DNA of 64,000 nt from Cherax quadricarinatus (taxonomy: Eukaryota; Arthropoda; Malacostraca; Decapoda; Parastacidae), in contig NC_091353.1 of assembly GCF_038502225.1 (NCBI RefSeq), positions 2,684,379 to 2,748,378 of the forward strand, read 5' to 3'. This document shows positions 1 through 64,000 of the stretch, one piece after another. The notes beneath the pieces were generated by a model. It was not told the origin of the DNA, did no database searches, and saw only the letters and a program-made list of their open reading frames with translations. The translations under genes and the position numbers were made by a program. Position 1 is the first letter of the stretch; every line of letters begins with the position of its first letter.

Positions 1-3000
1 ACTTGTAATAACCCAGCTGATGGAGAAGTCTTGGACACTTGTAATAACCCAGCTGATGGGGAAGTCTTAGACACTTGTAATAACCCAGCTGATGGGGAAG
101 TCTTGGGCACTTGTAATAACCCAGCTGATGGAGAAGTCTTGGACACTTGTAATAACCCAGCTGATGGGGAAGTCTTGGACACTTGTAATAACCCAGCTGA
201 TGGGGAAGTCTTGGACACTTGTAATAACCCAGCTGATGGGGAAGTCTTGGACACTTGTAATAGCCCAGCTGATGGGGAAGTCTTGGACACTTGTGATAAC
301 CCAGGATGGGAAGTCTTGGACACTTGTAATAACCCAGCTGATGGGGAAGTCTTGGACACTTGTAATAACCCAGCTGATGGGGAAGTCTTGGACACTTGTA
401 ATAACCCAGCTGATGGGGAAGTCTTGGACACTTGTAATAACCCAGCTGATGGGGAAGTCTTGGACACTTGTAATAACCCAGCTGATGGGGACGTCGTGGA
501 CACTTGTACTAACCCAGCTGGTGGGGAAGAAGTCTTGGAGAAGTCACTTGTAATAACCCAGCTGATGGGGAAGTCTTGGACACTTGTAATAACCCAGCTG
601 ATGGAGAAGTCTTGGACACTTGTAATAACCCAGCTGATGGGGAAGTCTTGGACACTTGTAATAACCCAGTTGATGGGGAAGTCTTGGACACTTGTAATAA
701 CCCAGCTGATGGGGAAGTCTTGGACACTTGTAATAACCCAGCTGATGGGGAAGTCTTGGGCACTTGTAATAACCCAGCTTGATTGTAATAACCCAGGGAA
801 GTCTTGGACACTTGTAATAACCCAGCTGATGGGGAAGTCTTGGACACTTGTAATAACCCAGCTGATGGGGAAGTCTTGGACACTTGTAATAACCCAGCTG
901 ATGGGGAAGTCTTGGACACTTGTAATAACCCAGCTGATGGGGAAGTCTTGGACACTTGTAATAACCCAGCTGATGGGGAAGTCTTGGACACATAATAACC
1001 CAGTTGATGGGGAAGTCTTGGACACTTGTAATAACCCAGCTGATGGGGAAGTCTTGGACACTTGTAATAACCCAGCTGATGGGGAAGTCTTGGACACTTG
1101 TAATAACCCAGCTGATGGGGAAGTCTTGGACACTTGTAATAACCCAGCTGATGGGGAACTCTTGGACACTTGTAATAACCCAGCTGATGGGGTCTTGGAC
1201 ACTTGTCCCAGCTGATGTGGAAGTCTTGGACACTTGTAATAACCCAGCTGATGGGGAAGTCTTGGACACTTGTAATAACCCAGCTGATGGGGAAGTCTTG
1301 GACACTTGTAATAACCCAGTTGATGGGGAAGTCTTGGACACTTGTAATAACCCAGCTGATGGGGAAGTCTTGGACACTTGTAATAACCCAGTTGATGGGG
1401 AAGTCTGATGGGGAAGTCTTGGACACTTGTAATAACCCAGTTGATGGGGAAGTCTTGGACACTTGTAATAACCCAGTTGATGAGGAAGTCTTGGGCACTT
1501 GTAATAACCCAGCTGATGGGAAGTCTTGGACACTTGTAATAACCCAGTTGATGGGGAAGTCTTCGACACTTGTAATAACCCAGCTGATGGGGAAGTCTTT
1601 AACACATCTAATAACCCAGCTGATAGGGAAGTCTTGGACACTTTTAATAACCCAGTTGATGGGGAAGTCTTGGACACTTGTAATAACCCAGCTGATGGGG
1701 AAGTCTTGGACACTTGTAATAACCCAGTTGATGGGGAAGTCTTGGACACTTGTAATAACCCAGCTGATGGGGAAGTCTTGGACACTTGTAATAACCCAGC
1801 TGAGCTGATTGTAATAACCCAGGGAAGTCTTCGACACTTGTAATAACCCAGCTGATGGGGAAGTCTTGGACACTTGTAATAACCCAGCTGATGGGGAAGT
1901 CTTGGACACTTGTAATAACCCAGCTGATGGGGAAGTCTTGGACACTTGTAATAACCCAGCTGATGGGGAAGTCTTGGACACTTGTAATAACCCAGCTGAT
2001 GGGGAAGTCTTGGACACTTGTAATAACCCAGCTGATGGGGAAGTCTTGGACACTTGTAATAACCCAGCTGATGGGGAAGTCTTGGACACTTGTAATAACC
2101 CAGCTGATGGGGAAGTCTTGGACACTTGTAATAACCCAGCTGATGGAGAAGTCTTGGACACTTGTAATAACCCAGCTGATGGGGAAGTCTTGGACACTTG
2201 TAATAACCCAGCTGATGGGGAAGTCTTGGACACTTGTAATAACCCAGCTGATGGGGAAGTCTTGGACACTTGTAATAACCCAGCTGATGGGGAAGTCTTG
2301 GACACTTGTAATAACCCAGTTGATGGGGAAGTCTTGGACACTTGTAATAACCCAGCTGATGGGGAAGTCTTGGACACTTGTAATAACCCAGCTGATGGAG
2401 AAGTCTTGGACACTTGTAATAACCCAGCTGATGGGGAAGTCTTGGACACTTGTAATAACCCAGTTGATGGGGAAGTCTTGGACACTTGTAATAACCCAGC
2501 TGATGGGGAAGTCTTGGACACTTGTAATAACCCAGCTGATGGGGAAGTCTTGGACACTTGTAATAACCCAGTTGATTGTAATAACCCAGGATGAAGTCTT
2601 GGACACTTGTAATAACCCAGCTGATGGGGTCTTGGACACTTGTCTTGGAAGTCACACTTGTAATAACCCAGCTGATGGAGAAGTCTTGGACACTTGTAAT
2701 AACCCAGCTGATGGGGAAGTCTTGGACACTTGTAATAACCCAGTTGATGGGGAAGTCTTGGACACTTGTAATAACCCAGCTGATGGGGAAGTCTTGGACA
2801 CTTGTAATAACCCAGCTGATGGGGAAGTCTTGGACACTTGTAATAACCCAGCTGATGGGGAAGTCTTGGACACTTGTAATAACCCAGCTGATGGAGAAGT
2901 CTTGGACACTTGTAATAACCCAGCTGATGGGGAAGTCTTGGACACTTGTAATAACCCAGCTGATGGAGAAGTCTTGGACACTTGTAATAACCCAGCTGAT

Positions 3001-6000
3001 GGGGAAGTCTTGGACACTTGTAATAACCCAGTTGATGGGGAAGTCTTGGACACTTGTAATAACCCAGCTGATGGGGAAGTCTTGGACACTTGTAATAACC
3101 CAGCTGATGGGGAAGTCTTGGACACTTGTAATAACCCAGCTGATGGGGAAGTCTTGGACACTTGTAATAACCCAGCTGATGGAGAAGTCTTGGACACTTG
3201 TAATAACCCAGCTGATGGGGAAGTCTTGGACACTTGTAATAACCCAGCTGATGGGGAAGTCTTGGACACTTGTAATAACCCAGCTGATGGGGAAGTCTTG
3301 GACACTTGTAATAACCCAGCTGATGGGGAAGTCTTGGACACTTGTAATAACCCAGCTGATGGGGAAGTCTTGGACACTTGTAATAACCCAGCTGATGGGG
3401 AAGTCTTGGACACTTGTAATAACCCAGCTGATGGGGAAGTCTTGGACACTTGTAATAACCCAGTTGATGGGGAAGTCTTGGACACTTGTAATAACCCAGC
3501 TGATGGGGAAGTCTTGGACACTTGTAATAACCCAGCTGATGGAGAAGTCTTGGACACTTGTAATAACCCAGCTGATGGGGAAGTCTTGGACACTTGTAAT
3601 AACCCAGCTGATGGGGAAGTCTTGGACACTTGTAATAACCCAGCTGATGGGGAAGTCTTGGACACTTGTAATAACCCAGCTGATGGGGAAGTCTTGGACA
3701 CTTGTAATAACCCAGCTGATGGGGAAGTCTTGGACACTTGTAATAACCCAGCTGATGGGGAAGTCTTGGACACTTGTAATAACCCAGTTGATGGGGAAGT
3801 CTTGGACACTTGTAATAACCCAGCTGATGGGGAAGTCTTGGACACTTGTAATAACCCAGTTGATGGGGAAGTCTTGGACACCTGTAATAACCCAGCTGAT
3901 GGGGAAGTCTTGGACACTTGTAATAACCCAGTTGATGGGGAAGTCTTGGACACTTGTAATAACCCAGCTGATGGGGAAGTCTTGGACACTTGTAATAACC
4001 CAGCTGATGGAGAAGTCTTGGACACTTGTAATAACCCAGCTGATGGGGAAGTCTTCGACACTTGTAATAACCCAGCTGATGGGGAAGTCTTCGACACTTG
4101 TAATAACCCAGCTGATGGGGAAGTCTTGGACACATAATAACCCAGTTGATGGGGAAGTCTTGGACACTTATAATAACCCAGTTGATGGGAAAGTCTTGGG
4201 CACTTGTAATAACCCAGTTGATGGGGAAGTCTTGGACACTTGTAATAACCCAGCTGATGGGGAAGTTTTGGACACTTGTAATAACCCAGCTGATGGGGAA
4301 GTCTTGGACACTTGTAATAACCCAGCTGATGGAGAAGTCTTGGACACTTGTAATAACCCAGCTGATGGGGAAGTCTTCGACACTTGTAATAACCCAGCTG
4401 ATGGGGAAGTCTTGGACACTTGTAATAACCCAGCTGATGGGGAAGTCTTGGACACTTGTAATAACCCAGCTGATGGGGAAGTCTTGGACACTTTTAATAA
4501 CCCAGCTGATGGGGAAGTCTTGGACACTTGTAATAACCCAGTTGATGGGGAAGTCTTGGACACTTGTAATAACCCAGTTGATGGGGAAGTCTTGGACACT
4601 TGTAATAACCCAGCTGATGGGGAAGTCTTGGACACTTGTAATAACCCAGCTGATGGAGAAGTCTTGGACACTTGTAATAACCCAGCTGATGGGGAAGTCT
4701 TAGACACTTGTAATAACCCAGCTGATGGGGAAGTCTTGGGCACTTGTAATAACCCAGCTGATGGAGAAGTCTTGGACACTTGTAATAACCCAGCTGATGG
4801 GGAAGTCTTGGACACTTGTAATAACCCAGCTGATGGGGAAGTCTTGGACACTTGTAATAACCCAGCTGATGGGGAAGTCTTGGACACTTGTAATAACCCA
4901 GCTGATGGGGAAGTCTTGGACACTTGTAATAACCCAGTTGATGGGGAAGTCTTGGACACTTGTAATAACCCAGCTGATGGAGAAGTCTTGGACACTTGTA
5001 ATAACCCAGCTGATGGGGAAGTCTTGGACACTTGTAATAACCCAGCTGATGGGGAAGTCTTGGACACTTGTAATAACCCAGCTGATGGGGAAGTCTTGGA
5101 CACTTGTAATAACCCAGCTGATGGAGAAGTCTTGGACACTTGTAATAACCCAGCTGATGGGGAAGTCTTGGACACTTGTAATAACCCAGTTGATGGGGAA
5201 GTCTTGGACACTTGTAATAACCCAGCTGATGGGGAAGTCTTGGACACTTGTAATAACCCAGCTGATGGGGAAGTCTTGGACACTTGTAATAACCCAGCTG
5301 ATGGGGAAGTCTTGGACACTTGTAATAACCCAGCTGATGGGGAAGTCTTGGACACTTGTAATAACCCAGCTGATGGGGAAGTCTTGGACACTTGTAATAA
5401 CCCAGCTGATGGAGAAGTCTTGGACACTTGTAATAACCCAGCTGATGGGGAAGTCTTGGACACTTGTAATAACCCAGCTGATGGGGAAGTCTTGGACACT
5501 TGTAATAACCCAGCTGATGGGGAAGTCTTGGACACTTGTAATAACCCAGCTGATGGGGAAGTCTTGGACACTTGTAATAACCCAGCTGATGGGGAAGTCT
5601 TGGACACTTGTAATAACCCAGCTGATGGGGAAGTCTTGGACACTTGTAATAACCCAGTTGATGGGGAAGTCTTGGACACTTGTAATAACCCAGCTGATGG
5701 GGAAGTCTTGGACACTTGTAATAACCCAGTTGATGGGGAAGTCTTGGACACCTGTAATAACCCAGCTGATGGGGAAGTCTTGGACACTTGTAATAACCCA
5801 GTTGATGGGGAAGTCTTGGACACTTGTAATAACCCAGCTGATGGGGAAGTCTTGGACACTTGTAATAACCCAGCTGATGGGGAAGTCTTGGACACTTGTA
5901 ATAACCCAGCTGATGGGGAAGTCTTGGACACTTTTAATAACCCATCTGATGGGGAAGTCTTGGACACTTGTAATAACCCAGTTGATGGGGAAGTCTTGGA

Positions 6001-7262
6001 CACTTGTAATAACCCAGTTGATGGGGAAGTCTTGGACACTTGTAATAACCCAGCTGATGGGGAAGTCTTGGACACTTGTAATAACCCAGCTGATGGAGAA
6101 GTCTTGGACACTTGTAATAACCCAGCTGATGGGGAAGTCTTGGACACTTGTAATAACCCAGCTGATGGGGAAGTCTTGGGCACTTGTAATAACCCAGCTG
6201 ATGGAGAAGTCTTGGACACTTGTAATAACCCAGCTGATGGGGAAGTCTTGGACACTTGTAATAACCCAGCTGATGGGGAAGTCTTGGACACTTGTAATAA
6301 CCCAGCTGATGGGGAAGTCTTGGACACTTGTAATAACCCAGTTGATGGGGAAGTCTTGGACACTTGTAATACCCCAGGTGATGGGGAAGTCTTGGACACT
6401 TGTAATAACCCAGTTGATGGGGAAGTCTTGGACACTTGTAATAACCCAGCTGATGGGGAAGTCTTGGACACTTGTAATAACCCAGTTGATGGGGAAGTCT
6501 TGGACACTTGTAATAACCCAGCTGATGGGGAAGTCTTGGACACTTGTAATAACCCAGTTGATGGGGAAGTCTTGGACACTTGTAATAACCCAGTTGATGG
6601 GGAAGTCTTGGACACTTGTAATAACCCAGCTGATGGGGAAGTCTTGGACACTTGTAATAACCCAGTTGATGGGGAAGTCTTGGACACTTGTAATAACCCA
6701 GCTGATGGGGAAGTCTTGGACACTTGTAATAACCCAGCTGATGGGGAAGTCTTGGACACTTGTAATAACCCAGCTGATGGAGAAGTCTTGGACACTTGTA
6801 ATAACTCAGCTGATGGGGAAGTCTTGGACACTTGTAATAACCCAGCTGATGGAGAAGTCTTGGACACTTGTAATAACCCAGCTGATGGGGAAGTCTTGGA
6901 CACTTGTAATAACCCAGCTGATGGGGAAGTCTTGGACACTTGTAATAACCCAGCTGATGGGGAAGTCTTGGACACTTGTAATAACCCAGCTGATGGGGAA
7001 GTCTTGGACACTTGTAATAACCCAGCTGATGGGGAAGTCTTGGACACTTGTAATAACCCAGCTGATGGGGAAGTCTTGGACACTTGTAATAACCCAGTTG
7101 ATGGGGAAGTCTTGGACACTTGTAATAACCCAGCTGATGGGGAAGTCTTGGACACTTGTAATAACCCAGTTGATGGGGAAGTCTTGGACACTTGTAATAC
7201 CCCAGTTGATGGGGAAGTCTTGGACACTTGTAATAACCCAGCTGATGGGGAAGTCTTGGAGC
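1..7262. repeat. 36-bp satellite array, about 200 copies
   Basis: The monomer is 36 bp and includes the pieces ACTTGTAATAACCCAGCTGA and TGGGGAAGTCTTGGAC. It is nearly perfectly repeated from the left window edge to 7262, so the array probably continues outside. Main variants are CAGCTG/CAGTTG, GGGG/GGAG and GGACAC/GGGCAC. Irregular junctions occur near 300, 780, 990, 1400, 1805, 2575, 2640 and 4131, where parts of a unit are missing. Because 36 is a multiple of 3 and five of the six frames lack stops, very long open frames appear on both strands. They encode only 12-residue repeats and are not genes. A 1440-bp higher-order period is visible between about 4490 and 6350. Confidence 0.97.
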
Positions 7263-7421
7263 TCACATGAGGTGGCCAGGTTGTTGATACAACATGCTAG
7301 ACTACTACATGATCAGCTACATTTTTACTCTACACCAGAAATGCGTAAATGAAATTAAAATTTTTTTTTTATATTTCCTAGCCTTGAGTCAACACTTGTC
7401 CCATGAGTGACTCCAGTATAT

Positions 7422-7938
7422 GATGGATGACAACCAGAATAGTTGCCATGCTGGATGTAGTCTAGTTGCCATGGTATATGGCAACCAGTCTAATTGCCAT
7501 GGTATATGGCAACCAGTCTAATTGCCATGGTATATGGCAACCAGTCTAATTGCCATGGTATATGGCAACCAGTCTAGTTGCCATGCTGTATGGCAACCAG
7601 TCTAGTTACCATCCTGGATGGCAACCAGTCTAGTTGCCATGCTGTATGGCAACCAGTCTAGTTACCATCCTGGATGGCAACCAGTCTAGTTGCCATGCTG
7701 TATGGCAACCAGTCTAGTTACCATGGATGGAAACCAGTCGTTGCCATGGTATATTCCAGCCAGTCTAGTTACCATGGTGTATGTCAACCAGTCTAGTTGC
7801 CATGGTATATGGCAGCCAGTCTAGTTACCATGGTGGATGGCAACCAGCCTAGTTGCCATGGTATATGGCAAACAGTCTATTTACCATGGTATATGGCAAC
7901 CAGCCTAGTTACCAAGATATATGGCAACCAGTCTAGTT
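7422..7938. repeat. 28-bp palindromic minisatellite, about 18 copies
   Basis: Units of 28 bp contain two inverted blocks, GTTGCCAT and ATGGCAAC, separated by about 5 bp, then CAGTCTA. Unit variants differ in the middle (GGTAT, GCTGT, CCTGG). Each unit can form a short cruciform. The short open frame over the right half is a repeat artefact. The 159 bp between this array and the 36-bp satellite holds nothing I recognise. Confidence 0.93.
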
Positions 7939-7942
7939 ATGC

Positions 7943-8534
7943 TGATAAATTAGACACATGTGCAACTCTTGGGTATCTTTATTGAGGAAACGTTTCGCCA
8001 CACAGTGGCTTCATCAGTCCATACATAGGAGAAACTTGAAGAACAGGAGGAGAATGAGGTAATCAGTCCCTCAACCTTGAGTCGATGTGTTCAGTCCATC
8101 AATCTTGAGTAGAATACGGCAGATGAGCGGAGAAGCAGCTTATAAACCGTATGGCAGGAGAGGTGTAGCAGTCATAGGTAGTGTCACATTTGTTCAATGT
8201 GGAAGTAGGTCGTGCCCAAGAATTAGGCAAGCGAAGAATTCCTAAGTATTAAGATCCCAAGAAGTTGCAGTGTCTGACAGGTTTGTAGATGAATGGTTCA
8301 GAGAACCGACATGTTGATAAATTAGACACATGTGCAACTCTTGGGTATCTTTATTGAGGAAACGTTTCGCCACACAGTGGCTTCATCATCTCAATAAAGA
8401 TACCCAAGAGTTGCACATGTGTCTAATTTATCAACATGTCGGTTCTCTGAACCATTCATCTACAAACCTGTCAGACACTGCAACTTCTTGGGATCTTAAT
8501 ACTTGGGAATTCTTCGCTTGCCTAATTCTTGGGC
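7943..8534. repeat. interspersed repeat family with internal duplication and foldback
   Basis: A 74-bp segment (7943-8016) recurs as a direct copy at 8315-8388 and includes AAACGTTTCGCCACACAGTG. Between the copies lies single-copy-looking sequence with no long open frame. The right end is a large inverted repeat (separate entry). I associate the segment with a family abundant in decapod genomes, but that is from memory. The element class is not clear: I see no terminal inverted repeats at the outer ends and no coding sequence. Confidence 0.7.
8214..8534. repeat. 145-bp inverted repeat with 31-bp spacer
   Basis: The left arm 8214-8358 and right arm 8390-8534 are reverse complements over 145 bp with one mismatch that I can find, in the AATTCCTAAG / CTTGGGAATT part. 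The 31-bp spacer 8359-8389 holds the AAACGTTTCGCC motif of the surrounding repeat family. The right arm ends 6 bp before the 31-bp satellite begins. Confidence 0.93.
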
Positions 8535-8540
8535 AGAACC

Positions 8541-11500
8541 TACGCCTGCCATCTTGCCGACTCAGTATTCCCACGCCTGCCATCTTGCTGACTCAGTATT
8601 CCCACGCCTGCCATCTTGCTGACTCAGTATTCCCACGCCTGCCATCTTGCTGACTCAGTATTCCCACGCCTGCCATCTTGCTGACTCAGTATTCCCACGC
8701 CTGCCATCTTGCTGACTCAGTATTCCCACGCCTGCCATCTTGCTGACTCAGTATTCCCACGCCTACCATCTTGCTGACTCAGTATTCCCACGCCTGCCAT
8801 CTTGCTGACTCAGTATTCCCACGCCTACCATCTTGCTGACTCAGTATTCCCACGCCTGCCATCTTGCTGACTCAGTATTCCCACGCCTGCCATCTTGCTG
8901 ACTCAGTATTCCCACGCCTGCCATCTTGCTGACTCAGTATTTCCACGCCTGCCATCTTGCTGACTCAGTATTCCCACACCTACCATCTTGCTGACTCAGT
9001 ATTCCCACGCCTGCCATCTTGCTGACTCAGTATTCCCACGCCTGCCATCTTGCTGACTCAGTATTCCCACGCCTGCCATCTTGCTGACTCAGTATTTCCA
9101 CGCCTGCCATCTTGCTGACTCAGTATTCCCACGCCTACCATCTTGCTGACTCAGTATTCCCACGCCTGCCATCTTGCTGACTCAGTGTTCCCACACCTAC
9201 CATCTTGCTGACTCAGTATTCCCACGCCTGCCATGTTGCTGACTCAGTATTCCCACGCCTGCCATCTTGCTGACTCAGTATTCCCACACCTACCATCTTG
9301 CTGACTCAGTATTCCCACGCCTGCCATCTTGCTGACTCAGTATTCCCACGCCTGCCATCTTGCTGACTCAGTATTCCCACGCCTGCCATCTTGCTGACTC
9401 AGTATTTCCACGCCTGCCATCTTGCTGACTCAGTATTCCCACGCCTACCATCTTGCTGACTCAGTATTCCCACGCCTTCCATCTTGCTGACTCAGTATTC
9501 CCACGCCTACCATCTTGCTGACTCAGTATTCCCACGCCTGCCATCTTGCTGACTCAGTATTCCCACGTCTACCATCTTGCTGACTCAGTATTCCCACGCC
9601 TACCATCTTGCTGACTCAGTATTCCCACGCCTACCATCTTGCTGACTCAGTATTCCCACGCCTACCATCTTGCTGACTCAGTATTCCCACGCCTACCATC
9701 TTGCTGACTCAGTATTCCCACGCCTGCCATCTTGCTGACTCAGTATTCCCACGCCTACCATCTTGCTGACTCAGTATTCCCACGCCTACCATCTTGCTGA
9801 CTCAGTATTCCCACGCCTACCATCTTGCTGACTCAGTGTTCCCACGCCTACCATCTTGCTGACTCAGTATTCCCACGCCTGCCATCTTGCTGACTCAGTA
9901 TTCCCACGCCTACCATCTTGCTGACTCAGTATTCCCACGCCTACCATCTTGCTGACTCAGTATTCCTACGCCTGCCATCTTGCTGACTCAGTATTCCCAC
10001 GCCTACCATCTTGCTGACTCAGTATTCCCACGCCTACCATCTTGCTGACTCAGTATTCCCACGCCTGCCATCTTGCTGACTCAGTATTCCCACGCCTGCC
10101 ATCTTGCTGACTCAGTATTCCCACGCCTGCCATCTTGCTGACTCAGTATTCCCACGCCTGCCATCTTGCTGACTCAGTATTCCCACGCCTGACATCTTGC
10201 TGACTCAGTATTCCCACACCTGCCATCTTGCTGACTCAGTATTCCCACGCCTACCATCTTGCTGCCTTAGTATTTCCACGCCTACCATCTTGCTGACTCA
10301 GTATTCCCACGCCTACCATCTTGCTGACTCAGTATTCCCACGCCTGCCATCTTGCTGATTCAGATTTCCACGCCTGCCATCTTGCTGACTCAGTATCCCC
10401 CCGCCTACCATCTTGCTGACTCAGTATTCCCACGCCTGCCATCTTTCTGACTCAGTATTCCCACGCCTGCCATCTTGCTGACTCAGTATTCCCACTCCTA
10501 CCATCTTGCTGACTCAGTATTCCCACGCCTGCCATCTTGCTGACTCAGTATTCCCACGCTTGCCATCTTGCTGACTCAGTATTCCCACGCCTGCCATCTT
10601 GCTGACTCAGTATTCCTACACCGACCATCTTGCAGACTCAGTATTCCCACGCCTGCCATCTTGCTGACTCAGTATTCCCACGCCTGCCATCTTGCTGACT
10701 CAGTATTCCCACGCCTGCCATCTTGCTGACTCTGTATTCCCACGCCTGCCATCTTGCTGACTCAGTATTCCCACGCCTACCATCTTGCTGACTCAGTATT
10801 CCCACGCCTGCCATCTTGCTGACTCTGTATTCCCACGCCTGCCATCTTGCTGACTCAGTATTCCCACGCCTACCATCTTGCTGACTCAGTATTCCCACGC
10901 CTACCATCTTGCTGACTCAGTATTCCCAGGCCTGCCATCTTGCTGACTCAGTATTCCCACGCCTACCATCTTGCTGACTCAGTATTCCCACGCCTACCAT
11001 CTTGCTGACTCAGTATTCCCAGGCCTGCCATCTTGCTGACTCAGTATTCCCACGCCTGCCATCTTGCTGACTCAGTATTCCCAAGCCTACCATCTTGCTG
11101 ACTCAGTATTCCCACGCCTGCCATCTTGCTGACTCAGTATTCCCACGCCTGCCATCTTGCAGGCTGAGTATTCCCACGCCTGCCATCTTGCTGACTCAGT
11201 ATTCCCACGCCTGCCATCTTGCTGACTCAGTATTCCCACGCTTACCATCTTGCTGACTCAGTATTCCCACGCCTGCCATCTTGCTGACTCAGTATTCCCA
11301 CGTCTGCCATCTTGCTGACTCAGTATTCCCACGTCTGCCATCTTGCTGACTCAGTATTCCCACACCTGAGATCTTGCTGACTCAGTATTCCCACGCCTGC
11401 CATCTTGCTGACTCAGTATTCCCACGCCTGCCATCTTGCTGACTCAGTATTCCCACGCCTACCATCTTGCTGACTCAGTATTCCCACGCCTGCCATCTTG

Positions 11501-14500
11501 CTGACTCAGTATTCCCACGCTTGCCATCTTGCTGACTCAGTATTCCCATGCCTGCCATCTTGCTGACTCAGTATTCCTACACCTACCAACTTGCTGACTC
11601 AGTATTCCCACGCCTGCCATCTTGCTGACTCAGTATTCCCACGCCTACCATCTTGCTGACTCAGTATTCCCACGCCTGCCATCTTGCTGACTCTGTATTC
11701 CCACGCCTGCCATCTTGCTGACTCAGTATTCCCACGCCTACCATCTTGCTGACTCAGTATTCCCACGCCTACCATCTTGCTGACTCAGTATTCCCACGCC
11801 TGCAATCTTGCTGACTCAGTATTCCCACGCCTACCATCTTGCTCACTCAGTATTCCCAGGCCTGCCATCTTGCTGACTCAGTATTCCCACGCCTGCCATC
11901 TTGCTGACTCAGTATTCCCAAGCCTACCATCTTGCTGACTCAGTATTCCCACGCCTGCCATCTTGCTGACTCAGTATTCCCACGCCTGCCATCTTGCTGG
12001 CTCAGTATTCCCACGCCTGCCATCTTGCTGACTCAGTATTCCCACGCTTACCATCTTGCTGACTCAGTATTCCCACGCCTGCCATCTTGCTGACTCAGTA
12101 TTCCCACGTCTGCCATCTTGCTGACTCAGTATTCCCACACCTGAGATCTTGCTGACTCAGTATTTCCACGCCTGCCATCTTGCTGACTCAGTATTCCCAC
12201 GCCTACCATCTTGATGACTCAGTATTCCCACGCCTGCCATCTTGCTGACTCAGTATTCCTATGCCTGCCATCTTGCTGACTCAGTATTCCCACGCCTGCC
12301 ATCTTGCTGACTCAGTATTCCCACGCCTGCCATCTTGCTGACTCAGTATTCCCACGCCTGCCATCTTGCTGACTCAGTATTCCCACGCCTGCCATCTTGC
12401 TGACTCAGTATTCCCACGCCTGCCATCTTGCTGACTCAGTATTCCCACGTCTGCCATCTTGCTGACTCAGTATTCCCACGCCTTCCATCTTGCTGACTCT
12501 ATTCCTATGCCTGCCATCTTGCTGACTCAGTATTCCCACGCCTACCATCTTGCTGACTCAGTATTCCTATGCCTGCCATCTTGCTGACTCAGTATTCCCA
12601 CGCCTGCCATCTTGCTGACTCAGTATTCCTATGCCTGCCATCTTGCTGACTTAGTATTCCCACGCCTACCATCTTGCTGACTCAGTATTCCTATGCCTGC
12701 CATCTTGCTGACTCAGTATTCCTATGCCTGCCATCTTGCTGACTCAGTATTCCCACGCCTGCCATCTTGCTGACTCAGTATTCCCACGCCTGCCATCTTG
12801 CTGACTCAGTATTCCCACGCCTGCCATCTTGCTGACTCAGTATTCCCACGCCTGCCATCTTGCTGACTCAGTATTCCCACGCCTGCCATCTTGCCGACTC
12901 AGTATTCCCACGCCTGCCATCTTGCTGACTCAGTATTCCAACGCCTGCCATCTTGCTGACTCAGTATTCCCACGCCTACCATCTTGCTGACTCAGTATTC
13001 CAACGCCTGCCATCTTGCTGACTCAGTATTCCCACGCCTGCCATCTTGCTGACTCAGTATTCCCACGCCTGCCATCTTGCTGACTCAGTATTCCCACGCC
13101 TGCCATCTTGCCGACTCAGTATTCCCACGCCTGCCATGTTGCTGACTCAGTATTCCAACGCCTGCCATCTTGCTGACTCAGTATTCCCACGCCTACCATC
13201 TTGCTGACTCAGTATTCCAACGCCTGCCATCTTGCTGACTCAGTATTCCCACGCCTGCCATCTTGCTGACTCAGTATTCCCACGCCTGCCATCTTGCTGA
13301 CTCACTATTCCCACGCCTGCCATCTTGCCGACTCAGTATTCCCACGCCTGCCATCTTGCTGACTCAGTATTGCAACGCCTGCCATCTTGCTGACTCAGTA
13401 TTCCCACGCCTGCCATCTTGTCGACTCAGTATTCCCACGCCTGCCATCTTGCTGACTCAGTATTCCCACTCCTGCCATCTTGCCGACTCAGTATTCCCAC
13501 GCCTGCCATCTTGCTGACTCAGTATTCCCACGCCTGCCATCTTGCTGACTCAGTATTCCCACGCCTGCCATGTTGCTGACTCAGTATTCCAACGCCTGCC
13601 ATCTTGCTGACTCAGTATTCCCACGCCTACCATCTTGCTGACTCAGTATTCCAACGCCTGCCATCTTGCTGACTCAGTATTCCCACGCCTGCCATCTTGC
13701 TGACTCTGTATTCCCACGCCTGCCATCTTGCTGACTCAGTATTCCCACGCCTGCCATCTTGCCGACTCAGTATTCCCACGCCTGCCATCTTGCTGACTCA
13801 GTATTCCAACGCCTGCCATCTTGCTGACTCAGTATTCCCACGCCTGCCATCTTGCTGACTCAGTATTCCAACGCCTGCCATCTTGCTGACTCAGTATTCC
13901 CACGCCTGCCATCTTGCCGACTCAGTATTCCCACGCCTGCCATCTTGCTGACTCAGTATTCCCACGCCTGCCATCTTGCTGACTCAGTATTCCCACGCCT
14001 GCCATGTTGCTGACTCAGTATTCCAACGCCTGCCATCTTGCTGACTCAGTATTCCCACGCCTACCATCTTGCTGACTCAGTATTCCAACGCCTGCCATCT
14101 TGCTGACTCAGTATTCCCACGCCTGCCATCTTGCTGACTCAGTATTCCCACGCCTGCCATCTTGCTGACTCAGTATTCCCACGCCTGCCATCTTGCCGAC
14201 TCAGTATTCCCACGCCTGCCATCTTGCTGACTCAGTATTCCAACGCCTGCCATCTTGCTGACTCAGTATTCCCACGCCTGCCATCTTGCCGACTCAGTAT
14301 TCCCACGCCTGCCATCTTGCTGACTCAGTATTCCCACGCCTGCCATCTTGCCGACTCAGTATTCCCACGCCTGCCATCTTGCTGACTCAGTATTCCCACG
14401 CCTGCCATCTTGCTGACTCAGTATTCCCACGCCTGCCATGTTGCTGACTCAGTATTCCAACGCCTGCCATCTTGCTGACTCAGTATTCCCACGCCTACCA

Positions 14501-14845
14501 TCTTGCTGACTCAGTATTCCAACGCCTGCCATCTTGCTGACTCAGTATTCCCACGCCTGCCATCTTGCTGACTCAGTATTCCCACGCCTACCATCTTGCT
14601 GACTCAGTATTCCAACGCCTGCCATCTTGCTGACTCAGTATTCCAACGCCTGCCATCTTGCTGACTCAGTATTCCCACGCCTGCCATCTTGCTGACTCAG
14701 TATTCCCACGCCTGCCATCTTGCTGACTCAGTATTCCCACGCCTGCCATCTTGCTGACTCAGTATTCCCACGCCTACCATCTTGCTGACTCAGTATTCCC
14801 ACGCCTGCCATCTTGCTGACTCAGTATTCCCACGCCTACCATCTC
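8541..14845. repeat. 31-bp satellite array, about 203 copies
   Basis: The monomer is 31 bp and contains GCTGACTCAGTATTCCC followed by ACGCCTGCCATCTT. Common variants are CTGCC/CTACC, CCCACG/CCAACG, GCTGAC/GCCGAC and CCATCTT/CCATGTT. The right part (about 12930-14700) has a 434-bp (14-unit) higher-order period. Each typical unit carries TGACTCA inside the 13-mer TGCTGACTCAGTA. Open frames of about 85 residues on both strands are artefacts. Confidence 0.97.
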
Positions 14846-15002
14846 TTCTCTCGCATCTCGTGTTCTTCCTTCACCTTAACGAGTTTTGTCCATTACTACC
14901 GTGTGTCACCTTCCACTGACAACCTTCACATGCTCTCTCTGTCTCTCTCTGTCTCTCTCTGTCTCTCTCTGTCTCTCTCTCTCTCTCTCTCAAGCTCTCG
15001 CT
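14846..15002. other. short unique segment with CT microsatellite
   Basis: About 90 bp of non-repetitive sequence follows the 31-bp array. It ends in a CTCTCTCTGT-type microsatellite from about 14935 to 14992 that directly precedes the SINE-like sequence. No coding signal seen. Confidence 0.8.
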
Positions 15003-15262
15003 TCACAGGGTGAGGGTATGCGTTCGATTCTCAGCGAGGGTAGAAACATTGGGTGTGTTTCTTTACACCGGTTGTCTATGTTCACCCATCAGTAAAATGG
15101 TTACCTAGGAGTTAGTGGACTGGTGTGGGTCGCATCCTGGGACAAGGACCTAAATTGCGGGAAATGCTCAGCATAACAAGGGACTTTCTACATAGTATGT
15201 CACTGATGTCAGCTATGGTCTGTATACCTTGTACATGTACTGGTAGTAAATATATATACATG
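15003..15262 (+). mobile_element. tRNA-derived SINE-like element
   Basis: The segment contains GTTCGATTC at 15022-15030, which matches the RNA polymerase III B-box of tRNA genes. It is followed by a non-tRNA body (GGTTACCTAGGAGTTAGTGG at 15099 onwards) and an AT-rich 3' tail that runs into a TA microsatellite. A-box, cloverleaf and target-site duplication are not convincing, so it is probably degraded or 5'-truncated. The body piece 15111-15141 closely matches the monomer of the 32-bp satellite at 20219-22318. I see no open frame of its own. Confidence 0.6.
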
Positions 15263-15272
15263 TATATATATG

Positions 15273-15355
<83 letters not shown>
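15263..15355. repeat. TA dinucleotide microsatellite
   Basis: Nearly pure (TA)n of about 85 bp, continuous with the tail of the SINE-like element and followed at once by the 30-bp palindromic minisatellite. Confidence 0.95.
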
Positions 15356-15358
<3 letters not shown>

Positions 15359-15671
15359 TGTATATACACTGTGATATACACCTCTCAGTGTATATACACT
15401 GAGATATACACCTCTCAGTGTATATACACTGAGATATACACCTCTCAGTGTATATACACTAAGATATACACCTCTCAGTGTATATACACTGTGATATACG
15501 CCCCTCAGTGTATATACACTGAGATATACACCTCTCAGTGTATATACACTGAGATATACACCTTTCAATGTATATACACTGAGATATACACCTTTCAATG
15601 TATATACAATAAGATGTACATCTGTCAGTGTATATACACTGAGATATACACCTCTCAGTGTACATACACTG
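15356..15671. repeat. 30-bp minisatellite with 16-bp palindrome, about 10 copies
   Basis: Each 30-bp unit contains the perfect palindrome CAGTGTATATACACTG followed by AGATATACACCTCT. Variants affect single positions (for example ACTAAGAT at 15460, TTTCAATG near 15565). Related single units occur at 17394-17425 and 22796-22846, again beside TA tracts. Open frames of up to about 156 residues here are artefacts. Confidence 0.95.
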
Positions 15672-15712
15672 ACCACCACTGTGGTCCTTGTATTACCATT
15701 GTGGTCCTAACC
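15672..15712. repeat. left part of a CCACTGTGG minisatellite
   Basis: Two or three units of the CCACTGTGGTCCT type. The same repeat resumes at 16552, so the LINE fragment between them interrupted one array. Confidence 0.8.
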
Positions 15713-16551
15713 CACAATGGTTTACCTACTGAGGCTCGCAGGACCCTATGTCTAGCCCTTATACAATGCCATATGGATTACGCTTGCTCTTCTTGGTACT
15801 CTGCCTTGACAAAAAAACTGAAAGATAGACTGCAAATCACCCAGAACAAAATCGTAAGATTCATCCTGGGGCTGGGACCAAGAGAACATGTAGGCCAGGA
15901 TGAATTACAGCAGTTGGATATGCTGAATGTTGAAGACAGAGTAAAACAACTGAAGCTAAATCATGTTTATAAAATTGCTCACAAACAGTGTCCAGAATAT
16001 CTTGCTGTCAATTTTGTCAAGCTTGGGAACCAAAGCAATCATAGTACTAGGGGGAGAGAGCACAACTTTGTAGTACCCACAGTCAGTGGCCAGGCTTCAA
16101 ACACCTTTTATTGTACAGCAATAAAGGAATGGAACAGACTACCCGCACATGTCAAAGCCAGTCATAGCGTGAACCAGTTCAAGAAGAGTGCCAAAAAGTG
16201 TCTGATGAATGTAGCTACAGAAAGGGAGGGGAATGATTTTCTATTTTTTAGCAAACATACGTGTAAATTTTACCTTATTCCTAGTAATGACCCTCGTATT
16301 GTAGATAGTCTTAATGACCCTCGTGTAGTAGATAGTCTTTTTAGTATGATAATAAGATGTTATCTTCATTGTAGAATAATAAGAAAATATTTTAACCTTT
16401 ATATTATAATAATAAGGTAAAAGGACCCCAATGGAAATAAGTCACTCTTTCTGACTTTTTTGTGTTATCCCAGGTTCTCTACACATATGCTGCTATGTAT
16501 GATAATTCTATGTAACTGTATTTGTGTATACCTGAATAAACTTACTTACTT
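15713..16551 (+). mobile_element. 5'-truncated non-LTR retrotransposon (LINE) 3' end
   Basis: This is the last ~840 bp of a LINE: the C-terminal coding part, a stop at 16418-16420, a short 3' region with AATAAA at 16535-16540, and a terminal ACTT tetranucleotide repeat (CTTACTTACTTA). The element sits inside the CCACTGTGG minisatellite, which supports insertion. A clear target-site duplication cannot be separated from the repetitive flanks. The clade is uncertain: the C-terminal region looks like Jockey/CR1/L2-type elements. Confidence 0.8.
15716..16420 (+). pseudogene. C-terminal fragment of a LINE reverse transcriptase
   Basis: The translation contains [20 protein letters not shown], then [16 protein letters not shown] and [20 protein letters not shown]. 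These are typical of the region C-terminal to the reverse-transcriptase palm in Jockey-group LINEs (HLDYAxxxW, IQNKxxRxI and WNxLP motifs). The catalytic motifs (A, B and FADD/YADD) and the endonuclease are missing, so it cannot be autonomous. The frame is open for about 235 codons to the stop, which suggests a fairly recent insertion. Upstream of 15713 the same frame merely continues through minisatellite and TA repeat and should not be counted as protein. Confidence 0.8.
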
Positions 16552-16736
16552 ACCACCACTGTGGTCCTTATATTACCATTATGGTCCAAAACCACCATTG
16601 TGGTCCTAAACCACCACTGTGGTACTTGTATTACCATTGTGGTCCTGAATCACCATTGTGGTCCTGGATCACCACAGTGGTCCTGGATCACCACTGTGGT
16701 CCTGGATCACCACTGTGGTCCAGGACCACTCTTCTG
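16552..16736. repeat. CCACTGTGG palindromic minisatellite, about 9 units
   Basis: Units of about 19-20 bp carry the odd-length inverted repeat CCACTGTGG or CCATTGTGG plus TCCTGGATCA. The last units (from about 16670) are a clean 19-bp tandem. This is the right half of the array split by the LINE fragment. Confidence 0.85.
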
Positions 16737-16866
16737 GCCTGGTCATATTACTGACTCAGTTTTTTCAAGAACAAAAAAACATAATTATCTTGATTTCTTT
16801 ATTGTAAGTAACACAAAAACCAAAATTAAACTTTATAACGACTCGTGATAAGACTAGAAATAAGTA

Positions 16867-16959
<93 letters not shown>

Positions 16960-17070
16960 TAATGGAAATAAATAATAATAGAAGAAAATTAATCATATTT
17001 GTTAAGGGTAGAAGACGAGTTTAATAATGAACATTTATAATATTATGTACAACCAAAGTTGTATATTGTA
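16737..17070. other. AT-rich unique sequence with (AT)n tract
   Basis: It contains an AT microsatellite from about 16870 to 16952 and otherwise AT-rich unique sequence. No open frame, RNA gene or recognisable element was seen. Confidence 0.75.
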
Positions 17071-17233
17071 ATGTGCCTACACTAGTAGGCCTACACTAGT
17101 TGGCCTGCACTAGTACGCCTACACTAGTAGTAGGCCTACACTAGATGGCCTGCACTAGTTGGCCTACACTAGTTGGCCTGCACTAGTAGTAGGCCTACAC
17201 TAGTAGTACGCCTACACTAGTAGGCCTACACAT
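17071..17233. repeat. short minisatellite of GTAGGCCTAC and ACTAGT palindromes
   Basis: Irregular units of about 14-20 bp combine CCTACACTAGTAGG and CCTGCACTAGTTGG. Both GTAGGCCTAC and ACTAGT are perfect palindromes. Confidence 0.85.
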
Positions 17234-17328
17234 GTTTTTGGTCCAACATTGCATCTGGGAAGTGTTGATTGACTTAGTAATAATGTCTATAATAAGTGAG
17301 CAACATGTAAATATCCAGATGTATATCC

Positions 17329-17330
17329 TA

Positions 17331-17392
<62 letters not shown>
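17329..17392. repeat. (AT)n microsatellite
   Basis: About 63 bp of AT dinucleotide repeat, followed by one diverged copy of the palindromic 30-bp unit (GTATATACACTAAGAT at about 17399). Confidence 0.93.
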
Positions 17393-17396
<4 letters not shown>

Positions 17397-17738
17397 TGTA
17401 TATACACTAAGATACATCTGCTTATAAATGTTTTTATTCATTCGTCTACAAAATTAAAATTAAATTTTTGCAAATTCGCTAAAATATTTAAGTTTCACAT
17501 TTTTTCTGATGATTATTCAAACATCATTTTTAGTCTCCAAAAGGTCGGTTTTTTTTAATAGATAAGTTAGTGTTTTTTTTACCATTATTGAAGAAGGAGC
17601 GCTAAACATGTAGGGGTCATCCAGCAGCGCCGGGGGGAATGGGAGGTAATCATTATGATTTGGAAGGAAATTAGCTACACCTCCTTGGATCAAAAGCCCT
17701 CCACCAGCAGCATCAAGGTACCTTCTGAAAGATGTGTT
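17393..17738. other. unique AT-rich sequence and possible dispersed repeat
   Basis: The first half is AT-rich without coding signal. From about 17590, GGAGCGCTAAACATGTAGGG and the following ~110 bp resemble a dispersed decapod repeat as I remember it (low certainty). There is no open frame of note. Confidence 0.5.
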
Positions 17739-19840
17739 AGGTAAGGTTTGTCAGGAAACAAGACAAGTGTTTCCTGACGCTGGTCTTCAGGTTAGGTTAG
17801 GTAAGGTTTGTCAGGAAACAGAACAAGTGTTTCCTGACGCTGGTCTTCAGGTTAGGTTAGGTAAGGTTTGTCAGGAAACAGAACAAGTGTTTCCTGACGC
17901 TGGTCTTCAGGTTAGGTTAGGTAATGTTTGTCAGGAAACAGAACAAGTGTTTCCTGACGCTGGTCTTCAGGTTAGGTTAGGTAATGTTTGTCAGGAAACA
18001 GAACAAGTGTTTCCTGACGCTGGTCTTCACGTTAGGTTAGGTAATGTTTGTCAGGAAACAGAACAAGTGTTTCCTGACGCTGGTCTTCAGGTTAGGTTAG
18101 GTAATGTTTGTCAGGAAACAGGACAAGTGTTTCCTGACGCTGGTCTTCAGGTTAGGTTAGGTAAGGTTTGTCAGGAAACAGAACAAGTGTTTCCTGACGC
18201 TGGTCTTCAGGTTAGGTTAGGTAATGTTTGTCAGGAAACAGAACAAGTGTTTCCTGACGCTGGTCTTCAGGTTAGGTTAGGTAATGTTTGTCAGGAAACA
18301 GAACAAGTGTTTCCTGACGCTGGTCTTCAGGTTAGGTTAGGTAATGTTTGTCAGGAAACAGGACAAGTGTTTCCTGACGCTGGTCTTCAGGTTAGGTTAG
18401 GTAAGGTTTGTCAGGAAACAGAACAAGTGTTTCCTGACGCTGGTCTTCAGGTTAGGTTAGGTAATGTTTGTCAGGAAACAGGACAAGTGTTTCCTGACGC
18501 TGGTCTTCAGGTTAGGTTAGGTAAGGTTTGTCAGGAAACAGAACAAGTGTTTCCTGACGCTGGTCTTCAGGTTAGGTTAGGTAATGTTTGTCAGGAAACA
18601 GAACAAGTGTTTCCTGACGCTGGTCTTCAGGTTAGGTTAGGTAATGTTTGTCAGGAAACAGAACAAGTGTTTCCTGACGCTGGTCTTCAGGTTAGGTTAG
18701 GTAATGTTTGTCAGGAAACAGGACAAGTGTTTCCTGACGCTGGTCTTCAGGTTAGGTTAGGTAAGGTCAGGAAACAGGACAAGTTGTCAGGAAACAGAAC
18801 AAGTGTTTCCTGACGCTGGTCTTCAGGTTAGGTTAGGTAATGTTTGTCAGGAAACAGGACAAGTGTTTCCTGACGCTGGTCTTCAGGTTAGGTTAGGTAA
18901 GGTTTGTCAGGAAACAGAACAAGTATTTCCTGACGCTGGTCTTCAGGTTAGGTTAGGTAATGTTTGTCAGGAAACAGAACAAGTGTTTCCTGACGCTGGT
19001 CTTCAGGTTAGGTTAGGTAAGGTTTGTCAGGAAACAGAACAAGTGTTTCCTGACGCTGGTCTTCAGGTTAGGTTAGGTAATGTTTGTCAGGAAACAGAAC
19101 AAGTGTTTCCTGACGCTGGTCTTCAGGTTAGGTTAGGTAAGGTTTGTCAGGAAACAGAACAAGTGTTTCCTGACGCTGGTCTTCAGGTTAGGTTAGGTAA
19201 TGTTTGTCAGGAAACAGGACAAGTGTTTCCTGACGCTGGTCTTCAGGTTAGGTTAGGTAATGTTTGTCAGGAAACAGAACAAGTGTTTCCTGACGCTGGT
19301 CTTCAGGTTAGGTTAGGTAATGTTTGTCAGGAAACAGGACAAGTGTTTCCTGACGCTGGTCTTCAGGTTAGGTTAGGTAAGGTTTGTCAGGAAACAGAAC
19401 AAGTGTTTCCTGACGCTGGTCTTCAGGTTAGGTTAGGTAAGGTTTGTCAGGAAACAGGACAAGTGTTTCCTGACGCTGGTCTTCAGGTTAGGTTAGGTAA
19501 TGTTTGTCAGGAAACAGAACAAGTGTTTCCTGACGCTGGTCTTCAGGTTAGGTTAGGTAAGGTTTGTCAGGAAACAGAACAAGTGTTTCCTGACGCTGGT
19601 CTTCAGGTTAGGTTAGGTAAGGTTTGTCAGGAAACAAGACAAGTGTTTCCTGACGCTGGTCTTCAGGTTAGGTTAGGTAATGTTTGTCAGGAAACAGGGC
19701 AAGTGTTTCCTGACGCTGGTCTTCAGGTTAGGTTAGGTAAGGTTTGTCAGGAAACAGAACAAGTGTTTCCTGACGCTGGTCTTCAGGTTAGGTTAGGTAA
19801 TGTTTGTCAGGAAACACTACAAGTATTTCCTGACATTGGC
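17739..19840. repeat. 60-bp satellite with TTAGG motif and hairpin, about 35 copies
   Basis: The monomer is 60 bp. It contains GTTAGGTTAGGTAA (two TTAGG telomere-type motifs) and a perfect 11-bp inverted repeat, GTCAGGAAACA and TGTTTCCTGAC, around a 7-base loop. Main variants are GTAAGG/GTAATG and ACAGAAC/ACAGGAC. A partial unit near 18763-18795 breaks the phase. The last unit decays into unique sequence after 19830. The two ~360-residue open frames exist only because 60 is a multiple of 3. Confidence 0.97.
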
Positions 19841-20218
19841 CAAAGACTCACGTTAACTTGTCATATTACTAAGACTCTTGTCATGAGATATTTTTCCCAG
19901 TTTCCTGACGAATAAAACACCACCATCATCTCTAGACACAACATTTCAACTGTAAAACTAATAAAATCAATAGAGATTCTTTGTTAGTGTTACATTAATT
20001 TAGTAGAGGGATGAACATTCTCATTATTGCAGCCATTAAATCTATATCAATAAATTCAACACTTTGTGACTAGGATAAATTTTTCTGTTTCCTTGACTAT
20101 GTTAATTACCTAATATTATATTACTTTTAACATGTTAAATTAATTTGGCATAAAAGTAAGTATATACCTTTTGGTATATACCTCTTAGTCGAGTTTGTCC
20201 ACAAGTTGTTCAAGACTG
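19841..20218. other. AT-rich unique spacer
   Basis: AT-rich sequence between two satellites. It contains AATAAA at about 19910 and an imperfect palindrome TATACCTTTTGGTATA near 20164. I see no gene or recognisable element. Confidence 0.7.
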
Positions 20219-22318
20219 TGTTGTGTGGGTGGCATCCTGGGTGTTAGGTGACTGGTGTGGGTGGCATCCTGGGTGTTAGGTGACTGGTGTGGGTGGCATC
20301 CTGGGTGTTAGGTGACTGGTGTGGATGGCATCCTGGGTGTTAATTGACTGGTGTGGGTGGCATCCTGGGTGTTAGGTGACTGGTGTGGGTGGCATCCTGG
20401 GTGTTAGGTGACTGGTGTGGGTGGCATCCTGGGTGTTAGGTGACTGGTGTGGATGGCATCCTGGGTGTTAATTGACTGGTGTGGGTGGCATCCTGGGTGT
20501 TAGGTGACTGGTGTGGGTGGCATCCTGGGTGTTATGTGACTGGTGTGGGTGGCATCCTGGGTGTTAGGTGACTGGTGTGGGTGGCATCCTGGGTGTTAGG
20601 TGACTGGTGTGGGTGGCATCCTGGGTGTTAGGTGACTGGTGTGGATGGCATCCTGGATGTTAATTGACTGGTGTGGGTGGCATCCTGGGTGTTAGGTGAC
20701 TGGTGTGGGTGGCATCCTGGGTGTTATGTGACTGGTGTGGGTGGCATCCTGGGTGTTAGGTGACTGGTGTGGGTGGCATCCTGGGTGTTAGGTGACTGGT
20801 GTGGGTGGCATCCTGGGTGTTAGGTGACTGGTGTGGGTGGCATCCTGGGTGTTAGGTGACTGGTGTGGGTGGCATCCTGGGTGTTAGGTGACTGGTGTGG
20901 ATGGCATCCTGGGTGTTAATTGACTGGTGTGGGTGGCATCCTGGGTGTTAGGTGACTGGTGTGGGTGGCATCCTGGGTGTTATGTGACTGGTGTGGGTGG
21001 CATCCTGGGTGTTAGGTGACTGGTGTGGGTGGCATCCTGGGTGTTAGGTGACTGGTGTTGGTGGCATCCTGGGTGTTAGGTGACTGGTGTGGATGGCATC
21101 CTGGGTGTTAATTGACTGGTGTGGGTGGCATCCTGGGTGTTAGGTGACTGGTGTGGGTGGCATCCTGGGTGTTATGTGACTGGTGTGGGTGGCATCCTGG
21201 GTGTTAGGTGACTGGTGTGGGTGGCATCCTGGGTGTTAGGTGACTGGTGTGGGTGGCATCCTGGGTGTTAGGTGACTGGTGTGGGTGGCATCCTGGGTGT
21301 TAGGTGACTGGTGTGGGTGGCATCCTGGGTGTTAGGTGACTGGTGTGGGTGGCATCCTGGGTGTTAGGTGACTGGTGTGGGTGGCATCCTGGGTGTTAGG
21401 TGACTGGTGTGGGTGGCATCCTGGGTGTTAGGTGACTGGTGTGGGTGGCATCCTGGGTGTTAATTGACTGGTGTGGGTGGCATCCTGTGTGTTAGGTGAC
21501 TGGTGTGGGTGGCATCCTGTATGTTAGGTGACTGGTGTGGGTGGCATCCTGGGTGTTAGGTGACTGGTGTGGGTGGCATCCTGGGTGTTAGGTGACTGGT
21601 GTGGGTGGCATCCTGGGTGTTAATTGACTGGTGTGGGTGGCATCCTGTGTGTTAGGTGACTGGTGTGGGTGGCATCCTGGGTGTTAGGTGACTGGTGTGG
21701 GTGGCATCCTGGGTGTTAGGTGACTGGTGTGGGTGGCATCCTGGGTGTTAATTGACTGGTGTGGGTGGCATCCTGTGTGTTAGGTGACTGGTGTGGGTGG
21801 CATCCTGTGTGTTAGGTGACTGGTGTGGGTGGCATCCTGTGTGTTAGGTGACTGGTGTGGGTGGCATCCTGTGTGTTAGGTGACTGGTGTGGGTGGCATC
21901 CTGTGTGTTAGGTGACTGGTGTGGGTGGCATCCTGTGTGTTAGGTGACTGGTGTAGGTGGCATCCTGTGTGTTAGGTGACTGGTGTGAGTGGCATCCTGT
22001 GTGTTAGGTGACTGGTGTGAGTGGCATCCTGTGTGTTAGGTGACTGGTGTGGGTGGCATCCTGTGTGTTAGGTGACTGGTGTGGGTGGCATCCTGTGTGT
22101 TATGTGACTGGTGTAGGTGGCATCCTGTGTGTTAGGTGACTTGTGTGGGTGGCATCCTGTGTGTTAGGTGACTGGTGTGGGTGGCATCCTGTGTGTTATG
22201 TGACTGGTGTGGGTGGCATCCTGTGTGTTAGGTGACTGGTGTGGGTGGCATCCTGTGTTATGTGACTGGTGTGGGTGGCATCCTGTGTGTTAGGTGACTG
22301 GTGTGGGTGGCATCCTGG
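20219..22318. repeat. 32-bp satellite array, about 66 copies
   Basis: The monomer is 32 bp and contains GACTGGTGTGGGTGGCATCC then TGGGTGTTAGGT. Variant units with TTAATTGACTG occur at multiples of 32 bp (20341, 20469, 20661, 20917, 21109, 21461, 21621, 21749). From about 21760 rightward the predominant form changes from CCTGGGTG to CCTGTGTG. The monomer is nearly identical to SINE positions 15111-15141. Confidence 0.97.
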
Positions 22319-22883
22319 GGTACAAGCGTGAAGGAGAGTACCTCGACATTATACACTACATATGGACCAAGAATACAAACCTCAGTGTCCAGGATGGTAA
22401 AAAATCTTCCCACTTAGAAGCGAATACCAATAAATATACTTAAGATTATTTCCTATCTTTCTAGCAAGCCCATGTAACTAGTTACAAACACTTCTAGCAA
22501 GGGATTCACAGACTTTTAAATATTTTTCGTGTGATCTGCATATTTTATCATCAGTCAGCTAATTACTAGCACGACTGATGTCAATTAGCTAACACCTCTG
22601 ATGCTTTAAAAACAGCCAGATGTGTCAGGTATAGCACATATTTGCTCAGCTCTGCCGTCATAATTACCCATTAATCCACTATAATCACTATAATTCCTTC
22701 AAATACAAAATGTACTAATTAACTTGAACGAGGGTCATTAACGGCTGCTTATCACCTGTGATCTAACAACAGTGTTTGTGATTACAGTATACTTAGTGTA
22801 TACACTGAGATACACACCTCTCAGTGTATATACACTGATATATATATATACACGAAAAACATTGATTCGTTACTGTAGTGAAC
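22319..22883. other. unique spacer with a relic of the palindromic 30-bp unit
   Basis: About 560 bp without long open frames. At 22796-22846 there is a 1.5-unit diverged copy of the 15356-15671 minisatellite (CAGTGTATATACACTG intact) followed by a short TA tract. If the minus-strand gene has a long 3' UTR it could reach here. I found no AATAAA or ATTAAA on the minus strand between 22319 and 23494. Confidence 0.7.
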
Positions 22884-23487
22884 ATGAGGGCTCTGATTGG
22901 TCACTAGGGCACACGTGAAGGCTCTGATTGGTCACTAGGGCACACGTGAAGGCTCTGATTGGTCACTAGGGCACACGTGAAGGCTCTGATTGGCCACTAG
23001 GGTTCTCACGAGAGCACTGATTGACCACTAGTGTCCAGATGAAGACTGATTGACAACTAGGGTTCTCACGAGACTGCTGATTGGCCACTAGTGTCCAGAT
23101 GAAGGCTCTGATTGGCCACTAGGGTTCTCACGAGACTGCTGATTGGCCACTAGTGCGAAGATGAAGACTCTGATTGGCCACTAGGGTTCTCACGAGACTG
23201 CTGATTGGCCAATAGTATCCAGATGAAGACTGATTGGCCACTAGGGTTCTCACGAGACTGCTGATTGGCCACTAGTGTCCAGATGAAGGCTCTGATTGGC
23301 CACTAGGGTTCTCACGAGACTGCTGATTGGCCACTAGTGCGAAGATGAAGACTCTGATTGGCCACTGGGGTTCTCACGAGACTGCTGATTGGCCAATAGT
23401 ATCCAGATGAAGACTGATTGGCCACTAGGGTTCTCACGAGACTGCTGATTGGCCACTAGTGTCCAGGTGAAGGCTCTGACTGGTCAT
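22884..23487. repeat. 31/62-bp ATTGG-rich array with 184-bp higher-order unit
   Basis: The left part (22884-22985) is a simple 31-bp repeat with CTCTGATTGGTCACTAGGG. It then becomes a 62-bp dimer (GATTGGCCACTAGTGTCC and GATTGGCCACTAGGGTTC halves). Three dimers plus a 2-bp deletion make a 184-bp unit, seen from GTGTCC at 23091, 23275 and 23459. Nearly every unit has ATTGG, the reverse complement of CCAAT. The array ends about 8 bp from the stop codon of the minus-strand gene, so it is probably in its 3' UTR. Confidence 0.9.
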
Positions 23488-23494
23488 TAGTGAG

Positions 23495-23583
23495 TTAGAC
23501 GAATGTTGTGATGGTGGTGTGTGGCGCGGCGGTGTTCTTATGGAACTTGGAGATTCTTCTGCGTCTGTTGGGACGAACAAACT
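23495..23583 (-). CDS. dap: CIP/KIP CDK inhibitor, exon 2 (C-terminal, PIP-box/NLS exon)
   Basis: Predicted last coding exon, read right to left. A strong 3' splice site, TTTTCTCTCTCCACACAG, ends at 23584, and the exon then encodes the C-terminal 29 residues to a TAA at 23497-23495. With one base left over from exon 1 the first codon becomes GAG. The peptide EFVRPNRRRRISKFHKN continues the exon-1 end QSCIT, giving Q-x-x-I-T-E-F-V followed by four arginines. This matches, position by position, the PCNA-binding/nuclear-localisation tail of p21-type inhibitors (Q, hydrophobic at 4, T at 5, acidic at 6, aromatic at 7, basic at 12). Position 8, usually aromatic, is Val. Exon lengths 1198 + 89 = 1287 nt are divisible by three. 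Later AG sites would shift the frame to a short, unrelated tail. No transcript evidence is available here. Confidence 0.75.
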
Positions 23584-23649
23584 CTGTGTGGAGAGAGAAA
23601 ACTGAACTTAGCAAATAACTGAGAGATAGACAGGAAGATAGATAGATAC

Positions 23650-26600
23650 AGACACAGGAGAATGAGAAACAAACTGGCAGAAAGAGAGAAAGAGAGGGAC
23701 AATGAGAGACAGACGCAGGAGAATGAGAAACAAACAGGCAGAAAGGGAGAAAGAGAGGGACATTGAGAGACAAAGACACAGGAGAATGAGAAACAAACAG
23801 GCAGAAAGAGAGAGAGAGAGGAACATTGAGAGACAGACACAGGAGAATGAGAAACAAACAGGCAGAAAGGGAGAGAGGTACAATGAGAGGCAGACACAGG
23901 AGAATGAGAAACAAACAGGGAGAAAGAGAGGGAGATTGAGAGACAAAGACACAGGAGAATGAGAAACAAACAGGCAGAAAGGGAGAAAGAGAGGGACATT
24001 GAGAGACAGACACAGGAGAATGAGAAACAAACAGGCAGAAAGAGAGAAAGAGAGGGACAATGAGAGGCAGACACAGGAGAATGAGAAACAAACAGGCAGA
24101 AAGGGAGAAAGAGAGGGACATTGAGAGACAGACACAGGAGAATGAGAAACAAACAGGCAGAAAGGGAGAAAGAGAGGGACAATGAGAGGCAGACACAGGA
24201 GAATGAGAAACAAACAGGCAGAAAGTGAGAAAGAGAGGGACATTGAGAGACAGACACAGGAGAATGAGAAACAAACAGGCAGAAAGTGAGAAAGAGAGGG
24301 ACATTGAGCGACAGACACAGGAGAATGAGAAACAAACAGGCAGAAAGGGAGAAAGAGAGGGACAATGAGAGGCAGACACAGGAGAATGAGAAACAAACAG
24401 GCAGAAAGGGAGAAAGAGAGAGACAATGAGAGGCAGACACAGGAGAATGAGAAACAAACAGGGAGAAAGAGAGGGAGATTGAGAGACAAAGACACAGGAG
24501 AATGAGAAACAAACAGGCAGAAAGGGAGAAAGAGAGGGACATTGAGAGACAGACACAGGAGAATGAGAAACAAACAGGGACATTGAGAGACAAAGACACA
24601 GGAGAATGAGAAACAAACAGGCAGAAAGGGAGAGAGGGACAATGAGAGGCAAACACAGGAGAATGAGAAACAAACAGGCAGAAAGGGAGAAAGAGAGGGA
24701 GATTGAGAGACAAAGACACAGGAGAATGAGAAACGAACAGGCAGAAAGGGAGAAAGAGAGGGACATTGAGAGACAGACACAGAAGAATGAGAAACAAACA
24801 GGCAGAAAGGGAGAAAGAGAGAGACAATGAGAGGCAGACACAGGAGAATGAGAAACAAACAGGGAGAAAGAGAGGGAGATTGAGAGACAAAGACACAGGA
24901 GAATGAGAAACAAACAGGCAGAAAGGGAGAAAGAGAGGGACATTGAGAGACAGACACAGGAGAATGAGAAACAAACAGGGAGAAAGGGAGAAAGAGGGAC
25001 ATTGAGAGACAGACACAGGAGAATGAGAAACAAACAGGCAAAAAGGGAGAACGAGAGGGACAATGAGAGGCAGACACAGGAGAATGAGAAACAAACAGGC
25101 AGAAAGGGAGAAAGAGAGGGACATTGAGAGGCAGACACAGGAGAATGAGAAACAAACAGGCAGAAAGGGAGAAAGAGAGGGAGATTGAGAGACAGACACA
25201 GGAGAATGAGAAACAAACAGGCAGAAAGGGAGAAAGAGAGGGACATTGAGAGGCAGACACAGGAGAATGAGAAACAAACAGGCAGAAAGGGAGAAAGAGG
25301 GACATTGAGAGACAGACACAGGAGAATGAGAAACAAACAGGCAGAAAGGGAGAAAGAGAGGGACATTGAGAGACAAAGACACAGGAGAATGAGAAACAAA
25401 CAGGCAGAAAGGGAGAAAGAGAGGGACATTGAGAGACAAAGACACAGGAGAATGAGAAACAAACAGGCAGAAAGGGAGAAAGAGAGGGACATTGAGAGAC
25501 AAAGACACAGGAGAATGAGAAACAAACAGGCAGAAAGGGAGAAAGAGAGGGACATTGAGAGACAAAGACACAGGAGAATGAGAAACAAACAGGCAGAAAG
25601 GGAGAAAGAGAGGGACATTGAGAGACAAAGACACAGGAGAATGAGAAACAAACAGGCAGAAAGGGAGAAAGAGAGGGACATTGAGAGACAAAGACACAGG
25701 AGAATGAGAAACAAACAGGCAGAAAGGGAGAAAGAGAGGGACATTGAGAGACAAACACAGGAGAATGAGAAACAAACAGGCAGAAAGGGAGAAAGAGAGG
25801 GACAATGAGAGACAGACACAGGAGAATGAGAAACAAACAGGCAGAAAGGGAGAAAGAGAGGGACATTGAGAGACAGACACAGGAGAATGAGAAACAAACA
25901 GGCAGAAAGGGAGAAAGAGGGACATTGAGAGACAGACACAGGAGAATGAGAAACAAACAGGCAGAAAGGGAGAAAGAGAGGGACATTGAGAGACAGACAC
26001 AGGAGAATGAGAAACAAACAGGCAGAAAGGGAGAAAGAGAGGGACATTGAGAGACAAAGACACAGGAGAATGAGAAACAAACAGGCAGAAAGTGAGAAAG
26101 AGAGGGACATTGAGCGACAGACACAGGAGAATGAGAAACAAACAGGCAGAAAGGGAGAAAGAGAGGGACATTGAGAGACAAACACAGGAGAATGAGAAAC
26201 AAACAGGCAGAAAGGGAGAAAGAGAGGGACATTGAGAGACAAACACAGGAGAATGAGAAACAAACAGACAGAAAGTGAGAAAGAGAGGGACATTGAGAGG
26301 CAGACACAGGAGAATGAGAAACAAACAGGCAGAAAGGGAGAAAGAGAGGGACAATGAGAGACAGACACAGGAGAATGAGAAACAAACAGGCAGAAAGGGA
26401 GAAAGAGAGGGACAATGAGAGACAGACACAGGAGAATGAGAAACAAACAGGCAGAAAGGGAGAAAGAGAGGGACAATGAGAGACAGACACAGGAGAATGA
26501 GAAACAAACAGGCAGAAAGGGAGAAAGAGAGGGACATTGAGAGACAAAGACACAGGAGAATGAGAAACAAACAGGCAGAAAGTGAGAAAGAGAGGGACAT

Positions 26601-26965
26601 TGAGAGACAGACACAGGAGAATGAGAAACAAACAGGCAGAAAGGGAGAAAGAGAGGGACAATGAGAGACAGACACAGGAGAATGAGAAACAAACAGGCAG
26701 AAAGGGAGAAAGAGAGGGACAATGAGAGACAGACACAGGAGAATGAGAAACAAACAGGCAGAAAGGGAGAAAGAGAGGGACAATGAGAGACAGACACAGG
26801 AGAATGAGAAACAAACAGGCAGAAAGGGAGAAAGAGAGGGACAATGAGAGACAGACACAGGAGAATGAGAAACAAACAGGCAGAAAGGGAGAAAGAGAGG
26901 GACAATGAGAGACAGACACAGGAGAATGAGAAACAAACAGGCAGAAAGGGAGAAAGAGAGACAAA
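23650..26965. repeat. 61-bp satellite array (61/63-bp units), about 54 copies, intronic
   Basis: The plus strand is purine-rich: GAGAAACAAACAGGCAGAAA, GGGAGAAAGAGAGGGACATT, then GAGAGACAGACACAGGAGAA. Units are 61 bp, or 63 bp where ACAGACAC becomes ACAAAGACAC. A run of 63-bp units at about 25316-25745 looks recently amplified. A few shorter units occur near 23860, 24580 and 24620. All three minus-strand frames stay open for over 1100 codons, because TTA, CTA and TCA are absent on the plus strand. These frames are low-complexity artefacts, not proteins. Within the array I saw essentially no CT on the plus strand, that is no AG on the gene's sense strand. Confidence 0.95.
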
Positions 26966-27221
26966 AAGAGACTGAGAGGGGAGAAAGAGAAAGAAATATA
27001 AAGACGAATAAATATGAAAGACAGGTATAAATAAGAGCACTGAAGAAACAGAGGTAAAAGATGGAAAGAGGAAAACATAGAAGAAAATATAGAAGGAAAA
27101 AATCTCAACTTTAAATTACAATTTTTCCTAAAATATTATTTTATTAATTTTAAATATTGGTTAAGCTAATCTATATTAGGTTAAATTAATAATAATAAAT
27201 ATTAAATATCTACATTAGGTA
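26966..27221. other. AT-rich intronic sequence
   Basis: A decaying edge of the purine-rich satellite (to about 27090) followed by AT-rich sequence. No independent feature was seen. It lies within the predicted intron. Confidence 0.6.
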
Positions 27222-27223
27222 AA

Positions 27224-27281
<58 letters not shown>

Positions 27282-27288
27282 TAATAAT

Positions 27289-27354
<66 letters not shown>
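27222..27354. repeat. (AAT)n trinucleotide microsatellite
   Basis: About 130 bp of nearly pure AAT repeat with one interruption near 27280. On the gene's sense strand it is (TTA)n, starting within the first 10 bases of the predicted intron. Reading through the donor would give a poly-Leu/Tyr tail, which is clearly not coding. Confidence 0.95.
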
Positions 27355-27358
27355 TTAC

Positions 27359-28556
27359 CTGTTATACAGCTCTGGCGGAGTGAAATTTGAATGGGGTTTG
27401 ATACACCGCTGCCAGCCGTAGTTCTCGCTCGTTTGTATTGCTTCACTTCGGTGCCAGACGTAGTTCTCGCTCGTTTGTATTGCTTCACTTCGCTGCCAGA
27501 CGCAGATGTATCGTTAATAAACGTGGCTGCGTCGTTATTAGACTTAGATACGTCGTTATTGGACGTTAATGCGTCGTTCTTCGGTGCAGTTGCCTCGCTG
27601 CCAGACGATGATTCGTCGTTTTCATACTGTGCGATCTGGCTGCCAGACGTAGACGCGTCTTTCGTATTTTTTCCTCTGACGTTGCCAGACGTAAGTGAGT
27701 CCTTCACTGACGTACATGTGTCGCTTGACGTAAGCGTAACGATGTTTGACGGCGATATGTTCTTAGATACAGATGTGTCGTTATATGACGGAGAGATCCC
27801 GCTGCCAGACGTAGTGGTGCCGTTGTTGCATGGCATTGACGAAACAGTGTGGGTGCCAGACGTAGGTGACACAGCAGTGTGGGTGTCAGACGCAGGTAAC
27901 GCAACAGTGTGGGTGCCAGACGCAGGTAACGCAACAGTGTGGGTGCCAGACGCAGGTGATGCAACGGTGTGGATGCTAGACGCGGGTGACGCAGCAGTAT
28001 GGGTGCCAGGCGCATGTGACGCAACAGTGTGGGTGCCAGACGTAGGTAACGCAGTAGTGTAGGTACCAGACGCAGGTGATGCAACAGTGTGGGTGTCAGA
28101 CGTAGGTGACGTAGCAGTGTGGGTGCCAGACGCAGGTGACGGAACAGCGTGGGTGCCAGACGCAGGTGACGCAACAGTGTGGGTGCCAGACGCAGGTGAC
28201 GCAACAGTGTGGGTGCCAGACGCAGGTGACGCAACAGTGTGGGTGCCAGACGCAGGTGACGCAACAGTGTGGGTGCCAAACGCAAGTGAGTGGCGGTCAG
28301 TAAGTACAGTGGCACTGACCAGGTCACTGTGGTGGTCAGGAAGTACTGTGGCACTAACCAGGTCACTGCAGGTCACACGCTGCCACCGGAAGTGACCTTC
28401 GTTCACCGGAACTTCTCTTATTGGATCAAAATTCCATTTTTTTCTGAATTCCTGGGCCGAGATGGTGAGGAGTGACTCTGCCAGTTGTAGGTTGTGTTTA
28501 CTGTGGCTTAGGCCTAGAGGGAGCGCCCTCCTGGCTGAGCCTACACGCTTCACCAT
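27359..28556 (-). CDS. dap: CIP/KIP-type cyclin-dependent kinase inhibitor, exon 1 (dacapo-like)
   Basis: Predicted to bind cyclin-CDK complexes and restrain the cell cycle in the nucleus, as p21, p27 and dacapo do. Start chosen: ATG at 28556-28554, which has A at -3 and G at +4; an ATG just before it (28559) and one at 28604 are alternatives. Residues about 8-62 form the CDK-inhibitor domain: RRALPLG (RxL cyclin-docking), a 27-residue spacing from that Gly to Trp41 identical to human p21 by my count, then KKWNFDP and FRWQRV. Residues 65-91 contain a duplicated SDLVSATVL segment. Residues about 95-239 are a TVASPASGTH-type 10-residue repeat. Then a Ser/Asn/Asp-rich linker follows, and a doubled KQYKRARTT (about 358-380) that may be a nuclear signal. 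The exon ends ...QSCIT plus one base at a good donor. At 428 residues the spliced protein is longer than usual family members (about 160-320), owing to the repeats. The FYxRP-like CDK-blocking motif is not seen. Identity is from motif reading, not a database search. Confidence 0.8.
27424..27507 (-). repeat. 42-bp coding duplication (KQYKRARTT segment)
   Basis: Two 42-bp copies (GTTCTCGCTCGTTTGTATTG begins at 27421 and again at 27463) encode the duplicated basic segment near the end of exon 1. The duplication is in frame and nearly identical. Confidence 0.88.
27840..28285 (-). repeat. 30-bp coding minisatellite in exon 1, about 15 units
   Basis: Plus-strand units of 30 bp contain GTGGGTGCCAGACGCAGGTG and ACGCAACAGT. 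On the minus strand each unit encodes about ten residues of type TVASPASGTH. Units differ at scattered positions, but the length stays a multiple of three throughout, as expected if the array is translated. The rightmost units (28130-28275) are the most alike. Confidence 0.93.
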
Positions 28557-29060
28557 CATTCTAGCTCTTGGTCTCCAGGGTTTGAGAGGCTGGAGGATGA
28601 CCATTATCTGGGCGGGTGACGAAGATCTCACTCAGACGGAGGCTGGAGCCGCACTGAACATTAGTGACGTAGCAGACACTGAGGTAAGCTCCGCCCCTCG
28701 ATCACCTGATTGGTCAGCTGCTGTAAATGATGTCATAGATCTTCTTTACCGTCATAAGTGACGTCATAGATCGTCTTTACCACCTCTACCTTCTTTCTCA
28801 TTTCTCATCTTTATTTATACTATTATTCTAAAATTATTACATCGAAATTTATATTGAAGGAAAGCAGTTTATATATATATAATAAGTGTCAATACAATCT
28901 GGCAACTTTTGTAGACTCAAGCAGACTCCTCTATGACGTCACTGACAAGCGAGCATTCTATTGGCCACGAGTAAGATGTCAGGGACAAGAAGGCACCTCA
29001 TTGGCCACAAATACGACGTTATAGACAAGCAAACACCTTACTGGCCAGTCGTAATGAAAT
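28557..29060 (-). promoter_or_regulatory. putative promoter/upstream region of the CDK inhibitor gene
   Basis: Going upstream from the start codon on the minus strand: a GC-box (CCGCCCC at 28691-28697), an inverted CCAAT box (ATTGG at 28709-28713), a perfect CRE palindrome TGACGTCA at 28759-28766 and a second at 28934-28941. Further ATTGG sites lie at 28960-28964 and 29000-29004. The outer part (about 28930-29060) is an imperfect three-copy repeat of about 40-50 bp. The transcription start is not visible, and an upstream untranslated exon cannot be excluded. Confidence 0.5.
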
Positions 29061-29097
29061 TCTCACGTGATAGGTGGATAGACTCACTTTTATTATT

Positions 29098-29292
29098 GTA
29101 CGTAACGTAGCAACGTAACAACACAACGTAAGGTAACGTAATAAATAACATAACAAGTAACGTAATAACGTAACGTAACAAGTAACGTAATTACTACTAT
29201 TATTACTACTACTATCATTACTACTATTATTACTACTACTACCATTACTACTATTATTACTACTACTACTGTCATTACTGCTGTACTACTAT
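29098..29292. repeat. AACGTA minisatellite and TAC/TAT microsatellite
   Basis: 29098-29190 is made of irregular GTAACGTAAC units. 29190-29292 is an imperfect ACT/ATT trinucleotide tract with TATCATT interruptions that grades into the CTG tract. Confidence 0.88.
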
Positions 29293-30759
29293 CATTTACT
29301 GCTACTGTTACTGCTGCTGTCATTGCTGCTAATTGCTGCTACTATTGCTCTACTGTCGTACTGCCTGTGCTGCTACTGTCATTGCTACTGCTGGTACTGC
29401 TGCTATCATTGCGCTGTTGTTGCTGCTGCTGTCATTGCTACTGTTATTGCTGCTGTCATTGCTGCTGCTGTCATTTGCTGCTGCTGTTGCTGCTGCTGTC
29501 ATTTGCTCTGCTGTTACTGCTGCTGTCGTTGCTGCTGTCATTGCTGCTGCTGTTGCTGCTGCCCATCATTTACTGCTGTCATTGCTGCTGCTGTTGCTGC
29601 TGCTATCATTTGCTACTGCTGTTACTGCTGCTATCATTGCTACGCCGGTGCTGCTGCTATTGCTGCTGCTATCATTTGCTGCTGTCGTTGCTGCTGTTGC
29701 TGCTATCATTGCTGCTGCTGTTATACTGCTATCGTTGCTGCTACTGTATACTGCTGTCATTTGCTGCTATTGTTACTGCTGCTGTCATTTGCTACTGTTG
29801 TACTACTATCATTGCTACTGCTATCGTTGCTGCTGCTATTGCTGCTGCTATCATTGCACTACTGTTACTGCTACTGTAAATTTGCTGCTATCATTGCTGC
29901 TGCACTATTGCTACTACCTATCGTTCGCGTATCATTGCCATAGTGCTGCTGCTGTCATTGCTGCTGCTGTTGCTGCTGCTATCGTTGCACTGCTATCATT
30001 GCTGCTGCTATTGCTGCTGCTGTCGTTTGCTGCCACTGTTGCTGCTGCTATCATTTGCTGCTACTGTTACTGCTATCGTTTGCTGCTACTTTAATTGCTG
30101 CTGCTATCGTTACTGCTGTCATTTGCTGCTGCTGTTGCTGCTGTCGTTGCTGCTACTTTATTGCTGCTGCTGTCGTTGCTGCTATCATTGCGCTGCTGCT
30201 GTTACTGCCTGCTGTCATTGCTGCTGCTGTTGCTGCTATCATTGCTGCTGCTATTGCTGCTGCTATCACATTTACGCCACTGCTATTGCTGCTGCTATCC
30301 GTTGCTGCTATCATTGCTGCTGCTGTGCTGCTGCTGTGTTTACTGCTGCTATTGCTGCCTTTATCGTTGCTGCTATTGCTGCTGCTATCGTTACTGCTAT
30401 CATTGCTACTGCTGTTGCTGCTGCTATCAAATTGCTACTGCTATTGCTGCTGCTATCATTGCTGCTGCTATTGCTGCTGCTATCATTGCTGCTAATTATT
30501 GCTGCTGCTATCGTTTGCTGCTGTTGTTGCTGCTGTCGTTGCTGCTGCTATCGTTTGGCTGCTCGCTATTGCTGCTGCTGTTGCTGCTGCTATCGGTGCT
30601 GCTGCTGTTATACTGCTATCATTGCTGCTGCTGTTGCTGCTGCTGTCGTTGCTGCTGTTATTGCTGCTGCTGTCGTTTGCTGCTGCTGGTACTGCGCTAT
30701 TTATGCTGCTGCTGTTGCTGCTGCTATGCTGTTGCTGTAACGCTGCTGCTGTTGCTGTA

Positions 30760-30805
<46 letters not shown>

Positions 30806-31770
30806 TTGCTGTTGCTGCTGCTGCTGTTGCTGCTGCTGGTACTGCTGCTGCTGCTGCTGGCCAAAAAACAGCAACCGCTGTTGTTGTGCTGCTGTTGCTG
30901 CTGCTGCTGTTGCTGCTGCTGCTGTTGCTGCTGCTGTTGTTGATGATGCTGCTGTTGCTGCTCGCTGCTGGTACTGCTGCTGCGTGCTATATACTGTTGC
31001 TGCTGCTATTGCTGCTATTGCTGCTGCTGCTGTTGTTGCTGCTGCTGATGCTGCTGCTGCTGTTGCTGCTGCTGCTGTTGCTGCTGCTGCTATTGCTGCT
31101 GCTGGTGCTGCTGCTGCTGCTGTTGCTAACCTTTTTATTGCTGCTGGTGCTGTTGCTGCTGCTGCTGTTGCTGCTGCTATTGCTGCTGCTGCTGTGTTTG
31201 TTGCCTGCTGCTGCTGTTGCTGTACTGCTGCTGTTAGTAACTTGCTGTTGGTGATGCTGCTATTGCTGCTGCTGCTGTTGCTTAACGGTTGCTGTTGCTG
31301 CTGCCTGTTGCTGCTGTTGTATTGCTTTGCTGCTGCTGTTGCTGCCATTTGCTGTTATTTGCTGCTGCCTGTTGCTGCTGCTGTTGTTGCTGCTGCTGCT
31401 GTTGCTGCCGACGCTTGTTGCTGCTGCTCACTGTTGCTGCTGTTGCTGTTGCTGCTGCTGCTATTGCTGCTGTTGGTGTTATTGCTGCTGCTGTTGGAGC
31501 TGCTGCTGTTGTTGCTGCTGCTGCTATTGCTGCTGCTGCTGCTGCTGTGCTGGCAACAACGCTGTGTGCTGCTGCTGGTTGCTGCTGCTGCTGCTGTTGC
31601 TGCTGTTGCCAATTTGCTGCTGCTGCGTTGCTGCTGTTGCTGTTATTGCTGCTGCTGTTGCTGCTGCTGCTATTGCTGCTGCTGCTGTTGCTGCTGCTGT
31701 TGCTGTGTTTGCATTTATTTGCTGCTGCTGGGTGCCATGCTGCTGTTGCTGCTGCTGTTGCTGCTGCTGT
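29293..31770. repeat. 2.5-kb imperfect CTG/CAG trinucleotide tract
   Basis: 29293-30700 is built from TGCTGCTGCTATCATT and TGCTGCTGCTGTCATT-type units. 30700-31770 is nearly pure GCT with regular GTT interruptions (GCTGCTGCTGTT, 12 bp). The plus frames read poly-Leu, poly-Ala or poly-Cys and the minus frames poly-Gln, Ser/Asn or Ala/Thr. All long frames here are artefacts, since no non-repeat protein sequence accompanies them. Confidence 0.95.
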
Positions 31771-31855
31771 TACTATTATTACTACTACTATTACTACTAC
31801 TACTATTACTGCTACTGCTAATGCTACTATTATCACTACTACTATTACCATCTCT
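31771..31855. repeat. TTACTAC microsatellite
   Basis: A short tract of TTACTACTACTA with interruptions joins the CTG tract to the next minisatellite. Confidence 0.85.
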
Positions 31856-33030
31856 CCCATGTACACTATCACTCCCAGGTACACTATCACTCCCAGGTAC
31901 ACTGTCAGTCTCCCAGGTACACTATCAGTCTCCCAGGTACACTATCAGTCTCCCAGGTACACTGTCAGTCTCCCAGGTACACTATCAGTCTCCCAGGTAC
32001 ACTGTCAGTCTCCCAGGTACACTATCAGTCTCCCAGGTACACTATCAGTCTCCCAGGTACACTGTCAGTCTCCCAGGTACACTATCACTCCCCCCAGGTT
32101 CACTATCACTCTCCCAGATACACTATCACTCCCAGGTACACTATCACTCCCAGGTACACTATCGCTCTCCCAGACACACTATTACTCTCCCAGGTACACT
32201 ATCACTCACAGGTACACTATCACTCTCCCAGGTACACTATTACTCTCCCAGGTGCACTATCACTGCCAGGTACACTATCATTCTCCCAGGTACACCATCA
32301 CTCCCAGGTACACTATCACTCTCCCAGGTACACTATTACTCTCTCTCTAAGGTACACTATCACTCTCCCAGGTACACTATCACTCCCAGATACACTATCA
32401 CTCTCCCTGGTTCACTATCGCTCTCCCAGGTACATTATCACTCTCAGGCACACTATCACTCTCCCAGGTACACTATCACTCCCAGGTACACTATCACTCT
32501 CCCAGATACACTATCACTCTCCCAGACACACTATCACTCTCCCAGGTACACTATCACTCCCAGGTACACTATCACTCTCCCAGATACACTATCACTCTCC
32601 CAGATACACTATCACTCTCCCAGGTACATTATCACTCCCAGATACACTATCACTCTCCCTGGTTCACTATCGCTCTCCCAGGTACATTATCACTCTCAGG
32701 CACACTATCACTCTCCCAGGTACACTATCACTCCCAGGTACACTATCACTCCCAGGTACACTATCACTCTCCCAGATACACTATCACTCCCAGGTACACT
32801 ATCACTCCCAGGTACACTATCACTCCCAGCTACACTACCACTCTCCCAGGTACACTATCACTCTCCCAGGTACACTATTAGTCTCCCAGGTACACTATTA
32901 GTCTCCCAGGTACACTATCACTCTCCCAGGTACACTATTAGTCTCCCAGGTACACTATCACTCTCCCAGGTGCACTATTAGTCTCCCAGGTACACTATCA
33001 CTCTCCTAGGTGCACTATCACTCCCAGGTA

Positions 33031-33032
<2 letters not shown>
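31856..33032. repeat. 18/20-bp minisatellite, about 60 units
   Basis: Units contain CCCAGGTACACTATCACT (18 bp) or the same with an extra CT (20 bp). The first 200 bp use the CAGTCT form and later units CACTCT. Mixed 18/20 spacing means frames rotate, but the absence of stops leaves long spurious open frames. Confidence 0.95.
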
Positions 33033-33314
<282 letters not shown>

Positions 33315-33317
33315 CTG

Positions 33318-33800
33318 AAGGTAACCACCCAGGTCACCGTGCAGGTCACAGACAAGGTCACTACCCAGGTCACCGCACAGGTCACCATCCAGGTCACAGA
33401 CAAGGTCACTACCCAGGTCACCATCCAGGTCACAGACCAGGTCACTACCCAGGTCACCACCCAGGTCACCACCCAGGTAACCACCCAGGTCACTATCCTG
33501 GTCACCACCCAAGTCACCACCCAGGTCACCATCCAGGTCACAGACCAGGTCACTACCCAGGTCACCACCCAGGTCACCACCCAGGTCACTACCCTGGTCA
33601 CTACCCAGGTCACCACCCAGGACACCATCCAGGTCAGAGACCAGGTCACTACCCAGGTCACCACCCAGGTCACCACCCAGGTCACCACCCAGGTCACTAC
33701 CCTGGTCACCACCCAAGTCACCACCCAGGTCACCATCCAGGTCACAGACCAGGTCGCCACCAACGTCACCGTCCAAGTCACAGACCAAGTACACCTGGTT
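33318..33800. repeat. 12-bp minisatellite with AGGTCA, about 40 units
   Basis: Units are CAGGTCACCACC with variants (CACTAC, CACCAT, CACAGA). A 108-bp (9-unit) higher-order pattern is visible: a CATCCAGGTCACAGACCAGG marker recurs, and so does TACCCTGGTCA. Plus-frame translation TTQVTTQVT... and the minus DLGGDLGG frame are artefacts. Confidence 0.93.
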
Positions 33801-33849
33801 ACTGGAGTGATTAAGCAGGTTGTTAGTAGCAGCCTGCCACAATACAAGG

Positions 33850-36800
33850 TGTCATCATCATTCTACTAATTACTTATCATCAATCTACTAGTTATCATTC
33901 TACTAGTTATCATTCTACTAGTTATTATAATTCTACTACTTATTATCATTCTACTAGTTATCATCATTCTATTAGTTATTATCATTCTACTAGTTATTAT
34001 AATTCTACTAGTTATTATCATTCTACTAGTTATCATCATTCTACTAGTTATTATAATTCTACTAGTTATTATCATTCTACTAGTTATTATCATTCTACTA
34101 GTTATTATAATTCTACTAGTTATCATCATTCTACTAGTTATTATCATTCTACTAGTTATTATCATTCTACTAGTTATTATCATTCTACTAGTTATCATCA
34201 TTCTACTAGTTATTATCATTCTACTAGTTATTATCATTCTACTAGTTATCATCATTCTACTAGTTATTATAATTCTACTACTTATTATCATTCTACTAGT
34301 TATCATCATTCTATTAGTTATTATCATTCTACTAGTTATTATCATTCTACTAGTTATTATCATTCTACTAGTTATTATCATTCTACTAGTTATTATCATT
34401 CTACTAGTTATTATCATTCTACTAGTTATTATAATTCTACTAGTTATTATCATTCTACTAGTTATCATCATTCTACTAGTTATTATAATTCTACTAGTTA
34501 TTATCATTCTACTAGTTATTATCATTCTACTAGTTATCATCATTCTACTAGTTATTATCATTCTACTAGTTATCATCATTCTACTAGTTATTATAATTCT
34601 ACTAGTTATTATCATTCTACTAGTTATTATCATTCTACTAGTTATTATCATTCTACTAGTTATCATCATTCTATTAGTTATTATCATTCTACTAGTTATT
34701 ATCATTCTACTAGTTATTATCATTCTACTAGTTATCATCATTCTACTAGTTATCATCATTCTACTAGTTATTATCATTCTACTAGTTATCATCATTCTAT
34801 TAGTTATTATCATTCTACTAGTTATTATCATTCTACTAGTTATTATCATTATACTAGTTATTATCATTCTACTAGTTATTATCATTCTACTAGTTATCAT
34901 CATTCTACTAGTTATTATCATTCTACTAGTTATTATCATTCTACTAGTTATTATCATTCTACTAGTTATTATCATACTACTAGTTATCATTCTACTAGTT
35001 ATCATCATTCTACTAGTTATTATCACTCTACTAGTTATCATCATTCTATTAGTTATTATCATTCTACTAGTTACTATCATTCTACTAGTTATTATCATTC
35101 TACTAGTTATTATCATTCTACTAGTTACTATCATTCTACTAGTTATTATCATTCTACTAGTTATTATCATTCTACTAGTTATTATCATTCTACTAGTTAT
35201 CATCATTCTAGTTATTATCATTCTACTAGTTATTATCATTCTACTAGTTATTATAATTCTACTAGTTATTATCATTCTACTAGTTATTATCATTCTACTA
35301 GTTATTACCATTCTACTAATTATTATAATTCTACTAGTTATTATCATTCTACTAGTTATTATCATTCGACTAGTTATTATCATTCTACTAGTTATTATCA
35401 TTCTACTAGTTATTATCATTCTACTATTTATTATCATTCTACTAGTTATTATCATTCTACTAGTTATTATCATTCTACTAGTTATTATCATTCTACTATT
35501 TATTATCATTCTACTAGTTATTATCATTCGACTAGTTATTATCATTCGACTAGTTATTATCATTCTACTAGTTATTATCATTCTACTAGTTATTATCATT
35601 CTACTATTTATTATCATTCTACTAGTTATTATCATTCGACTAGTTATTATCATTCTACTAGTTATTATCATTCTACTAGTTATCATCATTCTACTAGTTA
35701 TTATCATTCTACTAGTTATTATCATTCTACTAGTTATCATCATTCTACTATTTATTATCATTCTACTAGTTAATATCATTCTACTAGTTATTATCATTCT
35801 ACTAGTTATTATCATTCTACTAGTTATTATCATTCTACTATTTATTATCATTCTACTAGTTATTATCATTCTACTAGTTATTATCATTCTACTAGTTATT
35901 ATCATTCTACTAGTTATCATCATTCTACTAGTTATTATCATTCTACTAGTTATTATCATTCTACTAGTTATCAACATTCTATTAGTTATTATCATTCTAC
36001 TAGTTATCAACATTCTACTAGTTATCAACATTCTATTAGTTATTATCATTCTACTAGTTATTATCATTCTACTAGTTATCATCATTCTACTAGTTATCAA
36101 CATTCTATTAGTTATTATCATTCTACTAGTTATTATCATTCTACTAGTTATCATCATTCTACTAGTTATCATTCTACTAGTTATTATCATTCTACTAGTT
36201 ATTATCATTCTACTAGTTATTGTCATTCTACTAGTTATCGTCATTCTATTAGTTACAATTCTACTAGTTATTGTCATTCTACTAGTTATTATCATTCTAC
36301 TAGTTCTTATCATTCTACTAGTTATCATCATTCTACTAGTTATTATCATTCTACTAGTTATCATCACTCTACTAGTTATTATCATTCTACTAGTTATCAT
36401 CATTCTACTAGCTATTATCATTCTACTAGTTATCATCACTCTACTAGTTATTATCATTCTACTAGTTATTATCATTCTACTAGTTATTATCATTCTACTA
36501 GTTATTATCATTCTACTAGTTATCATCATTCTACTAGTTATTATCATTCTACTAGTTATCATCACTCTACTAGTTATTATCATTCTACTAGTTATCATCA
36601 TTCTACTAGTTATTATCATTCTACTAGTTATTATCATTCTACTAGTTATCATCATTCTACTAGTTATTATCATTCTACTAGTTATTATCATTCTACTAGT
36701 TATTACCATTCTCCTAGTTATCATCATTCTACTAGTTATCATCATTCTACTAGTTATTATCATTCTACTAGTTATTATCATTCTACTAGCTATTATCATT

Positions 36801-38935
36801 CTACTAGTTATCATCATTCTACTAGTTATTATCATTCTACTAGTTATTATCATTCTACTAGTTATCATCATTCTACTAGTTATTATCATTCTACTAGTTA
36901 TTATCATTCTACTAGTTATTATCATTCTACTAGCTATTATCATTCTACTAGTTATCATCATTCTACTAGTTATCATCATTCTACTAGTTATTATCATTCT
37001 ACTAGTTATCATCATTCTACTAGTTATCATCATTCTACTAGTTATCATCATTCTACTAGTTATTATCATTCTACTAGTTATCATCATTCTACTAGTTATC
37101 ATCATTCTACTAGTTATCATCATTCTACTAGTTATTATCATTCTACTAGTTATCATCATTCTACTAGTTATTATCATTCTACTAGTTATTATCATTCTAA
37201 TAGTTATTATCATTCTACTAGTTATTATCATTCTACTAGTTATTATCATTCTACTAGTTATCATCATTCTACTAGTTATTATCATTCTAATAGTTATTAT
37301 CATTCTACTAGTTATTATCATTCTACTAGTTATTATCATTCTACTAGTTATCATCATTCTATTAGTTATCATTCTACTAGTTATTATCATTCTACTAGTT
37401 ATTATCATTCTACTAGTTATCATCATTCTACTAGTTATTATCATTCTACTAGTTATTATCATTCTACTAGTTATTATCATTCTACTAGTTATCATTCTAC
37501 TAGTTATCATCATTCTACTAGTTATTATCACTCTACTAGTTATCATCATTCTATTAGTTATTATCATTCTACTAGTTATTATCATTCTACTAGTTATTAT
37601 GATTCTACTAGTTATTATAATTCTACTAGTTATTATCATTCTACTAGTTATCATCATTCTACTAGTTATTATCATTCTAGTTATTATCATTCTACTAGTT
37701 ATTATCATTCTACTAGTTATTATAATTCTACTAGTTATTATCATTCTACTAGTTATTATCATTCTACTAGTTATTACCATTCTACTAATTATTATAATTC
37801 TACTAGTTATTATCATTCTACTAGTTATTATCATTCGACTAGTTATTATCATTCTACTAGTTATTATCATTCTACTAGTTATCATCATTCTACTATTTAT
37901 TATCATTCTACTAGTTAATATCATTCTACTAGTTAATATCATTCTACTAGTTATTATCATTCTACTGGTTATTATCATTCTACTAGTTATTATCATTCTA
38001 CTAGTTATTATCATTCTACTAGTTATTATCATTCTACTAGTTATTATCATTCTACTAGTTATCATCATTCTACTAGTTATTATCATTCTACTAGTTATCA
38101 TCATTCTACTAGTTATCAACATTCTATTAGTTATTATCATTCTACTAGTTATTATCATTCTACTAGTTATCATCATTCTACTAGTTATCATTCTACTAGT
38201 TATTATCATTCTACTAGTTATTATCATTCTACTAGTTATTATCATTCTACTAGTTATTGTCATTCTACTAGTTATCATCATTCTATTAGTTACAATTCTA
38301 CTAGTTATTGTCATTCTACTAGTTATTATCATTCTACTAGTTCTTATCATTCTACTAGTTATCATCATTCTACTAGTTATTATCATTCTACTAGTTATCA
38401 TCACTCTACTAGTTATTATCATTCTACTAGTTATCATCATTCTACTAGCTATTATCATTCTACTAGTTATCATCACTCTACTAGTTATTATCATTCTACT
38501 AGTTATTATCATTCTACTAGTTATTATCATTCTACTAGTTATTATCATTCTACTAGTTATTATCATTCTACTAGTTATCATCACTCTACTAGTTATTATC
38601 ATTCTACTAGTTATCATCATTCTACTAGTTATTATCATTCTACTAGTTATTATCATTCTACTAGTTATCATCATTCTACTAGTTATTATCATTCTACTAG
38701 TTATTATCATTCTACTAGTTATTACCATTCTCCTAGTTATCATCATTCTACTAGTTATCATCATTCTACTAGTTATTATCATTCTACTAGTTATTATCAT
38801 TCTACTAGCTATTATCATTCAACTAGTTATCATCATTCTACTAGTTATTATCATTCTACTAGTTATTATCATTCTACTAGTTATTATCATTCTACTAGCT
38901 ATTATCATTCAACTAGTTATCATCATTCTACACTG
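33850..38935. repeat. 18-bp satellite array, about 280 copies
   Basis: The monomer is TTATTATCATTCTACTAG (18 bp). Variants are TTATCATC, ATAATTCT, CTATTAGT, CATTCGAC and CTACTATT, plus occasional 15-bp units. Rare-variant markers are repeated about 2.04 kb apart (see findings). The minus strand is open for 1650 codons as (RMIITS)n and the plus strand as (IILLVI)n; both are artefacts. Confidence 0.97.
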
Positions 38936-39770
38936 GTTGCTCGTCCCGTTTCTACTGGTTGTCGTTAATTATGGATTGTTATCGTTCTACCAGTTATCAT
39001 CATTTCTACTAGTTATTATCGTTTCATGCCAGTTGACCTCATTTCTACTGGTTATTGTCGTTCTACTGGTTATCGTCGTTTCTATAAATTATTAACATAG
39101 CTCTATAGATTGTTCAACCATTCCTACTAGTTATTTAATAATTACCACTGGTTTGTAATGTTCATTAGATTGGTGTCATTCCAGCCTAGTTATTTGTCAT
39201 TCTCTAGTTGTGTATTTTGGTTCTGTCAGCTACCTGGTGCGTGCCATTTCAGGTGCCAGTCGCCTGCTGGTTTTATATCTTATTCTATAAATTTATCATT
39301 CTTTAGTTGTTATGTTTCAGGTATCATTATTCTAGATTGTATTACAGTTATTATGTTACTAGGTTCAACGTCATTTATGGGTTGTCATCATTTCTACTAG
39401 TTGTCAATGTTTGGTTTATCATTCTGCTGGTTGTTATGTTTAGCGTTCATCAGTGTTCTGCCGTTGTGTGTTGCTGGTACCAATATTCTGTTATCGTTAC
39501 GATGTGAATACTGGACAATAAACATTCTACGGTTATCATCGATCACTGGTTATCGTCATTCTACTGGTTATCATCGTTCTGGTTGTTATCATTCTACTGG
39601 TTATCGTCATTCTGTAGTTATCGTCGTTCTCACTGGTTGGTATCGTTCTGCCAGTTGTTGTCGTTCTACTAATTCCTTTATCATTCTACTACAGTTATTA
39701 TATTCCTACTAGTTTACATCATCATTCTAGTTATTATCATTTATAGTTCATCAATCATTCTACTAATTAT
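38936..39770. repeat. strongly diverged part of the 18-bp satellite
   Basis: Recognisable pieces such as TTCTACTGGTTATCGTCG persist, but with many substitutions and indels. No gene is apparent: the short plus frames are Phe/Ile/Leu/Tyr-rich and lack any recognisable motif. Confidence 0.7.
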
Positions 39771-40022
39771 CATCATTTCTACTAGTTATTATCATTTCTA
39801 CTAGTTATCATCATTTCTACTAGTTATCATCATTCTACTAGTTATTATCATTTCTACTAGTTATTATCATTCTACTAGTTATTATCATTCTACTAGTTAT
39901 TATCATTCTACTAGTTATTATCATTCTACTAGTTATTATCATTCTACTAGTTATTATCATTCTACTAGTTATTATCATTCTACTAGTTATTATCATTCTA
40001 CTAGTTATTATCATTCTACTGG
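39771..40022. repeat. homogeneous 18-bp satellite, right block
   Basis: About 14 near-perfect units of the same 18-bp monomer resume here after the diverged block, then stop abruptly at 40022. Confidence 0.93.
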
Positions 40023-40054
40023 ACATTTAACTCTGGGATTTAGAAAAGTAGCGT

Positions 40055-40830
40055 TAAGACTTCCTCCCCTCCCCCACCTCCTCCCCCTCTCCCCTCACCT
40101 CCCCCACCTCCTCCCCCTCTCCCCTCACCTCCCCCACCTCCTCCCCCTCCTTCCACCTCCTCCCACCTCTCCTCCCCTCCCCACCTCCAGCCTCTCCTCC
40201 CCCCACCTCCTCCCCCTCCCCTCACTTCCCCACCGCCTCCCCTTTCCCTCCACCTCCCCACCTCCTCCTCCTCCCCACCTCCTCCCCTCTCCTCCTTCCC
40301 CACCTCCCCTCTCCCCTCACTTCCCCCACCTCCTCCCCCTCTCCCCTCGCTTCTCCCACCTCTCCCCTCTCCTCTTCCCCCTCCTCCCCCTCTCCCTCAC
40401 CTCCCCCACCTCCTCCTCTCCCTCCTTCCTCCTCCCCTCTCCCCTCCTCCCCGCCCCTCCTCTCCCCTCACTTCCCCCATCTCACTCCTCTCCCTCCTCC
40501 CCCTCCTCCCCTCTCCTCACTACCCCATCCTCCTCCCTCTCTCCCCTCACCTCCCCACCTCCTCCCCTCTCCCCTCACTTCCCCACCTCCTCCTCTCCCT
40601 CCTTCCCCACCTCCTCCCCCCTCTCCTCACTTCCCCACCTCCTCCCCTCTCCCTCTGGCTCCCACCACCTCCTCGCCCTCTCCTCACTTCCTCTACCTCC
40701 TCCCCCCTCCTCCCTCCTTCACACATCCTCCTCCTCACCTCCACCTCCCCTCTCCCTCCACCTCCCTCCTAGCCTCCCCTCCCCTCACCTCCCCATAACC
40801 TCCCCTCCCCCTCCTCCCACAATCTCAGAG
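40055..40830. repeat. C/T-rich polypyrimidine tract
   Basis: Irregular units of CCTCCCCCACCTCCTCCCCC type with loose periodicity. The opposite strand is G/A-rich (GGGGAGGTGGGG-like), which could adopt triplex or G-quadruplex structures in principle. Open frames on the minus strand are Gly/Arg/Glu low-complexity artefacts. Confidence 0.85.
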
Positions 40831-40874
40831 TATCCAGTTACTCCCCACCTGCCTGTTATGTTCTGCTTAACACA
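40831..40874. other. short junction sequence
   Basis: About 45 bp of unique sequence between the polypyrimidine tract and the 20-bp satellite; no feature. Confidence 0.6.
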
Positions 40875-43800
40875 TGTTTAAACTGCCCTCCCCACTAACA
40901 TTACATTCTCCCCACTAACATTACATTCACTACACTAACATTACATTCTCCCCACTAACATTACATTCACTACACATAACCAAATTCCTTTCACACTAAC
41001 GTTACGTTCTCTACTAACATTACATTCACTACACTAACATTACATTCACTACACTAACGTTACATTCACTACACTAACATTTACATTCACCACACTAGCA
41101 TTACGTTCACTACACTAAACGTTACATTCACTACACTAACATTACATTCACTACTAACATTGCATTCACTCACACTAACATTACATTCGCTACACTAACA
41201 TTACATTCACTACACTAACATTGCATTCCTACGCTAATAACATTGCATTCACTGCACTAACGTTACGTTCGCTACACTAACATTACATTCATTCACACTA
41301 ACATTCATTCACTACACTAACGATGCATTCGCTACACTAACGTTGTTCATACACTAACATTACATTCCACCACACATAACGTACATTCCACTACACTTCA
41401 GCATTACATTCCTACACTAACATTACATTCACTACACTAACGTACATTCACTACACTAACATTACATTCTTCTACCACTAACATTTTCACTGCACTAACA
41501 TTGCAGTTCTACTAACGTTACATTCACTACACTAACATTACATTCATACCTAACGTACATTCACTACACTAACATTACATTCACTACACTAACATTTACA
41601 TTCTCCCCACTATCGGCTACATTCACTGCACTAACGTTACATTCACTACTAACATTACGTTGCTTCACTAACATTACATTCACTTTCTTTATAACATTCT
41701 CCACTAACATTACATTCATACACTAACATTACATTCCTGCATTCAGCATTACGATTCTACACTAACATTACATTCACTTCACTAACATTGCATTCACTAC
41801 GCTAACATTACATTCTCCACTAACATTACGATTTCACCACACTAACATTACATTCAACTACACTAACGTGCATTCACTACGCCAGCATTGCATTCACTGC
41901 ACTAACGTTACATTCCTACTAATTACGATTCACTTCTTTTTCTTGATCACATTCACCATAACAATTCATTCCTTTATAACGCGTTATACCACTAACATTC
42001 CGTTCCTTTACACTAACATTGCGTTCACTACTAACATTCATTCACCACGCAGCATGCATTCCACATAACATTGCATTCTTACACTAACGTGCATTCACCA
42101 CACTAAACATTGCATTCACCACACTAACGTACATTCACTGCACTAACATTACGTTCACTACACACTAACGTTATTCCGCCACACTAACATTCCATTCGCT
42201 GCACGGTACATTCACTGCACTAACATTACATTCACTCTTTAACATTACATTCACTGCGCAACATTCCATTACTTTCACTAACATTGCATTCACACACTAC
42301 CAAATTACATTCACTGCACTAACGTTACATTTCACTACACTAACATTGCATTCACTTTACACTAACATTACATTCTTCCACTAACGTTGTTCACTACACT
42401 AACGTTAAATTTCACTACACTAACATTACATTCACCACACTAACGTTACATTCACCGCACTAACGTGCATTCCACTGCACTAACATTACACGTTCACCAC
42501 ACTAACGTGCATTATACACTAACGTTCCATTCCACTACCCCTCGACCATTCACATGTGTTACGTTCACCACACCTAACATTACATTCACTACTTCGTTCA
42601 TTACATTCTACACTAACATTACATTCTTTACACTAACATTACATTCATTTCTTATTACATTCACCACTAACATTGTTATTCTACCATATTACGTTCTACA
42701 CTAACATTACATTCTCCACACTAACGTGCATTCACTGCACCTAACATTGCATTCACTACTTTAACATTACATTCACTGCATAACATTACATTCCTGCATT
42801 AACCATTGCATTCGCTACACTAACGTACATTTCACCACACTAACATTACATTCACTACACTAAATCACATTCACCCACACTAACATTACATTCACTACGT
42901 GTATTACGTTCCTTACTAACATTACATTCACCACACTAACATTACATTCACTACTAACATTACACATTCCTACACTAACATTACATTTCTCCCCCACTAA
43001 CATTACATTCATACACTAACATTTACATTCACTACACTAACATTACATTCACTACACTAACATTACATTCACCGCATTAACATTACATTCACTGCACCTA
43101 ACATTGCATTCCACCACTAACATTACATTCACCAAATTAACGTTACGATTCACCACGCCTAACGTTACGTTCATACTAACATTACGTTCACTGCTAACAT
43201 TACGTTCTTCACCTAGTTACATTCTCATACTAACTTGATGCATTCTCTTTATAACATTACATTCTCCCTAACATTACATTCTCCACACTAACGTGCATTC
43301 ACTATGCTGTTAAATTGCATTCACTGCACTAACGTTACGTTCACTGCACTAGCATTGCATTCACTGCACTAACATTACATTCACTTTACTAACATTACAT
43401 TCACTACCATGTTCTGATCACCCCAATAACATTACATTGTCCACTAACGTTACGTTCTCCTCTAACATTATTCTCATACTAACATTACATTCTCACCTGT
43501 GTGCATTCTCACTAACATTATTCTCCTATTGAACTGCCTTCAACATTACATTCCACCCCACTAACATTCACATTTTCTCACCCACTAACATTACATTCAC
43601 CCCCACTAAGTACATTCCCCACTAACATTACATTCTCACTAACATTACGTTCACCACACTAACATTTACATTCTCGCTAACGTTACATTTCACCACTATT
43701 ATTTACATTTCTGCCACACTAACATTACATTCACCCCCACTAACATTACATTCACTGCACCATGTTGTGTTTACTAACGTTGCATTTACTACACTAGCAT

Positions 43801-45235
43801 TGCACATTGTTACTAACATTACATTCCCGCCCCACTAACATTGCATTCAATCCACGCCTAATTACATTCCACTGCACTAACGTTGCGGTATTTTTTTAAT
43901 ATTCATTCACCCCACTAACATTACATTCGTCCCTTTCGTTTGTTACTCATAACATTGCATTCCTTTCACTAACGTTACATTCCACACACTAACATTGCAT
44001 TCTCTTTACTAACGTACATTCTCTATAACATTACATTCACCCCTAACATTACATTCTCCCCCGCTCGCATTACGGTCCCACTAACATTGCGATTCTCTTA
44101 CTAGCATTGCATTCCTTACGTAACATTGCATTCACTTTAACGCATTACATTCTCCCCACTAATTACATTCACCGCTAATTCGTTCACCACACTAACATTT
44201 TAAATTTCACTACATAACGTTCATTCCTTTCTGCTAACGTACATTCACTATAACATTACATTCACCACACTAATTCATTCACTGCACTAACATTACATTC
44301 TTTACTTATTATTCACTACACTAACATTACATTTACTTTCACTATTTACGTTCATACACTAACATTGCATTCTACACTAACGTACATTCACTACACTAAC
44401 ATTACATTCACTACACTAACATTACATTCACCACACCTAACATTACATTCACTACTAACGTGCATTCACCACACTAACATTACATTCACTACACTAACAT
44501 TACATTCCACCACTGTTACATTCACTACACTAACATTCACATTGCTACACTAAACATTACATTCTTACACTAACGTTCCATTGCCACTAGTTACATTCCT
44601 TTCACTAGCATTGCATTCACCACACCTAACGTTACATTCACCACACTAACGTTGCATTCACCGCACTAACGTTACATTCTGCACTAACATTTATTCATAA
44701 CATTACATTCCATACACTAACATTACATTCCACCACACTAACATTACATTCACTACACTGTTTTGTTACGTTCACTACTAACATTACATTCCTACACTAA
44801 CGTTACATTCACTACATAACATTACATTCCTTTCACTAACGTTGCATTCACTGCACTAACGTTACATTCCACTACACTAACATTGCGATTCTTTCACTAA
44901 CATTACATTCACTACACCTAACATTCACATTCACCACACTAACGTGCACATTCACCACTAACATTGCATTCCACTGCACTAACATTACATTCCGCCACTA
45001 ACGTTACATTCACCACTAACATTGCATTCCACCCTACACTAACGTTACATTTCACCCGCATAACATTGCGATATACTAACAACCGTTGCCACGCACTAAC
45101 GTTGCATTCCGCCACTAACATTGCATTCCTTACATAACGTTACGTTATGCGCTAGCGTTACGTTCTCCCCACTAACGGCCATTCACTGCACTAACGTTAC
45201 ATTCACCGCACTAACATTACATTCTCATAACATTG
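40875..45235. repeat. degenerate 20-bp satellite, indel-rich block
   Basis: This is the same ACTAACATTACATTCACTAC family as the rest of the right third, but with frequent A-to-G changes (ACGTT, TTGCATT, CTGCAC) and many small indels. A rare marker (CACCCCAATAACATTACATT at about 43419) matches markers in the clean array at 50913 and 60384. It is therefore homologous higher-order sequence and not an unrelated satellite. Short open frames are meaningless. Confidence 0.85.
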
Positions 45236-48200
45236 CATTCACTACACTAACATTACATTCACCACACTAACATTACATTCTCCCCACTAACATTACATTC
45301 ACTACACTAACATTACATTCACCACACTAACATTACATTCACTACACTAACATTACATTCACTACACTAACATTACATTCACCACACTAACATTACATTC
45401 ACTACACTAACATTACATTCACCACACTAACATAACATTACATTCACCACACTAACATTACATTCACTAAACATAAGATTACATTCACTACACTAACATT
45501 ACATTCACCACACTAACATTACATTCTCCTAACCACTAACATTACGTTCACTACACACTAACATTACATTCACTACACTAACATTACATTCACTACATTA
45601 CTACTACATTACACTTAACATTACATTCCACACTAACATTACATTCACTACACTAACATTACATTCACCACATTCATTCACTACACTAACATTACATTAC
45701 ATTCACCACACTAACATTACATTCTCCCCACTAACATTACATTCACTAAACTAACATTACATTCACTACACTAACATTACATTCACTACACTAACATTAC
45801 ATTCACTACACTAACATTACATTCTCCCCACTAACATTACATTCACTACACTAACATTACATTCACTACACTAACATTACATTCACTACACTAACATTAC
45901 ATTCACTACACTAACATTACATTCACTACACTAACATTACATTCACTACACTAACATTACATTCTCCCCACTAACATTACATTCACCACACTAACATTAC
46001 ATTCTCCCCACTAACATTACATTCACCACACTAACATTACATTCACTACACGAACATTACATTCACCACACTAACATTACATTCACCACACTAACATTAC
46101 ATTCACTACACTAACATTACATTCACTACACTAACATTACATTCACCACACTAACATTACATTCACTACACTAACATTACATTCACTACACTAACATTAC
46201 ATTCACTACACTAACATTACATTCTCCCCACTAACATTACATTCACTACACTAACATTACATTCACTACACTAACATTACATTCACTACACTAACATTAC
46301 ATTCACTACACTAACATTACATTCTCCCCACTAACATTACATTCACCACACTAACATTACATTCACTACACTAACATTACATTCACCACACTAACATTAC
46401 ATTCACCACACTAACATTACATTCACTACACTAACATTACATTCACTACACTAACATTACATTCACCACACTAACATTACATTCACCACACTAACATTAC
46501 ATTCACTACACTAACATTACATTCACTACACTAACATTACATTCACTACACTAACATTACATTCACTACACTAACATTACATTCTCCCCACTAACATTAC
46601 ATTCACTACACTAACATTACATTCACTACACTAACATTACATTCACCACACTACACTAACACTAACATACATTCACTACACTAACATTACATTCACTACA
46701 CTAACATTACATTCTCCCCACTAACATTACATTCACTACACTAACATTACATTCACTACACTAACATTACATTCACTACACTAACATTACATTCTCCCCA
46801 CTAACATTACATTCACTACACTAACATTACATTCACTACACTAACATTACATTCTCCCCACTATCATTACATTCACTACACTAACATTACATTCACTACA
46901 CTAACATTACATTCACTTCACTATCATTACATTCTCCCCACTATCATTACATTCACTACACTAACATTACATTCACTACACTAACATTACATTCACTACA
47001 CTAACATTACATTCACTACACTAACATTACATTCACTACACTAACATTACATTCACCACACTAACATTACATTCACTACACTAACATTACATTCACTACA
47101 CTAACATTACATTCACCACACTAACATTACATTCTCCCCACTAACATTACATTCACTAAACTAACATTACATTCACTACACTAACATTACATTCTCCCCA
47201 CTAACATTGCATTCACTACACTAACATTACATTCACTACACTATCATTACATTCACTACACTAACATTACATTCACTACACTAACATTACATTCACTACA
47301 CTAACATTACATTCTCCCCACTAACATTACATTCACTACACTAACATTACATTCACTACACTAACATTACATTCACTTCACTAACATTACATTCACTACA
47401 CTAACATTACATTCTCCCCACTAACATTACATTCACTACACTAACATTACATTCACTACACTAACATTACATTCACTACACTAACATTACATTCACTACA
47501 CTAACATTACATTCACCACACTAACTTTACATTCACTACACTAACATTACATTCACTACACTAACATTACATTCACTACACTAACATTACATTCACCACA
47601 CTAACATTACATTCACCACACTAACATTACATTCACTACACTAACATTACATTCACTACACTAACATTACATTCACTACACTAACATTACATTCACTACA
47701 CTAACATTACATTCACTACACTAACATTACATTCACTACACTAACATTACATTCTCCCCACTAACATTACATTCTCCCCACTAACATTACATTCTCCCCA
47801 CTAACATTACATTCACTACACTAACATTACATTCACTACACTAACATTACATTCTCCCCACTAACATTACATTCTCCCCACTAACATTACATTCTCCCCA
47901 CTAACATTACATTCTCCCCACTAACATTACATTCTCCCCACTAACATTACATTCTCCCCACTAACATTACATTCACGACACTAACATTACATTCATTAAA
48001 CTAACATTACATTCACCACACTAACATTACATTCACTACACTAACATTACATTCACTACACTAACATTACATTCACTACACTAACATTACATTCACCACA
48101 CTAACATTACATTCTCCCCACTAACATTACATTCACTACACTAACATTACATTCACTACACTAGCATTACATTCACTACACTAACATTACATTCACCACA

Positions 48201-51200
48201 CTAACATTACATTCACTACACTAACATTACATTCACCACACTAACATTACATTCTCCCCACTAACATTACATTCACTACACTAACATTACATTCACTACA
48301 CTAACATTACATTCACTACACTAACATTACATTCACTACACTAACATTACATTCACTACACTAACATTACATTCACTACACTAACATTACATTCTCCCCA
48401 CTAACATTACATTCTCCCCACTAACATTACATTCTCCCCACTAACATTACATTCTCCCCACTAACATTACATTCACCACACTAACATTACATTCACCACA
48501 CTAACAATACATTCACTACACTAACATTACATTCACTACACTAACATTACATTCACTACACTAAAATTACATTCACCACACTAACATTACATTCACTACA
48601 CTAACATTACATTCACTACACTAACATTACATTCACTACACTAACATTACATTCTCCCCACTAACATTACATTCTCCCCACTAACATTACATTCACTACA
48701 CTAACATTACATTCTCCCCACTAACATTACATTCTCCCCACTAACATTACATTCACCACACTAACATTACATTCACCACACTAACATTACATTCACTACA
48801 CTAACATTACATTCACTACACTAACATTACATTCACTACACTAACATTACATTCGCTACACTAACATTACATTCACTACACTAACATTACATTCACTACA
48901 CTAACATTACATTCACTACACTAACATTACATTCACTACACTAACATTACATTCACCACACTAACATTACATTCACTACACTAACATTACATTCACTACA
49001 CTAACATTACATTCTCCCCACTATCATTACATTCACTACACTAACATTACATTCACTACACTAACATTACATTCACTTCACTAACATTACATTCACTACA
49101 CTAACATTACATTCTCCCCACTAACATTACATTCACTACACTAACATTACATTCACTACACTAACATTACATTCACTACACTAACATTACATTCACTTCA
49201 CTAACATTACATTCACTACACTAACATTACATTCTCCCCACTAACATTACATTCACCACACTAACATTACATTCACTACACTAACATTACATTCACTACA
49301 CTAACATTACATTCACTACACTAACATTACATTCACTACACTAACATTACATTCACTACACTAACATTACATTCACTACACTAACATTACATTCACCACA
49401 CTAACATTACATTCACCACACTAACATTACATTCACTACACTAACATTACATTCACTACACTAACATTACATTCACTACACTAACATTACATTCACTACA
49501 CTAACATTACATTCACTACACTAACATTACATTCACCACACTAACATTACATTCACTACACTAACATTACATTCACTACACTAACATTACATTCACTACA
49601 CTAACATTACATTCACTACACTAACATTACATTCACCACACTAACATTACATTCACCACACTAACATTACATTCACTACACTAACATTACATTCACCACA
49701 CTAACATTACATTCACCACACTAACATTACATTCACTACTCTAACATTACATTCACCACACTAACATTACATTCACCACACCAACATTACATTCACTACA
49801 CTAACATTACATTCACTACACTAACATTACATTCACTACACTAACATTACATTCACCACACTAACATTACATTCACCACACTAACATTACATTCACTACA
49901 CTAACATTACATTCACCACACTAACATTACATTCTCCCCACTAACATTACATTCACTACACTAACATTACATTCACTACACTAACATTACATTCACTACA
50001 CTAACATTACATTCACCACATTAACATTACATTCACTACACTAACATTACATTCACCACACTAACATTACATTCACTACACTAACATCACATTCACCACA
50101 CTAACATTACATTCACCACATTAACATTACATTCACTACACTAACATTACATTCACCACACTAACATTACATTCACTACACTAACATTACATTCACCACA
50201 CTAACATTACATTCTCCCCACTAACATTACATTCACTACACTAACATTACATTCACTACACTAACATTACATTCACTACACTAACATTACATTCACCACA
50301 TTAACATTACATTCACTACACTAACATTACATTCACCACACTAACATTACATTCACTACACTAACATCACATTCACCACACTAACATTACATTCACCACA
50401 TTAAAATTACATTCACTACACTAACATTACATTCACCACACTAACATTACATTCACCACACTAACATTACATTCACTACACTAACATCACATTCACCACA
50501 CTAACATTACATTCACCACATTAACATTACATTCACTACACTAACATTACATTCACCACACTAACATTACATTCACTACACTAACATTACATTCACCACA
50601 CTAACATTACATTCACCACATTAACATTACATTCACCACACTAACATTACATTCACTACACTAACATTACATTCACTACACTAACATTACATTCACTACA
50701 CTAACATTACATTCTCCTCACTAACATTACATTCTCCCCACTAACATTACATTCTCCCCACTAACATTACATTCTCCCCACTAACATTACATTCACTACA
50801 CTAACATTACATTCACTACACTAACATTACATTCACCACACTAACATTACATTCACTACACTAACATTACATTCACTACACTAACATTACATTCACTACA
50901 CTAACATTACAGTCACCCCAATAACATTACATTGTCCCCACTAACATTACATTCTCCCCTCTAACATTACATTCTCACCACTAACATTACATTCACCACA
51001 CTAACATTACATTCTCCCCACTAACATTACATTCTCCCCACTAACATTACATTCACCCCACTAACATTACATTCACCCCACTAACATTACATTCTCCCCA
51101 CTAACATTACATTCACCCCACTAACATTACATTCTCCCCACTAACATTACATTCTCCCCACTAACATTACATTCACCACACTAACATTACATTCTCCCCG

Positions 51201-52456
51201 CTAACATTACATTCACCACACTAACATTACATTCTCCCCACTAACATTACATTCACCCCACTAACATTACATTCACTACACTAACATTACATTGACCCCA
51301 CTAACATTACATTTACTACACTAACATTACATTGACCCCACTAACATTACATTCACCCCACTAACATTACATTCATCCCGCTAACATTACATTCACTACA
51401 CTAACATTACATTGACCCCACTAACATTACATTCACCCCACTAACATTACATTCATCCCGCTAACATTACATTCACTACACTAACATTACATTCACTACA
51501 CTAACATTACATTCACCCCACTAACATTACATTCTCCCCACTAACATTACATTCTCCCCACTAACATTACATTCACCCCACTAACATTACATTCTCCCCA
51601 CTAACATTACATTCTCCCCACTAACATTACATTCACCCCACTAACATTACATTCACCCCGCTAACATTACATTCACCCCACTAACATTACATTCTCCCCA
51701 CTAACATTACATTCACCCCGCTAACATTACATTCACCACACTAACATTACATTCACTACACTAACATTACATTCACTACACTAACATTACATTCACTACA
51801 CTAACATTACATTCACCACACTAACATTACATTCACTACACTAACATTACATTCACCACACTAACATTACATTCACTACACTAACATTACATTCACTACA
51901 CTAACATTACATTCACTACACTAACATTACATTCACCACACTAACATTACATTCACTACACTAACATTACATTCACCACACTAACATTACATTCACTACA
52001 CTAACATTACATTCACTACACTAACATTACATTCACTACACTAACATTACATTCACTACACTAACATTACATTCACCACACTAACATTACATTCACTACA
52101 CTAACATTACATTCACTACACTAACATTACATTCACTACACTAACATTACATTCACCACACTAACATTACATTCACTACACTAACATTACATTCACCACA
52201 CTAACATTACATTCACTACACTAACATTACATTCACCACACTAACATTACATTCACTACACTAACATTACATTCACTACACTAACATTACATTCACCACA
52301 CTAACATTACATTCACCACACTAACATTACATTCACTACACTAACATTACATTCACCACACTAACATTACATTCACCACACTAACATTACATTCACCACA
52401 CTAACATTACATTCACTACACTAACATTACATTCTCCCCACTAACATTACATTCAC
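45236..52456. repeat. 20-bp satellite array, clean block 1
   Basis: The monomer is ATTCACTACACTAACATTAC (20 bp), with two other frequent forms, ATTCACCACA and ATTCTCCCCA. It is almost perfectly phased for 7.2 kb apart from a few short breaks (45430-45720, 46650). Rare variants act as markers of a ~7.5-kb higher-order unit shared with the block after the LINE. Confidence 0.97.
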
Positions 52457-52814
52457 ATTTGCCATTTTCCACTTATCTGGCACCATGCCAGTTTGTAGTG
52501 ATATGTTGAAAAGATTAGCCAAAGGTGTGCTAAGCTCCTCTTTACATTCCTTTAGAACCCTTGCATACAGTTCATCAGGGCCTGGGGATTTGTTAGGTTT
52601 TAATTTATCTATTTGCCTAAGGACCATGTCACTTGTGACCCGGTCCTTAGGCAAATAGATAAATTAAAACCTAACAAATCCCCAGGCCCTGATGAACTGT
52701 ATGCAAGGGTTCTAAAGGAATGTAAAGAGGAGCTTAGCACACCTTTGGCTAATCTTTTCAACATATCACTACAAACTGGCATGGTGCCAGATAAGTGGAA
52801 AATGGCAAATGTGA
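52453..52814. repeat. 362-bp near-perfect palindrome at the 5' end of the LINE insertion
   Basis: Centre at 52633/52634 (GTCAC-TT-GTGAC). The arms 52453-52632 and 52635-52814 are reverse complements with, as far as I can see, only a 2-base mismatch (AT at 52626-52627 against CC at 52640-52641). The left arm is an inverted copy of the start of the LINE coding sequence in the right arm. Confidence 0.93.
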
Positions 52815-54136
52815 TACCTATTTTCAAAACAGGTGACAGGTCCTTAGCTTCGAACTATAGACCAATAAGCCTAACCTCCATAGTGGGAAAATTTATGGAA
52901 TCAATAATTGCCGAGGCAGTTCGTAGCCACCTTGAAAAGCATAAATTAATCAACGAATCTCAGCATGGTTTTACAAAGGGGCGTTCCTGCCTTACGAATT
53001 TATTAACTTTTTTCACTAAGGTATTTGAGGAGGTAGATCATGGTAATGAATATGATATTGTGTATATGGACTTCAGTAAGGCTTTTGACAGGGTCCCACA
53101 TCAGAGACTATTGAGGAAAATTAAAGCACATGGAATAGGAGGAGAAATTTTTTCCTGGATAGAGGCATGGTTGACAAATAGGCAGCAGAGAGTTTGCATA
53201 AATGGGGAGAAGTCAGAGTGGGGAGGCGTCACGAGCGGTGTTCCACAGGGGTCAGTGTTGGGCCCCCTGCTGTTCACAATCTACATAAACGACATAGATG
53301 AGGGCATAAAGAGCGACATCGGCAAGTTTGCCGATGACACCAAAATAGGCCGTCGAGTTCATTCTGACGAGGACATTCGAGCACTCCAGGAGGATTTGAA
53401 TAGACTGATGCAGTGGTCGGAGAAGTGGCAGATGCAGTTTAATATAGACAAATGCAAAGTTCTAAATGTTGGACAGGACAATAACCATGCCACATATAAA
53501 CTAAATAATGTAGATCTTAATATTACGGATTGCGAAAAAGATTTAGGAGTTCTGGTTAGCAGTAATCTGAAACCAAGACAACAGTGCATAAGTGTTCGCA
53601 ATAAAGCTAATAGAATCCTTGGCTTCATATCAAGAAGCATAAATAATAGGAGTCCTCAGGTTGTTCTTCAACTCTATACATCCTTGGTTAGGCCTCATTT
53701 AGATTATGCTGCACAGTTTTGGTCACCGTATTACAGAATGGATATAAATTCTCTGGAAAATGTACAAAGGAGGATGACAAAGATGATCCCATGTATCAGA
53801 AACCTTCCCTATGAGGATAGACTAAGGGCCCTGAAACTGCACTCTCTAGAAAGACGTAGAATTAGGGGGGATATGATTGAGGTTTATAAGTGGAAGACAG
53901 GAATAAATAAAGGGGATGTAAATAGTGTGCTGAAAATATCTAGCCTAGACAGGACTCGCAGCAATGGTTTTAAGTTGGAAAAATTCAGATTCAGGAGGGA
54001 TATAGGAAAGTACTGGTTTGGTAATAGAGTTGTGGATGAGTGGAACAAACTCCCAAGTACCGTTATAGAGGCCAGAACGTTGTGTAGCTTTAAAAATAGG
54101 TTGGATAAATACATGAGTAGATGTGGGTGGGTGTGA
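52613..54136 (+). pseudogene. LINE reverse transcriptase, N-terminally truncated open frame
   Basis: A 507-codon open frame begins within the palindrome; genuine element coding starts about codon 10. Seen in order: KPNKSPGPDE (13-28), NYRPISLTS (81-89), DFSKAFDRVPH with catalytic aspartate D153 (motif A), GVPQGSVLGPLL (motif B, 209-220), FADD (motif C, 239-242), then the thumb and C-terminal region with SLVRPHLDYA and WNKLPS. All catalytic residues are present and no stop interrupts it, so the insertion is young. The upstream endonuclease/ORF1 part is missing, which makes it non-autonomous. The product would act in target-primed reverse transcription if complete. The ATG at 52613 lies in inverted sequence and is not a real start. 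Confidence 0.92.
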
Positions 54137-54315
54137 GTTGGACCTGACAGCTTGTGCTAACAGGTCGGTTGCCGTGTTCCTCCCTTAAGTCAATGTGACC
54201 TGACCTGACTAGGTTGGGTGCATTGGCTTAAGCCGGTAGGGACTTGGACCTGCCTCGCATGGGCCAGTAGGCCTTCTGCAGTGTTCCTTCGTTCTTATGT
54301 TCTTATGTTCTTATG
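54137..54315 (+). other. 3' UTR and 8-bp terminal repeats of the LINE
   Basis: It includes GGGCCAGTAGGCCTTCTGCA, a sequence I associate with 3' ends of decapod LINEs, then TTCTTATG three times. There is no poly(A) tail, as in CR1 elements. Confidence 0.8.
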
Positions 54316-54320
54316 TTCAC

Positions 54321-57300
54321 TACACTAACATTACATTCACCACACTAACATTACATTCACTACACTAACATTACATTCACTACACTAACATTACATTCAC
54401 CACACTAACATTACATTCACTACACTAACATTACATTCACTACACTAACATTACATTCACTACACTAACATTACATTCACCACACTAACATTACATTCAC
54501 CACACTAACATTACATTCACTACACTAACATTACATTCACCACACTAACATTACATTCACCACACTAACATTACATTCACTACACTAACATTACATTCAC
54601 CACACTAACATTACATTCACTACACTAACATTACATTCACCACACTAACATTACATTCACCACACTAACATTACATTCACCACACTAACATTACATTCAC
54701 TACACTAACATTACATTCTCCCCACTAACATTACATTCACTACACTAACATTACATTCACCACACTAACATTACATTCACTACACTAACATTACATTCAC
54801 TACACTAACATTACATTCACCACACTAACATTACATTCACCACACTAACATTACATTCACTACACTAACATTACATTCACTACACTAACATTACATTCAC
54901 CACACTAACATTACATTCACTACACTAACATTACATTCACCACACTAACATTACATTCACCACACTAACATTACATTCACTAAACTAACATTACATTCTC
55001 CCCACTAACATTACATTCACCACACTAACATTACATTCTCCCCACTAACATTACGTTCACTACACTAACATTACATTCACTACACTAACATTACATTCAC
55101 TACACTAACATTACATTCACCACACTAACATTACATTCACTACACTAACATTACATTCACTACACTAACATTACATTCACCACACTAACATTACATTCTC
55201 CCCACTAACATTACATTCACTAAACTAACATTACATTCACTACACTAACATTACATTCACTACACTAACATTACATTCACTACACTAACATTACATTCTC
55301 CCCACTAACATTACATTCACTACACTAACATTACATTCACTACACTAACATTACATTCACTACACTAACATTACATTCACTACACTAACATTACATTCAC
55401 TACACTAACATTACATTCACTACACTAACATTACATTCTCCCCACTAACATTACATTCACCACACTAACATTACATTCTCCCCACTAACATTACATTCAC
55501 CACACTAACATTACATTCACTACACTAACATTACATTCACCACACTAACATTACATTCACCACACTAACATTACATTCACTACACTAACATTACATTCAC
55601 TACACTAACATTACATTCACCACACTAACATTACATTCACTACACTAACATTACATTCACTACACTAACATTACATTCACTACACTAACATTACATTCTC
55701 CCCACTAACATTACATTCACTACACTAACATTACATTCACTACACTAACATTACATTCACTACACTAACATTACATTCACTACACTAACATTACATTCTC
55801 CCCACTAACATTACATTCACCACACTAACATTACATTCACTACACTAACATTACATTCACCACACTAACATTACATTCACCACACTAACATTACATTCAC
55901 TACACTAACATTACATTCACTACACTAACATTACATTCACCACACTAACATTACATTCACCACACTAACATTACATTCACTACACTAACATTACATTCAC
56001 TACACTAACATTACATTCACTACACTAACATTACATTCACTACACTAACATTACATTCTCCCCACTAACATTACATTCACTACACTAACATTACATTCAC
56101 TACACTAACATTACATTCACCACACTAACATTACATTCACTACACTAACATTACATTCACTACACTAACATTACATTCACTACACTAACATTACATTCTC
56201 CCCACTAACATTACATTCACTACACTAACATTACATTCACTACACTAACATTACATTCACTACACTAACATTACATTCTCCCCACTAACATTACATTCAC
56301 TACACTAACATTACATTCACTACACTAACATTACATTCTCCCCACTATCATTACATTCACTACACTAACATTACATTCACTACACTAACATTACATTCAC
56401 TACACTAACATTACATTCACTTCACTATCATTACATTCTCCCCACTATCATTACATTCACTACACTAACATTACATTCACTACACTAACATTACATTCAC
56501 TACACTAACATTACATTCACTACACTAACATTACATTCACTACACTAACATTACATTCACCACACTAACATTACATTCACTACACTAACATTAAATTCAA
56601 TACACTAACATTACATTCACCACACTAACATTACATTCTCCCCACTAACATTACATTCACTAAACTAACATTACATTCACTACACTAACATTACATTCTC
56701 CCCACTAACATTACATTCACTACACTAACATTACATTCACTACACTATCATTACATTCACTACACTAACATTACATTCACTACACTAACATTACATTCAC
56801 TACACTAACATTACATTCTCCCCACTAACATTACATTCACTACACTAACATTACATTCACTACACTAACATTACATTCACTTCACTAACATTACATTCAC
56901 TACACTAACATTACATTCTCCCCACTAACATTACATTTACTACACTAACATTACATTCACTACACTAACATTACATTCACTACACTAACATTACATTCAC
57001 TACACTAACATTACATTCACCACACTAACTTTACATTCACTACACTAACATTACATTCACTACACTAACATTACATTCACTACACTAACATTACATTCAC
57101 CACACTAACATTACATTCACCACACTAACATTACATTCACTACACTAACATTACATTCACTACACTAACATTACATTCACTACACTAACATTACATTCAC
57201 TACACTAACATTACATTCACTACACTAACATTACATTCACTACACTAACATTACATTCTCCCCACTAACATTACATTCTCCCCACTAACATTACATTCTC

Positions 57301-60300
57301 CCCACTAACATTACATTCACTACACTAACATTACATTCACTACACTAACATTACATTCTCCCCACTAACATTACATTCTCCCCACTAACATTACATTCTC
57401 CCCACTAACATTACATTCTCCCCACTAACATTACATTCTCCCCACTAACATTACATTCTCCCCACTAACATTACATTCACTACACTAACATTACATTCAC
57501 TACACTAACATTACATTCACCACACTAACATTACATTCACTACACTAACATTACATTCACTACACTAACATTACATTCACTACACTAACATTACATTCAC
57601 CACACTAACATTACATTCTCCCCACTAACATTACATTCACTACACTAACATTACATTCACTACACTAGCATTACATTCACTACACTAACATTACATTCAC
57701 CACACTAACATTACATTCACTACACTAACATTACATTCACCACACTAACAATACATTCTCCCCACTAACATTACATTCACTACACTAACATTACATTCAC
57801 TACACTAACATTACATTCACTACACTAACATTACATTCACTACACTAACATTACATTCACTACACTAACATTACATTCACTACACTAACATTACATTCTC
57901 CCCACTAACATTACATTCTCCCCACTAACATTACATTCTCCCCACTAACATTACATTCTCCCCACTAACATTACATTCACCACACTAACATTACATTCAC
58001 CACACTAACATTACATTCACTACACTAACATTACATTCACTACACTAACATTACATTCACTACACTAAAATTACATTCACCACACTAACATTACATTCAC
58101 TACACTAACATTACATTCACTACACTAACATTACATTCGCTACACTAACATTACATTCGCTACACTAACATTACATTCACTACACTAACATTACATTCGC
58201 TACACTAACATTACATTCACTACACTAACATTACATTCACCACACTAACATTACATTCACTACACTAACATTACATTCACTACACTAACATTACATTCAC
58301 TACACTAACATTACATTCACTACACTAACATTACATTCGCTACACTAACATTACATTCACTACACTAACATTACATTCACTACACTAACATTACATTCAC
58401 TACACTAACATTACATTCACTACACTAACATTACATTCACCACACTAACATTACATTCACTACACTAACATTACATTCACTACACTAACATTACATTCTC
58501 CCCACTATCATTACATTCACTACACTAACATTACATTCACTACACTAACATTACATTCACTTCACTAACATTACATTCACTACACTAACATTACATTCTC
58601 CCCACTAACATTACATTCACTACACTAACATTACATTCACTACACTAACATTACATTCACTACACTAACATTACATTCACTTCACTAACATTACATTCAC
58701 TACACTAACATTACATTCTCCCCACTAACATTACATTCACCACACTAACATTACATTCACTACACTAACATTACATTCACTACACTAACATTACATTCAC
58801 TACACTAACATTACATTCACTACACTAACATTACATTCACTACACTAACATTACATTCACTACACTAACATTACATTCACCACACTAACATTACATTCAC
58901 CACACTAACATTACATTCACTACACTAACATTACATTCACTACACTAACATTACATTCACTACACTAACATTACATTCACTACACTAACATTACATTCAC
59001 TACACTAACATTACATTCACCACACTAACATTACATTCACTACACTAACATTACATTCACTACACTAACATTACATTCACTACACTAACATTACATTCAC
59101 TACACTAACATTACATTCACCACACTAACATTACATTCACCACACTAACATTACATTCACTACACTAACATTACATTCACCACACTAACATTACATTCAC
59201 CACACTAACATTACATTCACTACACTAACATTACATTCACCACACTAACATTAAATTCACCACACTAACATTACATTCACTACACTAACATTACATTCAC
59301 TACACTAACATTACATTCACTACACTAACATTACATTCACCACACTAACATTACATTCACCACACTAACATTACATTCACTACACTAACATTACATTCAC
59401 CACACTAACATTACATTCTCCCCACTAACATTACATTCACTACACTAACATTACATTCACTACACTAACATTACATTCACTACACTAACATTACATTCAC
59501 CACATTAACATTACATTCACTACACTAACATTACATTCACCACACTAACATTACATTCACTACACTAACATCACATTCACCACACTAACATTACATTCAC
59601 CACATTAACATTACATTCACTACACTAACATTACATTCACCACACTAACATTACATTCACTACACTAACATTACATTCACCACACTAACACTAACATTAC
59701 ATTCACTACACTAACATTACATTCACTACACTAACATTACATTCACTACACTAACATTACATTCACCACACTAACATTACATTCACTACACTAACATTAC
59801 ATTCACCACACTAACATTACATTCACTACACTAACATCACATTCACCACACTAACATTACATTCACCACATTAACAATTACATTCACTACACTAACATTA
59901 CATTCACCACACTAACATTACATTCACCACACTAACATTACATTCACTACACTAACATCACATTCACCACACTAACATTACATTCACCACATTAACATTA
60001 CATTCACTACACTAACATTACATTCACCACACTAACATTACATTCACTACACTAACATTACATTCACCACACTAACATTACATTCACCACATTAACATTA
60101 CATTCACCACACTAACATTACATTCACTACACTAACATTACATTCACTACACTAACATTACATTCACTACACTAACATTACATTCTCCTCACTAACATTA
60201 CATTCTCCCCACTAACATTACATTCTCCCCACTAACATTACATTCTCCCCACTAACATTACATTCACTACACTAACATTACATTCACTACACTAACATTA

Positions 60301-63300
60301 CATTCACCACACTAACATTACATTCACTACACTAACATTACATTCACTACACTAACATTACATTCACTACACTAACATTACAGTCACCCCAATAACATTA
60401 CATTGTCCCCACTAACATTACATTCTCCCCTCTAACATTACATTCTCACCACTAACATTACATTCACCACACTAACATTACATTCTCCCCACTAACATTA
60501 CATTCTCCCCACTAACATTACATTCACCCCACTAACATTACATTCACCCCACTAACATTACATTCTCCCCACTAACATTACATTCACCCCACTAACATTA
60601 CATTCTCCCCACTAACATTACATTCTCCCCACTAACATTACATTCACCACACTAACATTACATTCTCCCCGCTAACATTACATTCACCACACTAACATTA
60701 CATTCTCCCCACTAACATTACATTCACCCCACTAACATTACATTCACTACACTAACATTACATTGACCCCACTAACATTACATTTACTACACTAACATTA
60801 CATTGACCCCACTAACATTACATTCACCCCACTAACATTACATTCATCCCGCTAACATTACATTCACTACACTAACATTACATTGACCCCACTAACATTA
60901 CATTCACCCCACTAACATTACATTCATCCCGCTAACATTACATTCACTACACTAACATTACATTCACTACACTAACATTACATTCACCCCACTAACATTA
61001 CATTCTCCCCACTAACATTACATTCTCCCCACTAACATTACATTCACCCTACTAACATTACATTCTCCCCACTAACATTACATTCTCCCCACTAACATTA
61101 CATTCACCCCACTAACATTACATTCACCCCGCTAACATTACATTCACCCCACTAACATTACATTCTCCCCACTAACATTACATTCACCCCGCTAACATTA
61201 CATTCACCACACTAACATTACATTCACTACACTAACATTACATTCACTACACTAACATTACATTCACTACACTAACATTACATTCACCACACTAACATTA
61301 CATTCACTACACTAACATTACATTCACTACACTAACATTACATTCACTACACTAACATTACATTCACCACACTAACATTACATTCACTACACTAACATTA
61401 CATTCACCACACTAACATTACATTCACTACACTAACATTACATTCACCACACTAACATTACATTCACTACACTAACATTACATTCACTACACTAACATTA
61501 CATTCACCACACTAACATTACATTCACCACACTAACATTACATTCACTACACTAACATTACATTCACCACACTAACATTACATTCACCACACTAACATTA
61601 CATTCACCACACTAACATTACATTCACTACACTAACATTACATTCTCCCCACTAACATTACATTCACTACACTAACATTACATTCACCACACTAACATTA
61701 CATTCACTACACTAACATTACATTCACTACACTAACATTACATTCACCACACTAACATTACATTCACTACACTAACATTACATTCACTACACTAACATTA
61801 CATTCACCACACTAACATTACATTCACTACACTAACATTACATTCACTACACTAACATTACATTCACTACACTAACATTACATTCACTACACTAACATTA
61901 CATTCACCACACTAACATTACATTCACTACACTAACATTACATTCACCACACTAACATTACATTCACTACACTAACATTACATTCACTACACTAACATTA
62001 CATTCACCACACTAACATTACATTCACTACACTAACATTACATTCACCACACTAACATTACATTCACTACACTAACATTACATTCACTACAGTAACATTA
62101 CATTCACCACACTAACATTACATTCACTACAGTAACATTACATTCACCACACTAACATTACATTCACTACACTAACATTACATTCTCCCCACTAACATTA
62201 CATTCACTACACTAACATTACATTCACCACACTAACATTACATTCACCACACTAACATTACATTCACTACACTAACATTCACTACAGTAACATTACATTC
62301 ACCACACTAACATTACATTCACCACACTAACATTACATTCACCACACTAACATTACATTCACTACACTAACATTACATTCACTACACTAACATTACATTC
62401 ACCACACTAACATTACATTCACTACACTAACATTACATTCACCACACTAACATTACATTCACCACACTAACATTACATTCACTAAACTAACATTACATTC
62501 TCCCCACTAACATTACATTCACCACACTAACATTACATTCTCCCCACTAACATTACGTTCACTACACTAACATTACATTCACTACACTAACATTACATTC
62601 ACTACACTAACATTACATTCACCACACTAACATTACATTCACTACACTAGCATTACATTCACTACACTAACATTACATTCACCACACTAACATTACATTC
62701 TCCCCACTAACATTACATTCACTACACTACTAAACTAACATTACATTCACTACACTAACATTACATTCACTACACTAACATTACATTCACTACACTACAC
62801 ATCACTACACTCCCCACTAACATTACATTCACTACACTAACATTACATTCACTACACTAACATTACATTCACTACACTAACATTACATTCACTACACTAA
62901 CATTACATTCACTACACTAACATTACATTCATTACACTAACATTACATTCTCCCCACTAACATTACATTCACCACACTAACATTACATTCTCCCCACTAA
63001 CATTACATTCACCACACTAACATTACATTCACTACACTAACATTACATTCACCACACTAACATTACATTCACCACACTAACATTACATTCACTACACTAA
63101 CATTACATTCACTACACTAACATTACATTCACCACACTAACATTACATTCACTACACTAACATTACATTCACTACACTAACATTACATTCACTACACTAA
63201 CATTACATTCTCCCCACTAACATTACATTCACTACACTAACATTACATTCACTACACTAACATTACATTCACTACACTAACATTACATTCACTACACTAA

Positions 63301-64000
63301 CATTACATTCTCCCCACTAACATTACATTCACCACACTAACATTACATTCACTACACTAACATTACATTCACCACACTAACATTACATTCACCACACTAA
63401 CATTACATTCACTACACTAACATTACATTCACTACACTAACATTACATTCACCACACTAACATTACATTCACCACACTAACATTACATTCACTACACTAA
63501 CATTACATTCACTACACTAACATTACATTCACTACACTAACATTACATTCACTACACTAACATTACATTCTCCCCACTAACATTACATTCACTACACTAA
63601 CATTACATTCACTACACTAACATTACATTCACCACACTAACATTACATTCACTACACTAACATTACATTCACTACACTAACATTACATTCACTACACTAA
63701 CATTACATTCTCCCCACTAACATTACATTCACTACACTAACATTACATTCACTACACTAACATTACATTCACTACACTAACATTACATTCTCCCCACTAA
63801 CATTACATTCACCACACTACATTACATTACCACTACACTAACATTACATTCACTACACTAACATTACATTCTCCCCACTATCATTACATTCACTACACTA
63901 ACATTACATTCACTACACTAACATTACATTCACTACACTAACATTACATTCACTTCACTATCATTACATTCTCCCCACTATCATTACATTCACTACACTA
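54321..64000. repeat. 20-bp satellite array, clean block 2
   Basis: The same monomer and variant set as 45236-52456, reaching the right window edge. Small breaks occur at about 59690, 59876, 62275, 62730-62815 and 63820. A rare TTACGTTCAC unit at 55051 recurs at 62553, and about 9.5 kb upstream at 45542 (across the LINE), marking higher-order copies. Confidence 0.97.

Follow-up and report, generated by a model that had tools for sequence, protein, structure and literature searches.

The stretch of Cherax quadricarinatus DNA analysed here (64,000 nucleotides, hereafter the window) raises the question of whether satellite DNA can harbor an intact gene for a CIP/KIP-type cyclin-CDK regulator and, if so, what such a protein might do. 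An earlier note had proposed a two-exon gene on the minus strand. In a six-frame translation of the window, RRALPLG (28532), KKWNFDP (28442), and FRWQRV (28391) each occurred once, on that strand and in that order, as claimed. Exon 1 ends at 27359 and exon 2 spans 23583..23495 (Table 1). The proposed splice proved exact to the base: the donor ACAG/GTAAAT has its first intron base at 27358, the acceptor TCTCTCTCCACACAG/AG has the last one at 23584, and removal of the 3775 bp leaves a frame of 1287 nt, encoding 428 amino acids and a stop from the start used in the note. This frame is intact, but the protein is probably longer. Farther upstream, at 28604, lies another ATG in frame, and the first stop in frame before it is at 28634. 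Starting there extends the N-terminus by MVILQPLKPWRPRARM to give 444 amino acids, and because the Homarus, Procambarus, and Penaeus relatives open with MVVLQP, 28604 is the likely start.

Table 1. Features of the gene and of the DNA around it (positions in the window).
Feature	Position	Strand	Basis
Putative promoter	28620..28770	-	TGACGTCA (28766), CCAAT (28713), GGGGCGG (28697), TCAGT (28657); consensus matches only
Exon 1, coding part	27359..28604	-	Frame open up to donor; start backed by MVVLQP in relatives
CDI/kinase-inhibitory domain	28374..28604	-	PF02234, 36.7 bits vs. cut-off 25; alignment with relatives
30-bp coding minisatellite, ~15 units of GTHTVASPAS, in frame	27837..28289	-	TRF
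Intron, 3775 bp, GT...AG, phase 1, 93% tandem repeat	23584..27358	-	
TAA/TTA microsatellite right after donor	27220..27354	.	TRF, period 3
61-bp intronic satellite, pyrimidine-rich on the sense strand of the gene	23644..26960	.	TRF; base composition
Exon 2	23495..23583	-	Tails of Procambarus P0002 and Panulirus P0010 match
31/62-bp array beginning just past the stop codon, 19 CAATCA sites	22882..23490	.	

Exon 1 encodes the N-terminal kinase-inhibitory region, the minisatellite, a Ser/Thr-rich linker, and QSCIT, the first half of a PCNA-box-like motif. Exon 2 supplies the second half, EFV, the basic cluster RPNRRRR, the tail, and the stop, and the stretch QSCITEFV...RRRR is present only after splicing. 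In the Procambarus and Panulirus proteins the start encoded by exon 1 occurs together with the tail encoded by exon 2, whose match also backs the splice. Homarus P0001 and the krill proteins P0020 and P0021 stop short of this tail. The penaeid-like P0005 and P0006 run into the intron at the CIT/G point (CITGK read-through), in agreement with the position of this C-terminal intron, and the gene's paralogous neighbour, described below, has its intron at the matching residue and phase. Start and tail also occur together on seven short contigs (P0004, 1091 bp; P0009, 1120 bp; P0012, 1677 bp; P0013, 1216 bp; P0014, 1447 bp; P0016, 1165 bp; P0019, 1696 bp), as they would in spliced transcripts or short-intron genes. 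The note had described both exons as embedded in far longer open frames, which holds for exon 2 (1181 aa), the frame around exon 1 (473 aa) being only slightly longer. Its expectation that an automated caller would miss the gene agrees, short of proof, with the absence of a near-identical protein from the protein database, where the top identity was 64%. The surroundings of the gene are 92% tandem repeat, and the satellites complicate its annotation; such genes may be mis-modelled where satellites occupy the intron and part of an exon, as the tail-less P0001, P0020, and P0021 illustrate.

The CIP/KIP assignment was upheld by the Pfam CDI model (PF02234, cut-off 25), which scored the spliced protein at 33 bits (E 6.5e-8) and the N-terminal piece at 36.7 bits (E 4.4e-9). 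The domain comprises the cyclin-docking-like motif RALPLG, KKWNFDP, and HFRWQRV. The CDK-binding core WNFD...W..V is kept (KKWNFDPIREVPVNEGHFRWQRV), and the distance from the LG of the RxL-type RALPLG to the W, 26 residues, equals that in both canonical copies on contig C95. The best relative among 5.8 billion database proteins had an E-value of 5.9e-22, and because of this value and the CDI scores the similarity goes beyond chance. Decapod and krill relatives are 53-64% identical across the matched stretch and agree at the start, core, and tail. Among solved structures the best match was p21 (6p8h, E 9e-5, residues 41-78). Of the features of p21/p27-type inhibitors, the CDI core is present, but LFG is not retained, and no Tyr, Phe, or Trp lies within 25 residues past the core, where in mammals a Tyr-bearing 3-10 helix plugs the ATP site.

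The relatives for which the note had suggested searching decapod proteins were found. Procambarus clarkii P0002 (261 aa), Panulirus ornatus P0010 (414 aa), and Homarus americanus P0001 (175 aa), all uncharacterised CDI-domain proteins, share with the window protein the MVVLQP start, an RRALPLG-like motif, the KKWNFDP core, and the lack of the 3-10 helix motif. The likeness of P0002 and P0010 extends to the tail, which in these two reads LRQTCIT[D/E]F...KRRR. The linker between the N-terminal domain and the C-terminal stretch is 333 residues long and Ser/Thr-rich. Its minisatellite of 15 ten-residue units (TRF: period 30, 15.1 copies, 0% indels) is the window gene's own, the Panulirus protein having a 7-residue periodicity and the Procambarus protein none above shuffles. 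Selection on the amino acids of the repeat was considered and rejected: among 36 changes in the 15 units, 9 were synonymous, against 12.1 expected when changes were redistributed among like bases (P of at least 9 = 0.91), and 9 fell at third positions against 12.4 expected. Because both counts fall below expectation, there is no signal of amino-acid conservation, and the minisatellite preserves the reading frame alone.

Long open frames are frequent in the satellites here, and a resemblance arising by chance from repeat-generated frames was therefore weighed. The homologues already refute it and we give it practically no credence: the CDI match (E 4.4e-9) and the relatives (E ~1e-21) fall in exon 1 outside its repeat, and the Procambarus and Panulirus proteins match the exon-2 tail. 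A gene copy trapped among satellites, and either decaying or silent, would fit the repeat-filled surroundings and the lack of purifying selection in the coding repeat. Such a pseudogene appears improbable, as 444 codons are open, donor and acceptor are intact, the tail past the junction is conserved, and identity to Homarus reaches 71% over 62 tree columns. The intron, moreover, is retained, and the gene is therefore not a retrocopy. Taking gene, splice, and family jointly, the sequence makes it highly probable that this is an intact, divergent CIP/KIP-type gene.

Four CDI loci exceed the Pfam cut-off in the whole 3.95-Gb genome: the window gene, a neighbour lying 30 kb away in tail-to-tail orientation, and two canonical p27-like genes on another contig, C95. 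No other locus is thus clearly the sole CIP/KIP gene, as one would have to be for the note's proposal to fall on this count. The C95 genes matched p27 structures with E-values of 2.4e-14 and 1.8e-12, and both have LFG and a VPQAY that aligns with p27. Because they fit these structures far better, the window gene is, judging by its sequence, not the canonical p27/dacapo type of its own genome. In a tree of 27 rows, a branch of 25 including the window gene was split from the two C95 rows with support of 100/99. Its named rows are decapods and krill, and within it the window gene grouped with Homarus, Panulirus, and Procambarus (93/96). The branch is without LFG and without the Tyr-bearing motif; a VPxxY-like motif was missing from 25 of 25 rows, against VPQAY in both C95 copies. 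In the 25 residues that follow the core, two branch rows do have an aromatic one: Y at 3 in Homarus and F at 23 in P0016.

The neighbour (C62:2638922-2678125), which resembles krill P0008/P0009 and clusters with them (94/90) apart from the window gene's group, has an intron of identical site and phase, repeat-filled in both genes. This intron measures 38,553 bp, compared with 3775 bp, and the neighbour's linker has 91 residues and no repeat, whereas that of the window protein is in part minisatellite. Splicing joins CKIT/G to AC-TAT in the neighbour to give KITDYG, within the PIP-like QCKITDYG. The PIP box/PIP degron rule is Q-x-x-[ILM]-T-D-[FY]-[FY] with a basic residue at +4. In the window protein, QSCITEFVRPNR matches it at Q, I, T, F, and the basic +4, and departs from it at position 6 (E for D) and position 8 (V for an aromatic residue). 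A PIP-like motif is found in 20 of the 25 branch rows. Against solved structures, the junction tail did not match a PCNA peptide, its sole match being ribosomal protein eL15 (E 0.57).

These elements suggest a possible mode of action. The N-terminal domain would dock onto cyclin and the N-lobe of the CDK, the basic run would direct the protein into the nucleus, and the tail would bring it to PCNA on replicating DNA. For Dacapo, S phase destruction by CRL4-Cdt2 through a PIP degron has been reported; by analogy, the tail would probably hand the window protein over to CRL4-Cdt2 and so have it destroyed during S phase. Because the Tyr-bearing motif is absent across the branch, cyclin-CDK might be bound without plugging the ATP site. 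Inhibition would then work mainly via blocked substrate docking, or the protein would act as a replication-coupled adaptor, full CDK2 shut-off being left to the C95 copies. Even so, the ATP site might be within reach of a more distal linker residue.

A classical inhibitor that shuts off CDK2 fully, its 3-10 helix replaced or dispensable, would contest only the unplugged site. The retained WNFD and W..V elements, the motif spacing, and p21 as the top solved structure all suit it, while the two far more p27-like genes of the same genome have the LFG and VPQAY that the branch is without. We judge it nearly even in probability, and the choice between it and an unplugged site would be about balanced. 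More tentatively, and with clearly less than even confidence, we propose that decapods and krill may have a separate CIP/KIP branch in which the plug was lost while docking to cyclin-CDK and a PCNA motif created by splicing were retained. Instead of inhibiting fully, its members would act as CDK adaptors coupled to replication or as assembly factors, and would do so alongside the two canonical p27-like inhibitors of the same genome. The branch, in which binding and PCNA coupling are seemingly kept and the plug dropped, would serve as a natural experiment on what a p27-type inhibitory domain needs among its parts. Many crustaceans continue to grow and regenerate limbs, and an enlarged set of cell-cycle brakes is therefore of interest there. 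Among the open-access papers listed, none dealt with a decapod CIP/KIP branch, which is weak evidence of absence.

The window protein shares a cyclin-side motif, a CDK-side core, a long linker, and a C-terminal PCNA-type motif with p27Kip1, p21Cip1, p57Kip2, and Dacapo, the last likened by description. It differs from p27Kip1, p21Cip1, and p57Kip2 in having no LFG, no 3-10 helix Tyr, and WNFDP for WNFDF. Human p57 has a repeat-rich (PAPA) middle, and p57 is encoded by two exons (PMC7575724); the linker repeat here is of a different kind. Intronic satellite DNA is likewise reported for the gigantic introns of the Drosophila Y-linked genes kl-3 and kl-5 (PMC6508621), which are megabase-sized as against 3.8 kb in the window gene and 38.6 kb in its neighbour.

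The satellites are either removed by splicing or situated beyond the gene, and they are not required to account for its function; on decapod or crayfish satellites nothing was found in the open-access literature. Neither Rfam, at its gathering threshold, nor a tRNA scan gave any match in the whole window. In the 3317 bases of the 61-bp satellite AG occurs once, whereas mononucleotide shuffles give 17.9, and a run of 3298 nt is free of it. Selection for AG exclusion was rejected: because GA, which has no splicing role, is absent too, the scarcity reflects pyrimidine composition and homogenisation, with no evidence of selection. A conserved CAATCA core in the downstream array was likewise set aside as partly an artefact, the sites having been chosen by that core; their flanks vary through alternating unit types. 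For an origin of the coding repeat in a neighbouring satellite, the 32-bp unit at 20223 is a tentative candidate at most, its score of 19 (best of 60 shuffles, 18) being one of 28 comparisons, and the only other unit to beat all its shuffles was a 42-bp unit in the same exon as the coding repeat.

The two-exon gene with a cyclin-dependent kinase inhibitor (CDI) domain that an earlier note had placed on the minus strand of the window is very probably real, with its splice and its CIP/KIP-type family correctly assigned, and all three claims were upheld. The positions of all its elements were borne out, and each of the three motifs, RRALPLG, KKWNFDP, and FRWQRV, was present once in the six-frame window. 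Joining the exons reproduced the proposed frame of 1287 nt (428 amino acids and a stop). In the Pfam check, PF02234 matched this protein with 33 bits and an N-terminal piece of the window protein with 36.7 bits (cut-off 25). An in-frame ATG is located at 28604, 30 bases past the upstream in-frame stop at 28634, and the full protein read from it is likely to have 444 amino acids. The window protein starts with MVILQP and its relatives with MVVLQP. The claim that both exons lie in far longer open frames held for exon 2 (1181-aa frame) but not for exon 1 (473-aa frame). The pyrimidine-rich intronic satellite contains no stop in any of the three sense frames (1181, 1132, and 1166 aa); such a three-frame-open satellite is a trap for gene callers. 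New beyond the earlier note are the likely start codon, support for the splice from relatives, a neighbouring paralogue with the same intron, two canonical copies elsewhere in the genome, and the missing plug motif in the window gene's branch.

The N-terminal query gave nine proteins with E-values up to 1 among 15 candidates, all nine with a CDI domain; five matches were named (Homarus, Procambarus, two Penaeus, and the krill Meganyctiphanes). The full-protein query, which scored 8000 candidates, added nine proteins, four without a name and the others from Panulirus, Penaeus monodon, Palaemon, Halocaridina, and Meganyctiphanes. A profile from 13 of the 18 relatives gave 18 matches and so brought in five new proteins, four from Meganyctiphanes and one without a name. 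Among the matches listed in these word-based, capped searches, the named relatives are decapods and krill. Neither the N-terminal nor the full-protein query found a near-identical protein, the best identity being 64%, so the protein of the window locus appears to be absent from the database searched. The protein ends are LRQTCITDFAWPSKRRRLIDLQKNTALHPPISAFV in Procambarus, LRQTCITEFARPSKRRRLVKFHKGTTLHPPISAIV in Panulirus, and LRQSCITEFVRPNRRRRISKFHKNTAAPHTTITTFV in the spliced window protein, and this resemblance supports the proposed splice. So do two penaeid-like proteins, P0005 and P0006, which continue into CITGK as intron read-through, the window with its intron retained reading CITGKLL. 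Start and tail are encoded together on seven short unnamed contigs (1091-1696 bp), which suggests that these may be spliced transcripts in relatives.

A CDI profile search over the 3.95-Gb assembly, in which the window occupies C62:2684379-2748378, placed four loci above the cut-off: C95:4518026 (72.9 bits), C95:5792260 (63.5), C62:2639081 (41.2), and the window gene (36.9). Another row, of 18.9 bits, contains a stop and is under the cut-off, as is the single match among 14 control genomes. The C95 pair is canonical, with KNLFG or RSLFG, WNFDF, and VPQAY, and matches p27 structures at E-values of 2.4e-14 and 1.8e-12; for the window domain the best match among solved structures was p21 (9e-5). 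In the C95:5792260 paralogue the cyclin-docking RxLFG segment is duplicated in tandem, RIGHIRRKLFGPSSTNTQDRIGHTRRSLFGPIDHE, and a PCNA-box-like (PIP-like) motif, QKLCTDFF, lies in the same open frame. The linker of the other paralogue carries a Ser/Thr/Lys/Pro repeat (SSTSKPT).

The C62 neighbour and the window gene are convergent, with about 30 kb between them. In both, the intron interrupts the corresponding codon of their shared motif behind its first base, following CKIT in the neighbour (G-AC) and CIT in the window gene (G-AG). A 21-bp array immediately 5' of the neighbour's likely start ATG, in the same open frame, could be either a 5' UTR or an N-terminal extension.

Coordinates of the genes and sequence features
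Feature	Position	Strand	Details
C62 neighbour	C62: likely start 2638922, donor 2639454, acceptor ends 2678006, stop 2678125		216 aa; intron 38,553 bp, 70% tandem repeat
Window gene	C62: 2712982 down to 2707873	-	intron 3775 bp, 93% tandem repeat
Intronic satellite open in three frames	window 23495-27108	-	pyrimidine-rich
8-mer in array after stop codon	window 22893-23452		17 copies
8-mer in putative promoter	window 28706-28713		one copy
431-aa open frame	window 15125-16420	+	Pfam run on 15794-16420
21-bp array	L003:4486-4894		5' of C62 neighbour start
Tandem RxLFG and QKLCTDFF	L011:958-1968 (G000:C95:5792260)	-	canonical paralogue
SSTSKPT repeat	L010:1255-2664 (G000:C95:4518026)	+	canonical paralogue

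The tree comprised 27 rows (all 23 database proteins and four own genes) and 63 columns, with the two C95 rows only on the canonical side. These were separated from the other 25 rows with a support of 100/99. Within this branch of 25, one group (93/96) unites the window row with Homarus, Panulirus, and Procambarus, and another (94/90) holds the C62 neighbour together with P0008 and P0009; few inner branches of the tree are starred (2 of 20) and 10 are open, so details within the branch are unsure. Six krill proteins (Meganyctiphanes norvegica; P0008, P0018, and P0020-P0023) belong to the branch, five as one tight group (100/100), and some of the six could be alleles. No aromatic residue was found within 25 residues past the W..V strand in 23 of the 25 branch rows; the exceptions, Y at 3 in Homarus and F at 23 in P0016, are not in a VPxxY setting. 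In both C95 rows, VPQAY aligns near LPEFYY of p27. The Tyr-bearing motif that fills the CDK ATP site in the p27 type is thus missing in the branch while kept in the C95 rows, from which we infer, with about even confidence, that the branch proteins may dock cyclin-CDK without plugging it.

The PIP-like motif Q-x-x-I-T-[D/E/A]-[F/Y] occurs in 20 of the 25 branch rows, the residue after T being D in 7 rows, E in 11 rows, and A in 2 rows; P0001, P0020, and P0021 stop short of it, and the remaining two, P0005 and P0006, run into the intron. In the window gene it is created only by splicing. S-phase degradation of Dacapo through a PIP degron is reported in PMC5586379. The window tail might likewise mediate S-phase degradation, a suggestion weakened by its residues V and E at positions 8 and 6, respectively.

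The linker, 333 residues long in the window gene, measures between 91 and 329 residues across the remaining 24 rows of the branch, counted up to the protein end in the five rows without the PIP-like motif. Its periodicity exceeded all 200 shuffles in five of the 25 rows, with best periods of 20 in the window gene (twice a 10-residue unit), 7 in Panulirus, 16 in krill P0018, 19 in P0020, and 16 in P0021. Given at least three kinds of repeat unit among these rows, the linker repeats probably arose more than once. The coding repeat of the window gene is neutral at the amino-acid level. The count for this linker was 12 S/T-P sites, 10 of them inside repeat units.

Tandem repeats occupy 92% of the window and 35 to 94% of seven adjoining stretches of about 10 kb. 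In nineteen 10-kb pieces from elsewhere in the genome they average 19% (median 9%, highest value 97%); N runs in five pieces, three of them about half N, lower the values of those pieces. The satellite block is thus unusual, not unique. Satellite-containing introns are known in Drosophila Y genes (PMC6508621). Two of the nineteen pieces, L028 and L029, contain stretches with 67-79% likeness to the intronic 61-bp satellite with the low-complexity filter off, to which shared composition may contribute. The second half of the 431-aa open frame resembles the 3'-terminal part of a LINE-type reverse transcriptase; Pfam gave no family above the cut-off in the part searched. The 8-mer CCAATCAG (sense strand of the window gene) has no copy on either strand of the window beyond the one in the putative promoter and those in the array right after the stop codon.
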